Source: Alteromonas macleodii ATCC 27126
GTDB taxonomy: Bacteria > Pseudomonadota > Gammaproteobacteria > Enterobacterales > Alteromonadaceae
Direction: 5' to 3'
DNA length: 64,000 nt
NCBI RefSeq assembly: GCF_000172635.2
Contig: NC_018632.1
Span: 558,001-622,000 of the forward strand
Of the stretch, positions 1-64,000 are shown piece by piece (positions within the stretch are counted from its first letter, which is position 1; every line of letters begins with the position of its first letter). The position numbers and the translations under genes were made by a program. The notes beneath the pieces are model-generated. The model was not told the origin of the DNA. It was given only the letters and a program-made list of their open reading frames with translations, and did no database searches.

Positions 1-1317
1 TACGTCTTGTGGTCGCTATTAAGTTTGGCCGCCGTAGTTATCGTGCTCTTTTCAATACAAAGCAGCGATAGCTTTTTCGATGGTATGGACGGCATGCTGA
101 GAAATACCATGATACGGGCGGCAGAAAGCGCAGAGCTTGATGACAACAAGCATGCTCAAATTCTCGATTTACATGTTTTTGCGAACTACGAGAGTTTGCC
201 TGTCGAAGTGAAGCAGAGCTTTTCCAAAGAGAGCTTTATACCGTTTTCACTTATGAAAGATATCAACAAACCTGATTGGTTTTCCCGTCCTATTTCGGCT
301 CACTTTGCCGTGTTAGTTCCGTTAGAAAATGGAGAATCGCGATACGTTACCCAAGTGTTTGTCGCGCCACCTTCTGACGGCAAAAAACACTTTAGAATAA
401 ACCATGTTATTTACAGCGCCATTGTGGGCGTAGTTGCACTGGTTTCGTTCTTTGTCGCCTTGCTTTTTCTTATGCGCAGCGTGTCTCGCCCCATAGAGTC
501 ATTGCAGAGGTGGGCGGCGTCTTTGGATGAACAAGAGCTCGATAAGCCTATCCCGGAGTTTCGTTATAAGGAACTTAACGCGCTAGCAGGGATGATACAT
601 GGCAGCTTGCAAAACGTGCGCAACACCCTAAATCGAGAACGGGAATTTGTTAACCATGCGAGTCACGAGCTTAGAACGCCGATTGCCGTCATTAGAAGTA
701 GCGCGGCATTACTGCACAGAGTGATCGATAGTGAAAATACTAAAGGCAATAACGCGCTTGCGCGGGTGGATCATGCCTCAAAAACCATGGCAGATTTGAC
801 CGAAACTCTACTTTGGTTAGGAAGAAATGAAGAAGCAGCTTTACCCAAAGAAAAGGTTAATCTTAAAGCAATGATTGAGGCTCTAAGCCAAGATTTAATG
901 TATTTGCTGTCGGGAAAAGACGTGAGTGTGCAGCTGCAATTGAGCGATTGTGAGTTAACGCTGGCGAAAACGGCGAGCGAAATTGTGATAGGAAATGTGA
1001 TTCGAAACGCTTATCAGCACACGCAGCAAGGAAGAGTCACAATAAGTCTTTCTGATGCAACGCTCACCGTGCTCAACGAAGAGGACGGCCTTGAAGAAGA
1101 GGCGCTTAACGAAAAAGGCCAAGCGACTTTATCTGCGCCGACTATCAGTGAGTTAGATGGCGGATTTGGAATAGGGTTAAAACTCATTGATAAGCTTTGT
1201 GCGAAGCTTAAATGGGGTTATGCACATGAGAGGATAACAGCCCGAGGTTCACATGATGACCAAGGTGATGTTTCTCGTATGACAAGAGGGTATAGAGTGG
1301 TGCTTACGGTACGATAA
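1..1317 (+). CDS. Sensor histidine kinase, 5' end outside window
   Basis: This is the C-terminal part of a membrane sensor kinase that autophosphorylates on histidine and passes the phosphate to a response regulator, probably encoded upstream of the window. The frame is open to base 1 and the first possible start (TTG at 7) falls inside a hydrophobic stretch, so the true start is probably outside. Visible order: a first membrane segment, a periplasmic region of about 110 residues, a second membrane segment near residue 140-160, a linker with the R-P-I-E motif, a HisKA phosphoacceptor motif (NHASHELRTP) near residue 220, and a HATPase domain with N-box VIRNAYQHT and G-box GGFGIGLKLI. The ligand cannot be told from sequence. 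A bidirectional-looking terminator follows at 1389. Confidence 0.85.
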   Translation, partial: YVLWSLLSLAAVVIVLFSIQSSDSFFDGMDGMLRNTMIRAAESAELDDNKHAQILDLHVFANYESLPVEVKQSFSKESFIPFSLMKDINKPDWFSRPISAHFAVLVPLENGESRYVTQVFVAPPSDGKKHFRINHVIYSAIVGVVALVSFFVALLFLMRSVSRPIESLQRWAASLDEQELDKPIPEFRYKELNALAGMIHGSLQNVRNTLNREREFVNHASHELRTPIAVIRSSAALLHRVIDSENTKGNNALARVDHASKTMADLTETLLWLGRNEEAALPKEKVNLKAMIEALSQDLMYLLSGKDVSVQLQLSDCELTLAKTASEIVIGNVIRNAYQHTQQGRVTISLSDATLTVLNEEDGLEEEALNEKGQATLSAPTISELDGGFGIGLKLIDKLCAKLKWGYAHERITARGSHDDQGDVSRMTRGYRVVLTVR

Positions 1318-1388
1318 TAGGCGCATATAACTCATCAAAGTGTTTGCACTTTGTCACTTCTAATTCAATTTACCGAAACAAGCCCAAT

Positions 1389-1420
1389 AAAAAACGCCGA
1401 TGCTAACATCGGCGTTTTTT
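1389..1420. terminator. Bidirectional intrinsic terminator
   Basis: A 12-13 bp perfect stem with arms at 1390-1402 and 1407-1419 closes a CTAA loop. It has a run of T on the right and a run of A on the left, so it can end the kinase transcript on the plus strand and the ygiM-like transcript on the minus strand. Confidence 0.85.
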
Positions 1421-1451
1421 CGCTTTTTAGCGTCCAGCTATAAAACCTACA

Positions 1452-2054
1452 CTACATCCACTCGCTACTTCTGCGTTTGCGCTTCGGAAGGTAAGTCAGC
1501 ATTACGCCCAGTAATATACCCACACCGGCTACCATACCACCGCGTGTAAACCAGGTAACCAGCTCATCTTTATTCGCGCTATCTACTTTGGCGGTAAGAC
1601 GAGTTATCTCAGAGGCTTGTTCCTCGCTAGTTGTTGTAAGCTTCGATACCTGCTGACGTGCATCGTTAAGTTGCTGGCGAAGTCTGGCGTTTTCAGACTG
1701 CGCTGTTTGCAGTGCGCTTTGGCTCTCAGCTAGCTTCTCACTTATGATTGGCAATTGCTCGGCTTGCGACATGGTATTGGACACAAAGCGGCTTTCAACC
1801 CAGCCTTCGCGACCTTCATTGTCGGTAATTTGCGTGAATTCAGCATCGTTATCGCGTGCAAGCACAGTAATAGGTGTGCCTGCTTCAATTGAACCTAGAA
1901 TACGGTAGTTACGACCAGGTCCAGTATGCATAAAGATAAACAAGTCATCTCTTATGTAATGCGAAGAAGACGCTTCTAAATCAGCGGTATCTTGTAGCGA
2001 AAATGCTTGAAAAGAGCATGCAATAAGGGCTGCTGCTAACCACTTTCGAATCAT
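1452..2054 (-). CDS. TIGR04211/YgiM-type SH3-domain membrane protein
   Basis: A 200-residue envelope protein. It has a signal peptide (MIRKWLAAALIACSFQAFS), a bacterial SH3 domain with the typical LFIFMHTGPGRNYR start, a coiled coil of about 60 residues (roughly 105-165), then one membrane helix and a short basic cytoplasmic tail (PKRKRRS). This domain order is that of the YgiM/TIGR04211 family. E. coli ygiM is likewise next to ygiF, as here, in divergent orientation. The open frame reaches 2264, but that would add an unrelated N-terminus and overlap ygiF. The start at 2054 gives the signal peptide directly and is preferred. Its exact role is not established; SH3 domains of this kind usually bind peptidoglycan or envelope partners. 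Confidence 0.8.
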   Translation of the reverse strand: MIRKWLAAALIACSFQAFSLQDTADLEASSSHYIRDDLFIFMHTGPGRNYRILGSIEAGTPITVLARDNDAEFTQITDNEGREGWVESRFVSNTMSQAEQLPIISEKLAESQSALQTAQSENARLRQQLNDARQQVSKLTTTSEEQASEITRLTAKVDSANKDELVTWFTRGGMVAGVGILLGVMLTYLPKRKRRSSEWM

Positions 2055-2226
2055 ATGAAGTCCAATTTTAGAATTTAAAACGTGAAGATGGTATTGGTTG
2101 ACCGCGATAAAGGCAAGTTTGTTCCACTTTTGTCTAATTAAAGCATCTTGTTTCATGGCGCCAGCATTGCGAAAAGTAAGCGACAAAGGTAAGGTGTCAG
2201 CATCATAAGCTGTGCCTAGCGCAACC

Positions 2227-3732
2227 ATGTCAGAAATAGAATTAAAATTTGTAACGGGTGACAACGCCCACCATGCGTTTAGTCAACGTGTACTTCCTCT
2301 TTTCGAAAAAAACAGTATTCAGGTTAACTCTCATCGTGAAATGCGCCTTGAGAACGACTATTACGATACAGATAAGCTCGATTTTCAAAACAATAAAATG
2401 GGCTTTCGTGTTCGAGGTAACAATGGTGAATACGAACAGACGCTAAAGACTAACGGCGTGGTCAGCGGTGGTCTGCACAAACGCATGGAATACAATGTGA
2501 GCCTTGATAATTCAAGGCCCGACCTCACGCTATTTGAAGCCAGCGCTTGGCCCCAAGATTGGGACGTGGCGGCAAAAAACACGCGTCTATCTAAACAGTT
2601 TAGCACTCACTTTACTCGCAATGCCTATGTGGTTAGTGTGGGTGAAAGTGTGGTTGAGATTGTGCTGGACTGTGGCGAAGCAAGTACAGAAAAAGCCAGT
2701 TCCCCAATCAACGAAATAGAGCTTGAATTGATGTCAGGTGATATCAACAGTTTGTTTACGTTGGCGGTGCTAATAAACGACAACATGCCGGTACGCCTTA
2801 GTGATGTATCAAAAGCGGCGCAGGGATATCAATTACTTCACGGCTTTAACGCTAAAGTTCGACACCTGCCAGATTTCCTTGCGCTTGAAGACACAACCAC
2901 CACGGAAGAAGCATTTAGCCACGCGGTTCAAACTGCATTGGCGCATTGGCAGCACCACGAGCATGTGTTTTGCGAAAGTGGCTCAATAAAAATGCTGGCT
3001 GAAGTTGCTAAAAGCGTACGTTTGTTACTGCAAAGTGTATCGCTTTACTTGCCGGTTCTGCAGTGCCCTGAGCTACTAGCCCTGCATAAAAAGCTGGTCA
3101 CCCATGCTCAAAAGTGGGGCTGGCAAGACGACTTACAAAGTTTGCGTTACTTGCTCTCTAAAAAGAGCATGTTTAACAAAACTCTCAGCAAACATCCTGC
3201 AGTAGTAAGCTATTTGCAAGGACGACAAACAGGTTTAATGCAGGCTCATGAGCCCGAAAAGCTGTTTTTCGACAACGATGCCACAGACATTAAGCTACAC
3301 GCCATAAGTCTTATTCAGAATAAGCCGTGGCAAAAAGTCGCAACGGGTTTTGATCATCCCGTGCTTGATCATGCAAAAGGCTGGCTGTCGCAAGGTTGGC
3401 AAACTGTGCAGCAAAGCATGCCGCTAAACAAAACCATGGGGCCTGCCAATTACAGCGCTGTAGAAGTGATGCTTAGGCAGACATTATGGAGTGGATTTCT
3501 GCTCGGTGACTTGTTTGTAGAAGAGCGGGGTAATTTTCGCGCGCCGTGGTTAGATTTGCTCACTGGTATTGATGAGCTGAATGCGCTGCTTATGTTAAAG
3601 CAGTCAATAGACGACGCCGAAGTAGACTCCCATGACGAAGTGCGTAAATGGACAGCAGAGAAACTCAGCACGCTTATTCGAATTATGGAACGAACTCGCA
3701 CAGTGGCTATGCAACGTGACGTTTACTGGTAA
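2227..3732 (+). CDS. ygiF: CYTH-CHAD inorganic triphosphatase YgiF
   Basis: A 501-residue protein with an N-terminal CYTH domain opening with the metal-binding E-x-E-x-K motif (SEIELKF) and acidic/basic tunnel residues over the first 200 residues, followed by a helical CHAD domain (about 230-490). E. coli YgiF hydrolyses inorganic triphosphate. CHAD domains bind polyphosphate in other systems, so a polyphosphate link is plausible but inferred. ATG at 2227 was chosen over the GTG at 2212 because it puts the CYTH motif at the very N-terminus. It is divergent from the ygiM-like gene, with 172 bases between starts. Confidence 0.88.
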   Translation: MSEIELKFVTGDNAHHAFSQRVLPLFEKNSIQVNSHREMRLENDYYDTDKLDFQNNKMGFRVRGNNGEYEQTLKTNGVVSGGLHKRMEYNVSLDNSRPDLTLFEASAWPQDWDVAAKNTRLSKQFSTHFTRNAYVVSVGESVVEIVLDCGEASTEKASSPINEIELELMSGDINSLFTLAVLINDNMPVRLSDVSKAAQGYQLLHGFNAKVRHLPDFLALEDTTTTEEAFSHAVQTALAHWQHHEHVFCESGSIKMLAEVAKSVRLLLQSVSLYLPVLQCPELLALHKKLVTHAQKWGWQDDLQSLRYLLSKKSMFNKTLSKHPAVVSYLQGRQTGLMQAHEPEKLFFDNDATDIKLHAISLIQNKPWQKVATGFDHPVLDHAKGWLSQGWQTVQQSMPLNKTMGPANYSAVEVMLRQTLWSGFLLGDLFVEERGNFRAPWLDLLTGIDELNALLMLKQSIDDAEVDSHDEVRKWTAEKLSTLIRIMERTRTVAMQRDVYW

Positions 3733-3808
3733 TTGTTTTCTATGCATATGTGGTTACTGTAAACATGCACGGTAAAGGCAACTCGAATCTCAAGGATGGA
3801 GGGCGCTG

Positions 3809-4886
3809 ATGACCTCAGCCATAAATGACTATTTCCTTTACGCACTGCTTGGCATTTATGCCATTGGCTTTGTGCGTCTGTTCGTTCAAAAAGTCAATTT
3901 ACGCAGTGGACGCTGGCTAACGGCAGCGTTTTTGTGCTGGCCTGTATTTATGCTGGATGAGTGGCTTCGTATGGCAAATGCCACAGGACTGGCTAGTATT
4001 TACGGGTTATCAGAAGTATTTGCTGTTATCGCGATTACGTGTTGTTACCGCGCAATAAAACCCATGCTGTTAGCTTATCCTACGGCACGAAAGCGGTTGT
4101 GGTGGCCGGTAGTAGTGACCGGCGTTTTTCAGTGCGCCATTCTCCTGATACCCGTAGACGATAAGCAGCTATGGCTCTCCTCGTCACCTCATGGGCAGCC
4201 TCTGCTATTGTGGCCTGCCTATATTGCATCACTGTTAACGGGGTTTAGCGTGTTGCTCATAGGTATTCTTATTACCGAGCATATTCAAATGTACCATAGG
4301 CACTTACCAGAGCAGGCAGTGGATATAAAAAACCTGAAAATGCCTAGGCTTGCCGGAGTAATGGGGAGCTTGGTTGGCGTAGCGTTTATGAGTATTTTAC
4401 TTGTGACGGCCGCAACATTCGGCTTCTTCCCTGTTCCTTTTTGGGAAGGGTTTCATCATCTGATGATTGGAACGGCAATTCTAGTTGTACTGTTTTCACT
4501 AACCTTTATACGACGGACGTCTCCATCGCCGCTCGATTACGAACGCTTAGATGAAGGCAAGGCAACGCCTTATGAAATTAGCAGTATTATTTCTAAAGCA
4601 GAACGCTACACCATAGAATCAAAGGCGTACAAGGTTCGCTTCCTTACCCTCAGTGAGTTTTGTAAAGGGGCAGATATCGACCCCACCTCGCGCATTGGCC
4701 TTGCAACTTACTGAAAAGAAAAACTTTAGACGTTTCATTTTCCACTACCGCTTAGAGTACGCAAAGAATGTTCTGCTGCGCAGCGACGCTAAACTTGAAG
4801 CCGTGGCAAAACGCATGGGGATAAATTCAGAAAAGTTCTTGAGTGAGTATTTGGTTAAACACCTAAACTCCACGCCGCTAAGATAA
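3809..4886 (+). pseudogene. Membrane-anchored AraC-type regulator, +1 frameshift
   Basis: The first frame (3809-4714) encodes about seven hydrophobic helices and a cytoplasmic linker, then ends after out-of-frame residues. The reading continues in the next frame to 4886 with a clear AraC-type helix-turn-helix: PRALALQLTEKKNFRRFI, EYAKNVLLRSD, VAKRMGINSEKFL. Removing one C from the CCCC run at 4681-4684 joins the frames as ..ADIDPPRALALQL.., restoring a protein of about 358 residues. AraC-family proteins with an integral-membrane N-terminus are a known architecture. Either the gene is inactive, the assembly has a homopolymer error, or the ribosome slips +1 at CCC-A. The good SD (GGAGG) before 3809 and the absence of other lesions argue for recent damage or an error. 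Confidence 0.82.
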
Positions 4887-4917
4887 CAAGAGTATTGTGC
4901 TAGACGTTGAGTTTGCG

Positions 4918-5595
4918 TTAGCCACCAAATGCATTTATCAATATTTGATGGGTGAAGGTTTTACGTAAATAAAAGCCGCGAGGGCGGGTTTTAATACGCT
5001 GACCTTCTGGCCCCAGCGCGTCGGTGAGCACTTTCCCGTTTGCCGCCTTAGGACGAATATGTAAGGCCTCGCCTTGACGAGAGGTGATCGACTCAACCTG
5101 TCCAGTCGCAATTTGCTCGACCAGTTCCTCCCAATCGTGTCTCAATACCGCATCTTCGTGTTCATTCGGTCGCCAGTAAAAGCCTGTTGCTACCCGCCTA
5201 TGGGCCAGCGGAATAGCTCTGTCACCTTCAATAGGTAGCCACAATACCTGCTGTAGTTTGTTTCGCACGTTAGACGTTTCCCATGTAATGCCGGGCGCCA
5301 TCAAAAGCGGGGCAAAACAGACGTAGGTGGTTTCTAAAGGCGAAAAATGGGCGTCGATGGGAATGGTTTTAAGTTCGATGCCAAGTTCAGGAAAGTCCTG
5401 TTGAGGCTTCGAACCTGCACTCGCGCCCAGCCACTTCTCTATCAGCATGCCTGGCCACCCCTTATGACGTTGTAAATTGGCCGGAATGGCTACATTTGCC
5501 ATATCCGCAAGCTCTCCAAGCGTCAAGCCTGCTATCGCATGACAACGGGCTAAAAGGCTATCTGGAGATGACGGGGGAGACGCTGGTGGCTGCAT
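4918..5595 (-). CDS. mutH: DNA mismatch repair endonuclease MutH
   Basis: MutH is the methyl-directed mismatch repair nuclease that nicks the unmethylated strand at hemimethylated GATC after activation by MutS and MutL. The 225-residue protein aligns by eye with E. coli MutH along its length (TLGELADMA, KGWPGMLIEKWLGASAGSKP, RPKAANGKVLTDALG, PRGFYLRKTFT). The nuclease residues are visible as D67, E74 and K76 in DFPELGIELK. The frame stays open to 5805, but the extra 70 residues have no family counterpart and would overlap rppH; ATG at 5595 matches the family N-terminus. Its presence implies Dam methylation in this organism. Confidence 0.95.
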   Translation of the reverse strand: MQPPASPPSSPDSLLARCHAIAGLTLGELADMANVAIPANLQRHKGWPGMLIEKWLGASAGSKPQQDFPELGIELKTIPIDAHFSPLETTYVCFAPLLMAPGITWETSNVRNKLQQVLWLPIEGDRAIPLAHRRVATGFYWRPNEHEDAVLRHDWEELVEQIATGQVESITSRQGEALHIRPKAANGKVLTDALGPEGQRIKTRPRGFYLRKTFTHQILINAFGG

Positions 5596-5708
5596 AAATA
5601 TGGCTAATTTCCTGTTTGAAAAGCGGGTACGAATATTAAGACTATGATTGGAGCATAGTTTGTGGAAGAATGAAAACATATAACAGTATAGTGTGCCCGG
5701 GAGTCTAT

Positions 5709-6251
5709 GTGATAGATGCCGATGGATTCCGTGCGAATGTGGGCATAGTGATTTGCAACAAAATGGGTCAAGTATTTTGGGCAAGACGTTATGGTCAACA
5801 TTCATGGCAGTTCCCTCAAGGCGGAATTGATGAAGGGGAATCTGCTGAACAAGCTATGTACCGCGAGCTTCACGAAGAAGTAGGGCTGACACCGAAAGAT
5901 GTCACTATTTTAAGTGTTACCCGTAACTGGCTTAGATATAAGCTGCCGAAGCGATTAATTCGACAAGGCAGTAACCCTGTTTGTATAGGGCAAAAACAAA
6001 AATGGTTCTTGTTGCAGCTCGATTGTAACGAGCGAGACGTTAATGTACTTAAAACAGGTCATCCTGAATTCGATGACTGGAGGTGGGTAAGTTACTGGTA
6101 TCCAATAAGAAACGTTGTATCGTTTAAGCGCGATGTATACAGACGAGTAATGAAAGAGTTCTCGCCTGTAGTTATGTCTGCGCAGCATCGGCCTCAACAG
6201 CGCCAAAACGCAGCGCCACATAAACGTGGCAAGAAACGCAGGCGTGGATAA
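5709..6251 (+). CDS. rppH: RNA pyrophosphohydrolase RppH
   Basis: RppH removes pyrophosphate from mRNA 5' ends and so starts RNase E-dependent decay. The Nudix box ([23 protein letters not shown], 23 residues from G38) carries the metal ligands E53, E56 and E57 in the same numbering as E. coli. It is followed by the conserved [14 protein letters not shown] and [15 protein letters not shown] blocks. GTG at 5709 was chosen because it gives the family N-terminus ([15 protein letters not shown]) and has GGGAG seven bases upstream; an ATG at 5670 would add 13 residues. The C-terminal 20 residues are very rich in Arg and Lys. It is divergent from mutH and precedes ptsP, as in E. coli. Confidence 0.95.
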
Positions 6252-6359
6252 GCGTATGCGAAGTTCAGGTACGCAAGACAGAGGTGTGCGGAGTAAGCAG
6301 CGAGTAAACTGCGAGTAAAAAAGGAAAAACCGGTGAGCCCTCAGAGCCAGCAAGGAACA

Positions 6360-8651
6360 ATGTTAACCACGTTAAAGCGTATCGTGCAGGAAATGAATCA
6401 AATTCCTGCTCTCGATACGGCGTTGTTTAGGCTAGCCTCACGGGTTAAACAGACCCTAGATGTCGATTCATGCTCTATTTACCTTGCCGATTACGACACC
6501 CAAGAATTTATCCTTAAAGCCACTGACGGACTACATCCCGATGCAGTCGAGCAGGTACGCATTGGATTCTCAGAAGGGCTTATCGGGCTGGTAGGTCAGC
6601 GGGAAGAGCCTCTTAATATCGTTAATGCTCATAGCCATCCTCGATTCAAACATTACCCCGAAGTTCAGGAAGAAAACTATAACGCCTTTTTAGGTACGCC
6701 TATTATCAACCAACGGCGTGTGCTTGGTGTTATTACCCTTCAGCAATCACAAATGCGCCGCTTCAGTGAAGACGAAGAAGCATTTTTAGTCACCCTTGCT
6801 GCGCAGCTCGCGTTAGAAATAACCAATGCTGATATTCGCGGGGCTTTGACGCTGTCAAATTCGAACGACAATACTGCGCGGCAAAAAAATGTGCGTGGTA
6901 TTGCGGGTTCTCCAGGCCTTGCTATTGGCAAGGGAGTGTCTCCAGACAAATCTATTAACCTTAAAAACTGGATCGTAAAGCGCACGCAATCTCCTCAAGA
7001 TCAAATTCAACTCTATCGCAAAGGGGTTGAAGTTACGCGAGGTCATGTCGATGCGTTATCGAAGCGGTTAGATGACGGCATCCCCGACGATGTTAAGTCC
7101 ATTTTTCAGCTGTATCATCATCTGCTAGATGCCAACAGCCTTGGGCGGGAAGTAGAAGAAAAAATTCGCCAAGGTTGGGATGCGGCGTCTTCATTAAAAA
7201 TGGTTGTAGAAAGCTATGCCGCACGCTTTCAGGCAATGGACGACCCTTACATGCAAGAGCGTGCCATTGATATTGTCGATTTATCCGACCGTATTCTTGC
7301 TAACATTTTGTATGAAGCGAATGGCAAAAAGGTTACTGAAAAAACGATAACCGAAGCCAGTATTCTCGTAGCTGATGAAGTGTCAGCGCCTATGCTTGCC
7401 GAATTTCCAAGAGGTAAGCTAAAAGGCATTATTTCTATTCGCGGTTCAAATAACTCACACGCGGCAATATTGGCTAGAGCCATGGGCGTGCCTGCAGTGA
7501 TGGGCTGTCAAAACGTTACGCCAGCACTACTCGAAGACAAAGAGATTTTGCTTGATGGGTATTCAGGCGAGGTCATTGTATCGCCTGAACGTAACATCAA
7601 GTCTGAATTTATACAGCTCATTGAAGAAGAGTCGGCCATCGCAGAGAAAATTGACGCCGAGGCTGATAAACCTTGCGAAAGTGTTGATGGCTGTAGAATG
7701 TCTCTTTATATCAATGCTGGCCTTTCAGCTGAAGTCGAGCTAAACGCTGAACAAATTGGCGCGGGTGTGGGGCTTTATCGCACCGAGATCCCCTTTATGT
7801 TACGCGAGCGTTTTCCTTCAGAACAAGAGCAAGTAAAGCTGTACCGCCAGGTGCTTGAGGCCGCGCCTTCATTGCCTATCACTATGCGTACTCTCGACGT
7901 AGGAGGCGATAAGCCACTACCGTACTTCCCCATTAATGAAGAAAACCCATTTTTGGGGTGGCGAGGCATCCGCCTAACCCTTGATCATCCAGAAATTTTC
8001 TTGGTTCAGGTTCGCGCCATGCTGCGTGCAAGTGTAGGCCTAAGCAATTTGCAAATTATGCTGCCAATGATCTCCACCGTATCTGAAGTGCAGGAGTCTA
8101 AGCGACTAATTAATCAGGCATATTATGAAATTTGTGATGAGATTGCAGAGTCAGGACAAACGTTAACCAAGCCTAAGTTAGGTATTATGCTAGAAGTCCC
8201 GTCGGTACTTTATCAGCTACCTCAATTAGCAAAGCACGTGGATTTCTTTTCGGTAGGCAGTAACGACCTGACCCAATATCTGCTCGCGGTGGATAGAAAC
8301 AATACGCGGGTGGCAGGGCTCTACAATAGCTATCATCCTGCGGTATTAGGGGCGCTTTACGACGTGGTTCAAAAAGCCAATCAAAATCAAGTGCCCGTAA
8401 CTATCTGCGGTGAAATTGCAGGTGAGCCAGCTGGAGCATTACTGCTAATGGGAATGGGTTATCGCCGCCTAAGTATGAACGGCTTTAACTTAAGAAAAAT
8501 AAACTGGCTTATTAGAAAAGTCACGCTGGATGAATGTAAGCAGTTACTGTCATTGGCGCTCACCTCTGTTAGCCAAGAAGAAGTTTTTGTGCACTTGAAT
8601 CAATATCTTGAAACCAAGGGCCTGGGAGGCCTTATCCGAGCAGGTGCTTAA
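6360..8651 (+). CDS. ptsP: PEP-protein phosphotransferase PtsP (EI-Ntr)
   Basis: PtsP is enzyme I of the nitrogen phosphotransferase system; it takes phosphate from phosphoenolpyruvate and passes it to NPr and EIIA-Ntr. Order in the 763 residues: a GAF domain (about 1-165), the PEP-utilising N-terminal domain, the mobile domain with the phosphohistidine motif (GSNNSHAAILARAMGVPAVMG), and the PEP-binding TIM barrel with TLDVGGDKPLPYF, GSNDLTQYLLAVDR and the catalytic-cysteine motif TICGEIAGEP. ATG at 6360 matches the E. coli start (MLTTLK versus MLTRLR); a GTG at 6333 with AAGGA seven bases upstream is a credible alternative adding nine residues. TauE follows three bases after the stop, suggesting one transcript. 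Confidence 0.95.
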   Translation: MLTTLKRIVQEMNQIPALDTALFRLASRVKQTLDVDSCSIYLADYDTQEFILKATDGLHPDAVEQVRIGFSEGLIGLVGQREEPLNIVNAHSHPRFKHYPEVQEENYNAFLGTPIINQRRVLGVITLQQSQMRRFSEDEEAFLVTLAAQLALEITNADIRGALTLSNSNDNTARQKNVRGIAGSPGLAIGKGVSPDKSINLKNWIVKRTQSPQDQIQLYRKGVEVTRGHVDALSKRLDDGIPDDVKSIFQLYHHLLDANSLGREVEEKIRQGWDAASSLKMVVESYAARFQAMDDPYMQERAIDIVDLSDRILANILYEANGKKVTEKTITEASILVADEVSAPMLAEFPRGKLKGIISIRGSNNSHAAILARAMGVPAVMGCQNVTPALLEDKEILLDGYSGEVIVSPERNIKSEFIQLIEEESAIAEKIDAEADKPCESVDGCRMSLYINAGLSAEVELNAEQIGAGVGLYRTEIPFMLRERFPSEQEQVKLYRQVLEAAPSLPITMRTLDVGGDKPLPYFPINEENPFLGWRGIRLTLDHPEIFLVQVRAMLRASVGLSNLQIMLPMISTVSEVQESKRLINQAYYEICDEIAESGQTLTKPKLGIMLEVPSVLYQLPQLAKHVDFFSVGSNDLTQYLLAVDRNNTRVAGLYNSYHPAVLGALYDVVQKANQNQVPVTICGEIAGEPAGALLLMGMGYRRLSMNGFNLRKINWLIRKVTLDECKQLLSLALTSVSQEEVFVHLNQYLETKGLGGLIRAGA

Positions 8652-8654
8652 GGA

Positions 8655-9461
8655 ATGGAACCATTAGTTGTAATAGTTCTCAGCTGCCTTATTTTAGGTT
8701 CTGTGGTAGGTGTTCTGGCGGGTATGCTGGGCATTGGCGGTGGGCTTATCATCGTTCCTGTGTTGTCGTATTTGCTTATACATTTTATGGGAATGACCAC
8801 TGAAACCGTAATGCCAGTCGCTATCGCTACCTCATTATCTACCATCATCTTCACAGGAATGTCGTCGGCCTTCGCGCATTACAAGCTGGGTAATATTCAA
8901 AGGCATGTTGTACTTTACACAGGCTTAGGTATTGCTTTTGGCGCATTTGCCGGAGCACAGATAGCAAGCCATATTTCGGGTGAACTGCTTAAAGATGTGT
9001 TTGCGGTGCTGGTTATTTTGATTGCGATGCAGATGATATTTGGTAAGCAAAAAGCCTCAGAAAATGACGCATCAAAAGGTACGCTTGCGACTGTTGGTGG
9101 TGGAGCTGGCTTACTAAGTGCACTTATGGGGATTGGTGGCGGTGCATTATTGGTACCTGCGCTGGTATGGTTTCGTGTTAATGTACGGGCGGCAATTGGC
9201 TGTGCAGCCTTTTGCGGACTTATTATTGCCGTTTTTGGTACCACGAGTTTTATCGTGGCCGGTTACAATGCGATAGATGTACCAGAACATAGTTTAGGTT
9301 ATGTGTATTTACCTGCAACAGCTGGTATCGTTGCCACCTCTATGTTTACCGCAAACATAGGTGCAAAGCTTGGGCAGCGAGTAAATGTTCGTGTGTTAAA
9401 AGCGATGTTGGCGTGCTTACTCGTGTTGGTGAGCATTAGAATGATTTTAGGAATTGAATAA
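8655..9461 (+). CDS. TauE/SafE-family membrane exporter
   Basis: A 268-residue integral membrane protein with about eight hydrophobic helices. It has two internal repeats, each beginning with a glycine-rich motif ([15 protein letters not shown] near residue 25, [15 protein letters not shown] near residue 155), which is the hallmark of the TauE/SafE family of putative sulfite or organosulfonate exporters. The substrate cannot be told from sequence. It lies between ptsP and lgt with gaps of 3 and 4 bases, so it is probably cotranscribed with them. E. coli lacks a gene at this position, so this is a lineage-specific insertion in a conserved block. Confidence 0.85.
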
Positions 9462-9465
9462 AGTA

Positions 9466-10278
9466 ATGGAACAGAGCAGTTATCTGGTATTTCCCAGTAT
9501 CGACCCCGTTATCTTCAGTGTCGGTCCGTTAAGTGTCCGCTGGTACGGCCTTATGTATTTGGTGGGCTTTATCGCCGCTTACCTATTGGCACAAAAGCGT
9601 CTTTCACAAACCAACTGGAGCCGTGAGCAATTAAGCGACCTGCTTTTCTGGAGCTTCGTTGGCGTAATATTAGGCGGTCGAATAGGCTATGTGCTTTTCT
9701 ACCAGTTTGGCATGTTTCTCGACGATCCCTTGTACTTATTCAAAATTTGGGCTGGTGGAATGTCCTTCCACGGCGGGCTTTTAGGGGTGCTAACAGCCTT
9801 ATTCTGGCGCGCCAAGTGTATGAACACGACCTTCCTTCGACTAGGCGACTTTGTTGCCCCGTTAGTACCCATCGGCTTGGGTGCCGGACGCATAGGTAAC
9901 TTCTTAAACGCTGAACTTTGGGGGCGTAGCACCGATGTGCCTTGGGCGGTCATTTTCCCCAACGCGGGTCATGTTCCTCGGCACCCGTCCCAATTGTACG
10001 AGTTTGCGCTTGAAGGCGTACTACTCTTTATTATCCTATGGCTATATTCTGCCAAAAAGCGTCCAGTAGGGGCGGTCAGCGGCTTGTTCTTACTTGGTTA
10101 CGGCACCTTCCGATTTATCGTTGAATACTTCAGAGAACCCGACGCACATATTGGCTTATATCAAATGGGACTAAGCCAAGGGCAACTTCTTTGTTTACCT
10201 ATGATAGCTTTAGGAATAGGATTAATAGTCCGTGCTTACATGCGCGGAAAAGACCATGTTGAACAGCAAAAAATATAA
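9466..10278 (+). CDS. lgt: Prolipoprotein diacylglyceryl transferase Lgt
   Basis: Lgt transfers diacylglycerol from phosphatidylglycerol to the lipobox cysteine of prolipoproteins in the inner membrane. The 270-residue protein has seven membrane helices. Its key residues are in place: H102 in [11 protein letters not shown] and R142/N145 in the Lgt signature [16 protein letters not shown], plus HPSQLYE and [15 protein letters not shown] at 9466 was chosen over an upstream TTG at 9454 that would overlap the TauE gene. The partner thyA follows after eight bases, as in most gammaproteobacteria. One client is in this window: the TPR lipoprotein at 36166. Confidence 0.97.
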
Positions 10279-10286
10279 GAATAACG

Positions 10287-11120
10287 ATGAAAGAATATCT
10301 CGCTCTAATGCGCCATGTACGTGATACGGGTGTGAAAAAGGAAGATCGAACTGGTACAGGTACGCTAAGTGTATTCGGCTATCAGATGCGTTTTAATCTA
10401 CAGGAAGGTTTCCCCTTGGTGACAACAAAGAAGTGTCACCTTAAATCCATTATTCACGAACTACTTTGGTTTCTTAAAGGCGAGACAAACATCGCTTATT
10501 TGAAAGAGCACGGTGTGAGTATTTGGGACGAGTGGGCTACCGAAGAAGGCGAGCTTGGTCCGGTTTATGGACACCAGTGGCGCAGTTGGGATCGCGGTGA
10601 TGGCACATCGGTAGACCAGATTGCCGAAGTGGTTGAGCAAATCAAAAACAATCCAGATTCTCGTCGACTTATCGTTAGCGGCTGGAACCCTGCGGTACTC
10701 CCTGATACTAATTATTCTCCTAAAGAAAATGCAGCGATGGGCAAGCAAGCACTGCCACCCTGCCATACACTTTTCCAATTTTACGTATTAGACGGTAAGC
10801 TTAGCTGCCAACTTTACCAGCGAAGCGGCGATATTTTCTTGGGCGTTCCTTTCAATATTGCAAGTTATGCTTTACTGACCATGATGATGGCACAAGTGTG
10901 TGATTTAGAGCCCGGCGATTTTATTCATACGCTAGGCGATGCGCATCTGTATTCAAACCATCTTGAACAGGTAGAGTTGCAGCTAAGTCGTGAGCCTTTC
11001 GAGCGCCCAACTATGGAAATTAATCCTGAGGTGAAAGATATCTTCGGGTTTTCCTTCGACGACTTTACGCTTAAAAATTACCAGTCACACCCACACATTA
11101 AAGCCCCTGTTGCCATATAA
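10287..11120 (+). CDS. thyA: Thymidylate synthase ThyA
   Basis: ThyA makes dTMP from dUMP with methylenetetrahydrofolate as carbon donor and reductant. All signature blocks are present: [32 protein letters not shown], the catalytic-cysteine block [12 protein letters not shown] with C159, [13 protein letters not shown] and [11 protein letters not shown]. It is 277 residues, against 264 in E. coli. The difference is explained by one insertion of about 13 residues between SGWNPA and LPPCH, just before the catalytic cysteine; longer ThyA variants of this kind occur in other bacteria. It is the last gene of the ptsP-tauE-lgt-thyA run. Confidence 0.97.
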
Positions 11121-11129
11121 GGAGTTACC

Positions 11130-12200
11130 ATGAGTACTCCTATATTAATATGCGACGACTCAGGTTTCGCAAGGCGCCAGATGGCGCGCAGTTTACCTGA
11201 TGGGTGGGACGTGGATATTTCGTTTGCCGAGAATGGCGAGCAAGCCCTCGCGCTTGTTCGCGAAGGCAAAGGCGATGTGGTGTTTCTCGACTTAAACATG
11301 CCGGTAATGGACGGTTATCAAACCATGGAAGCCATTCGCCAACAGGATCTTCCTTGCTTGGTAGTTGTCGTTTCCGGTGATGTACAAGCGCAAGCGCGAG
11401 AAAAAATGCTCGCTCTTGGTGCGCTGGATTTCATAAGAAAGCCAATTGATAACGAAAAACTCAGCCACATCCTAGCCTCTTACGGGATTTACAGTGGCGA
11501 GACGCATTCTTCTGGTGCGAGCTTACAAAAAGCGCAAGACGATAGCGACTCAAATGCCGTTTTAGCCAAGCGCCAGATGAGTAAAGAAGATCAATTAGAC
11601 GCATGTCGTGAAATGGTCAATATTGCCATGGGGCGTGCGGGTGAGAATCTTGCTCAACTGCTAGGTGAATTTATTGATTTGCCTATCCCAAACGTCAACT
11701 TAATTGAAAGCAACGAACTGTCTATGGCGGTTGCGGAAATTAATCGTAACGACAGCGTGTCGGCAGTTTCAAAAGGCTTTATTAGTGAAGGTATAAGCGG
11801 CGAAGCGCTGGTTATTTTTAACGACACAAACTCTCAAAACATCGTTGAACTATTAAAGTATCCGCCGTCGGCTTCCTCCGACAAACTAGCGCTAGAAGCA
11901 CTAATGGATGTTTCCAATATTCTTATCGGGGCCTGTTTAAACGGTTTGTCAGAGCAGTTAAATGTCGCCTTTAGCCACACGCATCCGGTGTTACTGGGGC
12001 AGCACCAAGGACTATCAACGCTTTTAAGTGATAACGTGCAGCGTTGGGGCAAGCTCATGGCTATCGAAATAGGTTATGCCATTAAGGCCAGAGATATTTC
12101 CTTTGACCTGCTGTTGCTATTTCCTGGTGATGCCATGAACCATATCTATTCTCGGCTGCTCGATGATGACGCTGTGACACAAGACAAGGAAAGTCTATGA
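11130..12200 (+). CDS. Response regulator fused to CheC-type phosphatase
   Basis: A 356-residue two-domain protein. Residues 1-120 are a receiver domain with acidic pair D9/D10, phosphoacceptor D54 (FLDLNMP), S82 and K104. Residues 153-345 match the CheC/CheX/FliY phosphatase fold: the signature D-x3-E-x2-N-x22-P is exact (D157, E161, N164, P187), and a second copy reads E256, D260, N263, P286. Such proteins dephosphorylate CheY-like receivers, so this one may control its own or a partner's phosphorylation. It starts nine bases after thyA with SD AAGGAG and overlaps the next gene by four bases, so it is translationally coupled to the GGDEF protein. Confidence 0.88.
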   Translation: MSTPILICDDSGFARRQMARSLPDGWDVDISFAENGEQALALVREGKGDVVFLDLNMPVMDGYQTMEAIRQQDLPCLVVVVSGDVQAQAREKMLALGALDFIRKPIDNEKLSHILASYGIYSGETHSSGASLQKAQDDSDSNAVLAKRQMSKEDQLDACREMVNIAMGRAGENLAQLLGEFIDLPIPNVNLIESNELSMAVAEINRNDSVSAVSKGFISEGISGEALVIFNDTNSQNIVELLKYPPSASSDKLALEALMDVSNILIGACLNGLSEQLNVAFSHTHPVLLGQHQGLSTLLSDNVQRWGKLMAIEIGYAIKARDISFDLLLLFPGDAMNHIYSRLLDDDAVTQDKESL

Positions 12201-13186
12201 ATGCATCTACAGACGCACTTTCCACCGGTGCTTTAGTTAATTCTTCTCAAGTACCCGCAGAGCTTCTCGATTCCATTGAAGTGGGCATTGCAGTGCTAGA
12301 CCGCAACTTCAACGTTCAAGTGTGGAACAAGTTTCTTGAAAACCATGGTGCAAAGAAAGCGGAAGCAATCATTGGAGACAGTCTTTTTTCTCATTTCCCG
12401 GAAATAGAAGAAAAATGGCTGAGAACCAAAGTTGACCCTGTGTTCAATTTGAAGAGCCCGGTGTTTATTATTTGGGAGCAGCGTCCTTACTTGTTTAAGT
12501 TTGGTTGTAATCGCCCTGTAACCAGCGCTGCAGAGTTCATGTACCAAAATGTGACCATGTTCCCTATTGTCGATAAGCGCGGCAACGTAGAGCGGTTTTG
12601 TATGCTTGTTTACGATGTCACTGAGCAGGCGCTCGGTAAGCGTGGAATGGAGCATCTTAACGAAGAGTTGAAAACTGCGAGCCGCGTGGACGGTCTCACT
12701 GGGCTATATAATCGTCGCTACTGGCAGGAACGCTTTGATGAGATGCACAAACTTTGTGTGCGCCGAGAAAAGCCAAGTACTGCGCTTATGCTCGATATCG
12801 ACCATTTCAAACGCATTAACGATACTTATGGTCATCAGGCTGGGGATAAGGTGATTAAGATGTTAGCAGCGCTGATTAAGCGCTGTGTGCGGGAAACCGA
12901 CCTTGCAGGGCGCTACGGTGGAGAGGAATTTGCCATTATTCTGAATGACTCTTCAGTTGAAGATGCCAAGATCGTTGCTGAACGTATCCGACAATTAGCA
13001 CAGCGTTTAGTGGTAGAACACGAAGGTGAGTCAATAAGTTTCACTGTTAGTTTAGGCCTTGCACAATTCTCTCCTGACTTTAAAGGAGCGATGGCATGGC
13101 TTGAGTGTGCCGACCAGGCGCTTTATGAAGCAAAAGAAAACGGCCGAAATCAATATCGCATTTATGCAGCGCCTGGCGCGTTATAG
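12197..13186 (+). CDS. PAS-GGDEF diguanylate cyclase
   Basis: This protein probably makes cyclic di-GMP from two GTP. It is cytosolic, 329 residues, with no membrane segment. An N-terminal PAS domain (about 20-145, starting LLDSIEVGIAVLDRNFNVQVWN) precedes a GGDEF domain (about 160-325) with an intact active-site GGEEF at 241-245 and an inhibitory I-site RETD at 232-235, the normal five residues upstream. It therefore looks catalytically competent and product-inhibited. The ATGA overlap with the receiver-CheC gene suggests they work as one module. It converges with the hybrid kinase gene, overlapping it by six bases. Confidence 0.92.
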   Translation: MNASTDALSTGALVNSSQVPAELLDSIEVGIAVLDRNFNVQVWNKFLENHGAKKAEAIIGDSLFSHFPEIEEKWLRTKVDPVFNLKSPVFIIWEQRPYLFKFGCNRPVTSAAEFMYQNVTMFPIVDKRGNVERFCMLVYDVTEQALGKRGMEHLNEELKTASRVDGLTGLYNRRYWQERFDEMHKLCVRREKPSTALMLDIDHFKRINDTYGHQAGDKVIKMLAALIKRCVRETDLAGRYGGEEFAIILNDSSVEDAKIVAERIRQLAQRLVVEHEGESISFTVSLGLAQFSPDFKGAMAWLECADQALYEAKENGRNQYRIYAAPGAL

Positions 13187-15373
13187 TGCTAGGCGTAGGG
13201 TGTTTTTGAGCTCTTGAAAGGTGACAGGCTTCACTAAGTGATATCGAATACCTGCCTGCAGCGACGCTTCTTTATCGCTTCTGTGGGCATTGGCCGTAAG
13301 GGCGATGATCGGAAGGTCAGGGTGACCTTCTTTCATTATTTTAGCGACTTCCAAACCATTGATATCTGGTAAGTTGATATCCAACAGCACACAGTCAAAC
13401 GCATTTTCACTCACTCTAATAATAGCGTCGTCACCGGTGTAACTCACAGTAACTTCGTGGCCCATACATTGAAGCATATACTCCACCATTTCTGCATTAA
13501 TGGGCTCGTCTTCTACCAGCAACACATTGGCCTTTTTCTTTGTTTCAACAACTCTTGCGTTACTTGCTGTAAGGTGATGGAGCGCATCTACAAAGCGGTT
13601 TCTATCGATGGGTTTAACAAAACTTTGATAGATGGGCAGTTCACTGTTTGCAATAATGTTGGCAATATCTGGGGTTGCTGACAGCACAATAACGGGCGGT
13701 ACCCGTTCACCAAAAATCGCCTTAAGCGTCCTCACTAGTTCAAGACCATTCATGCCCGGCATATACAAATCGGCAATAATGCCTGAAAACTGGAGTATTT
13801 CTTCGTGCAGATTGAGCAAGTTCGCACCAGATGAAAACGTGCGTGCGCTAAAGCCCTCTTTGGTAATAATTGATTGTAAATGCAGCCTAGATATCTCTAA
13901 ATCGTCAACTACGGCGAAGGTCGCATTAGACGGTGCTGAATTTGTAGCGGGAAGATCCTCAATAGGTTTCAGAGGCAGTAAAATTTTAAACTCTGTACCC
14001 ACTCCAACTGTACTGGTTACCTGTAGTGCACCGCCCAGCTTATCAACGCTGCGTTTAGCTACAGATAAGCCAATCCCTGCACCCGGGAAACGTTGGCCAG
14101 TTGAGTGTTCGCCGCGATAGAAGCGTTCAAACATGCGTTTTTGCGTCGCCTCATCAATTCCTATTCCAGTATCACTAATTATAATAACGAGAAAAATCCC
14201 TTGGTTTTTCACCAAGGTTGTAACGGTGACGTCGATCAGTCCATTAGCCGTAAATTTAACGGCGTTATCAAGAATGTTAACTACCACTTTAGAAAGGGCG
14301 ACAGGATCCGTTTCTGCGTAATGGGGCACACTGTGACTACAGTGCATATTAAATTCGATTTTTTTGTCTTTTACGCGTACAGAAAACGGCGAGATACATT
14401 CGTCGAGCAAGCTGATTAGGTCGACATCTGAAAAGTGCAGGTCGTCTTCAGTGTTATTGGTTAATACATCGGTAAGGTTGTTGGTAAGATTAAGAAGTCG
14501 ATAGCTGGATTGTTCAGCCTGCTGAATTAGTCTGGTGCGCTGCTCTTCCATGTTAGGAATAAGTTCAAGAGCACTGATAATTGCACTTATTGGCGCTCTG
14601 AATTCATGGCTAATCAGCTGCAAAAACTCTTTGTTTTGCAAATCTCCATCGTCATCCACCATGGCAAGTCTCAACTTCGATTTACCAAACTTTTTAGGCG
14701 ACTTGTTTGCGTTACTTTTGTAAAAAAGCCATGCAATAAAATACCAAAGTACAATGACGACTGCGCCCAAAATAGTAGTGAGAAGCATCTTATTGCGCAA
14801 CGCCTGAATACGCAGTAACAACGCGTTTTCTTCCGCCTGCATGGCATTGATCATAGGCAGCAGGCTAAATTGCTGTTGAATACGTTGAGTTGCGTCGGCT
14901 ATCGGTAACTCAATAAGAGTATGAAGTAAATCTAGTGTGGTTTGCGCGACCTGTCGTGCAGACGCGCTATTCAATCCTTCTTTTGCTATTGCAAAGTCTC
15001 TTTCGGATAAGACTGTGGGCGAGATTGCTTGGCCTGCACTACTGCGAAGGTATTCAGATATACCTTGAACGGTGACTTGTAGCTCGCGCTTTAAAATAGT
15101 GTAATTCGCGGGTCCAGAAAACGCGCTGCTCTCCATCCGAAACGTAAATTGATTGATACTAGACTCAGTGGCAAGAATATTATCCTCTAAATAACTCTGC
15201 TGCTTTAAGGCTGTTATGAGTGCTTGTTGCTTGCTCATCAGCGCGATTAAAACCGCAATGACAACCATAGCGATCAACAGTGCTGTAACACTCACTTTTG
15301 AAAAAGTGAATGTCCGCGAAATTGATGATGATTTGCGCTGCGACTGGCCAGCCTGGTTTGAGCTCACGTTCAT
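13181..15373 (-). CDS. Hybrid sensor histidine kinase with two receivers
   Basis: A 730-residue inner-membrane kinase. Order: a membrane helix near 28-47, a periplasmic helical region of about 145 residues, a second helix near 195-215, HisKA (LQLISHEFRAPISAI) near 250, HATPase (DNAVKFTANGLI, DTGIGID, GAGIGLSVAKR) to about 475, receiver 1 (VVDDLEISR, D in ADLYMPG, S in VLSATPD, K in VKPID), and receiver 2 (LLVEDEPIN, D in LLDINLPD, K in LVKPV). No HPt domain is present, so phosphate must leave by a separate HPt protein or directly. The tail overlaps the GGDEF gene, and together with the receiver-CheC protein it suggests one signalling locus. A 10-bp inverted repeat lies directly before the start. 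Confidence 0.9.
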   Translation of the reverse strand: MNVSSNQAGQSQRKSSSISRTFTFSKVSVTALLIAMVVIAVLIALMSKQQALITALKQQSYLEDNILATESSINQFTFRMESSAFSGPANYTILKRELQVTVQGISEYLRSSAGQAISPTVLSERDFAIAKEGLNSASARQVAQTTLDLLHTLIELPIADATQRIQQQFSLLPMINAMQAEENALLLRIQALRNKMLLTTILGAVVIVLWYFIAWLFYKSNANKSPKKFGKSKLRLAMVDDDGDLQNKEFLQLISHEFRAPISAIISALELIPNMEEQRTRLIQQAEQSSYRLLNLTNNLTDVLTNNTEDDLHFSDVDLISLLDECISPFSVRVKDKKIEFNMHCSHSVPHYAETDPVALSKVVVNILDNAVKFTANGLIDVTVTTLVKNQGIFLVIIISDTGIGIDEATQKRMFERFYRGEHSTGQRFPGAGIGLSVAKRSVDKLGGALQVTSTVGVGTEFKILLPLKPIEDLPATNSAPSNATFAVVDDLEISRLHLQSIITKEGFSARTFSSGANLLNLHEEILQFSGIIADLYMPGMNGLELVRTLKAIFGERVPPVIVLSATPDIANIIANSELPIYQSFVKPIDRNRFVDALHHLTASNARVVETKKKANVLLVEDEPINAEMVEYMLQCMGHEVTVSYTGDDAIIRVSENAFDCVLLDINLPDINGLEVAKIMKEGHPDLPIIALTANAHRSDKEASLQAGIRYHLVKPVTFQELKNTLRLAL

Positions 15374-15439
15374 CCTTGCAAGTAATACGCGGTAGAGATA
15401 CCTACCTTAAATGTAGGCAACTAACGCTAACTTGCAAGG
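15374..15439 (-). promoter_or_regulatory. Inverted repeat at the hybrid-kinase start
   Basis: Perfect 10-bp arms (CCTTGCAAGT at 15374-15383, ACTTGCAAGG at 15430-15439) flank an inner 5-bp hairpin (15401-15405 with 15413-15417). On the minus strand the downstream arm contains the AAGG just before the ATG, so pairing could hide the start region. It could equally be an operator. There is no T-run, so it is not a normal terminator for ampG. Confidence 0.45.
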
Positions 15440-15452
15440 AAGTAGAATAAAA

Positions 15453-16799
15453 TTACGGTGACTCAACGCGCTTTATGTGGTGCCTAATTGAATACAAAAA
15501 GCAAAGGCTGGGAATTACCATGACTGCTGTGAGAATAAAGAACAAGCTCCAATTGCCTTCAAGACTATCTACAACAAAGCCGCTGCTAGAAGCGACCAAG
15601 GTTCTGCCCGCAACACTCAGGGAAGCCATGAGTGCGTATTGGGTTGCACTAAACGCCCGATTACACAATAGTGAGATAAACGCGACCATAGCAACGGTGC
15701 TCCAAGCCCCTGTAAAGCCATCGACAATAACGGTTATGGCTAAAAGAGATGTGGAAGGGCCTGTTTGCGCGATCAGTGCAAATAGTAAGTTAGACGCGGC
15801 CATGGCCACACCCGCAATCATTAATCCGCGGTAAATACCGTAGTGAATGTTAACCAATCCACCTAACAGTGAAAACACAATGGTTACCCACCAGTTGAGC
15901 AATTTTGAGTAAGTAGCGATATCGCTATTAGAAAAGCCAATTTCTTTATAAAACACGATACTCATGCGGCCTAGAAAGGCTTCACCGATTTTAAATAGAA
16001 AGATAAACAGTAAAAACGACGCCGCTAATTTAACGCCGTTTCGATTGAAAAATTCGGCGAATGGCGTGACCAGAGTAGTTTGTATCCAGTGAAAAACGGG
16101 AGGCTGCTTTGTATCTTTGGCTGTTATCTTTTCAAGCAAGGCTTCGCGGTCAATTTGTGGCTCGTTCGCTAAACACGTGGCGCACATTAATAAAGCCATG
16201 AGAGCACCGAGTAAAAGATAAATGTTTGGCCAAGTCCAAGATGTCATGTCAGCCAAGAAGAACGGGATAGCACCAAGCCCGCCATAACCTGTCCACCAGC
16301 CAGCGGTGGCTACTGAAGACGCAGCTGACATGCCGTCTTTGTCGTCTTGGGCAATACAGTCAATGCGAAAACCATCGATGGCGATATCTTGCGTGGCTGA
16401 GGCAATAGCAATAAGCAAACCGATTAATGCAACATAAAACAAATCTTGGTCTGCAGTGAGTTGAGACATCACTAAACACAGCAAAACTACACAGCCTTGC
16501 ATAGCGAAAATCCAACCTCGTCGTTGACCTAATAGTGGGGGCTTGATTTTGTCGACAAGCGGAGACCAGAGGAAATTAAAAGAGTATGTCGCGAAAATAA
16601 TGCCGAATAAGCCGATGGCCGAGCGAGACAAACCTTCATCTTTGAGCCAAGCAGATAGCACTGAACCAATCATGATCCAAGGGAAGCCACTGGAAATGCC
16701 GAAAAGAAATATACTGAGGTATCGTTTGTCGTTAAACGTTTTTAAAGCGTTGAGCAAAACTGCGGCCTTAGGCAAGAATACAAAAGCATATTGAGCCAT
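15453..16799 (-). CDS. ampG: AmpG-like muropeptide/MFS transporter
   Basis: A 448-residue major facilitator protein of the AmpG (PAT) subfamily, with about twelve hydrophobic helices. The N-terminal block RYLSIFLFGISSGFPWIMIGSVLSAWLKDEGLS is the family hallmark, followed by FLWSPLVDKIKPP and the ATQDIAIDGFRID motif. AmpG imports anhydro-muropeptides for peptidoglycan recycling and, where ampR/ampC exist, feeds beta-lactamase induction; neither ampR nor ampC is in the window. Other members transport other compounds, so the substrate is inferred. The hybrid kinase follows on the same strand after 79 bases. Confidence 0.82.
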   Translation of the reverse strand: MAQYAFVFLPKAAVLLNALKTFNDKRYLSIFLFGISSGFPWIMIGSVLSAWLKDEGLSRSAIGLFGIIFATYSFNFLWSPLVDKIKPPLLGQRRGWIFAMQGCVVLLCLVMSQLTADQDLFYVALIGLLIAIASATQDIAIDGFRIDCIAQDDKDGMSAASSVATAGWWTGYGGLGAIPFFLADMTSWTWPNIYLLLGALMALLMCATCLANEPQIDREALLEKITAKDTKQPPVFHWIQTTLVTPFAEFFNRNGVKLAASFLLFIFLFKIGEAFLGRMSIVFYKEIGFSNSDIATYSKLLNWWVTIVFSLLGGLVNIHYGIYRGLMIAGVAMAASNLLFALIAQTGPSTSLLAITVIVDGFTGAWSTVAMVAFISLLCNRAFSATQYALMASLSVAGRTLVASSSGFVVDSLEGNWSLFFILTAVMVIPSLCFLYSIRHHIKRVESP

Positions 16800-16842
16800 G
16801 AACCAGAGTGAGAAGCAATAACGCGTTGAAGTGAAAGTTTTA

Positions 16843-17166
16843 CTATGGACGAATGCCTACGCAGTCGAGTGGGCAATGACCCAAACCTTCAAGGAAATTC
16901 ACGCAGTTATTTAGTTCATCTACAAGAAACTGGTCGTTAATTAGCTTGTCTTCATTCCAATAATGCACTTGGTGAAGTAAATGCCAAAAAACCCGTTCTT
17001 TTTGTGTGTAGGGCTGCGTTAAGGTGTAATCAATTTGCCCCCATTCTTCCATACTATCCCAAAAGAATAGCTCGATCTCCTCGATAGGAAGCTCTCCTTG
17101 CCAAAATGCTCTCAAATAGAAACACAGCTGCTTTGCTTTGTTATCTACGAAATCTTGAACACTCAC
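16843..17166 (-). CDS. Conserved hypothetical acidic protein
   Basis: A 107-residue soluble acidic protein with many aromatic residues (FYLRAFWQGELPIEEIELFFWDSMEEW, HQVHYWNED) and two cysteines near the C-terminus (GHCPLDC). No signal peptide or membrane helix. The C-P-L-D-C spacing could bind metal, but that is speculation. I do not recognise the family; it reads like a small alteromonad-type conserved protein. Neighbours give no functional hint. Confidence 0.7.
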   Translation of the reverse strand: MSVQDFVDNKAKQLCFYLRAFWQGELPIEEIELFFWDSMEEWGQIDYTLTQPYTQKERVFWHLLHQVHYWNEDKLINDQFLVDELNNCVNFLEGLGHCPLDCVGIRP

Positions 17167-17308
17167 AAGTAACTCAACCGTTTATGTTTGCTAAAAGTAT
17201 TATAGTTCATAACAATCTTACTGCTTAGGACAGAGGCTTGCTATTTACACCATTAAATTTAGGTAATTGTTTTGGATACTAATTTAGCGTAATCGGTTAA
17301 TTATCGAA

Positions 17309-18196
17309 TTACCAGCCTAGGTGGCGAGTCCAACCAATAGTGCTATTTGCAACTATCTGAATATGAGGGGATTTCTGAAACTCCTTTATACTAAAGGCTA
17401 ATAAATTGCTGGGAATAATTATTTGCCGATAGTGCATCTTTAGTGCGTTTTTTGCGCTAATCTTTCGCTTTTGCGTGGTACTGTTCGCCCAGTCGTTAAA
17501 TCCACTTAGTGACAGATCCAATATTGGAAAGCTGGACTGCGCTATATTATCTATAACTAATGTGTTCGTTGATTCTTCTGGCCAAAAAGGTGAAATGGCT
17601 ACGAAAGTGTCTGGATGAAGTTGAGGCTGTTGCTCTACGACGGACAAGTAAGTTGTGGCCAGCATGCCTTGTGCAATGACCATACGGTAGCCTGAATTGT
17701 CTTGTAAATAATTATTCAATGCATTGAGTTGTAAACTCAGCGCTGAAGTTGCTGATTCAAAATTGAGATACTGCGTAAGTTGATTACTTCTGGGGTGGAT
17801 ATTTTGGGCTGACATAGACGTAGTTTCAGAGTCTGACATGTCGGTGTTTGTAGATTCAGCAGGTAGGTTCTGCTGGGACGTGACATTGACCGGCAAATTA
17901 AACGGACTTATCACTACATTCCAGCCTTTTTCAGCAAGCATGTTGGCAAGGCTATTTCCCTGCGCGAGCGTAAGGCTAGAGGGAAAAGGCTCTGTGAGTA
18001 TGATAGCCACACCCAAAGGTAATGGTGTTTGCGCTTCAATTTCAATAATTGGGGATTCAACTTCTCCAATCATCAAAGGTTTCACTTCTCCAGGCAGATA
18101 GGCGTGACTAACATCTGTGAAAAAGTCACAGTGAGCTGTCATAGGCAATAGCGAAACAATAACAGCAAATGTTAAAAGGAGAGCGTGCCTTTTCAT
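17309..18196 (-). CDS. Secreted DUF3530-like protein, hydrolase fold suspected
   Basis: A 295-residue exported protein with a signal peptide (MKRHALLLTFAVIVSLLPMTAHC). The body resembles DUF3530 proteins: a GVAIILTEP strand, a GWNVVISPFNLPV block, a low-complexity Ser/Thr/Asn stretch near 110-135, an MVIAQGMLATTYL segment at the place of an alpha/beta-hydrolase nucleophile elbow, then DTFVAISPFWPE. The elbow lacks the usual Ser, so catalysis is doubtful. The stretch is AT-richer than its neighbours. Assignment to DUF3530 rests on overall pattern only. Confidence 0.6.
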   Translation of the reverse strand: MKRHALLLTFAVIVSLLPMTAHCDFFTDVSHAYLPGEVKPLMIGEVESPIIEIEAQTPLPLGVAIILTEPFPSSLTLAQGNSLANMLAEKGWNVVISPFNLPVNVTSQQNLPAESTNTDMSDSETTSMSAQNIHPRSNQLTQYLNFESATSALSLQLNALNNYLQDNSGYRMVIAQGMLATTYLSVVEQQPQLHPDTFVAISPFWPEESTNTLVIDNIAQSSFPILDLSLSGFNDWANSTTQKRKISAKNALKMHYRQIIIPSNLLAFSIKEFQKSPHIQIVANSTIGWTRHLGW

Positions 18197-18346
18197 AAAA
18201 TGTGGTTTGCCTTTACCTTAATCTGGATCTATTCAGCTTGGACAGCATCAAATTAATTCGTACATCAAGCGTTATACGAAGGTTATCGGCAGGGTGCGTT
18301 AAAACTAAAATGGAGTCTATTGATAAAGTTGAATAGCGTTAAAACG

Positions 18347-19063
18347 CTACTCAAAACTTTCTGAGAGCGGCTTTGGGCAAAACGGACTAAAAGGGATGGC
18401 GACATTAAAGTGCAGCCAATGCCCAAGTGTCGGGTGCGAAAGACTCAAGCTTTCAGCATGAAGCTGTAAACGAGGCGCCATGGATAACGCTTCTTCATGC
18501 GCATAGAGTCTATCTCCCAAAATAGGGTGACCCAAAGCAAGCATATGTACTCGCAGTTGGTGAGAGCGACCGGTAATGGGATAAAGGGCAACGAGAGAAT
18601 AGGGTCGCTCTTTTTCATCCAGTGTGCGCTCAATGACGTCAAAGTGCGTTACGGCTTTTTTACCGCGCTCGAAGTCTACCATTTGCTTTGGCCTGTTTGG
18701 CCAGTCGCAAATAAGGGGAAGGTTAACCTCTCCGCTGTCTTGTTCTACATGTCCATGAACCCGAGCGAAGTAGCGCTTTTTAGTTTGACGTAATTCAAAC
18801 TGTTTCGAGATATGGCGATGGCTGTCTTTATTAAGCGCCAGCACCAAAATACCCGAAGTCGCCATGTCTAAGCGATGCACTACTGTGGCGGTGGGATACA
18901 CACGGTTCACCCGGCTAATCAGCGAGTCGCGGTGCTCTAATGCTTTGCCCGGAACGCTCAATAGCCCGCTAGGTTTATGCGCAACCACCATGTCCTCATC
19001 TTGATACAAAATATCAAGATAAGGTGTCATCGGTGGGTTATAAACAAAACTTGGGTTCGCCAT
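18347..19063 (-). CDS. rluA: RNA pseudouridine synthase RluA
   Basis: RluA isomerises U746 in 23S rRNA and U32 in several tRNAs. The 238-residue protein matches E. coli RluA closely: ILYQDEDMVVAHKPSGLLSVPGK, the catalytic-aspartate block HRLDMATSGILVLAL, PLICDWPNRPKQ, and PITGRSHQLRVHMLALGHPILGDRLYA. The start at 19063 keeps the YNPP segment that E. coli also has. It lies just downstream of rapA on the same strand (gap 49 bases), the same pairing as in E. coli. Confidence 0.94.
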   Translation of the reverse strand: MANPSFVYNPPMTPYLDILYQDEDMVVAHKPSGLLSVPGKALEHRDSLISRVNRVYPTATVVHRLDMATSGILVLALNKDSHRHISKQFELRQTKKRYFARVHGHVEQDSGEVNLPLICDWPNRPKQMVDFERGKKAVTHFDVIERTLDEKERPYSLVALYPITGRSHQLRVHMLALGHPILGDRLYAHEEALSMAPRLQLHAESLSLSHPTLGHWLHFNVAIPFSPFCPKPLSESFE

Positions 19064-19112
19064 TATGTACTCGTTACTTCACAGTCGCTTTTGAATGTTT
19101 AACCTTTCGAGG

Positions 19113-21974
19113 TTACGGGTTATTTACCACAATACGAATGGCGTCCAGCTGAACATCTGCATCCTGAATAACTTTATCAAGGGCGTTCATTTGCGTTTCA
19201 ATAAACTCAATTTCGCTGTCACGTACTGCTGGGTTACGCTTTTGAAGATCGCGCAAGCGCTGTATTTCTTCGTTAAGCGTGCTGTGCATGCTGTTAAGTG
19301 CGTCGTGTTGCTTTTGGTTAGCTTGCTGATGGGCAAGCTTACGCGCCTTTTCAATGGCAAGCTCAAGCGGCTGTTGCAAGGCTTTTAGAAGCTGAGCCGA
19401 GATCTTACGTCCAATTTTACGCTTAACGTCGAAGCTCAATTCAGACGGGTTTCCTTGCGCATCTAAACACACTCGCACGGGCGTTTGAGGTAAGAAACGG
19501 CCTAACTGAAGCGCTTTAGGCGCTTGCGCCTGCAGCACAAACAACGCCTCAACCCAATAAGCGCCTTTTGGCAAAGACGGCTCGGCAATAAAGCCCATGC
19601 TGCTCTTTCCGTGCACGTCGGTGAGTACTACGTCCATGGCGGTATGCACAAGTGGATGATCCCAACTTAAAAACTGCACGTTTTCTAGCGTGGTGGCAAC
19701 ACGGCGCTTGTAAGTAACCGTCATGCCCTCTGGGTCAAGACCTGGAAGCTGGCTCACCATCGATTCAGTTGGCATAAGAATAAAGCAGTCATTGCCTTTT
19801 TCGTCCTGCTGAACACCAATAGCATCGAATACGCGACCCATAAAGCGCGACAAATCTTGTTCGCTATCAAGGGTGATAATGTCTTCAAGCAGTTGTTCTA
19901 CGCGGCCCTCTCCCGAAGCATTAAGCTCTAGGAGACGATCGCGACCGGCTTCAAGCTGCGCTACGAGCTGGCTATTAAGCGTAACACTCATGTTCACTAG
20001 CTCGTCACGCGCGCTCATATCGTCAGGGTGTAAGCACGCACCAATAAGCAGAGGCTTAACGTCGTCGAATACACCAGAGCCCGTGGGGCAGGTCTTTTCG
20101 AAGGCATTCAGCCCTTCGTGATACCAATCTAGTAATACGTGCTGCGCGGTTTTCGCTAAATACGGCACGTGAATTTGTACGGTTTGGGTTTGGCCAATAC
20201 GGTCAAGACGACCAATACGTTGTTCAAGCAGATCTGGCGTGATAGGCAAATCGAACAGCACCAAATGATGAGCGAACTGGAAGTTACGACCTTCGCTACC
20301 AATTTCACTACACAGTAGAATTTGTGCGCCGTCTTCCTCATCAGCAAAATAATGGGCCGCCTTGTCGCGCTCCACAATGCTCATGCCTTCGTGGAATACA
20401 CTGTGGCGAATACCGGTTTGCGTGCGAATAACCTCACCTAACTCTTGCGCTGTACGGGCGCTTGCGCAAATAAGCAGAATCTTTTCTGGCTTAACGCTTT
20501 GCATGAAATCAAGCAGCCATTCAACGCGCGGGTCTTGCTTGGTCCAGCTGTTAACCACGCTTGCCATACGTTCAGGATACAGTGAATAGGTTAAGTCGCC
20601 GCCGCTCACTGCATCTGAATAAACCTCAGGCAAAGCCAGTTCGTAAGCGCTTAATTTACGCATCGGAAAGCCTTCGATATTGGCGCGGCGGTTTCTAAAC
20701 AGCATACGACCTGTGCCGTGACAATCGATAAGTTGGTGCAGCAACGCATGGCGATTTTCCGGCGCACTTAAATCACCCGCATGTTCCATTACGTCAGGCG
20801 CGAATTCTGCGAGTTTGCTGCGTTGTTTGTCGTTAGGCTCGGCGTCTGAAAGTAATGGCGCTACCGCATCGGCCAGTTGGCTGTATTTCGATTCTTCATC
20901 TAAGAATGCATCGTAGCTATGGAAGCGAGCCGGGTCGAGCAGGCGCAAGCGGGCAAAGTGGCTTTCGTGACCAAGTTGATCAGGCGTTGCGGTAAGCAGT
21001 AATACGCCTGGCGTTTGGTTTGCCAGCGCTTCCACACACAAGTATTCGGCAGAGGGAGCCTCACTTGACCACGCAAGGTGATGGGCTTCATCGACAACCA
21101 TTAAATCCCATCCTGCAGCTTGAATTTGCTGCTGGCGTTTTTCGCTCTTGCTTAGGAAGTCGATACTACAAAGTACTAGCTGGTCGTTTTCAAATGGATT
21201 CACAGCGCTCGCGTCAGATGTTTCGTCATCTTGTAAGCCTTCGCTCTTCTCTATAGCCTCGCAACGACTTTCATCGTAAATGGCAAAAGGAAGGTTAACG
21301 CGACGAAGCATTTCAACTAACCATTGGTGCATGAGCGAGTCTGGAACCAAAATAAGCACGCGCTCTGCGCGGCCTGTTTTAAGCTGCTGGTGAATAATTA
21401 ACGCGGCTTCAATGGTTTTACCAAGACCTACTTCATCGGCAAGTAATACGCGAGGTGCGTGTCTGCCGCCTACCTCTGACGCAATGTGGAGTTGGTGCGG
21501 AATAAGCGATATGCGCGCACCTGCAAGACCAATGGTGTTTGAACGTAAGTAATCGTATTGATGATCTAAAGCACGCTCGCGCAAATCGAACCATTTAGGG
21601 TTGTCTAATTGCTGACTGAACAGGCGCTTTTCAGGTTGGTTCAAGCGAATGTGGCTGTCTAGCATGGTTTCAGGTAATCGCGCTTGCGCTTTGGTGTCTT
21701 CGCGAAGCCCGTGATAGATGAAAAGATCTTGGCTTTCTTCTTTTTCAGTAATGGTCATTTCCCAGCCGTCTTGGCTTTTGACCGTTTCGCCAATTTCAAA
21801 AATTAGTCGCGTAAGCGGCGCATCTTGCTTAGTATACTTTCGCGCTTCGCCTGTTGCTGGATACAACACTTCGACAGAACGGAAGTCGCTACCAATAACG
21901 ACACCTAACCCCAGCTCTATTTCTGTGTTGCTTAACCAACGCTGACCAACTGAAAATTGACTATTTGAACTCAT
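19113..21974 (-). CDS. rapA: RNA polymerase-associated ATPase RapA
   Basis: RapA (HepA) is a Swi2/Snf2-type ATPase that binds core RNA polymerase and promotes its recycling. The protein is 953 residues against 968 in E. coli. Visible: an N-terminal Tudor-like region (GQRWLSNTEIELGLGVV), Walker A (LLADEVGLGKTIEAALI) near 178, the DEAH box (MVVDEAHHLAW), LTATPDQLG, the helicase C-terminal motifs (LLCSEIGSEGRNFQFA, EQRIGRLDRIGQ), and a long C-terminal RapA-specific region ending in a coiled coil. No truncation. Confidence 0.96.
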   Translation of the reverse strand: MSSNSQFSVGQRWLSNTEIELGLGVVIGSDFRSVEVLYPATGEARKYTKQDAPLTRLIFEIGETVKSQDGWEMTITEKEESQDLFIYHGLREDTKAQARLPETMLDSHIRLNQPEKRLFSQQLDNPKWFDLRERALDHQYDYLRSNTIGLAGARISLIPHQLHIASEVGGRHAPRVLLADEVGLGKTIEAALIIHQQLKTGRAERVLILVPDSLMHQWLVEMLRRVNLPFAIYDESRCEAIEKSEGLQDDETSDASAVNPFENDQLVLCSIDFLSKSEKRQQQIQAAGWDLMVVDEAHHLAWSSEAPSAEYLCVEALANQTPGVLLLTATPDQLGHESHFARLRLLDPARFHSYDAFLDEESKYSQLADAVAPLLSDAEPNDKQRSKLAEFAPDVMEHAGDLSAPENRHALLHQLIDCHGTGRMLFRNRRANIEGFPMRKLSAYELALPEVYSDAVSGGDLTYSLYPERMASVVNSWTKQDPRVEWLLDFMQSVKPEKILLICASARTAQELGEVIRTQTGIRHSVFHEGMSIVERDKAAHYFADEEDGAQILLCSEIGSEGRNFQFAHHLVLFDLPITPDLLEQRIGRLDRIGQTQTVQIHVPYLAKTAQHVLLDWYHEGLNAFEKTCPTGSGVFDDVKPLLIGACLHPDDMSARDELVNMSVTLNSQLVAQLEAGRDRLLELNASGEGRVEQLLEDIITLDSEQDLSRFMGRVFDAIGVQQDEKGNDCFILMPTESMVSQLPGLDPEGMTVTYKRRVATTLENVQFLSWDHPLVHTAMDVVLTDVHGKSSMGFIAEPSLPKGAYWVEALFVLQAQAPKALQLGRFLPQTPVRVCLDAQGNPSELSFDVKRKIGRKISAQLLKALQQPLELAIEKARKLAHQQANQKQHDALNSMHSTLNEEIQRLRDLQKRNPAVRDSEIEFIETQMNALDKVIQDADVQLDAIRIVVNNP

Positions 21975-22303
21975 AAATCACCAACCTATTTTTCGGGGGG
22001 CGGTATTGTACGCATTGCGTTGTGATAAGTCATTAATACTAGCTCATTTGATTTGCGGTTGCAGGTGGGGGGATTGAGTACCTATGCCCTGCGTTAACAA
22101 GACGATTAGCACTAGTAGGCCTTCTTTGCTTCACAACGAGAATGCTGGTAGCAAAAGAATAAGAACGTTGACGTGCCCATCAGGCTTGCTTTGTCACAGG
22201 GTTGGCGTAAAACTGTCGTATCACTGACCATGGATATTTCTTACTGTTAACCGCGTTACGTTTTTAACGTATGTGAATCGCAGCTAACAGGAGGAAGCGC
22301 GAG
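21975..22303. other. Intergenic region between rapA and the XRE gene
   Basis: A 329-base divergent gap. I see no tRNA or good open frame. Near the plus-strand gene there is a 6-bp inverted repeat TACGTT-TTT-AACGTA (22257-22271), a possible operator for the autoregulated XRE protein, and a strong SD AGGAGG at 22289-22294. The rest is unassigned and would have to hold the rapA promoter. Confidence 0.5.
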
Positions 22304-23095
22304 ATGGATATGAAAGTAGACAGTCAAAAGCTTATACAACTTCGCAATGCTAGGGCATGGAGTCAGCAGCATCTGGCAGATGTGTCTGGATTGAGTTTGC
22401 GTACTATTCAGCGAATTGAGAAAACACAATCTGCATCACACGATTCAATAGGCGCACTTGCTTCAGTTTTCGAAACGACGCCCGATGCGCTTTTAATGGG
22501 TGAAACCCATGCCACTACAAGTCATGCTCAAGGGCAGCCAACCTCGCAAACTTCTACTGCGGGCGAGAATGCCGCAGCTCATCATTCAATTAAGCTGCAG
22601 GGTGACCGGCCAACGTCGTTGAATCCCCAACATGTTCTTTGGATCACGCTAGCGCTCGCCATCAGTTTGTTCGTTGCTATTTATTATGCGCAAACGGTCA
22701 ATGCAAACAATGGTAGCAACCAAGTAATTGAAGCTGGCAAGCCAGTTAATGTCAGTAGCGAAGTCCTTGAAGATGCAACAAGTTGGCTGGAACTTATCGA
22801 CAGCGGTGAATATGAACAAAGTTGGAAAGAGAGTGGGGCTATTTTTAGAAGCGGTATTTCAATCGCTAAATGGACCGAGGCGATGCAGCTAGTCAGGGAG
22901 CCATTGGGGGCGGCCAAGTCGAGGGAAATCGCGTTAGCACAAGCGCCAACTTCACTGCCTGGATTGCCTAAAGGAAACTACCTAATTTTGTCGTTCACCA
23001 CTGACTTTGATTCCCAGACCACAATGAAAGTAGAGACCCTTTCTATGGTGGAAGTTGATGGCGAATATAAAGCAATAGGCTACTTCATTAAGTAG
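22304..23095 (+). CDS. XRE regulator with membrane helix and DUF4019
   Basis: A 263-residue fusion. Residues 5-60 are an XRE/Cro helix-turn-helix (IQLRNARAWSQQHLADVSGLSLRTIQRIEK). A polar linker leads to a single membrane helix near 108-127 (HVLWITLALAISLFVAIYYA), then a periplasmic DUF4019-like domain (about 145-263) with the W-x6-D-x-G-x-Y-x3-W pattern, the SxxxW and REPLGAAKSR blocks, and the terminal GYFIK. The predicted topology is DNA-binding inside and a sensor domain outside. It reads toward the metalloprotease-like gene with only one base between stops. Ligand unknown. Confidence 0.85.
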   Translation: MDMKVDSQKLIQLRNARAWSQQHLADVSGLSLRTIQRIEKTQSASHDSIGALASVFETTPDALLMGETHATTSHAQGQPTSQTSTAGENAAAHHSIKLQGDRPTSLNPQHVLWITLALAISLFVAIYYAQTVNANNGSNQVIEAGKPVNVSSEVLEDATSWLELIDSGEYEQSWKESGAIFRSGISIAKWTEAMQLVREPLGAAKSREIALAQAPTSLPGLPKGNYLILSFTTDFDSQTTMKVETLSMVEVDGEYKAIGYFIK

Positions 23096-23096
23096 C

Positions 23097-24494
23097 CTAC
23101 CCAGGTAACTGGTACAAAGTTTCAATTCCTTGAATGGCTTTGAAAGCATGATCGCTCGTTGCATTGTTGATGGCTTTGATAAGTTCAGGTGCATTGTAGG
23201 GCTCTAACAAGGTTAGGAACGTCGCTGTACCAGGCGGCATGCCATTATTCACTGCTTTTTGAAGTCGCTTCCATACGGTGAACAGCGACTCCTCACCTAA
23301 CGTTTTTTGTTGCACCACGCTATCGATGGCGCGGTGCATTATCATCCCGCATGAATAATAAAGATTGAAGTGTCCGTTTTTATAAGCACGAGCCAGCGTT
23401 GTCTGCGCCAGCCCTTCAGTACAGCTCTCGAAAGCGCGGGTCATTCGGCTTTCAACATAGCTATTGGCGTCTTCGTAGAGGAAGTTCATGGCGATTGCCG
23501 CAAAGTAGTCGGCGTTGCCCTCGTGCAGCCAAGACTGATCCTCGTTCTCTGATACACCTTCGGTACTGCCAGGCTGATATAAATGGGCGACTTCGTGAGC
23601 AAAGAACCAAAGTGTTTGGTTAACAAAGCTGCTGTTTTTGGCCTGCTCATTTAAGTCTTGTCTGTTCCAATGCATAAATATCTGGTTAGGTAGTGTTCCA
23701 CCTTGTGTAGAGTGATCGTCTACGTTTGCGTAAGAGGCAAATAACATGGGCTTTTCGCCCTTAAGCGGATTAAGAGAATGGGAGAAAAACGCCATCATGT
23801 TGGGTATATCTTCTTCTAGCGAAGCTTTAATGCTTTCAGGAAGCCCGGGATCAATTAGGGCAACCACATCATCGGTAATAATTGGCTGTTGCTTACCCAC
23901 ATACACGACTCTTCCATCATTGTTATCTGTCCACGACACGCTGCTTTTCATTACTTTGCCATTCAACAATATGTGTTCATCACTGGGAACATTGAGTGTC
24001 AGGTGCCATTTATTATCTTCTTCAGTACAGGTATTAGCACAAGCAAACAGTCGTCCAGAGTGAAAGGCATTTCCACCATCAGAAAAAGGAGAAAATGGTG
24101 CGTAATCTTTACCCAAATGTTTATAGGTGGGCGTCAGAAAAAATGACACGGTAGAGAGGGGCTTGCCTGACTTCGAGCGCACAAGTTCTTGGTGTTTGGT
24201 GTCATCAAAGATGATTTCTATGTCGTTGTCTTGCGCGAACCAACGTGTTGTTCTTGATGTATCTGGGTTTCTAACAAAAGCCAGCGTTTTGGCTGGCGTA
24301 GTCAATGTGTAGGTGACTACCCATTTTTCAGACGTGTCAGCCGTGCTTTTCTCAACCTTGATTAGAATGTTAGCAGGGGAAGAATCATTGTGCGCTTGGC
24401 TATTCGCCCATGCAATTTCAGCGTTAAAGTACGCTAGTAGCGCTAACGTCATGCTTATGGCCGTTTTTATTTTTGTGATGTTAAGCCAATTCAT
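23097..24494 (-). CDS. Secreted gluzincin-like metalloprotease homologue
   Basis: A 465-residue exported protein with a signal peptide (MNWLNITKIKTAISMTLALLAYFNAEIAWA). It carries HEVAH at 300-304 and a second acidic ligand in WLHEGNADYFA (E325), spaced as in gluzincin peptidases of the M1/M61 type. The N-terminal 200 residues look like a beta-rich domain, as in M61-like proteins. Start at 24494 was chosen over the open frame to 24557 because it gives the signal peptide and has AAAGG at a suitable distance. Substrate unknown; peptidase activity is inferred from the motif only. It converges with the XRE/DUF4019 gene. Confidence 0.72.
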   Translation of the reverse strand: MNWLNITKIKTAISMTLALLAYFNAEIAWANSQAHNDSSPANILIKVEKSTADTSEKWVVTYTLTTPAKTLAFVRNPDTSRTTRWFAQDNDIEIIFDDTKHQELVRSKSGKPLSTVSFFLTPTYKHLGKDYAPFSPFSDGGNAFHSGRLFACANTCTEEDNKWHLTLNVPSDEHILLNGKVMKSSVSWTDNNDGRVVYVGKQQPIITDDVVALIDPGLPESIKASLEEDIPNMMAFFSHSLNPLKGEKPMLFASYANVDDHSTQGGTLPNQIFMHWNRQDLNEQAKNSSFVNQTLWFFAHEVAHLYQPGSTEGVSENEDQSWLHEGNADYFAAIAMNFLYEDANSYVESRMTRAFESCTEGLAQTTLARAYKNGHFNLYYSCGMIMHRAIDSVVQQKTLGEESLFTVWKRLQKAVNNGMPPGTATFLTLLEPYNAPELIKAINNATSDHAFKAIQGIETLYQLPG

Positions 24495-25015
24495 AGCTGA
24501 CCTTTCCCTGAGTGTTATTAATTTAAACGCATCCACTTTACTGAGGTGTTGTGGCATTGGGTTAGCACCCGTGTTTAATTCACCGCTTCAACAAATACAC
24601 CTTAGCCTATTTGGGTATTAAAAACGCAACTAAAGCTGCGCTAACTGTAGTTAAAGTGTGAGCATTTGTTACGAACCAAGTATGCCAGTTTCTTGTTAAT
24701 GCAGAATGGGAGCGCTGTGCTATCTCATATTACGTGAAGGGACTGCTCTTCGCTTATCACTTGCTCTAACGAAAAATAAAAAAGAAAAAACAGTGCTAAA
24801 TCTCAAAAACTGGATTATGGTGGAATTAAGGGTTCGCTAATTTAACAAACGAACCTTTGAGGCAGAAAGAGTAGTACTGCTTCTCAGTCGACGCGAGTAG
24901 GGGAAGAAGTCCTGTTTCGAGCGGCATTCTCCTACAACCGTAACTGTAGCTTGTTAGCGCGTGCGTTCATAAATGAACAATACGTCTAACCTGGCTTTAT
25001 TTACCGGAGTGAAGG
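24495..25015. other. 521-base gap upstream of the phoH-like gene
   Basis: No convincing gene. A 9-bp stem with one G-U pair (24828-24836 with 24850-24858, loop 13) sits inside the gap, followed by a second imperfect GCAG/CTGC pairing, so a structured leader or small RNA is possible. A 44-codon open frame (24706-24840) lacks an SD. Cloverleaf tests by eye failed, so I do not call a tRNA. Confidence 0.45.
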
Positions 25016-26413
25016 ATGCCAAGAAAAAATTCTACCGATACTAAGATTTACGTCCTCGATACCAATATTCTGCTGCACGAACCTCACGCTTTTCTCTCCT
25101 TTAAAGAACATGACGTTGTTATTCCAATGACCGTATTGGAAGAGCTCGACTACATCAAAGACAGCAAAAAAGACGTGGCGCGTGATGCACGGGTATCCAT
25201 TCGGGCAATGGAGGATTTACTCCACGACGCAACGCCAGAAGATATGCTAGCGGGTGTATCGATGGAAGGGTTGGGCGCGGGTCAAACGGCACCTACAGGG
25301 AGTCTATCTATATTCGCCGACCTCAACATGGTTGAGGCTCAGCAAGTGTTTACCAGCAACGAGAATGACAACCGCATTATTAACGTAGCGCTACATCTGC
25401 AGAAGACTTTTGCGCCGCAGAAGGTCGTGTTGGTTACTAAAGATTTAAACATGCGCCTTAAAGCGAAAGGAGCAGGCCTTGCGCATGTTGAAGATTATCG
25501 TACCGATCAGCTTATTACTGACATTAAATATCTATCTCGCGGGTTTCACACCTTTGAAGGTAACTTTTGGGACAGCGTAAAGAGCGTGGATAGTCGCAGC
25601 GAAGGACGCGATACGATTCACACCATCCCCAAGTCTATGTTGCCAGAAGCGTATGTAAACGAGTTCTTACTAGATGAAAGTAAGCAATTTGCTGGCTTGG
25701 TAGAAGAGATTACCGACGATCACTTAGAGGTGTTGGATTTAGGTTACGAACGCTTAATGGGTCGCCACGCGTGGGGCATAACGCCTAAAAATATTGGGCA
25801 GGCAATGGCACTTCATGCGTTGCTAGACCCGCATATTGATATGGTGATCCTTACCGGCCCGGCAGGTAGTGGTAAAACACTTCTTGCGCTAGCAGCGGCC
25901 CTTGAAATGGTGGTAGAGCGTAACATGTATGACAAAATCATTGTCACGCGAAGCACGCCGGAAATTGCTGAGTCCATTGGCTTCTTGCCGGGAACGGAAG
26001 AAGAAAAAATGTTGCCTTGGTTGGCAGCAATTACCGATTCTTTGGAAGTACTCCACAAGCACGACGAAAATACCAAAGGTTCTATGAATTACATCATGGA
26101 AAAAGCCAACATTCAGTACAAGTCGGTGAACTTTATGCGAGGCCGAAGTATTCAAAATGCGATTGTGATTTTGGATGAGTCGCAGAACTTAACCGCGTCA
26201 CAGCTTAAAACCATCATCACACGCTGTGGTGAAGGAACGAAGCTGATAGTGGGCGGAAACCTCGCGCAGATTGACAGTAACTATCTGAGCGCAGTGACCT
26301 CGGGGCTTACTTACTTGGTTGAGAAGTTTAAAGACTTTTCGGGCAGTGCCACCATTAACCTAGACGGCGTGGTAAGAAGTCGTCTTGCGAGTTTTGCTGA
26401 AGAGAATCTTTAA
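25016..26413 (+). CDS. PIN-PhoH fusion ATPase (PhoH2-type)
   Basis: A 465-residue protein with an N-terminal PIN nuclease domain (about 10-150: YVLDTNILLHEPH, MTVLEELDYIK, ENDNRIINVAL, VTKDLNMRLKAK, which supply the acidic active-site residues) and a C-terminal PhoH ATPase domain (about 245-460) with Walker A TGPAGSGKTLLAL near 280 and Walker B AIVILDESQNLT. PhoH2-type proteins in other bacteria unwind and cleave RNA. The SD GGAGTGAAGG lies before ATG. It stands alone with a long untranslated-looking region upstream. Confidence 0.92.
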   Translation: MPRKNSTDTKIYVLDTNILLHEPHAFLSFKEHDVVIPMTVLEELDYIKDSKKDVARDARVSIRAMEDLLHDATPEDMLAGVSMEGLGAGQTAPTGSLSIFADLNMVEAQQVFTSNENDNRIINVALHLQKTFAPQKVVLVTKDLNMRLKAKGAGLAHVEDYRTDQLITDIKYLSRGFHTFEGNFWDSVKSVDSRSEGRDTIHTIPKSMLPEAYVNEFLLDESKQFAGLVEEITDDHLEVLDLGYERLMGRHAWGITPKNIGQAMALHALLDPHIDMVILTGPAGSGKTLLALAAALEMVVERNMYDKIIVTRSTPEIAESIGFLPGTEEEKMLPWLAAITDSLEVLHKHDENTKGSMNYIMEKANIQYKSVNFMRGRSIQNAIVILDESQNLTASQLKTIITRCGEGTKLIVGGNLAQIDSNYLSAVTSGLTYLVEKFKDFSGSATINLDGVVRSRLASFAEENL

Positions 26414-26506
26414 CCTAAGATAACGCGTAAATTGGTAGTATTGTTTTTATAACAGAATACTGTCCTCACTGTTATACTCCGCTGGTGGGAACTATCGGAG
26501 TATAAC

Positions 26507-27904
26507 GTGGCTAAATACGAAGTTTTAGCTCACCAACTTAAAGAGCAGATTGAGCGCGGCGTGTGGGTAGAAAATGAAAAGCTCCCATCGCTTCGCAAAC
26601 AGGCAGCACAAACAGGCTTCAGCCTAATGACAGTGCTGCACGCCTATCAGATGTTAGAAAGCCAAGGCATAGTAAGCTCCCAAGAACGTTCGGGCTTTCT
26701 GGTAACAGCTAAAGCGAGCAATGCCTCAAAAGAACGTGTACAGGCCACAGAAGCCGTCAGCATTAACGACTTTGTATATGAAGTGCTGCAGGCCTCTCGC
26801 GACCCCCACATGTTCAGTTTAGGATTTGCTTACCCCGACCCAAGCCTTTATCCAAGGCAACATTTAAATAAGTCTATTGCAGCTGCCGCCCAGCAAATTT
26901 CCTTGACCAGCGCCATGGATAATTTGCCTCCAGGTAACCTGGACCTTAGAAAAATCATCGCTAAGCGCTATGCCGCCAAAGGCGTGAATATATCGCCTGA
27001 TGAAATCATTATTACCGCTGGTGCGCTAGAGGCGCTGAACTTGAGTTTGCAGGCATGCACCACACCAGGAGACTGGGTGGTGGTCGAGTCGCCGGTGTTT
27101 TACGGAACGCTGCAGGCGCTTCAACGTTTAGGTCTAAAAGCGATTACTGTAACGGTATCACCCAACACTGGCCTGGATGTAGCTGCACTTGAGCGCGCAT
27201 TTAAAAATCATAATGTGAAAGCTTGCTGGCTTATGAGCAACTTTCAAAATCCTGTTGGATACTCATTGAGTGACGGTCAAAAACAGCAGGTGGCCGCGTT
27301 ACTCGATAAGTATAATGTTGCCCTTATTGAAGATGATGTGTATGCCGAGCTTTATGCTGATAAGCGTCCACCTCTGCCAATTAAGCATTTTATGAAAGAG
27401 GGAGATAGCATGTTGTGTTCATCGTTCTCCAAGTCTTTAGTGGCAGGGTACAGAATAGGGTGGGTCGCCGCAGGTAAGCGTGCCCTTGAAATACAAAAAC
27501 AGCAGCTTATGAGTACATTGGCAACCAGTGCGCCGATACAGCTTGCGCTTGTAGACTATTTATCCACAAAAAATTACGAGTCTCATTTAAAGCAGCTGCG
27601 AAAAAAACTCATCGCTCGTAAGAAGACGATAACGGCGCTGCTTACCGACCTTCTATCAGACGTTGCGACTATTCATACACATAGCGGCGGCTATTTTTTG
27701 TGGGTGGAATGCCGGGGGCATGTTGATGCAATGGCTATTTATAAAGAAGCGTTGCGTTTACACATCACCATTGCGCCAGGAAAACTGTTTAGCTTAACCA
27801 ATGAGTTTAACCATTGTTTTCGTTTAAATGCATCGTTTGCTCTGAATGAAGCGAAGCGCAATCAACTGCTTAAGCTTTCGCTATTTATAAAAAGTCTTTC
27901 ATAA
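26507..27904 (+). CDS. MocR/PdxR-like aminotransferase-fold regulator
   Basis: A 465-residue fusion of a GntR-type winged helix (about 1-70: YEVLAHQLKEQIERGVW, LPSLRKQAAQTGFSLMTVLHAYQMLE) with a fold-type I aminotransferase domain. The PLP lysine is K309 in SSFSKSLVAGYRIGW, and N in NFQNPVGYSL plus D in IEDDVYAEL are the expected cofactor contacts. Such proteins use PLP or an amino-acid adduct as a transcriptional signal. No pyridoxal or amino-acid gene is adjacent, so the regulon is unknown. It is followed by the tandem-repeat gap before ccoG. Confidence 0.9.
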   Translation: MAKYEVLAHQLKEQIERGVWVENEKLPSLRKQAAQTGFSLMTVLHAYQMLESQGIVSSQERSGFLVTAKASNASKERVQATEAVSINDFVYEVLQASRDPHMFSLGFAYPDPSLYPRQHLNKSIAAAAQQISLTSAMDNLPPGNLDLRKIIAKRYAAKGVNISPDEIIITAGALEALNLSLQACTTPGDWVVVESPVFYGTLQALQRLGLKAITVTVSPNTGLDVAALERAFKNHNVKACWLMSNFQNPVGYSLSDGQKQQVAALLDKYNVALIEDDVYAELYADKRPPLPIKHFMKEGDSMLCSSFSKSLVAGYRIGWVAAGKRALEIQKQQLMSTLATSAPIQLALVDYLSTKNYESHLKQLRKKLIARKKTITALLTDLLSDVATIHTHSGGYFLWVECRGHVDAMAIYKEALRLHITIAPGKLFSLTNEFNHCFRLNASFALNEAKRNQLLKLSLFIKSLS

Positions 27905-27990
27905 ATAACGCGTTATCACTCTGTGTAACGCAAACCGTAGTTTTTGCACATTATGTATAGGGTGCAGGTTTGAAATAAGAAAAACATCCA

Positions 27991-28050
27991 CCTTAAAAAT
28001 CTGCGACTTCAAAGCCTACGCCTTAAATATCTGCGCCTTAAAAACTATTG
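27991..28050. repeat. Degenerate 4 x 15-bp tandem repeat
   Basis: Four consecutive 15-base units (27991-28005, 28006-28020, 28021-28035, 28036-28050), best consensus CCTTAAAAATCTGCG. Units 1 and 3 agree at 14 of 15 positions; units 2 and 4 agree with unit 1 at about 10. The array lies 89-148 bases before the ccoG start and carries no convincing open frame. Confidence 0.7.
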
Positions 28051-28138
28051 CAACTGATCTATAAAGAAAGCCCTAATCTGTTTCTATTTTAACGGCCTTA
28101 AATCCCTACCATTAGCGCAAAATTTTCGGAGAAAGCTA

Positions 28139-29512
28139 ATGACGGCAGTTAAAATTCGGCAAGAAGACATCATTGCTTGTACACCCGTAGAAAGCAAAAA
28201 AATCTATATCCGTGAGGAAACTGGGCACTTTCAAAAAATACGTCGATACTTGAATGTAGTATTAGTGACGCTGTTTGTTGCGCTCCCCTTTATTCAATAC
28301 CAAGGACAGCAGGCGATTTTGTTTGATGTGGGGCGTCAAACCCTCACGCTTTTTACATGGGTGTTGTATCCACAAGACCTCATGATTTTTGCCTTTCTGT
28401 TTATTCTTGCGGCTTTTGTTTTGTTTTTAGTCACCCGTCATTACGGGCGAGTATGGTGTGGCTTTACTTGCCCTCAAACCGTATGGACTCTCGCTTTCAA
28501 TTGGGTAGAGCGCCGTATTGAAGGTACGCACAATCAAAGCAAGGCTTTAGATAAGCAGCCTAGCTCACTAACAAAAGTAGTCGTAAAGGGGGCAAAACAC
28601 AGTGCATGGTTGGTATTGAGCCTTATTACTGCGCTGGTTTTTATGTCTTATTTCTATCCGGCATCTCGTCTATATACGGAGTTTTTTACGTTCTCTGCGC
28701 CTGCGTTAATTTCAGGCTGGACAATGTTCTTTGCCGTTTGCACTTATGCCAATGCCGGTTGGCTTCGAGAGAAAATGTGCACGCACATGTGCCCCTATTC
28801 TCGCTTTCAAGCTGCGATGTTTGATAACAGTACGTCATTGGTTACTTACAACGAAACCAGAGGAGAAAGTCGCGGACCAAGGAAGCGTTTTTCACAGCAC
28901 AAAGACTTGGGCGATTGTGTGGATTGTAATTTATGCGTTCAAGTCTGCCCAGCAGGCATCGATATTCGTGAAGGAATTCAGTACGAGTGCATTAACTGTG
29001 GCCTGTGTATTGACGCATGCGACAAGGTCATGGCCAAATTTGGCTATCCACTCAAACTTATCAATTTTTCGCGAGCCGGCAGAAATTCGGGGCGTAAATT
29101 CACTAACTATCTTTACGGCGCCGCAATCATTGCCATACTGCTCGCAATGGGCGAGTGGGCTATCGACAGGCAGGACTTCGAAGCTTCAATTAGCCGTGAC
29201 CGCAACGCGCTTTACAGAGAGAACAACGCGGGACACATTGAAAACACTTATACGTTAACCGTTTTAAATAAATCCCGCGTGGCCAAAACCTATGAAATTG
29301 CTATAGAAACGCCATCAGATATGCAGCTTATTAACGTACCGACTATAAACGTAGCACCAGGCGAAAAGCGAAATGTGCCGTTTTCAGTTGAAGCATTGTC
29401 GCCAATGGCTAATACCATGCAATCTGTTAGCTTTGTTATTATCGATAAATCTACCAACAGTGTGATTGGCAATGAAGTGATGTTCTATTCAGGGAATAAC
29501 AGGCAAATGTAG
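28139..29512 (+). CDS. ccoG: Cytochrome oxidase accessory protein CcoG
   Basis: CcoG (RdxA/FixG) is a membrane iron-sulfur protein needed for cbb3-oxidase assembly; family work links it to copper reduction. The 457 residues show about five membrane helices, a cysteine-rich cytoplasmic loop (VWCGFTCPQTVW, REKMCTHMCPYSRFQ), a double 4Fe-4S motif (CVDCNLCVQVCPAG and CINCGLCIDACDK) near 258-302, and a C-terminal Ig-like domain (about 345-457). ccoNOPQ and ccoI are not in the window, so the gene is separated from the oxidase operon here. GGAG precedes the ATG. Confidence 0.94.
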   Translation: MTAVKIRQEDIIACTPVESKKIYIREETGHFQKIRRYLNVVLVTLFVALPFIQYQGQQAILFDVGRQTLTLFTWVLYPQDLMIFAFLFILAAFVLFLVTRHYGRVWCGFTCPQTVWTLAFNWVERRIEGTHNQSKALDKQPSSLTKVVVKGAKHSAWLVLSLITALVFMSYFYPASRLYTEFFTFSAPALISGWTMFFAVCTYANAGWLREKMCTHMCPYSRFQAAMFDNSTSLVTYNETRGESRGPRKRFSQHKDLGDCVDCNLCVQVCPAGIDIREGIQYECINCGLCIDACDKVMAKFGYPLKLINFSRAGRNSGRKFTNYLYGAAIIAILLAMGEWAIDRQDFEASISRDRNALYRENNAGHIENTYTLTVLNKSRVAKTYEIAIETPSDMQLINVPTINVAPGEKRNVPFSVEALSPMANTMQSVSFVIIDKSTNSVIGNEVMFYSGNNRQM

Positions 29513-29519
29513 ATGAAAC

Positions 29520-30524
29520 TTACTCTACTACTTCTACCTGGTAGCGCCCGGTCACAATGTTGCGCTCTGTATCTTCGGATACTTGCCCGAAAGGAATGAG
29601 TGCCGGACCCGTAGGATCATAGAGCACGTAAACGTCGCCATCGTGCTCTATGGTTCGGTCATCTGCCATGGGGGTTAATGCAATTCCAAGCAAGGCATGG
29701 TTGGGCAGGTAAAGTACAATCATCTTTGTAGTGGGTAAAAAAGCTCTTACCATTGAAGACGCTAACACTGCTTTACTGTCACAGTCCCCTAGGTTCTGCA
29801 TAAGCACACTTATGGGCGGCGCATACCCAGAGCCATTACTCACTACTCTATCTTCTAACGTGTCGTAAGGGATGCTTTGCAGCCAACTGAGAATTAAAGA
29901 AAAATAGGCTCTAGAATCTGACTCAGACGCAACTTTCTCGTAAAACGCTTGAGAAACGGACACCAAAGGTTTTACTGACTCAGAGATGTAACGCAGGTGA
30001 TCTGGCTTTATGGCACTTTGGTTAAATATGGTCGTAAAGCGCGTGAAGTAATGTTCATGCAAGTAGCTATCGTAAGCGTTTTGCTGTACGTCACGTAAAT
30101 GCGCTTGAACGTCTTCTATTTTCTCTTCGTCAGTCCCCGACACTTTAATATTAATGGCTTCTCTCAAGGGCTTGATTGTTATTTTTGCGTCCTTGGGGTC
30201 GATAGCCTTTGCTGCTTTGGTCAACGCAACAGTCACGTGTCGCTGTGCTATTTTGGGCTTATAATTAGTTTGCCTGAGCGGCAAGTCTTCAATTGACTCA
30301 AAGGGAATTTCAAACCTGAGGTTATGTCGCTGCTTCGCACCGTCAATCCATTCGTAATAGAACTGCATGCCGGTATCAGTCTTCTTTCTTTTGAACTCGA
30401 GTTGTTCAGAAAGCGCATGCTGAACATGGAAAACCACAGGGATCGTAGCGAGACCAAGGTATCTCGTTACCTTGCTAATAAAGCGCCAAATGTTCTTTTT
30501 TTTCGAGGAAGTATGAAGCTTCAT
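29520..30524 (-). CDS. Exported transglutaminase-like cysteine protein
   Basis: A 334-residue protein with a basic N-terminus and one hydrophobic segment (YLGLATIPVVFHVQHALS) that could be a signal peptide. The C-terminal part has a transglutaminase-like triad: C248 in NLGDCDSKAVL, H276 in LPNHALLGI and D303 in VLYDPTGP. GDCDSKA is typical of the bacterial transglutaminase-like cysteine peptidase fold. The middle (140-230) is helical. Function and substrate are unknown. It converges with ccoG (gap 7 bases) and lies downstream of the halogenase gene behind a strong hairpin. Confidence 0.7.
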   Translation of the reverse strand: MKLHTSSKKKNIWRFISKVTRYLGLATIPVVFHVQHALSEQLEFKRKKTDTGMQFYYEWIDGAKQRHNLRFEIPFESIEDLPLRQTNYKPKIAQRHVTVALTKAAKAIDPKDAKITIKPLREAINIKVSGTDEEKIEDVQAHLRDVQQNAYDSYLHEHYFTRFTTIFNQSAIKPDHLRYISESVKPLVSVSQAFYEKVASESDSRAYFSLILSWLQSIPYDTLEDRVVSNGSGYAPPISVLMQNLGDCDSKAVLASSMVRAFLPTTKMIVLYLPNHALLGIALTPMADDRTIEHDGDVYVLYDPTGPALIPFGQVSEDTERNIVTGRYQVEVVE

Positions 30525-30597
30525 TGTTATCGTGGGGTTAACTCAATAATTGATCACTCATTTTGTGAGTATGCGCGTGAAAATGAAAAAAACAAGG

Positions 30598-30661
30598 CAA
30601 AGGCTATTTTGAAGCCTTTGCTAGGGTAATGGGTCGTGCCGGCCCATTACCCTAGCAAAGG
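30598..30661. terminator. Large perfect hairpin with competing small hairpin
   Basis: A 19-bp perfect inverted repeat (30615-30633 with 30643-30661, loop 9) starts 11 bases after the halogenase stop on the minus strand. It has no T-run. The segment CCTTTG at 30615-30620 can instead pair with CAAAGG at 30598-30603 in an 8-bp hairpin (30598-30605 with 30613-30620). It is probably an RNA 3' end or processing barrier, possibly with two states. Confidence 0.6.
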
Positions 30662-30671
30662 GCAGTGAGCG

Positions 30672-32240
30672 TTAATAATGCATTGAGAGACCTTGGGATT
30701 GTGCTACTTGATTCAAAAACTGTCGATTAGTGGGTAAACCACTGAGTTGTTGCTGAATACTTTGTACATGTTTTGCGTAGGCGTGCCGCTGTTCAGGGGT
30801 GTGTAAATTAGCTTGATAGACATCATTGTACTGCGACCTGAATCCCATGCCGTATAGAACAAACAAATAGCTGGCAGCGGGGAACAATTCCTCACGAAGT
30901 TCAAAATCAGATGAAATAGGGCTGCGGCTTTTCCACAGGGTTAGCCAATCTTGTAACTGGGTGGAGCAGCTCTCTTGGTTCCGCATATCACGCCAGTAAG
31001 CAGAAGCTTCACGTTCACTCAACACATAATGAAGCTTTAGGAAGTCGACTATTCTTTCCCATTTTTTTTCAAAAGCCTGATTAAACTGTCGACCAGCCGC
31101 TTGGCATTCTTTATATGTTCTAGGCAGTTGTTTTGCTATATGGGTGGCAGATAATTCAATCATAACAAGCGCCGACGCTTCCAAAGGTTCTAGGAAGCCA
31201 GCGGATGTGCCGATGGCGACACAATTCTCTACCCAAAGCGTTTTACGGTAGCCCGGTGAGAATGTGATCTTTCTCGCTTTGCTAACATCCACATCAGCGG
31301 TTTTCTTGTCGTGCTTTAAGTAGGTCTCCAGTGTTGCTCTTGCTTCATCTTCACTGCAATGCGCCGAGCTATACACGTATCCCACACCTTTTCTCGAAGG
31401 CAAACCAATATCCCAAATCCAGCCACTGTCTTGAGCTGTTGAGTGTGTGGTAGAGGCAATATCAACTGAGCTGTCAACGTAGGGAGCTTGGATTGCGATA
31501 GCACTGTCGTTGGCCAGTACGTTGGAGCAAGATGTTAAGGGGACACCATAGTGCTGACCAATTAACCTTGCCGCAAAGCCTGTACAATCTATGAATAGAT
31601 CACCAGTAATATTACCGTGTTCACGACCCACTATTGCAGCAATAGGTTCTGAAGATGAGCCAACCACATCATCCACATGATCCACAATATGTTGAACACC
31701 TAAAACCGTTGTCGCGTGCTTTTGAAGTAAGGCTGCAAACTTGTTTGCGTCAAGGTGATAACCATAGTTTGCAATGCCAGCATACGCAGGCGTTTGACGC
31801 TGCTTGGGGGCGAGGTGGTGGTCGCATAATGCGGCCTGGGAACATACGGCATGTGCAAAATCTTGCTCTGCTGCGTAGCTTTGCCACCATGCCGCAACGT
31901 CGCTTTCAAAGTACCTAAATGGCAGGCTGAAAGGGTGGTAGTACTGATGTTCAATGGTGTCTGAGCGCCAATTGTGAAAACTGGTACCCTGCTTAAAAGA
32001 CGCATTGCACTGGGCTAAAAAGGTTTCTTCACTGATACCAATTTTAAGAAGCGTACTGCGCATAGTAGGCCACGTCCCTTCGCCTACACCCAATATACTG
32101 ACATCTGGTGACTCAACTAAAGTGACACTAATATTGTCATCGTGCTTGTGCGTTACAGCGATGATTGAAGCGGTTAACCAGCCAGCGGCACCACCACCTA
32201 CAACAACAATACGACGAAGGGCGCTATTCGCTTGATGCAT
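30672..32240 (-). CDS. Tryptophan-halogenase-family flavoprotein
   Basis: A 522-residue flavin-dependent protein of the tryptophan halogenase family (PF04820 type). It has the FAD-binding GGGAAG at 15-20, GVGEGTWPTMR near 51-61, the lysine at the expected catalytic position (K83 in FKQGTSF), and GFLEPLEASALVMIE. The classical W-x-W-x-I-P motif is altered to WIWDIG (274-279), as often seen in marine members not tied to known halogenated products. Many such genes sit in sugar-uptake loci beside TonB receptors and LacI regulators; here only a LacI-type operator upstream hints at that. Halogenation is not proven. Confidence 0.85.
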   Translation of the reverse strand: MHQANSALRRIVVVGGGAAGWLTASIIAVTHKHDDNISVTLVESPDVSILGVGEGTWPTMRSTLLKIGISEETFLAQCNASFKQGTSFHNWRSDTIEHQYYHPFSLPFRYFESDVAAWWQSYAAEQDFAHAVCSQAALCDHHLAPKQRQTPAYAGIANYGYHLDANKFAALLQKHATTVLGVQHIVDHVDDVVGSSSEPIAAIVGREHGNITGDLFIDCTGFAARLIGQHYGVPLTSCSNVLANDSAIAIQAPYVDSSVDIASTTHSTAQDSGWIWDIGLPSRKGVGYVYSSAHCSEDEARATLETYLKHDKKTADVDVSKARKITFSPGYRKTLWVENCVAIGTSAGFLEPLEASALVMIELSATHIAKQLPRTYKECQAAGRQFNQAFEKKWERIVDFLKLHYVLSEREASAYWRDMRNQESCSTQLQDWLTLWKSRSPISSDFELREELFPAASYLFVLYGMGFRSQYNDVYQANLHTPEQRHAYAKHVQSIQQQLSGLPTNRQFLNQVAQSQGLSMHY

Positions 32241-32325
32241 ATTTTTCCCAAAGCCTACTTTATGAAAACAAAATGTTAATGATTTGGTTTTTCTTAAATG
32301 TATATTAAATGGGACTTAAATGTAA

Positions 32326-32341
32326 GTGGAAACGTTTACAT
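32326..32341. promoter_or_regulatory. LacI-family-type operator
   Basis: The sequence GTGGAAACGTTTACAT is a near-palindrome around the central AAACGTTT, the core typical of LacI/GalR-family operators. It lies 86-101 bases before the halogenase start, a plausible promoter position. No LacI-family gene is in the window. Confidence 0.55.
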
Positions 32342-32524
32342 AATTAGTCGGTAGTCAGGAAATAGCGCAATTAACTACGAGTACAGGCAGCATTGTTTAC
32401 TGCCAATAATACACAGGGAAATTATTGGGGCAGATGTTGGTAGTCGGTTGGGAAATTGCGGCAGAGCAATGTTGAAGAGGAGGTAAGTCGAAGCCGACGT
32501 TCATAAACGGAAAGCTGGTACAGA

Positions 32525-32548
32525 GCCCCTTTATTTACACAAAGGGGC
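32525..32548 (-). terminator. Hairpin after cysG
   Basis: Perfect 8-bp stem GCCCCTTT/AAAGGGGC (32525-32532 with 32541-32548), loop 8, ten bases past the cysG stop. There is no T-run on the minus strand, so it may protect the RNA 3' end rather than terminate on its own. Confidence 0.5.
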
Positions 32549-32557
32549 AGGAAGGGA

Positions 32558-33940
32558 TTATTGGTACCAGTTTAGCTCGTCACGTAAACTAACAACTGAA
32601 CCGACGATAATAAGTGTAGGAGGCTGTAATTGCGCCTCTTCTTGCTTAGCCACAATATTGCTTAGCGTGCCTGTTAGTACCGCCTGCTTTTCGGTAGTCG
32701 CCGATTGAACTAAAGCGATAGGCGTATTGGCATCAAGACCGTGTTCAATGAGCTTTTCGCAGATAATCGGCAAGCCTGTCAAACCCATATAAAACACAGC
32801 GGTTTGATTCTTCTGTGCAAGGGCTGGCCAGTTGAGGTCGATAGTGCCATTTTTTAGGTGACCGGTGGCAAATACCACGGATTGTGCGTGATCGCGGTGA
32901 GTTAGGGGAATACCCGCATAGCTAGATGCCCCGCTTGCTGCGGTAATGCCCGGCACAACCTGAAACTCAATACCGTGCTTAATGAGGGTTTGAATTTCTT
33001 CTCCACCGCGTCCAAATATGAATGGGTCGCCGCCTTTTAGACGCACTACGCGATTGCCTTTTTTGGCCTCATCAACCATTAGCTGGTTAATGTCGTCTTG
33101 AGGAAGCGTGTGATTGCTTTTGGCCTTACCCACGTAGATTTTCTCAGCGTCACGGCGTACAAGCTCAAGAATTTGCGGCGATACTAAGCGATCATAGACT
33201 ACCACGTCGGCCTTTTGCATTAAGCGCAAGGCGCGAAAGGTAAGAAGATCGGGGTCGCCAGGACCTGCTCCCACCAAATACACTTGCCCTTCTACTTTTT
33301 TGTCCTGAGCCGCGGCTTGCAGTGCTAATTCGAATGCATCATCGGCTTTGCTGTCTTGGCCCTTTTCTACCATTTCAGCAATGTCACCATCGAGCACGTC
33401 TTCCCAAAAGTATCGGCGAGCGGTAACGCCATTAAGCGTTTGTTTTACTTTTTCGCGGAATTTTTCAGAAAATGCGCCAAGTCGACTTAAGTTAGCAGGC
33501 AGTACAGTCTCTAACTTTTGACGTAAATAACGAAGCAAAACAGGCGCTACACCACCACTACTCATAGCAATAACGATAGGAGAGCGGTCAACAATAGAGG
33601 GGGTGATGAATTGGCAAAGCGGCGTATTGTCCACCACGTTCACCAACACTTTGTTAGCGCGTGCTAAGTCGTGAATATGTTGATTAACATCGCCTTTATC
33701 TGTGGCAATGAAGACCATATCTTTATGGGTGAGATCACTATTTTCAAACTCGCGTTCAATAAGTGTCACTTTCTCATTTTGCGCCAATTGCTTCACCGTA
33801 TCGCAAACCCAAGGCGCCACCACGGTGATGGTCGCAGGTGTCTTCATAATAAGCTCTAGCTTACGGGCAGCTACTTCACCAGCCCCAACAATTAGAACAT
33901 TGAGTTTTCTGGCGTCTAGGAATAACGGAAAGTAATCCAT
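32558..33940 (-). CDS. cysG: Siroheme synthase CysG
   Basis: CysG makes siroheme from uroporphyrinogen III in three steps: two methylations, NAD-dependent oxidation and iron insertion. The 460 residues show the N-terminal dehydrogenase/ferrochelatase half (NVLIVGAGEVAARKLELIM, VNVVDNTPLCQFITPSIVDR, AMSSGGVAPVLLRYLRQKLE) and the C-terminal SAM uroporphyrinogen methyltransferase (VYLVGAGPGDPDLLT, VVYDRLVSP, RLKGGDPFIFGRGGEE, VPGITAASGASSYAGIPLTHR). ATG at 33940 gives the family start MDYFPLF; the frame extends 18 codons further. Siroheme is used by sulfite and nitrite reductases, none of which is adjacent. Confidence 0.95.
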   Translation of the reverse strand: MDYFPLFLDARKLNVLIVGAGEVAARKLELIMKTPATITVVAPWVCDTVKQLAQNEKVTLIEREFENSDLTHKDMVFIATDKGDVNQHIHDLARANKVLVNVVDNTPLCQFITPSIVDRSPIVIAMSSGGVAPVLLRYLRQKLETVLPANLSRLGAFSEKFREKVKQTLNGVTARRYFWEDVLDGDIAEMVEKGQDSKADDAFELALQAAAQDKKVEGQVYLVGAGPGDPDLLTFRALRLMQKADVVVYDRLVSPQILELVRRDAEKIYVGKAKSNHTLPQDDINQLMVDEAKKGNRVVRLKGGDPFIFGRGGEEIQTLIKHGIEFQVVPGITAASGASSYAGIPLTHRDHAQSVVFATGHLKNGTIDLNWPALAQKNQTAVFYMGLTGLPIICEKLIEHGLDANTPIALVQSATTEKQAVLTGTLSNIVAKQEEAQLQPPTLIIVGSVVSLRDELNWYQ

Positions 33941-34021
33941 AAAGGTTTTCTTAGCTTCAAATACAAAAAAAGAACTGACACTATTTTGCGCCAATTCTTT
34001 TTAATTAGAAAACAACGAAAA

Positions 34022-34056
34022 CAGCCTTTATATTGCTATTAGTTATATAAAGGCTG
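34022..34056 (-). terminator. Hairpin after deaD
   Basis: Perfect 12-bp stem CAGCCTTTATAT/ATATAAAGGCTG (34022-34033 with 34045-34056), loop 11, fourteen bases after the deaD stop. On the minus strand it is followed by TGTTTTCGTTGTTTTC, a U-rich but interrupted tail. A likely though imperfect terminator. The 10-mer TATTGCTATT also occurs at 34031 and 34061. Confidence 0.6.
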
Positions 34057-34069
34057 AATGTATTGCTAT

Positions 34070-35860
34070 TCAGTTCTTACGCTTACGGTTTTCGCGATCT
34101 CCGCGATTAGGGCGGTCTTCACGATTGCCGCGAGGCGCTCTGTCACCACGGTTACCACGATCGCCACGACCTTTAGCCGGCGGTGTATCTGACCATTCGC
34201 GAATGTTTAAACGCTGACCAGCAACACGGGTGCCCTGTAGCGTATCGCGCGTTTCCTTAGGCATGCCTTCAGGAAGGTCTACCGTGCTGAAGTTGTCATA
34301 AATTTCGATAGCGCCAATGTGCTTCGAATTTATGTTTGCTTCATTAGCAATAGCGCCAACGATATTTCCAGGCTTCGCACCATGTACGTGACCTACTTCA
34401 ATGCGGAAGCGCTGCATGCCTTCTTCAGGCTTGCGGTTTCCACGAGGTACTCTTGGCTTTCTCTCACGACCATCACGGTCACGAGAGTTTCTCTCGCGGC
34501 TGTCGCGCTGAGGCTTGCTGTTAATATCTGGACGATCTGATTCTTTAAGAATTAACGGTTCGTCGCCTTGCGCAATTTTAAGCAGTGCCGCCATCAATAC
34601 TTCAGGGGACGCTTCGTTTTCTTCTTTAATCATCTCAACAATAGGCATTAGTGATTCAATGCTATCGTCTTGGGTTGCTTCGGCAACTGATTGTTTGAAG
34701 CGGCTTAAACGTGTTTCATTAATTTCGCTAATTGAAGGAATTGGCATTGCTTCAATTGGCTGCTTGGTAGTTTTCTCGATAGAGAATAACAAGCGCTTTT
34801 CGCGATGAGAGATAAATAGGATCGCATCACCTTGACGACCAGCACGACCAGTGCGGCCGATACGGTGTACGTAAGATTCACTGTCGTACGGGATATCGTA
34901 GTTGATAACGTGGCTTACACGCTCAACGTCAAGACCACGGGCTACTACGTCAGTAGCTACAAGAATGTCGATTTTACCCTGTTTAAGTTTTTCAACAGTG
35001 CGCTCACGAGCAGCCTGAGGAATATCACCGTTTAGTGGTTCTACGTCGTAACCACGAGCAGAGAGTTTATCTGCTAGTTCAACCGTAGCGGTTTTCGTAC
35101 GTACGAATATGATCATACCGTCGAACACTTCCACTTCCATGATACGCGTTAGCGCTTCAAGCTTGTGGTGTGGTGCAATTTGGCAATAACGCTGGCGAAT
35201 GGTGCTAGCTGTACTTACCTTAGACGCAATTTTAACGTGCTTAGGGTCTTTCAAGTATCGCTGAGTAATCTTCTTAATTGGGCCAGGCATAGTTGCCGAG
35301 AACAGTGCGGTTTGGCGCTCTTCTGGTGCGTGGCTAAGAATAAGTTCAACGTCATCGATAAAGCCCATACGAAGCATTTCGTCAGCTTCGTCTAGCACTA
35401 AGAACTTAAGTTCGCTTAAGTCTAGCGTTTTGCGCTTAATGTGGTCGATGATACGGCCTGGTGTACCTACAACAACCTGAACGCCGCGCTTAAGCTGGCG
35501 AATTTGGTTGTCGTACGACTGACCGCCGTATACTGGAAGTACTTTAATTTTTTGACTAAAGCTCGCATAAACCTGAAACGCCTCTGCAACCTGAATAGCT
35601 AGTTCACGGGTTGGGGCCAATACCAGTAATTGCGGCTTACGTTCTTCAGGATCGATATTTGCCAACATGGGCAGGGCAAACGCAGCGGTTTTTCCTGTCC
35701 CTGTCTGTGCCTGACCGAGTAAATCGTGCCCTTCAAGTAAAAGAGGAATACTCTCAGCTTGAATAGGAGACGGTTTCTCGTAGCCAACTTTTTCAAGGGC
35801 TTGTAAGATAGGTTCTGGTAAATTGAGGTCTTTAAATGTCATGTCGACAGTTGTGGTCAT
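34070..35860 (-). CDS. deaD: DEAD-box RNA helicase DeaD/CsdA
   Basis: A cold-shock type DEAD-box helicase that unwinds rRNA and mRNA structures. The 596 residues hold motif Q (FKDLNLPEPILQALEKVGYEKPSPIQ), Walker A (AQTGTGKTAAF), DEAD (LVLDEADEML), SAT, the C-domain motifs (VATDVVARGLDV, YVHRIGRTGRAGR), and a DbpA-like RNA-binding domain near 475-550 (MQRFRIEVGHVHGAKPGNIVGAIANEANINSKHIG, read in two parts). The tail is rich in Arg, Gly, Asp and Asn (RGDRGNRGDRAPRGN), typical of CsdA. The SD AGGA lies before ATG 35860. Confidence 0.95.
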   Translation of the reverse strand: MTTTVDMTFKDLNLPEPILQALEKVGYEKPSPIQAESIPLLLEGHDLLGQAQTGTGKTAAFALPMLANIDPEERKPQLLVLAPTRELAIQVAEAFQVYASFSQKIKVLPVYGGQSYDNQIRQLKRGVQVVVGTPGRIIDHIKRKTLDLSELKFLVLDEADEMLRMGFIDDVELILSHAPEERQTALFSATMPGPIKKITQRYLKDPKHVKIASKVSTASTIRQRYCQIAPHHKLEALTRIMEVEVFDGMIIFVRTKTATVELADKLSARGYDVEPLNGDIPQAARERTVEKLKQGKIDILVATDVVARGLDVERVSHVINYDIPYDSESYVHRIGRTGRAGRQGDAILFISHREKRLLFSIEKTTKQPIEAMPIPSISEINETRLSRFKQSVAEATQDDSIESLMPIVEMIKEENEASPEVLMAALLKIAQGDEPLILKESDRPDINSKPQRDSRERNSRDRDGRERKPRVPRGNRKPEEGMQRFRIEVGHVHGAKPGNIVGAIANEANINSKHIGAIEIYDNFSTVDLPEGMPKETRDTLQGTRVAGQRLNIREWSDTPPAKGRGDRGNRGDRAPRGNREDRPNRGDRENRKRKN

Positions 35861-36165
35861 TAAGGATCCTGGTGCATTAAGTAAGGAGGGTGCGGCATAC
35901 GATTAAACCGTACTTTTTCGGTTTATTATCGCAAGACGCTATACAGCGATGAACTGGCCTTTCGGGCGAGTTTATGAAGCGTATTCGTAGCGTATTTCGC
36001 GATATGCTTGCCAGCAGTGTTGCAAAAAACCATATTATATTCGAATAATGGCAAGGTTGCCACGAAATTGCACAGTTTAGATGAAATAATAGACAGTAAA
36101 CCATGCGCTATTTTCAATGTGTAGCGATGTGACAATAAAAAGTTGAGGTAGGGCAAGGAATTACA
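35861..36165. other. Divergent gap between deaD and the TPR gene
   Basis: A 305-base gap. It holds a 7-bp hairpin TAAACCG/CGGTTTA (35904-35910 with 35919-35925) in the deaD leader. Cold-shock helicase genes often have long structured leaders, so this fits but is not proof. No gene is supported here. Confidence 0.45.
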
Positions 36166-38940
36166 ATGACAAAAATGAAACCCAATACATTACTTAAACG
36201 CACAACGTTAGCGGTAATGCTGACCAGCGCGCTTTTATCTGGATGTAGTGAAAAATCAGTGGAAAGCCATTTGGCAGATGCAAGGAACTACGCCTCTTCT
36301 CAACAAATCGACGCCGCCATTGTTGAATATAAAAACGCCATTCAAAAAGCGCCCGATGCCGCAGCACCGCGCTTTGAACTTGGCAAGCTGTACTTGCAGC
36401 AAAGTAATTTTTCAGCTGCTGAAAAAGAACTCAACAAGGCAATGGAACTTGGGCATCCTGTTAGCCAAGTCATTCCTCTATTGTCGGTCGCTTACCAACA
36501 GTCAGGGGCAGAAAATGCGCTGGCCGAAGTAGATTATCGCGCAGAAGGGATGTCAGCAGTTGAATCAGCCGAGGTGGGTTTTTATAAGCTACAGGCTTTA
36601 ATGCAGCTAGGTAAAAACGAAGAAGCTCAAACGCTACTGGCTGATTTATCAACCCTAGATACGAGCTCAGTCTATAAAGGCCTTATTGACAGTTATGCCT
36701 TTGTTTTAGACAACGACATGGATGGAGCGCTAGCCGCCACCGAGAAGCTGCGAGAACAAGCCCCCACCAATAAAGACGTGCTACAACAGCTAGCAAAAAT
36801 TTATCTTCAAAAAGGTGAGCCGAGTAAAGCTGCCGAAGTCTACGGCGTGTATGTGAGTCAGTATCCTGACGACGTAACCAGCAAATTTGCCTATGCAGCG
36901 CTACTGATTGAAATAAGAGAGCTCGACAAAGCAGAACCTATTGTAGATGACTTGTTGACCTTAAATGAAAACCATCCGCTGCTTAATACCTTTAAAGGCA
37001 TCATTGAGTCGGCCAACGAAAATTATGCTAAGGCCCTCGAACACTTGGAAATTGCCGTTCAAAATGGAAGAAGTGATCAGGTCGTGCGTTTGGTTGCGGG
37101 CTTCAGTGCATATCAAATTCAAGACTTTGAAGCGGCACAGCGTCACCTGACAATGGTGGCTTCTAGTCTTCCTGATAATCACCCTGGTCTTCGTATGCTG
37201 GCAGACAGCATGCTGCAGCTCGGTGAAAATGATGAAGCGCTTGAAGTATTAGCGAGGGTAGAAGGCGAGCAAGGTATTGATGCCGCACTATTCTCTAAGG
37301 CAAGTTATCAGCTTTTAAAAGACGGTAACGTAGTCGGTGCACAGCAAATGGTGGCAAAGTCTGAAGCGGTGAGTACCACGGCAGAAGACTTATCTCGCTT
37401 AGGTGTTTTGCAGTTATCACTAAATGATATTGATGGCTTAGTTAATCTTGAACAAGCCGTAGAGCAGTCGCCAGAGTCTGTAACGTCACAGGCTACATTA
37501 CTTCGCGCCTATATTGCTACTAGTCAGCTTGAAAAAGCAAAAAGTGCGGCGAAAGAGTGGCATGAACAGTCACCTGAAACTGCAGCTCCGCTTATTTACC
37601 TAGGGAATATTGCGACGGCAGAGGGAGCCTACCAAGAGGCCGCCCAATATCTAGATAAAGCTAGCGAGCTAGAAGGTGCAAAGAATGAGGTGTTTTACTC
37701 TCGCGCTAAATTACTGGTAGCCGAAGGTAAAAAAGATAACGCGATTTCTTTTGTTCGCGCCTTTATTGATAAGAACCCCGCCGATGTACAGGCGCTAGCG
37801 CTTTGGTTTGCCCTTGCAACGGAAAAGGGGAACGCACAGGACGTTATCAAGCATACTCAAACACAGTTCAATACCAATAAAACAAATCTGAACTTAAGAC
37901 TTCTTCTTGCAAGAATGTACTCGTTAAACAGTCAGCTTGATAAAACGGTTTCGCTTTTGTCAGATGTAGAAGGTAATGAAGCGTCGCCACAAGCGTTTTG
38001 GAACTTAAAGGGTCAAGCGCTTATCGCCACCAACAACGTAGAAGACGCGACAGCGTTTTTTGATCGTTGGCTATCGTTTTACCCGCAAGATAAAAATGCG
38101 GTATTGGGTAAGTTGTTGATTGTCGACTCTCAAAAGCAATTTGATCAGGGGCTGACGTTAACCAATAAGGTGTTGGCTAAACGTCCAGATGCACAGTTAA
38201 CCTTATTGAAAGCTTATTTTCACAGCCGACTTGGGCAGGCAAAACCTGCATGGGAAATCATTAATAGCACGGCCGATGATGTTAAGACTCTGCCTTTCGT
38301 TAGAGGCGTAATAGCGCGCTTACATCTTATCGATAAAGCGCCTGAGCAAGCTGTAGAGCATGCCAAAGCCGCCTATGACGCTACGCCTAACTCAGATAAC
38401 GCTTTGTTGTTGATAGCGGCGCTTGAGATGTCGGGTAAAAAAGCTCAGGCATTTACGTTTCTTGAAAAACACGTTCAGGCGCACAGTAACGACATTCCAA
38501 GTGCCATGTTGTTAGCAGAGCGTCAAATCGGCAATGACAGAGCTGCAGCCATTAAAACCTATGAGCAGGTGCTAACTAAAACACCGGATAACTTTGTTGT
38601 TTTAAACAACTTAGCGTATTTGGCGTTTGAAGATAAAAACCTTACTCGAGCCGAAGAACTTGCTAAAAAAGCTGTATCGCTGCAACGTGAGAACGCTGAC
38701 GCAGTAGATACGCTAGCGCAAATTTATGTGGCTAAAGGTGATAAAGCCGCTGCCCTCAAACTGTACGAAGAAGTTTCTGCACGTCCTATTGCGAACGACG
38801 ATGTGTATTTAAACCACGTGAGTGTGTTGCTTGAACTCGATAAAAAAGCGCTCGCCTCGCGCAAGCTAGCAAGTCGAGAGTTTAAGTCCGAAGCTGCAAA
38901 ACAAAGGGCTGAGTCGCTTAAGCAGCAGTACGGGCTTTAG
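36166..38940 (+). CDS. Large TPR lipoprotein, PrsT-like
   Basis: A 924-residue lipoprotein: signal peptide with lipobox (LTSALLSGC, acylated Cys at residue 27), then an almost continuous array of tetratricopeptide repeats (for example IDAAIVEYKNAIQKAPDAAAPRFELGKLYLQQ, read in two parts). Length and start resemble the PEP-CTERM/exosortase-associated protein PrsT, involved in exopolysaccharide or surface-protein systems. No exosortase, PEP-CTERM protein or polysaccharide gene is in the window, so the PrsT label is tentative. TPR arrays usually scaffold protein complexes. A bidirectional terminator follows. Confidence 0.82.
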   Translation: MTKMKPNTLLKRTTLAVMLTSALLSGCSEKSVESHLADARNYASSQQIDAAIVEYKNAIQKAPDAAAPRFELGKLYLQQSNFSAAEKELNKAMELGHPVSQVIPLLSVAYQQSGAENALAEVDYRAEGMSAVESAEVGFYKLQALMQLGKNEEAQTLLADLSTLDTSSVYKGLIDSYAFVLDNDMDGALAATEKLREQAPTNKDVLQQLAKIYLQKGEPSKAAEVYGVYVSQYPDDVTSKFAYAALLIEIRELDKAEPIVDDLLTLNENHPLLNTFKGIIESANENYAKALEHLEIAVQNGRSDQVVRLVAGFSAYQIQDFEAAQRHLTMVASSLPDNHPGLRMLADSMLQLGENDEALEVLARVEGEQGIDAALFSKASYQLLKDGNVVGAQQMVAKSEAVSTTAEDLSRLGVLQLSLNDIDGLVNLEQAVEQSPESVTSQATLLRAYIATSQLEKAKSAAKEWHEQSPETAAPLIYLGNIATAEGAYQEAAQYLDKASELEGAKNEVFYSRAKLLVAEGKKDNAISFVRAFIDKNPADVQALALWFALATEKGNAQDVIKHTQTQFNTNKTNLNLRLLLARMYSLNSQLDKTVSLLSDVEGNEASPQAFWNLKGQALIATNNVEDATAFFDRWLSFYPQDKNAVLGKLLIVDSQKQFDQGLTLTNKVLAKRPDAQLTLLKAYFHSRLGQAKPAWEIINSTADDVKTLPFVRGVIARLHLIDKAPEQAVEHAKAAYDATPNSDNALLLIAALEMSGKKAQAFTFLEKHVQAHSNDIPSAMLLAERQIGNDRAAAIKTYEQVLTKTPDNFVVLNNLAYLAFEDKNLTRAEELAKKAVSLQRENADAVDTLAQIYVAKGDKAAALKLYEEVSARPIANDDVYLNHVSVLLELDKKALASRKLASREFKSEAAKQRAESLKQQYGL

Positions 38941-38997
38941 GCTCGTATAGCTTATTATGCTTTAGCTTAGATCTAAACATTCCATTTGCGAGAAACG

Positions 38998-39025
38998 AAA
39001 AAGGCCACATCAATGTGGCCTTTTT
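38998..39025. terminator. Bidirectional intrinsic terminator
   Basis: Stem AAAAAGGCCACA/TGTGGCCTTTTT (38998-39009 with 39014-39025) with a four-base loop. The T-run serves the TPR gene on the plus strand and the A-run serves the channel gene on the minus strand. Confidence 0.9.
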
Positions 39026-39052
39026 CAATCATGCTATTGGAGCAAAACGCGC

Positions 39053-39907
39053 CTAGCTGGTTTTGCTTACTGTGCTATGTTCGTTATTAGCAGTAATCTG
39101 CGCCTTTAACTCTCGTAGTTCTTTCATGACATCTTGAAGGGTTGGCTCTACGTTTCCTTGTGCAATTTGCTCTTCAAGTAAAGCGGCTTCTTTTTCTGCT
39201 CGTGCTTTTTCGTTTTCTCTTTCCATCACGTTCACCACGATCCCAATCACCATGTTCAAGAACGCGAACGCAGTAAAGAAAATAAAGGTAAGGTAGAAAA
39301 TCCAGCTTAGCGAGTAAACCTCCTGAGTCTCGTACATTACATCGGTCCAATCTTCGAATGTCATAATTCTAAAGAGCGTTAGCATCGAGATAGTGATATC
39401 GCCCCACAGCACGGGATTGATGGTTTCGAATAAAGTACTGCCTATAGCTGCGTAAATGTAGAAAATGATAAACATCAACAGCATGACATATGCTAATTGG
39501 GGCAGTGCTTTAACCAAAGAAACTAATAAGATCCTGAGCTCGGGAATGATCGAAATCATACGCAATACGCGGAACACACGCACCAAACGGGCGATAAGTG
39601 CCAGTTCGGTATCGTCTGCCGGAATGAGACTAATAACCACAATCAGTGTGTCAAACCAGTTCCAAAAGCTCTTGAAAAAGTAGCGTTTACGTTTTTCAGC
39701 CAAAAATCGTATGGTGATCTCTGTCAGGAAGAATGCACTGATAAACCAATCTAAGAATAACGTGACGGATGACATGCCTGCTGGCAATTCATAGGTTTTG
39801 GCACCTACGAGAAGCGCTGAAATAACGATAACGCTAATTACAAAGGCTTCGAACCATTTATTGGCTCGAATGCGCTCAAATTTATTTTGAAGTTCAGAGG
39901 CTTGCAT
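39053..39907 (-). CDS. Bacterial voltage-gated cation channel (BacNav type)
   Basis: A 284-residue single-repeat channel subunit of the NaChBac family, expected to form homotetramers in the inner membrane. Six helices are visible. S4 has four arginines at every third position (R107, R110, R113, R116). The pore loop is LFRIMTFEDWTDVM, with filter TFEDWTD at 183-189. The C-terminus (230-272) is a charged coiled coil, as in NaChBac. Compared with the sodium filter TLESWAS of NaChBac, this filter has extra acids at D186 and D189, the positions changed in the engineered calcium-selective CavAb (TLDDWSD). Ion selectivity is therefore an open question. Confidence 0.9.
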   Translation of the reverse strand: MQASELQNKFERIRANKWFEAFVISVIVISALLVGAKTYELPAGMSSVTLFLDWFISAFFLTEITIRFLAEKRKRYFFKSFWNWFDTLIVVISLIPADDTELALIARLVRVFRVLRMISIIPELRILLVSLVKALPQLAYVMLLMFIIFYIYAAIGSTLFETINPVLWGDITISMLTLFRIMTFEDWTDVMYETQEVYSLSWIFYLTFIFFTAFAFLNMVIGIVVNVMERENEKARAEKEAALLEEQIAQGNVEPTLQDVMKELRELKAQITANNEHSTVSKTS

Positions 39908-40116
39908 TTCTATTTATCACTCAAAGAAAAACCAAATAACCAAAGGCTTGTGGTAAGCGCGATTGGCGGTATACTAAATAATCAGTAGTGCTGAATAAAG
40001 GCACTTATTGCTTACAAATGTAGGGGCACAAAAGGCGTTTTAAAACCTGTGTCGCCACACGTGACCTAAACGTTTATCTAGCCAAATACATAGGCTTAAA
40101 AATAAAGGGCATAATC

Positions 40117-40269
40117 ATGGATGATGAATTACGGTTGTTGCAAGAGAAATTGCATATCGTGGCTGAACGCCTATCTAATTTCGCGCCAACAAAACAAAAT
40201 GCTGAAGCCTTGCGCGCAGAATATCGCCAACTGCTCAGTGCACTAAAAAGATTTACGCCCGCAGCGTAG
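40117..40269 (+). CDS. Small 50-residue helical protein
   Basis: A short gene missed by length cut-offs: ATG at 40117, stop TAG at 40267-40269, with AAAGGG about eight bases upstream. The product (MDDELRLLQEKLHIVAERLS, then NFAPTKQNAEALRAEYRQLL, ending SALKRFTPAA) is strongly amphipathic and probably two helices with a P-T turn. It ends before a shared terminator with tolC. I do not recognise the family. An overlapping minus-strand frame looks like a shadow because its composition is unusual and it lacks an SD. Confidence 0.65.
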   Translation: MDDELRLLQEKLHIVAERLSNFAPTKQNAEALRAEYRQLLSALKRFTPAA

Positions 40270-40338
40270 CATTCCTTTCTCATCACCGTTTGGATAGAGC
40301 CTGCTTTTGCTATCAACTAAGTAAAACTAGTAGGCATA

Positions 40339-40364
40339 AAAAAGGGCAGCATAGGCTACCCTTT
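40339..40364. terminator. Bidirectional terminator between small gene and tolC
   Basis: Stem AAAGGGCAGC/GCTACCCTTT with one C-A mismatch and loop ATAG. It has an A-run on the left and TTTC on the right, so it can serve tolC on the minus strand best and the 50-codon gene weakly. Confidence 0.65.
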
Positions 40365-40404
40365 CATTCTTTTGACAGCGCTTGGCGCAATCAACTACTT
40401 AATG

Positions 40405-41793
40405 TTAGCCATTGGTTTTGGTTTCTGCTGGCTTAAGACCACGGTTGATCATAGCCACATCTTCACCTGTCAATGTACCTGCCGCTTGCTTAAGCGTAAC
40501 CACTGACTGAATAAAGTCATAGCGTGCGCCCGCAAGGTTACGACGAGCGTCAAACAAGTTACGGGTGCTGTCCAATACGTCAACAATAGTACGTGTACCT
40601 ACATCAAAGCCCGCTTCTGTGGCTTTAAGTGCGCTATCTGCAGACACCACTGACTGCTCAAGAGCACGAATAGTAGAGATAGACGCTTTTACGTTATTAA
40701 ACGAGCTACGAACTGACTGTACCGTTTGACGATACGTCTGCTCTGCGGCTTGGCTGGCCGCTACGTAGTTGTACTTCGCTTGCGACGTTTGCGCGCTTAC
40801 GCTACCGCCTTGATAGATTGGAACGCTGAGCGTTACACCTATAGACTTACTATCAAGGTACGGCGTGTCGTAAGCAACGGGTGCGGTTTGACCATCATCA
40901 GTAATAAACTCACCTTCAACATCGTCTTTAGAGCGGCCATATCGACCCGACAATGCCAAGGTTGGTAAGTGGCCTGAACGTGCAATGGCGATGTCCTCTT
41001 TTGCCACGTCCATGGCCAAACGGTCAACTAATAGAGCAAGGTTTTGGTCCTGCGCGGTCTCTAGCCAGCTGTCTACCGTTTCTGGTACTGGCATAGTCGC
41101 AGAGAAATTCTCTGTATTTAGACCGAAAAGGCGGTCGTGGTACTTGCCGGTAATAACACGAAGTGCTTCAAGGGCAAACTCAAGCTGGTTTTTCGCTTGG
41201 ATTTCTTGAGCTACTGTACTGTCGTAGTTCGCTTGTGCTTCGTGTACGTCAGTAATAGCTGTTAGCCCAACCTCGAAGCGCTGGCGTGTTTGCTCAAGCT
41301 GACGCTCAATGGCGCGTTTTTCAGCACCTACAAATTCTACGTTGTCACGAGCGCGCAATACGTCAAAGTAAGCTGTAACCGTACGCACGATAACGTCTTG
41401 CATGCTAGCGGCAAGTTGTGCATCGCTTTGTTCTGCAATTTTTTCGGCGCGATTCAAGTTAAGCCAGTTTGCGTGGTCATAAAGCGACATTGTTAGGGAA
41501 ATACCATAATCCGTGGTGTCGACAGTAGTATCTGATGTAAAGGACGTATCCGGACCAAGCTGCTGAAAGCGTTCAGACTCGGCGTGAGTGTAACCCACAG
41601 AGCCAGAGATTTGGGGTAGTAGGCTTGCGCGGCTAAGACTGATTCCTTCGAACGCAGCATCACGTTGCGCTTTCGCTTGGTTTACCAATGGATCGTTCGC
41701 CAGTGCTTGTTGATATACCTGCATTAGGTCATCGGCTAGCGCACCAGTTGTCATCGAAACACCGATAACTAGCGACAGAAGTGTTCGTTTCAT
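40405..41793 (-). CDS. tolC: TolC-family outer membrane efflux protein
   Basis: TolC forms the trimeric outer-membrane tunnel of tripartite efflux pumps and type I secretion. The 462 residues begin with a signal peptide (MKRTLLSLVIGVSMTTGALA) and DLMQVYQQALANDPLV, then two repeats of the OEP domain with long helical heptads (NLNRAEKIAEQSD, RQRFEVGLTAITDVHEAQANYDS and its second-repeat counterpart GFDVGTRTIVDVLDSTRNLFDARRNLA, read in parts). It lacks the extended C-terminal tail of E. coli TolC. The tolC/nudF divergent arrangement is that of E. coli. Confidence 0.94.
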   Translation of the reverse strand: MKRTLLSLVIGVSMTTGALADDLMQVYQQALANDPLVNQAKAQRDAAFEGISLSRASLLPQISGSVGYTHAESERFQQLGPDTSFTSDTTVDTTDYGISLTMSLYDHANWLNLNRAEKIAEQSDAQLAASMQDVIVRTVTAYFDVLRARDNVEFVGAEKRAIERQLEQTRQRFEVGLTAITDVHEAQANYDSTVAQEIQAKNQLEFALEALRVITGKYHDRLFGLNTENFSATMPVPETVDSWLETAQDQNLALLVDRLAMDVAKEDIAIARSGHLPTLALSGRYGRSKDDVEGEFITDDGQTAPVAYDTPYLDSKSIGVTLSVPIYQGGSVSAQTSQAKYNYVAASQAAEQTYRQTVQSVRSSFNNVKASISTIRALEQSVVSADSALKATEAGFDVGTRTIVDVLDSTRNLFDARRNLAGARYDFIQSVVTLKQAAGTLTGEDVAMINRGLKPAETKTNG

Positions 41794-42089
41794 GCTTACG
41801 TCTTCCTGTTGTGTTCAAGTTGCGTCGTCGTTTATTCGTTGAGACGACTTATTAAAACCAAGTGTATGAAAATTCAACCACAAACCGAAAGTCCAAACTC
41901 GTAACAGTATTCGATTAACTGTAACAGAATATGTGATCTACCCACGCAATTATTATAGTAATAGACGACTTGTAATATGAGTTTTCTGTTATTCGCTCAC
42001 ACGCCGTATCGCATTTTTCATGCGTATACATGGTTGGTGTGTAAATGTACTATGTATGATAAATCTATTTGAACCATAAGTGTCAGCAA
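41794..42089. promoter_or_regulatory. tolC-nudF divergent control region
   Basis: A 296-base AT-rich divergent region. Two direct repeats GTAACAG at 41901-41907 and 41921-41927 (20 bases apart, each followed by a T/A-A-T) may be a regulator site for tolC. A possible nudF promoter is TTGGTG (42034-42039), a 17-base spacer, then TGATAA (42057-42062). No riboswitch or gene was recognised. Confidence 0.4.
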
Positions 42090-42716
42090 ATGAGCAAGGA
42101 ATTCCTTTCATTTACCTCAAATGACGTCGAAATTACCGACATTAAGCCAGTGTATCGTGGTTTCTTTACCATGAATCAGTATCAATTTAAGCACAAGTGT
42201 TTTAATGGAGAATGGAGCGACACGGTCACGCGAGAAATATTTGAACGCGGTCATGCGGTGGGGGTCTTACCCTACGATCCTGAACTCCAAGAGTTTGTGC
42301 TCATTGAGCAAGTTAGAATTGGGGCATTAGCCACATCTTCAAGCCCTTGGTTAATAGAAATTATCGCGGGCATGATCGACAAAGGAGAAACACCGGAGTC
42401 TGTATGCCATAGAGAGTCGATGGAAGAGGCAGGTATTACCCTAGATAAATTAACCAAAGCGCTGAGTTATTTATCGAGCCCGGGCGGCACGACCGAAAGA
42501 TTACACATTTTTATAGCAAAGACTGATGCTAGCCAAGCGCAAGGCATTCACGGCCTAGAAAGCGAGTCTGAAGACATTAAAGTACATCGAATAAAAGAAA
42601 ATACCGCCCTTGAATGGTTGGAAAATGGCCATATTGACAACGCCGCAGCGGTAATTGCGCTACAATGGTTCTTTATGCACAAAACACAACTTCTGGAGCA
42701 GTGGCAGACATCGTGA
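42090..42716 (+). CDS. nudF: ADP-ribose pyrophosphatase NudF
   Basis: NudF hydrolyses ADP-ribose to AMP and ribose 5-phosphate, keeping this reactive metabolite low. The 208-residue protein (E. coli 209) carries a complete Nudix box GMIDKGETPESVCHRESMEEAGI written in two parts as GMIDKGETPESV and CHRESMEEAGI, plus the SSPGGTTERLHIF block typical of the ADP-ribose branch. ATG at 42090 matches the E. coli length; the open frame from a TTG 21 bases earlier is unlikely. The SD is weak. The gene is followed by yqiB with a four-base overlap (GTGA). Confidence 0.94.
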   Translation: MSKEFLSFTSNDVEITDIKPVYRGFFTMNQYQFKHKCFNGEWSDTVTREIFERGHAVGVLPYDPELQEFVLIEQVRIGALATSSSPWLIEIIAGMIDKGETPESVCHRESMEEAGITLDKLTKALSYLSSPGGTTERLHIFIAKTDASQAQGIHGLESESEDIKVHRIKENTALEWLENGHIDNAAAVIALQWFFMHKTQLLEQWQTS

Positions 42717-43153
42717 CACAACGCAATCGACGAAAATACGTACCTCATCTTCCTTCAATGCAGGCCCTTTGCGAACTGAACTACTCCCATGTTCTGAGAA
42801 TTTTGCCTGATTGCGATACGGAAGATTTGAGCTATGAATTTTCGGTTGGTGTCGGCCTGTCTTATGAAATACGTATTGTAGAGTCTGCTCGCTACACCAG
42901 TACGTTAAGCATTAAGCAAACCACTAAAGATATGCCCTCATATTTAACGCCCAGCATGACGGTACGCTTATATCACGATGCGCGTATGGCAGAGGTTATC
43001 AATAGCCAAAATACGGGAGCGCTTGAACCGTCGTACGAGTATCCGAATTTAAAAATGCGTCAGCGTAACGAAAAGCACATGGTGAATATCTTTTTAGCTG
43101 AATGGCTAAACTTCTGTTTGCAACACTCCTCAAACGTTACTTCTGAAGCGTGA
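42713..43153 (+). CDS. yqiB: DUF1249 protein YqiB
   Basis: A 146-residue soluble protein of the DUF1249/YqiB family (YVPHLPSMQALCELNYSHVLRILPD, YEFSVG, ITVxxSARYTSTL-like block, DARMAEVINSQ, KMRQRNEKHMVNIFLAEWLNFC, read in parts). Function is unknown. GTG at 42713 overlaps the nudF stop and gives the E. coli-like length (140). Its own stop overlaps the cpdA start in the same GTGA way, so nudF, yqiB and cpdA are translationally coupled. Confidence 0.88.
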   Translation: MTQRNRRKYVPHLPSMQALCELNYSHVLRILPDCDTEDLSYEFSVGVGLSYEIRIVESARYTSTLSIKQTTKDMPSYLTPSMTVRLYHDARMAEVINSQNTGALEPSYEYPNLKMRQRNEKHMVNIFLAEWLNFCLQHSSNVTSEA

Positions 43154-43953
43154 TAACACTCATTCAGCTAAGTGATTGCCACTTACTAAAAGACAAAGAT
43201 AAGACGGGATATGCGGGCATCGCGCCCTATGATTCACTAGCACGCGTGCTTTCTGATATCCAAAATTACATTGTTCAAGAAGTTGCCAGTGAGCCAGAAC
43301 AGAGAGCAAAGCACCAAGTAGTCGTGCTGGTTACTGGGGATATTAGCGGCGATAATTCCCCTGAGAGCTATCAGCATTTTATTGCATTGATGGAGCAACA
43401 TATTGAGCCAGCAAATATAGAATGGTTTGTGCTGGCGGGAAACCATGACAATAATCCGTACTTCGAAAAGTACGTTGGCAGTCGGCACTTACAAAACAAT
43501 GACTCGTTAAGCTTGTGCAATTGGCAAATACACGGCATGGATACCCGCGCTACAAGTAATATGCATACGGCAGCGGGGGGAGTAAAAGAAAGCGATATAC
43601 AGGCGCTTGAGCAATCGTTAACTACGTCGCCGCAGACAAATCATCTTGTTGCGCTTCATCATCACATATTGCCTTCAAACAGTTGGATGGATAAGCACTC
43701 TTTGGTTGATGCTCAGCGGTTAGTATCGCTTACAGATGAATATCCGCAGATAAAAGCCTTCCTACACGGACACGTGCATTCGCCGTTGCGCCAGCAGATA
43801 GGAAAACACAATACGCCTTCTTACGGCAGCCCTTCTACATGTTGGCAGTGGGAAATGCGGCCCGAGTTTGGTGTTAGCAATGAAGCGCCGGGGTATCAGG
43901 TGATGAGTTTAATGGGTGATGGCACGGTAAACGTTACCGTTGTTAGGGTTTAG
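43150..43953 (+). CDS. cpdA: 3',5'-cAMP phosphodiesterase CpdA
   Basis: CpdA hydrolyses cAMP and so lowers CRP activity. The 267-residue calcineurin-type phosphoesterase has the metal-binding motifs in order: D-x-H in QLSDCHLL, GDISGDN, GNHDNNP, HHH in VALHHHILPS and GHVHSP. GTG at 43150 overlaps the yqiB stop. The E. coli order tolC/nudF-yqiB-cpdA-yqiA-parE is kept throughout this block. Confidence 0.94.
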   Translation: MITLIQLSDCHLLKDKDKTGYAGIAPYDSLARVLSDIQNYIVQEVASEPEQRAKHQVVVLVTGDISGDNSPESYQHFIALMEQHIEPANIEWFVLAGNHDNNPYFEKYVGSRHLQNNDSLSLCNWQIHGMDTRATSNMHTAAGGVKESDIQALEQSLTTSPQTNHLVALHHHILPSNSWMDKHSLVDAQRLVSLTDEYPQIKAFLHGHVHSPLRQQIGKHNTPSYGSPSTCWQWEMRPEFGVSNEAPGYQVMSLMGDGTVNVTVVRV

Positions 43954-44080
43954 CTCAGTCGAGCTTGGCTTTGAAGGATGCGCTAGGTGCGTTTGGCGTT
44001 AAAACCCGTTTCATACTCGCATCGAGTTTAGAGCAAACAAAGAAACAAAAAAGAACAGAGAACACAGAGTAGAGAAAAAT

Positions 44081-44662
44081 ATGCAGCACATTTTATATCT
44101 CCACGGCTTTTTAAGTTCGCCGAAATCCATTAAGGCGCAAGCCACCAAAGCGTATTTTGAGCAGCATCACTCGAACGTTACCTTGCACATTCCTGAGCTA
44201 TCTAATTTTCCTAGCAAAGTGGAAGACCAGCTAATTTCACTTATTGAGAACACACCGGCACTGCTTGAAAACGGGCTGAAACTTATTGGTAGTTCAATGG
44301 GGGGGTATCTCTCTACGTTTTTGCTTGAAAAGTTTGGTGGCAAAGCCGTGTTAATCAATCCCGCTGTTCGCCCTTACGAGCTATTGCAAGGGTTTATCGG
44401 TGCCCACGAAAACCCTTACAGCAAAGAAAAGTTTGAAATAGTAGAAAGCGATATGGGGGTAATCCAAGCATTAGAAGCTGCCTCAATTAAAACGCCAGGT
44501 AATTACAAAGTGCTACTTCAGACCGAGGATGAAACACTGGATTACCGCTTAGCGGCTGAAAAGTACGCACAAAGTCATCTGGTTATTGAAGAAGGCGGCG
44601 ATCACAGCTTTGTAGGTTACGAAAATCACTTGCCTGCTATTGCCGAGTTTTTGCTGAAATAA
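44081..44662 (+). CDS. yqiA: YqiA-type esterase
   Basis: A 193-residue alpha/beta hydrolase: LYLHGFLSSPKSIKAQ near the start, nucleophile elbow GSSMGGY (Ser near residue 70), and a C-terminal D-H pair (EDETLDYR, GGDHSF). E. coli YqiA is an esterase on short acyl esters of unknown physiological target. It lies 127 bases after cpdA and 113 before parE, so it may have its own promoter. Confidence 0.9.
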   Translation: MQHILYLHGFLSSPKSIKAQATKAYFEQHHSNVTLHIPELSNFPSKVEDQLISLIENTPALLENGLKLIGSSMGGYLSTFLLEKFGGKAVLINPAVRPYELLQGFIGAHENPYSKEKFEIVESDMGVIQALEAASIKTPGNYKVLLQTEDETLDYRLAAEKYAQSHLVIEEGGDHSFVGYENHLPAIAEFLLK

Positions 44663-44760
44663 GCGCATTGCCAGTCTGTACTCGCCCTGCTAACATCAAA
44701 CCTATGCTGTGCGGCGCTTTGCTTAAGTGCCGCGTACCTCTTTCTTTGTCGCTGGCTTAA

Positions 44761-46671
<1,911 letters not shown>

Positions 46672-46781
46672 ATTGCAGAAACGCGCCGCTTTTGTGCTTA
46701 TTTATAGAAGCGTGTATCGATAACGCTGTTCAAACAAGTGACCGCTAGACAAGCAACCTTATCGCTACATGAAGCAAATCG

Positions 46782-46826
46782 AAAACGCCGAGATACTATC
46801 CTGATACGGAAATTTCTCGGCGTTTT
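46782..46826. terminator. Terminator overlapping a coding 3' end
   Basis: Perfect 12-bp stem AAAACGCCGAGA/TCTCGGCGTTTT (46782-46793 with 46815-46826) with a 21-base loop. It ends parE transcription on the plus strand. The loop contains the stop and last codons of the minus-strand gene, and the right arm is coding in that gene. Confidence 0.8.
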
Positions 46827-47563
46827 AGTTTGTGCATTTGCAATAAAATACTGCCACGCATAATTACGCTCGTACCATTTAAGATAAGCAGCGGCCAGCT
46901 TTGGCTTAATGGCATTGTTAGGCCAAACAATAAAGTGCTAACGTCTTTTATCAATATATTGCGAAACAGCGCAAATGACAGCGACCCCACTTTTTGTCTG
47001 CGCTGCAGTACAAACCACTGGTGCAGTGAACCTTGAAATAAGATAACGGTAACGACCAGCATTAATGTGTTTGCGCCAAGCTGTGCAAGCGTTGGGAATG
47101 GCCGAAAAGCAATGGAAAGTGTGCCACCAATAAGGGCTAGCAGAGCAACAGCGGCAACGTAACCTGAAATTGTAGTGCGCCTGTGTTGCCATATTTTCCA
47201 AATGATAATGAGCGTAAGTATGAGCGCGCCAAATCGTGTCCACACCAAGTAATGGTTGAAAGGCTCTACCGAAATGCCAAATAGGAAAATTGAGAAAAAG
47301 GCAAAATAGCTAGAGCCAAACTGGTTAAGTGACAGACTGTGGTTAGCATCGTCACTTTCGCTAGAAACGGGCACGTGAAAGCGCGTCATGGCCTTAATTT
47401 GTGACCATAATCCTAACCATGTCAGTAAAAACAGCGCGGCACTGGCAAAGCCTAGTATGTGGTAAAGCACCCAATTTTCTCCACGTTGAAAATGTTCTAG
47501 CTCGTGAATGCCCCAGTGTATCACAGGACTGGCACTGTTCTGGCATGTTCTGACATATGGCAT
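46796..47563 (-). CDS. Polytopic membrane protein of unknown function
   Basis: A 255-residue integral membrane protein with six or seven hydrophobic helices (for example HILGFASAALFLLTWLGL, FAFFSIFLFGISV, FGALILTLIIIWKIW, AAVALLALIGGTLSI, TLMLVVTVILFQ). No recognised domain. ATG at 47563 was preferred to an upstream TTG at 47584 because AAAGGTGA lies at a suitable distance. The last codons lie inside the parE terminator, so its transcript must end further along. Function unknown. Confidence 0.6.
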   Translation of the reverse strand: MPYVRTCQNSASPVIHWGIHELEHFQRGENWVLYHILGFASAALFLLTWLGLWSQIKAMTRFHVPVSSESDDANHSLSLNQFGSSYFAFFSIFLFGISVEPFNHYLVWTRFGALILTLIIIWKIWQHRRTTISGYVAAVALLALIGGTLSIAFRPFPTLAQLGANTLMLVVTVILFQGSLHQWFVLQRRQKVGSLSFALFRNILIKDVSTLLFGLTMPLSQSWPLLILNGTSVIMRGSILLQMHKLKRREISVSG

Positions 47564-47682
47564 GCAAACAATCACCTTTAACAAAGCACTGCAGCAGGGG
47601 CTAAAGGTGTTATCGTTTTTTCGGTATCGATGACACCCAATATGTTTTCAAAACCGGTATTGAACTAGCAAGGAGGTTTATT

Positions 47683-48384
47683 TTGGCATTGCACTCAGTT
47701 TCTTCATCAACCCGCCAGTTAGCGGTAAGCGACAAAACCACAACGCTATTATTTGATCACGACGGTACCCTTATTGACTCAGAATCCGTACATTTTGACC
47801 TGTGGAAAGACATTTTGCTGAAGTACGATGTTGAACTAAGCGAAGATTTTTATTGTGAAGTGATGGCGGGTATTCCAGTAAAGCAAAATGCTGTCGATCT
47901 CGTCGAACATTTTAATATTGATGTAGCGCCGCAGCAGCTAGCAGAGCAAAAACACAAAAGCATTAGCGACTACTTAGACAAGCAAGCTTTCCCCTTAATG
48001 CCGTTTGCTAAGGAAGCTATTAAACAATGTGCAAACAAAGGCTATACCATTGGCATTGTGACTGGGGGAAGTAAAAAGTCGGTGGAAAAAACCTTATCTC
48101 AGTATGATTTGAGTGCTTTTATCTCTTGCGTGGTTGCCGTGGAAGATGTCGAAAACAGCAAACCAGCACCTGATTGTTACGCGCTTGCAATGGACAAGCT
48201 AGGAAAAATACCCGGTGAATGTGTGGCAATTGAAGACACGCAAACCGGCATGACAGCGGCACTTGCTGCAAACCTAGCTTGCGTTGTGATACCCACGGAT
48301 TTGTCGAAACATCATAACTTGTCTGGTGCCACAGTGCGGTATACAAGCTTGAAAGACTGGGTGGACTGCGAACTCGTTTTTTAG
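47683..48384 (+). CDS. HAD-superfamily phosphatase, beta-PGM-like
   Basis: A 233-residue haloacid dehalogenase hydrolase of the beta-phosphoglucomutase/phosphatase subgroup. The motifs are FDHDGTLIDSESVHF (nucleophile Asp), GIVTGGSKKSVEKT, K in KPAPDCYALAMDKLG and EDTQTGMTAAL. An alpha-helical cap follows motif 1. The start is an unusual TTG at 47683, supported by a perfect AGGAGG six bases upstream; no ATG fits. Substrate not deducible; family members act on small sugar phosphates. Confidence 0.88.
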   Translation: MALHSVSSSTRQLAVSDKTTTLLFDHDGTLIDSESVHFDLWKDILLKYDVELSEDFYCEVMAGIPVKQNAVDLVEHFNIDVAPQQLAEQKHKSISDYLDKQAFPLMPFAKEAIKQCANKGYTIGIVTGGSKKSVEKTLSQYDLSAFISCVVAVEDVENSKPAPDCYALAMDKLGKIPGECVAIEDTQTGMTAALAANLACVVIPTDLSKHHNLSGATVRYTSLKDWVDCELVF

Positions 48385-48562
48385 CGAATGCGGTGGAGGT
48401 TAATTGCCGACTTGTCGTGCCACTTGTCACTGGTGGCGCGAAAATAGATAACGTAGTATAACCAGCACGTTAGGGCGTAACTTTCTTTGTTTTACAGCAA
48501 AGAACGCCAGAGGCGCTAACTTATTTTTTATTCATTGTAATGACAGGTACAGCTGATTTCTC

Positions 48563-49858
48563 ATGATTTTGCGTAGCGTAAAATGGCTTTTGATTACTCT
48601 TGCCATCATTGTTGTTCTGCTTGTAGTAAGCGTTGCTACGATTACGGTTATGGCTGTGCAAAAAACGCCATTAGTCGCATCGACAGCGCCCACACAGCTA
48701 GATGGTGCTGATAGCGTTAATGAACTCCTCGGTCAGCTGCAACAGGCGTTTTCCCGCCGAGAAGAGGGGCATAAAGTTACGCTCACCGAAACCCAAGTCG
48801 AAAGCTTAGTGGGTGTGTTACAGCGTGCATTACCTGACTTTAAGGGCGTAGTGAATATCACGCCGTTGGCGGGAACCATTAACGTCACTTACGCTATCAA
48901 CAATACGGGCTATTATGTAAATGCGTCAGCACTAGTACTGCCTGGAGATAGCTTGCGTATAGAGCAAGTCCAAGTTGGCGACTTAACCATTCCGGGTCGT
49001 TTTTTACTTGGGTTTTTAGAGCGTACGGTGAACTCTTATACGCAATCAGAAATAGCCACCATTGCGTTATCGCGGGTTGAACGTGTGACCATGAGAAGCG
49101 GTGAACTTACCCTTGATGTTGGGCGTTTAGATGAGCTGCTAAGCGAGTTAAACGTGGTGGCGTCGAACATGTCGGTAAGCGAACAGACCGAGCTTCAGCA
49201 GTTATCAGCGTACTATTTACGTTATTTGTCTGGTAGAGAAATAGCCTTATCAAGTAAACCGGTATCCCTTATTGAATACTTGCGCGAGGGGATGGCACGG
49301 GCGAGAGAGCAAAGCCAAACCCCTCAAGATGCAGTACTGCATAATAATGCGGTAATCCTCGCTTTAGCGGTTTACGTTGGGCATCATCGTGTTGGGACTC
49401 TAGTGGGCGACATACAGCCAGATTCCGAAAAAGCGTTAAAGCCTCGCAGAGGTGCTGTGCTGCACAAGCGCAACGATTTGGCTCGTCACTTTATTATTTC
49501 TGCTGCATTAGAGTTAATGGCAGAACAAGGTATGTCCCTAGCAATTGGTGAGTTTAAAGAGCTAATGGACCGGGGCAACGGTGGTTCGGGCTATAGCTTT
49601 GTAGACTTAGCGGCAGACATGTCGGGTACTGAGTTTGCAAAGGTCGCTACCCATCCAAATACAGCGATGGAAGTGCAAAACGCGATTGCGCGCATTCAAA
49701 GTGAACTTGAAATCATCCCGCCTATTGAAGGGCTGCCCGAAGGCTTAAGTAAGCAAGTATTTACCGAGCAGTATCAGCGGGTGGACAGTGAAGCCTATTT
49801 GAAAGAAGTGCAGGAAATTAAGCGGAGAATTGCCTTGCTACCGCTTTATCAAAAATAA
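48563..49858 (+). CDS. Unknown membrane-anchored protein
   Basis: A 431-residue protein with one N-terminal membrane anchor (WLLITLAIIVVLLVVSVATITVMAV) and a large presumably periplasmic domain. I do not recognise the family. The segment 60-200 has repeated beta-like patterns (VVNITPLAGTINVTYAI, YYVNASALVLPGDSLRIEQVQVGDL), followed by a helical part; GRGNGGSGYSFVDLAADMSGTEFAKVA near 345-370 resembles an enzyme-like loop but matches nothing I know. A terminator follows. Confidence 0.65.
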   Translation: MILRSVKWLLITLAIIVVLLVVSVATITVMAVQKTPLVASTAPTQLDGADSVNELLGQLQQAFSRREEGHKVTLTETQVESLVGVLQRALPDFKGVVNITPLAGTINVTYAINNTGYYVNASALVLPGDSLRIEQVQVGDLTIPGRFLLGFLERTVNSYTQSEIATIALSRVERVTMRSGELTLDVGRLDELLSELNVVASNMSVSEQTELQQLSAYYLRYLSGREIALSSKPVSLIEYLREGMARAREQSQTPQDAVLHNNAVILALAVYVGHHRVGTLVGDIQPDSEKALKPRRGAVLHKRNDLARHFIISAALELMAEQGMSLAIGEFKELMDRGNGGSGYSFVDLAADMSGTEFAKVATHPNTAMEVQNAIARIQSELEIIPPIEGLPEGLSKQVFTEQYQRVDSEAYLKEVQEIKRRIALLPLYQK

Positions 49859-49907
49859 GCGGTAAGGCGCGTGAGAGTTCGCCGTAAGCGAGAAGCTAAT
49901 GTCAAAA

Positions 49908-49934
49908 AAAAGCCCGCAAATAAAGCGGGCTTTT
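49908..49934 (+). terminator. Intrinsic terminator
   Basis: Stem AAAAGCCCGC/GCGGGCTTTT (49908-49917 with 49925-49934), loop of seven. A-run and T-run on both sides, so it also serves the minus-strand gene that stops at 49961. Confidence 0.9.
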
Positions 49935-49960
49935 CGTTCATAGGTATATTTTAGTCCGCG

Positions 49961-50293
49961 CTAGCTTTTAGATAGGGATTGCTGAAATTGCGCAATGGTC
50001 ACCAGCGCCAACTCTATTTTTTTAACTAATGGCGCTAGGGCTTGTTTGGCCGCATCATCATCCAGTTCCTTTAGCAATTGCCAGTCATTTGCAATCTCTT
50101 GAACATATGGACCAAAGCGTTTTGCTGATGTGCTAAACCCACTGTCATCTGCGAAAACGGCTGCAAACTTCCCTTTTTGATCGCGCTGTAAACTATCTAG
50201 TATTTGGTCGGCATCAACAGCTTTGCGGTGCAGCGTTTGAAGTGTTTCTTGAAGTTGTTGATGGACAGCTTGCATCTCTTGGCTCTGTTGCAT
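49961..50293 (-). CDS. Small helical protein of unknown function
   Basis: A 110-residue, mostly helical protein (MQQSQEMQAVHQQLQETLQTL, HRKAVDADQILDSLQRDQKG, ELDDDAAKQALAPLVKKIELAL, AQFQQSLSKS). No signal peptide or membrane segment. ATG at 50293 was preferred over 50329 because AAAGG lies seven bases upstream. It could be a coiled-coil accessory factor. I do not recognise it. It is divergent from the sigma-28-controlled YjfB-like gene. Confidence 0.6.
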   Translation of the reverse strand: MQQSQEMQAVHQQLQETLQTLHRKAVDADQILDSLQRDQKGKFAAVFADDSGFSTSAKRFGPYVQEIANDWQLLKELDDDAAKQALAPLVKKIELALVTIAQFQQSLSKS

Positions 50294-50412
50294 GGTCACG
50301 CCTTTTGTTTCTAATGTAATCCGGTGCACGAGTTAGCCGCACACTTAATGTTCATATATATTGCGCAGCTATCATTATATGCTACGCCGAATGTATCACG
50401 GTAAATAATGAT

Positions 50413-50439
50413 TAAAGTTTCGCCTTTCAAGGCCGATAA
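50413..50439 (+). promoter_or_regulatory. Perfect sigma-28 (FliA) promoter
   Basis: TAAAGTTT (50413-50420), an 11-base spacer, and GCCGATAA (50432-50439): every base matches the flagellar sigma-28 consensus, including spacer length. A transcript would begin near 50446, read rightward into the YjfB-like gene, and meet the terminator at 50521. Confidence 0.9.
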
Positions 50440-50445
50440 CCTGAA

Positions 50446-50543
50446 GTCAGTTGTAAATTACGAAGTCTGCGGGTAATTGAGCCGCTTGCTATTTATGTAA
50501 TGGACAACACGCCGTAAGGGTGGGCAATTCTGCCCATTTTTTT
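50446..50543 (+). ncRNA. Candidate sigma-28 leader/small RNA
   Basis: The region from the predicted start to the terminator would form an RNA of about 98 bases. Internal pairings include GTTGT (50450-50454) with ACAAC (50504-50508), enclosing GCGG (50469-50472) with CCGC (50482-50485). A short AATTG (50475-50479) can pair with CAATT (50525-50529) inside the terminator, a weak possible antiterminator. No known riboswitch class was recognised. Whether it is a free small RNA or an attenuated leader is undecided. Confidence 0.5.
50521..50543 (+). terminator. Intrinsic terminator inside a leader
   Basis: Stem TGGGCA/TGCCCA (50521-50526 with 50531-50536), tetraloop ATTC, then seven T (50537-50543). 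G-U pairs can extend the stem. It lies 31 bases before the YjfB-like start, and no plus-strand gene ends upstream, so it acts on the sigma-28 transcript. Confidence 0.85.
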
Positions 50544-50573
50544 ACTTTGCTACAAGCAACAAAGGAAAATGGT

Positions 50574-50765
50574 ATGGATCTACAAGGTACTAGTGCCTCT
50601 GGAACGTCCGGTGCGTCACTTGAGTTGGCCTCTCTTAAGTTGGCAAAAAGCCAGCAAGAGCAAGAGGGAAAAGCGTCGCTTCAGCTGCTGGAATCAGCCG
50701 CTGACGTACCAAAAACGTCATCTTCAAACCCCGCGTTAGGCGCCAACATTGATACCTACGCGTAA
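50574..50765 (+). CDS. YjfB-family putative motility protein
   Basis: A 63-residue protein resembling the YjfB/motility-associated family (PF14070 type): MDLQGTSASGTSGASLELAS, KLAKSQQEQEGKASLQLLES, ending NPALGANIDTYA, the usual family ending. Role unknown; the family occurs in flagellated bacteria and the upstream promoter is a perfect sigma-28 site, which supports a motility role by inference. SD AAAGGAAAA lies before ATG at 50574. It converges with epmB with one base between stops. Confidence 0.78.
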   Translation: MDLQGTSASGTSGASLELASLKLAKSQQEQEGKASLQLLESAADVPKTSSSNPALGANIDTYA

Positions 50766-50766
50766 G

Positions 50767-51792
50767 TTACGGATGCAAATGTAAGTCGATAGGCGTTTTG
50801 CCGGGTTGACCGCCAATTTCTCTCACCAGTTTTGGCACCAAGAAGCCCGGCAGACGCTTTATCGCTTCTTCCATAATTTCGCGGCCTTCATCATCACTCA
50901 CATAAAAATGACTCGCACCCTGCACTTTATCTAACACGTGCAAGTAATAGGGCAGTACTCCAGCCTCAAATAGCGTTTCACTTAAATCACTTATGGCATC
51001 GCCGGAATCGTTTACACCTTTTAGCAATACCGACTGATTGAGCAGAGTCACACCTCTCTCTCGTAGTGTTTTTAATCGGGATTTTAGCGTTTCTGACATC
51101 TCATTTGCGTGGTTTGCATGCAGCACTAATACTTTTTGAAGCGGCAATGCGGTAAACCATTCAACAAAGTCATGGCTAATTCGTTCTGGTAGCACTACCG
51201 GCAGACGGCTATGAATACGCAGGCGTTTTATATGGGGAATGGTGGTAATTTCGTTGGCTAACCACGACAAATGTTCATCTTTCGCCATCAGTGGGTCGCC
51301 ACCTGAAAAAATCACCTCATTAATTTTGTTATTACTGCGAAGGTATTCAAGCACATCAAGCCATTGGTGCTTACTTACCGCATTGTCGGCGTATGGAAAA
51401 TGGCGGCGAAAACAGTAACGGCAGTTTACTGCACAGCCAGTGCGAACCATTAACAACACGCGAGAATCGTATTTGTGCAGTATGCCTTTGCCTGCGGTGT
51501 CGTGCTCGTCTAACGGATCTTCGCTATAACCGGGTGATGTTAGGAATTCATCGCTGAGCGGCATGACTTGCAAAAACAGCGGGTCGTTGGGATTTTCTTT
51601 TTCCATCAGATCCACAAAATGTCGTGGAACACGCATAGGAAAAAGACGACGTGCTTTAATGTGTTGTGCGTATTTTTCTTGGTCTAAACCTAAGTGTTGC
51701 AATAGCTTTGCAGGATCAGTAAAGCTACTTGCTAATTCTTTTTGCCAGTTATGCTCTACAGAAATCGGTTTTTTAGGTATTATTTGTTCCAC
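50767..51792 (-). CDS. epmB: EF-P lysine 2,3-aminomutase EpmB
   Basis: EpmB is the radical-SAM enzyme that converts alpha-lysine to beta-lysine for elongation factor P. The 341-residue protein has the CxxxCxxC cluster in [39 protein letters not shown] and [14 protein letters not shown]. The start at 51792 leaves 36 bases to the efp start on the other strand, so the two promoters must overlap or lie inside coding sequence. Confidence 0.95.
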
Positions 51793-51828
51793 GAAACTTT
51801 TTGTACCTTATGTTTAGACAGAGGAATT

Positions 51829-52398
51829 ATGGCTAATTACAGCACTAACGAGTTCAAAGGCGGCCTGAAAATCATGCTGGACGGCGAACCTTGCAACATT
51901 CTAGAAAACGAATACGTAAAGCCGGGTAAGGGCCAAGCGTTTAACCGCGTAAAAATCCGCAAGCTTATTTCAGGTAAAGTTTTAGAAAAAACTTTCCGCT
52001 CAGGTGAATCAGTAGAAGGCGCTGACGTAATGGATACGGAACTTGCCTACTTGTACACCGACGGCGAATTCTACCACTTTATGAACAACGATACATTCGA
52101 ACAAATCGCTGCAGACGAAAAAGCGGTAGGCGAGAATACCAAGTGGTTGGTAGAAAACGACGTTTGCACCATTACACTGTGGAACGGTTCACCTATCACA
52201 GTAACGCCGCCAAACTTCGTTGAGCTTGAAATCACTGAAACTGATCCTGGTCTTAAAGGTGATACAGCAGGTACTGGTGGTAAGCCAGCAACGCTTAGCA
52301 CTGGTGCAGTTGTTCGCGTTCCTCTATTCGTTCAAACAGGCGAAGTTATCCGTGTAGATACGCGCTCTGGCGAATACGTGTCTCGCGCACAAAAATAA
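51829..52398 (+). CDS. efp: Elongation factor P
   Basis: EF-P relieves ribosome stalling at polyproline. The 189-residue protein has three beta domains and the modified lysine K34 in KPGKGQAF, followed by [15 protein letters not shown], the TGTEDADSVE-like block, and the C-terminal [10 protein letters not shown] at 51829 with GAGG upstream; a longer frame starting inside the epmB region is not used. With epmB and epmA adjacent, this is a complete beta-lysylation cassette (hydroxylation factor EpmC is not seen). Confidence 0.97.
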
Positions 52399-52424
52399 TA
52401 TCTGAGACATTCTGTATACGTGTA

Positions 52425-52453
52425 AAGCCGGTGCCTTAGTGTACCGGTTTTTT
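52425..52453 (+). terminator. Terminator between efp and epmA
   Basis: Eight-base stem with one G-U pair (52425-52432 with 52443-52450) closed by a ten-base loop and followed by T-rich sequence. It is 27 bases past the efp stop, so efp can be transcribed alone. Confidence 0.75.
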
Positions 52454-52483
52454 GTTTTAGCTATTCTTTTTAGGTTTGAATAC

Positions 52484-53452
52484 ATGCAATCTTGGCAGCC
52501 TACTACCACTTATGAAGCCCGTGTTGCGCGAGCAGAATTACTCAGAACAATCCGTGAGTTTTTTTACGCAAGAAACGTGTTAGAGGTCGATACGCCTTTA
52601 CTTTCAAACGGTACGGTTACCGATGAGCATTTAGATGCGTTTGATACACAATTCAATTTTGCCTCATCCGGTAAGCCAACTACGCTGTATCTTCAAACTT
52701 CCCCTGAATATGCCATGAAGCGGTTACTGTGCGCTGACAGCGGTAGTATTTACCAAGTGTGTAAAGCGTTTCGCCATGAAGGTGAAGGGCGCTGGCACAA
52801 TCCAGAGTTTACCATGCTAGAGTGGTACCGCTTAGGTTTTGATCATTTTGCGCTAATGGACGAGGTTGACGCCTTGCTGCAAGAAACCTTAAACACGGCT
52901 TCGGCCGATAAGATGACGTATCAGCAAGCTTTTCAAACCTATTTAAATATTGACCCGTTAAGTGCTGATAACGACGTTTTGCTAAAGGCAATGGAAGAGC
53001 AGAACATAGATATTCATGCGCCGCAAAATCTAAGCTATGACAGTAAGTTACAACTGTTATTCAGCTATGCAATCGAACCTAAAATCGGTAACGAAAAACC
53101 GTGCTTCATCTACGATTTCCCTGCTTCTCAGGCGGCGCTTGCTAAACTAAGCCCAGTTGATGAACGGGTTGCCGAACGCTTTGAGGTGTATTACCAAGGC
53201 GCTGAACTTGCTAACGGTTTTCATGAGTTAAGTGCAGCAAAAGAGCAGCGGCTGCGCTTTGAAACGGATAACAGAAAGCGCGAAGAACATGGCCTTCCCA
53301 CTAAGCCCATTGATGAAAACTTTCTAAGTGCGCTTGACGCAGGTTTGCCACCGTGTGCGGGTGTGGCGCTGGGCATCGATCGTTTGCTTATGCTTAAAAC
53401 CAATGCAAAACACATACAAGAAGTGATCAACTTTACGGTAAGCAGAGCTTAG
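52484..53452 (+). CDS. epmA: EF-P beta-lysine ligase EpmA
   Basis: EpmA (GenX/PoxA) is a lysyl-tRNA synthetase paralogue that attaches beta-lysine to K34 of EF-P. The 322 residues (E. coli 325) hold the class II motifs: EVDTPLLSNGTVTDEHLDAF, FRHEGEGRWHNPEFTMLEWYRLG and the glycine-rich GVALGIDRLLML, and lack an anticodon-binding domain. ATG at 52484 matches E. coli; the frame reaches back to 52439, inside the terminator. Confidence 0.95.
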   Translation: MQSWQPTTTYEARVARAELLRTIREFFYARNVLEVDTPLLSNGTVTDEHLDAFDTQFNFASSGKPTTLYLQTSPEYAMKRLLCADSGSIYQVCKAFRHEGEGRWHNPEFTMLEWYRLGFDHFALMDEVDALLQETLNTASADKMTYQQAFQTYLNIDPLSADNDVLLKAMEEQNIDIHAPQNLSYDSKLQLLFSYAIEPKIGNEKPCFIYDFPASQAALAKLSPVDERVAERFEVYYQGAELANGFHELSAAKEQRLRFETDNRKREEHGLPTKPIDENFLSALDAGLPPCAGVALGIDRLLMLKTNAKHIQEVINFTVSRA

Positions 53453-53576
53453 AGACTTTTAATGGGGCAGAAATGCGAAGGCTTTGCACCTAAATAGTTA
53501 CAAAACATTAAATTAGCGTAGATAAGGGGTAACTTACATTGGCCTGCGGTTGACATGAGCACGGCAATGCTGAAAA

Positions 53577-53609
53577 ATGTTATAACATCACTAGATAATG
53601 TTATAACAT
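53577..53609. promoter_or_regulatory. Two tandem Zur boxes
   Basis: The palindrome ATGTTATAACAT occurs twice, at 53577-53588 and 53598-53609, 21 bases apart, ending 16 bases before the receptor start. It matches the gammaproteobacterial Zur core. The spacing puts both sites on the same DNA face. A TTGACA at 53550-53555 may be the -35 box, so Zur would block the promoter when zinc is sufficient. Confidence 0.85.
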
Positions 53610-53625
53610 CCTCAGAGGAATACCC

Positions 53626-56136
53626 ATGAAAATGCGTTCGCTGCTAAGTTTGTCCATAGCAGGGCTGTTAAGTGCGCCTGTGTATGCCACCACAGTAACG
53701 GGAAAAGTCACCGACACGGCAGGGCAACCTGTTGCAGGGGCTGAAGTAAAGATTGAAGGCAGCCGCCGTGTAGCATACACCGATGCAAATGGTATTTACC
53801 GTTTTGACGATGTAAAGCAGCCACACATTCATTTACATGTTTATTCTTCTAACTACATTCATGGTGATAACGACTTAGGCGACGTAAATACGGATCAAAA
53901 TGTAGACTTCGTTTTAAAGCCTGCATCCGTCGAAAATATCGTGGTTACCGCCAATGCGCTTCAATCATCAGTACTGGAATCTGTTACGCCAGTGACCGTA
54001 ATTGGTGCTGAAAAATTACGTAAAATAGAAGCACCAACCTTAGGGGAAACCCTAAAAAACGCGCCTGGTGTGCACAGCACTTATTTTGGCCCGGTTTCAA
54101 GCAGCCCAGTTATTCGCGGTAACGATGGCCCGCGTGTCAAGATTGTTCAAAACGGTTTGGATGTATCTGATGTATCTCGAGTAGGTCCAGATCACAATGT
54201 CGCCACCACACTCTCAAGTGCAACGCAGGTGGAAGTACTTCGCGGTCCTGCGACGCTTCAATACGGCAGTGGCGCTATTGGTGGTGTTGTAAACGTTGTT
54301 GACAAACGTATTCCTCAGTATCAGATAGACGGCGTAGAAGGCGAAGCCGAGACCAGCTACAGCACAGTAAATAACGGTTCTTATACCCGTGCTGATGTAA
54401 CTGGCGGAAGCGGTAATATCGTATGGCATGTAGATGGCTTTTATCGCGACACAGACAATGCTGACATCCCAGACTTCGCATCTATCGACCCCGATGAAGA
54501 TGAACCAAACGGTGTGCTAGAAAGCAGCGCAATGGAGACGCGTAACGTCGTTGCAGGTTTATCTTACGTGGCCGAAGAAGGCTACTTCGGTTTTGCTGTT
54601 GAACAACTCGACAATAAATATGGCGTACCTGGCCATAGTCATGCTCATGGTGAGGAAGAGCACGATGAAGAGCATGAGGGCGAAGACCACGACCTTGAAG
54701 AACATGATCATGAAGAACACGCTGAAGAAGGCGTGTTACTTGATGTAGATATGACCCGTTATCAAGCAGCCGGTGAGTGGCACTCTCCAGTACGTGGACT
54801 TACAAACCTTAAGTTTGCCGCAGCCTACACCGATTACGAACATGCTGAAATTGAAGACGGTGAACCAGGTACTGTATTTACTAATGAGTCGAGCGATATC
54901 CGTCTTTCTGCTTACCACGAAGAAGTGAACGGCTGGCACGGCGTATTCGGGCTACAGTTTAATCATAGCGATTACAATGCCGTAGGCGAAGAAGCCTTTA
55001 CCCCCGCTAATACTACATCGAGCTACGCACTTTATGTTATAGAACAAAAGAAAGTAGGTGATGTAACCTTTGAGCTTGGTGGCCGACTAGAGCGAACGAC
55101 TTTGGATGCTGACGCAAGCGAAGTAGAACTTGACGTTTTACATGAAGAACATGATGAGCATGAAGGTGAGGAGCACGAAGGCGAAGAGCACGATGAAGAG
55201 CATGAGGGTGAAGAACATGAAGAGCACGCTGTTGCTTTCAACTTCCCTGATTATGACTTCACCAGCCTGTCGCTTTCAGCGGGCGCTAACTGGGAATACC
55301 AGGAAGGACACTCTATTGCAGTGACTTTATCACGCAGCGAACGCGCGCCTAGCCAGCAAGAACTTTTCTCTGCTGGCCAGCACTTAGCAACGCAAAGCTA
55401 CGAAGTAGGTCTAGTATTTGATATGGACGAGGAAGGCCATATCGAAGAAACACTTAAAGGCGTAAAAGAAGAAGTTAGTACCAACCTAGATATTACTTTC
55501 CGTAAGTTTACCGGAAGCTGGGGCTACAGTGCGTCGTTCTTCTACAATCAAGCAGATGACTATATCTTCCAAACAAGCACAGGCTTAATTGCGCTCAGCG
55601 AGCACGAAGAACACGATGAGCACGAAGAGGAAGGATTAGAAAGCGAGCACGAAGAATATGGACATGATGAACACGGCGATGAAGAAGGCTTGCCAATTTA
55701 TTATTTCCAACAGGCTGACGCTGACATCTGGGGCTTTGAAGCAGAAACTTACGTTGATTTAACAGACACGCTACGCTTAACCGTATTTGGTGACTATATC
55801 CGCGCAGAAATTGAAGACGACAACCTTCCGCGCACGCCGCCTATGCGCTTTGGTAGTGAATTAAGCTACGTGAACGATGGTTTAAGTGCTGACGTTGGCT
55901 TTACGTGGTACGACGACCAAAATGACGTTGCGTCATTTGAGACTGCAACCGACGGCTACACCTTGGTTAACGCAAGCGTGCAATATGAGTTTGGCACGCA
56001 GGGCATTGACTGGGTAGTGTTTGCGCGCGGTGAAAACCTAACTGACGAGGAAGCCCGTGTTCATACATCTTTCTTAAAAGACCAAGCACCGCTTCCAGGT
56101 AGAAACTTTACTATGGGTGTGAGAGCGTTGTTTTAA
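53626..56136 (+). CDS. Zinc-type TonB-dependent receptor (ZnuD-like)
   Basis: An 836-residue outer-membrane receptor that would import a metal or metallophore with TonB energy. Order: signal peptide (MKMRSLLSLSIAGLLSAPVYA), a carboxypeptidase-regulatory-like domain (about 22-95), a TonB plug with the SRVGPDHNVATTLS and GPATLQYGSGAIGGVVNVVD motifs, and a beta-barrel ending in FTMGVRALF. Three loops are extremely rich in His, Glu and Asp (about residues 338-370, 505-535 and 657-690). This fits ZnuD-like zinc receptors, and the upstream Zur boxes agree. Zinc as substrate is inferred. Confidence 0.9.
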   Translation: MKMRSLLSLSIAGLLSAPVYATTVTGKVTDTAGQPVAGAEVKIEGSRRVAYTDANGIYRFDDVKQPHIHLHVYSSNYIHGDNDLGDVNTDQNVDFVLKPASVENIVVTANALQSSVLESVTPVTVIGAEKLRKIEAPTLGETLKNAPGVHSTYFGPVSSSPVIRGNDGPRVKIVQNGLDVSDVSRVGPDHNVATTLSSATQVEVLRGPATLQYGSGAIGGVVNVVDKRIPQYQIDGVEGEAETSYSTVNNGSYTRADVTGGSGNIVWHVDGFYRDTDNADIPDFASIDPDEDEPNGVLESSAMETRNVVAGLSYVAEEGYFGFAVEQLDNKYGVPGHSHAHGEEEHDEEHEGEDHDLEEHDHEEHAEEGVLLDVDMTRYQAAGEWHSPVRGLTNLKFAAAYTDYEHAEIEDGEPGTVFTNESSDIRLSAYHEEVNGWHGVFGLQFNHSDYNAVGEEAFTPANTTSSYALYVIEQKKVGDVTFELGGRLERTTLDADASEVELDVLHEEHDEHEGEEHEGEEHDEEHEGEEHEEHAVAFNFPDYDFTSLSLSAGANWEYQEGHSIAVTLSRSERAPSQQELFSAGQHLATQSYEVGLVFDMDEEGHIEETLKGVKEEVSTNLDITFRKFTGSWGYSASFFYNQADDYIFQTSTGLIALSEHEEHDEHEEEGLESEHEEYGHDEHGDEEGLPIYYFQQADADIWGFEAETYVDLTDTLRLTVFGDYIRAEIEDDNLPRTPPMRFGSELSYVNDGLSADVGFTWYDDQNDVASFETATDGYTLVNASVQYEFGTQGIDWVVFARGENLTDEEARVHTSFLKDQAPLPGRNFTMGVRALF

Positions 56137-56160
56137 TTAAACAACTCCACTGCGGTATAC

Positions 56161-56199
56161 AAGGCGATGTATTGGGGCTCTCAGTACATCGCCTTTTTT
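56161..56199 (+). terminator. Intrinsic terminator
   Basis: Perfect 11-bp stem AAGGCGATGTA/TACATCGCCTT (56161-56171 with 56185-56195), loop 13, then six T, 25 bases past the receptor stop. Confidence 0.9.
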
Positions 56200-56305
56200 A
56201 TACTCGGGGGAAAGTGGTCAGTACGATTTTTTCTAGTTGAATAAACTGTAAAGATAAACATGCTTAAGATGGTAAACGTCGAGCGGTTGTGAAGTAGAGG
56301 TGAAA

Positions 56306-56923
56306 ATGAATGAAATAGCGAATTGGTTAAGTACGCAAACCGAAAAACACATGGTGTTAGGTTATGGAAGCTTACTTAGCAAAGACAGCCGAGAGCGCTA
56401 CTCCAACATTTCTACACCAGGGATCCCTGTGACGGTTTCAGGCTTCGAAAGGGCATGGGTGACGCGTAGTCTTCATGAAAAACAGACTTACGTTGGCGCC
56501 GTGGCCAATGCGCATTGCAAATTAAACGCCCAGCTTATCCCAACACAAATTAACCCTGCCTTACAGGAAAGAGAAAAAGACTATCGGTTTGTCGAAGTAA
56601 GCGCTAAAGCACTCAACTTTCATCAACACAAGGGGTCTGCGTCCTTAGACGATGTGCTTGCACAATTTACCTTTTGGATTTGCGAAACACTCGATTGTAC
56701 ACAGGCAAATGACGCCTATCCCGTACATCAAACGTACGTAGATACATGCTTGAGTGGATGCTTAGAGCACGGTGGTATAGAGGAAGCCGAGCGATTTATC
56801 GTCCATACATCGTTGTGGGAGCACCCAAGAGTAAACGACAGAGCGAACCCGAAGTACCCCCGCGCGGCAGTGGTCAACCCAGACCACTTTGAGCACATAG
56901 ACAGGCTTCTATCAAAGAGATAG
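56306..56923 (+). CDS. Gamma-glutamylcyclotransferase-like protein
   Basis: A 205-residue protein whose N-terminus MVLGYGSLLSKDSRERY matches the G-x-G-S-(N/L)-L signature of the gamma-glutamylcyclotransferase-like (AIG2/GGCT) fold. The rest aligns only loosely. Enzyme activity toward gamma-glutamyl peptides is possible but not shown, and the catalytic glutamate cannot be placed with certainty. ATG at 56306 (SD AGAGG) was preferred to the GTG at 56300. Confidence 0.7.
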   Translation: MNEIANWLSTQTEKHMVLGYGSLLSKDSRERYSNISTPGIPVTVSGFERAWVTRSLHEKQTYVGAVANAHCKLNAQLIPTQINPALQEREKDYRFVEVSAKALNFHQHKGSASLDDVLAQFTFWICETLDCTQANDAYPVHQTYVDTCLSGCLEHGGIEEAERFIVHTSLWEHPRVNDRANPKYPRAAVVNPDHFEHIDRLLSKR

Positions 56924-57022
56924 TGTTTGCCTTAGGTCTTACTTCTAGTTATACGTTCAAATGTAGAGGTACAAAAGCGAGTACTACATGCGCGTCATAA
57001 AAACTTTGCTAAAAGGATTAGT

Positions 57023-57541
57023 GTGAACACAAACACCGCTATTTTTACAAACGATAAAATAACGCTACGGCCGCTTACTTTTGATGATAAACACTGGGTA
57101 CTTGCGCTGCAGCAGGACCCGCTATGGCTTAGATACATTGGAAGTAAAAATGTCGATACAGTAGACGATGCGTGTGACTACATTGGCAAAACAAATGCGC
57201 AGCGCGTAGAGTGGGGGTATGGCCTGCTGGCTGTCGAATTAACCGAAACCAAACAACCGTTAGGGGTTTGTGGTCTCTTCAATCGCTTTGCATTTGAATG
57301 TCCAGATTTAGGCTTTGCCATGCTGCCTGAAGCAAGAGGCAAAGGTATATGTTATGAGGCATGTCAGTGTGTTATAGCGTGGTCTGCGTCTAAGGGCTAT
57401 CGTTTTTTAACAGCCATGACGCACCCAGAAAATATGGCGTCGCAAAAGCTTTTACAGCGCTTAGGATTTAACAAGCAGGGCTTTTACTTCGACAAAACGT
57501 TCCCAAAACAGCATTTGTTCAGGTTGGAATTACAGCCATAA
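57023..57541 (+). CDS. GNAT acetyltransferase (RimJ/RimL-like)
   Basis: A 172-residue GCN5-related N-acetyltransferase of the RimJ/RimL subgroup: ITLRPLTFDDKHWVLALQQDP at the start, LGFAMLPEARGKGICYEAC (acetyl-CoA P-loop R-G-K-G-I) near 100 and MTHPENMASQKLLQRLGF. GTG start at 57023 with AAAGGA upstream. Substrate unknown; members modify ribosomal proteins or small molecules. Its stop codon region forms the left arm of a terminator. Confidence 0.85.
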   Translation: MNTNTAIFTNDKITLRPLTFDDKHWVLALQQDPLWLRYIGSKNVDTVDDACDYIGKTNAQRVEWGYGLLAVELTETKQPLGVCGLFNRFAFECPDLGFAMLPEARGKGICYEACQCVIAWSASKGYRFLTAMTHPENMASQKLLQRLGFNKQGFYFDKTFPKQHLFRLELQP

Positions 57542-57564
57542 AGCATTGCTCTTTATGGCTGTTT
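57533..57564 (+). terminator. Terminator overlapping the GNAT stop
   Basis: Perfect 11-bp stem CAGCCATAAAG/CTTTATGGCTG (57533-57543 with 57551-57561), loop 7, then TTTG. It includes the last codons and stop of the GNAT gene, and its minus-strand side can serve ppiA. Confidence 0.75.
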
Positions 57565-57578
57565 GTATCTGTTAATCG

Positions 57579-58187
57579 CTATAAGGGCGGTAACACGGTC
57601 ATCTTTTTAATAATGATCGGCTCAATGGGTACGTTATTCGCGTTAAGGCGAATCGAATATTCAGTTTCTACTTCCGACATGGCATCAACAATATCTTCGC
57701 CTTCAACAATTACGCCAAAAACCGCGTAGCCCCAGTCTCTTCCGGGGTTTAAGCTGCTGTTGTCATTCACGTTGAAGAAAAATTGTCGGTTTGCGGTATG
57801 CGGGTCACCTTGTCTTGCCATTGCAATGGTGTGCAGGTCGTTAGTCAAACCGTTACCAGACTCATTGAAGATATCTGGAAAGTTCGACTTGCCGTTGAAG
57901 TCTGCCGTATAACCACCACCTTGCACAACAAAACCAGGCACGATGCGGTGAAAAATGGTGTCTTCGTAGGCGCGCTTATCAACATAACGAAGAAAGTTAT
58001 TTACGGTAATTGGCGCACGTCTTCTGTCCAGTTCAACCACAATATCGCCCATGGTGGTTTCTATTTTCACCCGAGGGTAATAGTTATCTGGCTGAACCTG
58101 AGACCCATCGTCTTTCTTGGCCATAACGGGTGAACTGCTGCCTATTAGCATGATAGCGGTCAGCAGTGATAAAAGTATTTTCTTCAT
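57579..58187 (-). CDS. ppiA: Periplasmic cyclophilin-type peptidylprolyl isomerase
   Basis: A 202-residue exported cyclophilin with a signal peptide (MKKILLSLLTAIMLIGSSSPVMA) and the PPIase core: VKIETTMGDIVVELDRRRAP, FHRIVPGFVVQGG (catalytic Arg), MARQGDPHTANRQFFFN, WGYAVFGVIVEGEDIVDAM. It matches PpiA-like periplasmic isomerases (E. coli 190 residues). Start at 58187 gives the signal peptide and has AAAGG upstream; the frame extends twelve codons more. Which of the periplasmic ppi genes it truly represents is an inference. Confidence 0.85.
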   Translation of the reverse strand: MKKILLSLLTAIMLIGSSSPVMAKKDDGSQVQPDNYYPRVKIETTMGDIVVELDRRRAPITVNNFLRYVDKRAYEDTIFHRIVPGFVVQGGGYTADFNGKSNFPDIFNESGNGLTNDLHTIAMARQGDPHTANRQFFFNVNDNSSLNPGRDWGYAVFGVIVEGEDIVDAMSEVETEYSIRLNANNVPIEPIIIKKMTVLPPL

Positions 58188-58236
58188 AAAAATGCCTTTA
58201 AATGTTTTCCTTAATTCGCGCATGTTTTTTGATCGC

Positions 58237-59469
58237 TTATCGTTTTGCAGTGCCTAAGATAACGAACTTTTTGTCACTCGCAAGTACCTTAGCGCCACCA
58301 AACAACTTTTTAAGTTTAATGTGATAGTCGAGGTGTCGGTTACCAACCACCACTAAGTGACCGCTTTTAATAAGTACGTCCCGGGAATCAGTGAACATTT
58401 GCCATGCAATATGGTCAGTGATTGCGTTTTGTTGATGAAACGGTGGGTTACACAGAATTTTGGTAACAGCAGGTTTATTCTCTCTATTGATTAATGTTTC
58501 AAGGCAATTACTTGCAACAAACTCACATTGATCAATTTTATCCGGGAAGTTGTTGAGCACATTGAGTCTGGCACTTTCTAATGCCATATAGGACTCATCC
58601 ACAAATATTACTTTGGCATCAGGGGCAAGAGAAAGGGCATTAACCCCCAGTACTCCGTTGCCGCAGCCTAAATCTACCACCACATCATTAGCGCTCACCG
58701 TCATATGTTCAAGCATAATGCGAGCGCCTATATCTAATGACTGTCGGGAAAACGTATTCGCCAGATTGTCTATAGTTAACGCCGTTCCCATCGTACTTTT
58801 ACACTGCCAGCGCGTCGGATAGGGCGAGTCAGATAGTTTTATTGACTCACGAGGCGAAGCGAACACAAGCCGCGATTTCTTCTTGGCAAGGGACGTGGTG
58901 GTGGGGCCAATATATCGCTCAAATAGGTTGAGTACGGATTTTGTGATGGTCTTCACTTTACCGGTTGCGATAACACGCGTGTCAGGTGTTATATATTTTT
59001 GTAAATCAATAAGCTGCTGTTCAAGAAGTGCAAGGGCGCGGGGGACCTTCAGCACAACAAGACTCGGCGCCTTTTCTGGCTTAAACGTTAAGCTTTGCAC
59101 GCTAGTCAAGGTTTTCAGCGGCGCGGTTAGCAGGCCGTTTTTATTGCTCGTTTCTGCATTACCCAGTAAATGATTGGCTTTTAAATTCTCAGAGAGTGAT
59201 CGCAAAGATATGTAGGAGTCAGATACCCAGTAAGGTGCTAAGTGCGAAAACCAACAACCTAACGCGCCGAAATCGTCGTTAAAAATCATCATTGAGCCAT
59301 CATTGTCGCCACTGCCAATTGAAAGCGACGCTTCACTTAATAAGCTCTCAATGTGCTCAATAACGAGTTCATCAGCGCTATCCCATGCTTGAAGGCTTAT
59401 GTGCTGGTGCTTTTCAGGGTAGCGAATAAGCGAGAATTGTCGGTCGGCAAAAATAAATTCTGTATTCAT
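58237..59469 (-). CDS. rlmG: 23S rRNA G1835 methyltransferase RlmG
   Basis: RlmG methylates N2 of G1835 in 23S rRNA with SAM. The 410-residue protein has an N-terminal degenerate methyltransferase-like half and a C-terminal catalytic half with the SAM motif VVDLGCGNGVLGVNAL near 255-270 and the catalytic NPPFHQ motif near 335, followed by HLVVVGNRHLDYHIKLKKLFG. The two-domain architecture and length fit RlmG rather than RsmC, though the two are related. Confidence 0.88.
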   Translation of the reverse strand: MNTEFIFADRQFSLIRYPEKHQHISLQAWDSADELVIEHIESLLSEASLSIGSGDNDGSMMIFNDDFGALGCWFSHLAPYWVSDSYISLRSLSENLKANHLLGNAETSNKNGLLTAPLKTLTSVQSLTFKPEKAPSLVVLKVPRALALLEQQLIDLQKYITPDTRVIATGKVKTITKSVLNLFERYIGPTTTSLAKKKSRLVFASPRESIKLSDSPYPTRWQCKSTMGTALTIDNLANTFSRQSLDIGARIMLEHMTVSANDVVVDLGCGNGVLGVNALSLAPDAKVIFVDESYMALESARLNVLNNFPDKIDQCEFVASNCLETLINRENKPAVTKILCNPPFHQQNAITDHIAWQMFTDSRDVLIKSGHLVVVGNRHLDYHIKLKKLFGGAKVLASDKKFVILGTAKR

Positions 59470-59705
59470 TGGAGTCTGTTTTCAGAGAAGGCTCAAAGCA
59501 CTCACATACTTTTGGGAATGCCTATTTGGTTTATGTACGCGTTGCCTATCTTATCATATCAGCTACGCGGCTCTAACAGCCAAGAAGACTCAAAACGCGA
59601 ATGTTTCGATGATAATAAAAGGTAAAACGTTTACTTTGTTTTATTTATGTGAAAATATTGTTAATTAAATCTCATCTGACCACTTGATAATTAACTGAGA
59701 AAACT

Positions 59706-60788
59706 ATGAAAACACGACTGATAATTCTACTGTCCATTGCCTTTTCAACGCTCTCTCTAAATGTTAAAGCTGAAGTAACTTTCCCTGATGCCGCCTTTAG
59801 TAATTTAGATTACGGTTTGTATTGGTTTGACTACAACGACGCAAAAAAAGCGAATGTTAATGAACCTAATCCATACTACAACGCCAATAATAAAACGGTC
59901 ATCTACATTCACGGATGGCAAAACGGCTCGGTAACGGAGCGTCGTCGCGAGACGTTGAATCGTTCAAACTCGGGAGGACCTAACGAAGACCTCGCATGGT
60001 ATTGGTTAGATAGAGGGTATAATGTAGGGATTCTGTATTGGAACCAGTTTGCAGATGAGTCTGAAGTTAAAGATGCTGAAGCCAAGATTCATTCGGCTTC
60101 TGGTCCTCGAAATATGCGCTGGAAGTCGTCAAATGGCAGCTACAGCTCGGGACCAAGCTCTTCGGTAACACAGTTACTTTACAACTCACTCACGAATGGA
60201 ATGCCTAACTTTAATGGTAGCGAGCTCCGCATAGCGGGTCACTCTTTGGGGAATCAGCTCGCGCTTACTATTTCAGAGAAATTAGACGATGCGGTAAATA
60301 GAGGTGTTCTGACATCATCATATCGGCCAAATCGTATCGCATTGCTCGACCCTTTCTATTCCATAGGCGAAAAATCTTATCTGAATAACGATTGGACTGG
60401 TGAGAGAAGTAAAAGCATTGTTGATGCACTAAAAGCTAAGGGAATTGCCATTGAAGCGTATCGTAGCTCGCCGGTTACCAGCACATTTCTTGCTGGTGAC
60501 AATAACGCTAGCCTAATGAATAGCATTGCATTTTCAGAGCTAAAACCATGGAATTTTTCTTGGTGGCAAGTGGCTGAGAAGCACGGTGCTGCAGTGACTC
60601 ACTATTTTTGGTCACGAGCTTTCAGCCCGTTGACACTTGACGGAAGCAATACCCAAGTACCGAGCGCATCGGCGAGCAGTACCGTAATCAAAACGTGGAT
60701 GAACAAGAATAAAGGCGTTATTCAAGACAGCGGTGCATACAGTGCCACACCTGCAGATGACGACTTCAAAGAAAAATCACGCTTATAG
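59706..60788 (+). CDS. Secreted lipase-like alpha/beta hydrolase
   Basis: A 360-residue exported hydrolase: signal peptide MKTRLIILLSIAFSTLSLNV, oxyanion-side motif TVIYIHGWQNGS near 64, nucleophile elbow AGHSLGNQL with Ser180, and DPFYS and H-containing segments later that could hold the Asp and His of the triad. The pattern resembles the pancreatic-lipase-like family. AT-rich leader upstream. Its substrate is unknown. A hairpin follows at 60849. Confidence 0.75.
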   Translation: MKTRLIILLSIAFSTLSLNVKAEVTFPDAAFSNLDYGLYWFDYNDAKKANVNEPNPYYNANNKTVIYIHGWQNGSVTERRRETLNRSNSGGPNEDLAWYWLDRGYNVGILYWNQFADESEVKDAEAKIHSASGPRNMRWKSSNGSYSSGPSSSVTQLLYNSLTNGMPNFNGSELRIAGHSLGNQLALTISEKLDDAVNRGVLTSSYRPNRIALLDPFYSIGEKSYLNNDWTGERSKSIVDALKAKGIAIEAYRSSPVTSTFLAGDNNASLMNSIAFSELKPWNFSWWQVAEKHGAAVTHYFWSRAFSPLTLDGSNTQVPSASASSTVIKTWMNKNKGVIQDSGAYSATPADDDFKEKSRL

Positions 60789-60847
60789 AAGTTAACATCA
60801 ATCCACATTAGCAATGCATGCGTAATTAAGGTGTAATTGGGGGAACT

Positions 60848-60873
60848 TCAAAAGTGTGTTTAAACACTTTTGA
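60848..60873 (+). terminator. Hairpin after the lipase-like gene
   Basis: Stem TCAAAAGTGT/ACACTTTTGA (60848-60857 with 60864-60873), six-base loop. It is followed by no T-run, so it may be a weak terminator or RNA-stabilising hairpin. Confidence 0.55.
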
Positions 60874-60926
60874 GATCAAGTGCCCATAGCCAAAATTAAA
60901 AATCACCGGAAATATTATAGTTACGC

Positions 60927-61568
60927 ATGCAGTTTTCTCTTTTCGAGACCCCAGAAAACAATAGCTCATCTCATAAGCTCCCGCTGTCAGAGGGCGACGT
61001 CACTTATTTTCCTCAGGCGCTATCAAAAAATGATGCAGATACTTTTTTTGAGTTACTGAAGGCCGAGTTACCCTGGCGTCAGGACTCGATCAGATTGTTT
61101 GGCAAGCCGGTAAAAATTCCCCGCCTTCAGAGCTGGCACGGCGATGACGATTGCACCTATACCTATTCGAATTTAACCATGTCGCCAAATCCGTGGACGA
61201 ACAGCCTTTTAAGCATTAAGGATTGTTGTGAAGCGTTATGTGCTGCAACCCAAAATACAAAGTTCAACAGTGTGTTAGCGAATTGGTATCGTGACGGACA
61301 AGATAGCATGAGCTTTCATTCAGATGATGAGCCTGAGTTGGGTATAAACCCGGTTATTGCATCCGTCACCTTAGGTGAAGCAAGGCCCTTTGTTTTTAAG
61401 CACAAAGAAACAAAGGAAAAGTATACACAGGTGCTTGAGCACGGCAGTGTATTAATTATGGCAGGAACAACACAAAGTCATTATGTGCACGGTATTGCGA
61501 AGACGGCTAAGCCTATCGGTGGTAGAATTAATCTTACATTCCGACATCTTATTCACAGAACAAGGTAA
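60927..61568 (+). CDS. AlkB-like 2-oxoglutarate dioxygenase
   Basis: A 213-residue Fe(II)/2-oxoglutarate dioxygenase of the AlkB fold that would repair alkylated nucleic acid. The iron ligands are H-x-D in SFHSDDEPELG and H in SHYVHGI, the 2-oxoglutarate arginine lies in GGRINLTFRHL, and an NWYRDGQDSMSF block precedes the first ligand. It resembles the eukaryotic-type AlkBH2/3-like branch found in many marine bacteria more than E. coli AlkB. BolA follows after five bases. Confidence 0.88.
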   Translation: MQFSLFETPENNSSSHKLPLSEGDVTYFPQALSKNDADTFFELLKAELPWRQDSIRLFGKPVKIPRLQSWHGDDDCTYTYSNLTMSPNPWTNSLLSIKDCCEALCAATQNTKFNSVLANWYRDGQDSMSFHSDDEPELGINPVIASVTLGEARPFVFKHKETKEKYTQVLEHGSVLIMAGTTQSHYVHGIAKTAKPIGGRINLTFRHLIHRTR

Positions 61569-61573
61569 GCCAA

Positions 61574-61894
61574 ATGCAAGTAAAAGCGTTTCTGGAAACT
61601 ACGATTGAAGCTGCACTTAATCCGAGTTTTCTCGAGGTTGTAGATGAGAGTTTTATGCACAATGTTCCAGAAGGGGCTCAAAGTCATTTCAAAGTAACGG
61701 TAGTGAGCGATGCTTTTGAGGGTAAGCGCTTAATAGCGAGACACAGAGAAATTAACGGTCTTGCGGCTGAAGCGCTGCAGGGGCCTGTTCATGCGTTGGC
61801 ACTTCACACGTATACGCCGACAGAGTGGGAAGCTCGAGGTGGGCAATCTATGGTATCGCCAAACTGCCTAGGTGGTAGCAAGCACGACCAATAA
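61574..61894 (+). CDS. bolA: BolA-family protein
   Basis: A 106-residue BolA-type protein: VKAFLETTIEAALNPSFLEVV at the start, DESFMHNVPEGAQSHFKV, and the conserved VHALALHTYTPTEWEARGGQ, where the His and Cys-region residues take part in glutaredoxin iron-sulfur binding. BolA proteins act with monothiol glutaredoxins in iron-sulfur metabolism and morphology control. No glutaredoxin gene is adjacent. It may be cotranscribed with the alkB-like and PAP2 genes. Confidence 0.9.
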   Translation: MQVKAFLETTIEAALNPSFLEVVDESFMHNVPEGAQSHFKVTVVSDAFEGKRLIARHREINGLAAEALQGPVHALALHTYTPTEWEARGGQSMVSPNCLGGSKHDQ

Positions 61895-61925
61895 CGCTCT
61901 TTTTGTACTAAATGGAAGTAGATTT

Positions 61926-62618
61926 ATGACAAGCAGTGAAACGAAAAACAGCGGCGCGCTAGCCTCTTACTTAGACATCATTAAAACACCCTCTATTCAG
62001 GTGTTACTACTTGGCACCGGTTTTTTGCTTATGATGTTGTTTGTCTACATGGGCGTGCTGACTACGTTTGACGATGCGTTATTCAATGTAATTAGTGAAG
62101 CAGGCAATGTATCGGGTTGGAAAGAAGACGCGCTTCGCGATATCACCGCGTTAGGCAGTAATACGGCACTTATCTTTGTCACGATTTCAGTTGCCGGAGC
62201 CTTGGCGATGGCCGGTGAAAAGAAAAAGGCACTGACTTTTTTGATTGCTGTTGCCGTGGGGATCGCAACGACTTTCTTACTCAAAGCTGGCATCGACAGG
62301 CCTCGTCCTCCGCTGCCCATGCAGGATGTAAGTGTGTATACACAAAGCTTCCCCTCTGCACATGCTACCTTATCTACGCTTGTTTATTTCTATATCGCCT
62401 ATTTGTTAACGTACTTCACGCAAAACGCTTCAGTAAAAGTGTGGATCTACATGGCAGCCACCTTTCTTGTATTTTGTATTGGCTTAAGCCGCATTTTATT
62501 GGGCGTGCATTGGCCTAGCGACATTATTGCAGGGTGGTTTGCTGGTGGCAGTATGGCTGCCTTTTGCTTTTATATCATCAAGTGGAAACGCAAACTGCGT
62601 ATAAAAGGCGAAGGTTAA
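61926..62618 (+). CDS. PAP2-family membrane phosphatase
   Basis: A 230-residue protein with about five membrane helices and the three PAP2 motifs: K-x6-R-P in KAGIDRPRPP, P-S-A-H in SFPSAHATLS, and SR-x5-H in SRILLGVHWPSD. Such enzymes dephosphorylate lipid phosphates such as undecaprenyl pyrophosphate or phosphatidate. ATG at 61926 avoids a large overlap with bolA. The nucleotidyltransferase gene follows two bases after the stop. Confidence 0.9.
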   Translation: MTSSETKNSGALASYLDIIKTPSIQVLLLGTGFLLMMLFVYMGVLTTFDDALFNVISEAGNVSGWKEDALRDITALGSNTALIFVTISVAGALAMAGEKKKALTFLIAVAVGIATTFLLKAGIDRPRPPLPMQDVSVYTQSFPSAHATLSTLVYFYIAYLLTYFTQNASVKVWIYMAATFLVFCIGLSRILLGVHWPSDIIAGWFAGGSMAAFCFYIIKWKRKLRIKGEG

Positions 62619-62620
62619 AC

Positions 62621-63262
62621 GTGCAAGATTTCAAGCGGCTAGGCGACATGATTAAGCGGGATCCTTTTCGCATGCGTTGCCTTCGCGCTTTGAGAGCGCT
62701 CGATTTACCGCAAGGGTACATTGGTGCTGGATTTGTTCGAAATGCCATATGGGATGAGTTACACGCAAGAGCGACACCAACTCCCCTTAACGATATTGAT
62801 GTGATTTACTTTAGTGGTGAAATTAATCCGCCGCAAAGTGTTGCGAGTGCCGATAATACATTGGAATCAGTACCTCAACCGCAAGCTTACTCACCAAATT
62901 CTGCAGCTGCTAAACCAGGGCTGAAAGCACAAGAACACGCCATAGAACGCGAGCTAGCGCGTATGGTTCCTCAAGCTAATTGGCAAGTTAAAAACCAAGC
63001 GCGTATGCACGTAGCTCACGCGCACGCTCCCTATCAAAATTGCCACGACGCTATTTCTTATTGGATAGAACGAGAAACCTGTGTTGCGGTTCGTCTTTTA
63101 GCCAATGATGATTTAGACATACTCGCGCCATTTGGTTTGGAAGCAAACTTCGCCGGCACCATAAGTATTAACCCAAAATATCCAAGGCCCGAAGTTTTTA
63201 AACAGCGACTAGCTTCTAAGAATTGGCTTACTGTTTGGCCTTTGTTGAAAGTTCATAAATAA
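62621..63262 (+). CDS. NTP_transf_6-type nucleotidyltransferase
   Basis: A 213-residue protein of the DUF925/NTP_transf_6 family: LRALRALDLPQGYIGAGFVRNAIWD, DIDVIYFSGE with the acidic pair, WQVKNQARMHVAHAHAPYQN, AISYWIE, GTISINPKYP. The substrate is unknown. A low-complexity insertion rich in Pro, Ser and Ala (about residues 70-103) separates the DID motif from the rest. GTG start at 62621 is chosen because it follows the PAP2 stop by two bases; a longer frame would lie inside that gene. Confidence 0.8.
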   Translation: MQDFKRLGDMIKRDPFRMRCLRALRALDLPQGYIGAGFVRNAIWDELHARATPTPLNDIDVIYFSGEINPPQSVASADNTLESVPQPQAYSPNSAAAKPGLKAQEHAIERELARMVPQANWQVKNQARMHVAHAHAPYQNCHDAISYWIERETCVAVRLLANDDLDILAPFGLEANFAGTISINPKYPRPEVFKQRLASKNWLTVWPLLKVHK

Positions 63263-63639
63263 CTGGAAAGCAGTACATATTTGTACGAATTGGCACGCAA
63301 TGTTTCAGACTATACTTTGATTAATCAAAGCCATAATAAACGTTCTTCTGCACAATAATACATTGTTCATTTCTGCATTCATACTATCAGTAAAGCATTA
63401 CGAATTAGCCAATTTATCCCGGCATTTCCTCTGTACCTATCGTCGAAAAAATTACGAAAGAACGTAGTTACAGTAAACGCGGCACACGTGTGTTGCATAA
63501 AAAACTTGCATTCATGTAACCTTTGGGTATCATTGATACCTAAGGGTTACATATGATCCGTTTAGGTATCATATGTGACATTAGAACGCAGTGAGCTTTA
63601 ATCGGCATCAATGCGCCGTTAATAATAGGGAATTTAAAA
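63263..63639. promoter_or_regulatory. Palindrome-rich control region
   Basis: A 377-base gap rich in inverted repeats: GTACA/TGTAC (63273-63277 with 63282-63286), a perfect 16-bp palindrome CTTTGATTAATCAAAG (63315-63330), CACACGTGTG (63483-63492), and a 35-base near-palindrome with 17-base arms (63516-63532 with 63534-63550, 15 of 17 paired) that contains GGTATCA; a further GGTATCA lies near 63564-63570. Several bind-sites for a regulator of the following gene are likely. No open frame is convincing. Confidence 0.6.
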
Positions 63640-64000
63640 ATGGCAACATCAATTTTGGTACCACCAGAGACGGAACAAGAGTATTTAACAATCACGGGTA
63701 AAGTCAGTCTCGCCTTAGCTTTATTTGTGCTATTCCAAGTTGCATTAGCTGTAATTGGCAATACAGACTCAGTTATTCACTGGGCACTAGAGGTAGCTTC
63801 ATTAGCAAGTGCCATTTACTGCGTAGCATTAGGTATTAAATCAACGAAGTTTGCCAAAAATATATCCCGGTTGGGTTTTTGGACACTAACATTTGACGAT
63901 GAATATGTGGACTACGTCAGCTCATTTAGCTTGCGCATTACCTGTCATATACTGATTTTCGGCACACTGATTCTCGCTTTTTGGGGGGACAGTAGGTGGT
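63640..64000 (+). CDS. Membrane protein, 3' end outside window
   Basis: Open frame from ATG at 63640 to the end of the window: 120 codons visible, starting MATSILVPPETEQEYLTITG, then hydrophobic segments VSLALALFVLFQVALAVIG, ALEVASLASAIYCVALGI and a third near the edge (FGTLILAFWG). It looks like the first part of a polytopic membrane protein. Family not recognised. The SD before it is weak. The control region upstream suggests it is regulated. Confidence 0.55.
   Translation, partial: MATSILVPPETEQEYLTITGKVSLALALFVLFQVALAVIGNTDSVIHWALEVASLASAIYCVALGIKSTKFAKNISRLGFWTLTFDDEYVDYVSSFSLRITCHILIFGTLILAFWGDSRW

Follow-up and report, generated by a model that had tools for sequence, protein, structure and literature searches.

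The gene for a YjfB-like putative motility protein in Alteromonas macleodii ATCC 27126 is preceded by a sigma-28 promoter and by a leader with two hairpins, H1 and H2, which is conserved among relatives, covaries at its paired positions, departs from perfect pairing in the manner of RNA and lies, in most relatives, at the predicted start of the transcript. On balance, we favor the interpretation that the two hairpins form the 5' leader of a sigma-28 mRNA, a leader that probably shields the start of the message and is read by a partner via its loops. It is known only from the family of the window, the window being the whole 64,000-nucleotide stretch analyzed here (NC_018632.1, positions 558,001 to 622,000). 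H1 appears to be an old RNA structure that makes up the first bases of the mRNA in most relatives examined, and a leader that protects or tunes its message is more likely than a separate small RNA. What was suspected to be a small RNA of one genome is thus a covarying leader element, traceable through the family and absent from Rfam, on a flagellar gene.

In the window the order is promoter, 78 bases, H1 with seven T, H2, AAAGGA and the 63-codon gene, with the following features:

50413..50439, + strand: sigma-28 promoter, perfect consensus with a spacer of 11, found in the genome and window scans and kept in the genus
50445, + strand: predicted transcription start (+1), placed by analogy to E. 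coli aer and uncertain by about 2 bases
50440..50517, + strand: clade-specific insert, weakly hairpin-forming, with TTGT...ACAA ends, possibly a decayed palindromic element
50520..50537, + strand: hairpin H1, GTGGGCA-ATTC-TGCCCAT (5' arm 50520-50526, loop ATTC 50527-50530, 3' arm 50531-50537)
50537..50543, + strand: T tract, 7 T in the window, with at least 4 T after the core in 80 of 85 leaders
50547..50559, + strand: small hairpin H2, TTGC-TACAA-GCAA
50561..50566, + strand: putative ribosome-binding site AAAGGA, assigned by sequence, position and conservation
50574..50765, + strand: YjfB-like putative motility protein, 63 aa, with a conserved start at 50574

The initial annotation had described a perfect sigma-28 promoter and a seven-T hairpin ahead of a YjfB-like gene, and both were confirmed. 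The promoter reads TAAAGTTT-N11-GCCGATAA with 0 mismatches, compared with 0.00 such sites expected from 100 shuffles of the window, and the seven T's occupy 50537-50543. A pattern scan found it to be the sole 0-mismatch sigma-28 site in the 4.65 Mb genome; since a control pattern with reversed letters also gave 1 match in the genome, this lone match is weak proof by itself. The proposed sigma-28 control of the gene is supported by the relatives, as a site agreeing with the sigma-28 consensus in 12-16 of 16 letters, with a spacer of 11, lies ahead of the gene in all 57 genus genomes that have it. A flagellin gene of the same genome has a sigma-28 site with 1 mismatch. The predicted +1 was placed six bases beyond the -10 octamer, a rule taken from E. 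coli aer, whose start was mapped 6 bp downstream of the -10 octamer (PMC2859248). An RNA from this position to the end of the T run would measure 99 nt.

The encoded protein is similar to YjfB in size, in its C-terminal sequence and in its sigma-28 promoter, and scores below the cut-off of Pfam PF14070 (YjfB_motility; 23.5 bits, E 5.7e-5, against 27). Seven of 10 relatives matched PF14070 at E <=0.01, with a best value of 4.6e-7. The gene is convergent with epmB (TIGR03821, 484 bits); the two stop codons are one base apart (50763-50767) with no terminator seen between them, so that the two transcripts probably overlap. The region 50767-53452 holds a cluster of epmB, an elongation factor P-like ORF and an EpmA-like tRNA-synthetase-fold gene (PF00152). 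On the - strand, a 122-aa ORF at 49961-50329, divergent from the yjfB promoter, had no Pfam or NCBIfam match. Elsewhere in the window, an 836-aa ORF at 53626-56136 is TonB-dependent receptor-like by eye and contains several His/Glu/Asp-rich stretches, possibly metal-related.

For the comparison of leaders, 113 sequences were reduced to 90 distinct 63-mers, of which 85 were used as rows. Left out were L033 (containing an N), L225 (wrong start codon), L145 (no H1), and L228 and L233, in which extra sequence places H1 beyond the 60 bases; L234 and L235, which have no ORF, were uncounted, and H1 is visible in both. A protein search supplied 36 of the 85 rows; the remaining 49 derive largely (47) from an RNA-model search for H1 itself, a source biased toward conserved rows. 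Identities were also compared in 40 rows chosen by protein alone.

Among the 85 distinct leaders, 95.2% of the H1 cells are paired with double changes at 4 of 10 pairs, and 86.4% of the H2 cells are paired with double changes at 4 of 4, compared to 41-51% in controls with slid partners. None of 500 shuffles was as high in paired cells and covariation score, in a test in which kinship between rows is uncorrected. The initial annotation had named conservation of the stem pairs in related genomes as a check of its proposal, and the stem proved conserved as well as covarying. When the 7-bp core of H1 departs from standard pairing, it does so through G-U or U-G in 92 cells vs A-C or C-A in 5, and over the 54 distinct H1 cores the counts are 60 vs 5. 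Because the symmetry of a DNA palindrome would favor neither, this large excess of G-U indicates that H1 acts as RNA.

Conservation extends to the unpaired bases. Loop identity over the 85 rows is 80% for H1 and 91% for H2, which exceeds the needs of a passive clamp and hints at a partner. In the 40 protein-chosen rows, identity is 89 and 80% in the two H1 arms, 83% in the H1 loop, 83% in the H2 loop and 100% in the four T's, against 28% in the spacer and 60% at third codon positions. The four T's after the stem are also the best-kept bases over the 85 rows (95%). The first T's pair with the purine-rich foot of H1 (237 outer cells; A-U in 137 and G-U in 97 of the 253 counted), and in the window the basal pairs of H1 reach outward to 50517 and 50540. 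This pairing can explain the conservation of the T's without termination; termination can explain it too.

A match to the YjfB-like protein is present in 57 of 59 genus genomes, and at these loci, picked by protein alone, H1 is present in 57 of 57. The other two genomes (G005 and G048) have flagellin genes, and neither a match to the YjfB-like protein nor a strong leader match was found in them. The 7-bp core of H1 lies 8-10 bases after the -10 octamer in 42 of the 57 genomes, 46 bases after it in G054, 38 in G042, and 52-96 in 13 genomes. These 13, the window's included, form one clade with a local support of 0.932 in a tree of the neighboring region. Across the family, 76 of 85 distinct leaders have H1 7-10 bases from the -10 box, so that by the start rule above the 10-bp helix falls between -1 and +3; the other nine comprise seven inserts and two short gaps of 4 (L219) and 5 (L160) bases, the promoter call of L160 being poor (9/16 letters). 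Within the 11-base promoter spacer and the 5 bases that follow the -10 octamer, identity is down to 28%, a saturated level, so the distance between promoter and H1 is kept though the letters there are not. Judged by predicted starts, the transcript therefore begins with a helix in the family (76/85) and not with H1 in the window, where the weak hairpin of the insert begins about 5 bases from the predicted 5' end. The initial annotation had proposed a leader RNA of about 98 bases; such a design is unsupported family-wide, since termination at a 5'-terminal H1, the arrangement in 42/57 genus genomes and 76/85 family leaders, would yield an RNA of only about 27-32 nt.

At E <=0.01, a covariance model built from the leader matched in 94 of the 295 genomes of the family, a count that leaves gene presence aside, and 68 of the matches fell below 1e-7, all of which were read except those in G348 and G256. 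By eye, an H1-like hairpin was seen at 17 of 18 further loci under Alteromonas, Aestuariibacter, Marisediminitalea-like, Bowmanella and Glaciecola labels, and in none of 11 loci under other labels from the protein search of named genomes. An exception is L145 (Bowmanella sp. JS7-9), which has the gene and a sigma-28 promoter but a different leader replacing H1. Four genomes from outside the family that also matched the gene have a sigma-28-like site and lack H1. The model also matched outside the family in 5 of 345 genomes of an order sample at E <=1e-4; all 6 places were plain terminators ahead of other genes, and an element outside the family was rejected.

Within the window's genome, no second copy of H1 was found at up to 1 mismatch, and in both of the sites found at 2-3 mismatches the stem is disrupted; a shared operator or second genomic copy was accordingly rejected. 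The one sigma-28 flagellin leader compared has no H1-like start. The leader had no match in Rfam, at gathering scores or up to E 1, which agrees with the earlier statement that no riboswitch class was recognizable.

The terminator shape ascribed to H1 is supported in the window, where its d-score, by the formula as applied here, is 22.7 (rank 8 of 85), that of a good predicted terminator. Over the 85 leaders the d-score exceeds 0 in 47, with a median of 1.7, and the stem is kept without the T tract in two (A. sediminis L137 and G325 L229). A scan of 49000-52000 gave 3 terminator-like sites vs 3.7 expected by chance, so that H1 stands out by its conservation and not by the terminator scan. An anti-terminator pairing of AATTG (50475-50479) with CAATT (50525-50529) had also been suggested and did not hold up, AATTG being present in 1 of 13 clade inserts, the window's own.

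Members of the window's clade carry an insert of 50-94 bases between the -10 octamer and H1's foot, and both its length and its sequence change fast. Eight of the 13 clade members have inserts that fold with at most 5 of 300 shuffles as stable, and five do not; the window's own fold is insignificant (57/300), and 40 control windows gave a mean z of -0.9 with an sd of 1.4. RNAalifold found no structure in the aligned clade inserts, which counts against a conserved pairing pattern there. A two-state fold of CGCC with GGUG, setting the U tract against the ribosome-binding site in some minimum free energy folds of the clade, was dropped as its CGCC side is unkept in the clade. The inserts of G054 and G042 are unrelated and form hairpins (1 and 0 of 300 shuffles equally stable), and that of G156 is a long palindrome with 54 partial matches in its genome. 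In all, hairpin formation is seen in four separate inserts that part the promoter from H1 (window clade, G054, G042 and G156), clearly so in three.

The palindrome of G156 (L194, C1:627957-628137) is a dispersed MITE-like element with the terminal repeat GAGCGTGTTGATCTTTGCGGT. It has matches in 8 of 10 genomes searched, and partial ones number 54 in G156, 24 in G019 and 6 in the window's genome. At least one end resembles this terminal repeat in 10 of 13 clade inserts (p <0.03, uncorrected and among related sequences). Because of this resemblance, the clade insert may plausibly stem from an old palindromic, decayed-MITE element, a suggestion drawn from sequence likeness. The window insert itself was rejected as a repeated element, matching only itself in its own genome; the longest clade insert (L013) matched only relatives at the same site, apart from two 25-base matches at E 0.058.

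The usual transcript would open directly with H1, whose purine-rich foot would pair with the first U's and place the 5' end in or near a helix, followed by H2 with its ACAAG loop region and then by the ribosome-binding site. Both RNase E and RppH depend on 5' ends being single-stranded (PMC3997798), and a helix at +1 should for this reason slow 5'-end-dependent decay by these enzymes, which may give a long-lived late flagellar message. The conserved loops and the U tract would be read by a partner, possibly an RNA, or a protein, for example Hfq. The insert of the window's clade would have moved the promoter about 70 bases from H1, so that H1 came to look like a mid-leader terminator. The shielding would be weaker in the window, as about 5 bases precede the first predicted pair.

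Among the alternatives, the one closest to the proposal of the initial annotation is that sigma-28 transcripts mostly end at H1, so that the window's clade makes an RNA of about 99 nt and read-through into yjfB is regulated. We consider this possible but rather improbable. The seven T's and the d-score of H1 fit it, as does the retention of promoter, insert and H1 in all 13 clade genomes. E. coli, whose sigma-28-dependent small RNAs the initial annotation had mentioned, offers a precedent: the sigma-28 RNA MotR has the proposed shape, with read-through of its terminator reaching motAB (PMC10578931), so the window's own clade may have a small RNA of this kind. However, the same design would leave about 27-32 nt in 42 of the 57 genus genomes, barely more than half of the family's leaders score above 0 as terminators, and two have lost the T tract. 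The insert of the clade shifts quickly in sequence and length (50-94 nt), unlike a base-pairing RNA, and the anti-terminator pair is confined to 1 of 13 clade genomes. Moreover, the 7-T tract is found in genomes with no insert, such as G007 and G025, and is therefore no adaptation to the insert. A terminator-gated small RNA is possible as a late by-product.

Two further readings treat H1 as something other than a leader structure, and we regard both as very unlikely. As an ordinary terminator, H1 could insulate yjfB from upstream read-through: transcripts arriving from upstream would carry the full terminator, while those initiated at the start site would escape, the hairpin with its U tract lying at +1 and forming too early. 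Against this, the next gene upstream (49961-50329) runs in the opposite direction and the upstream gene on the + strand carries a hairpin with T's of its own, at about 49906-49935; the conservation of the loop and of H2 is also left unexplained. Least probable of all is a DNA operator, an inverted repeat at +1 that binds a repressor dimer controlling sigma-28 initiation at yjfB. The palindrome does sit exactly over the start site in species with no insert, and its center is well conserved. Nevertheless, its departures from symmetry (92 G-U vs 5 A-C) are of a kind relevant to RNA only, the T tract is one-sided, the genome has no other copy within 1 mismatch and those at 2-3 break the stem, and H1 stays intact when 38-186 bases from the promoter.

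Beyond the favored protective leader, we tentatively entertain a stronger version, which we think less likely to be right than wrong: that the leader is a new family-specific cis-regulatory class, defined by a terminator-shaped hairpin at +1, an invariant A-U start of the loop, U4 and a hairpin with an ACAAG loop, whose partner would govern how much of a late flagellar protein is made, or when, and which would tolerate promoter displacement, with palindromic inserts restoring a 5' hairpin. The relatives amount to a natural experiment on whether the mRNA must begin with a helix, since most start with H1 and the four inserts are hairpin-forming. They also carry a caution, in that a 'terminator in a leader' seen in a single genome can be a displaced 5' hairpin. 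For A. macleodii Te101, a published primary transcriptome lists 2280 start sites and 127 + 11 small RNAs, and no mention of this gene or leader was found in the accessible part of that report (PMC5864184). A literature search, with subscription papers mostly outside its coverage, found no description of the leader.

Several known systems share parts of this design. Stabilizing 5'-terminal stem-loops were reportedly described on the E. coli ompA and papA mRNAs by Emory, Bouvet and Belasco in 1992 and by Bricker and Belasco in 1999. The leader is like them in having a stem-loop at or near the mRNA 5' end, upstream of the ribosome-binding site, and unlike them in that its loop, U tract and second hairpin are conserved in sequence and its mRNA is sigma-28-dependent; its stabilizing effect is inferred. 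With MotR, which lies before motA in E. coli, it has in common a sigma-28 promoter, a short leader and a predicted terminator before a flagellar gene, with read-through possible (PMC10578931). The leaders of most relatives are, however, too short for such an RNA, and that of the insert clade is unconserved in sequence. Finally, H1 resembles intrinsic (Rho-independent) terminators in its GC-rich stem, tetraloop and T tract, but differs from them in lying at +1 in most relatives and in having a conserved loop, while T tract and stem strength are not kept.
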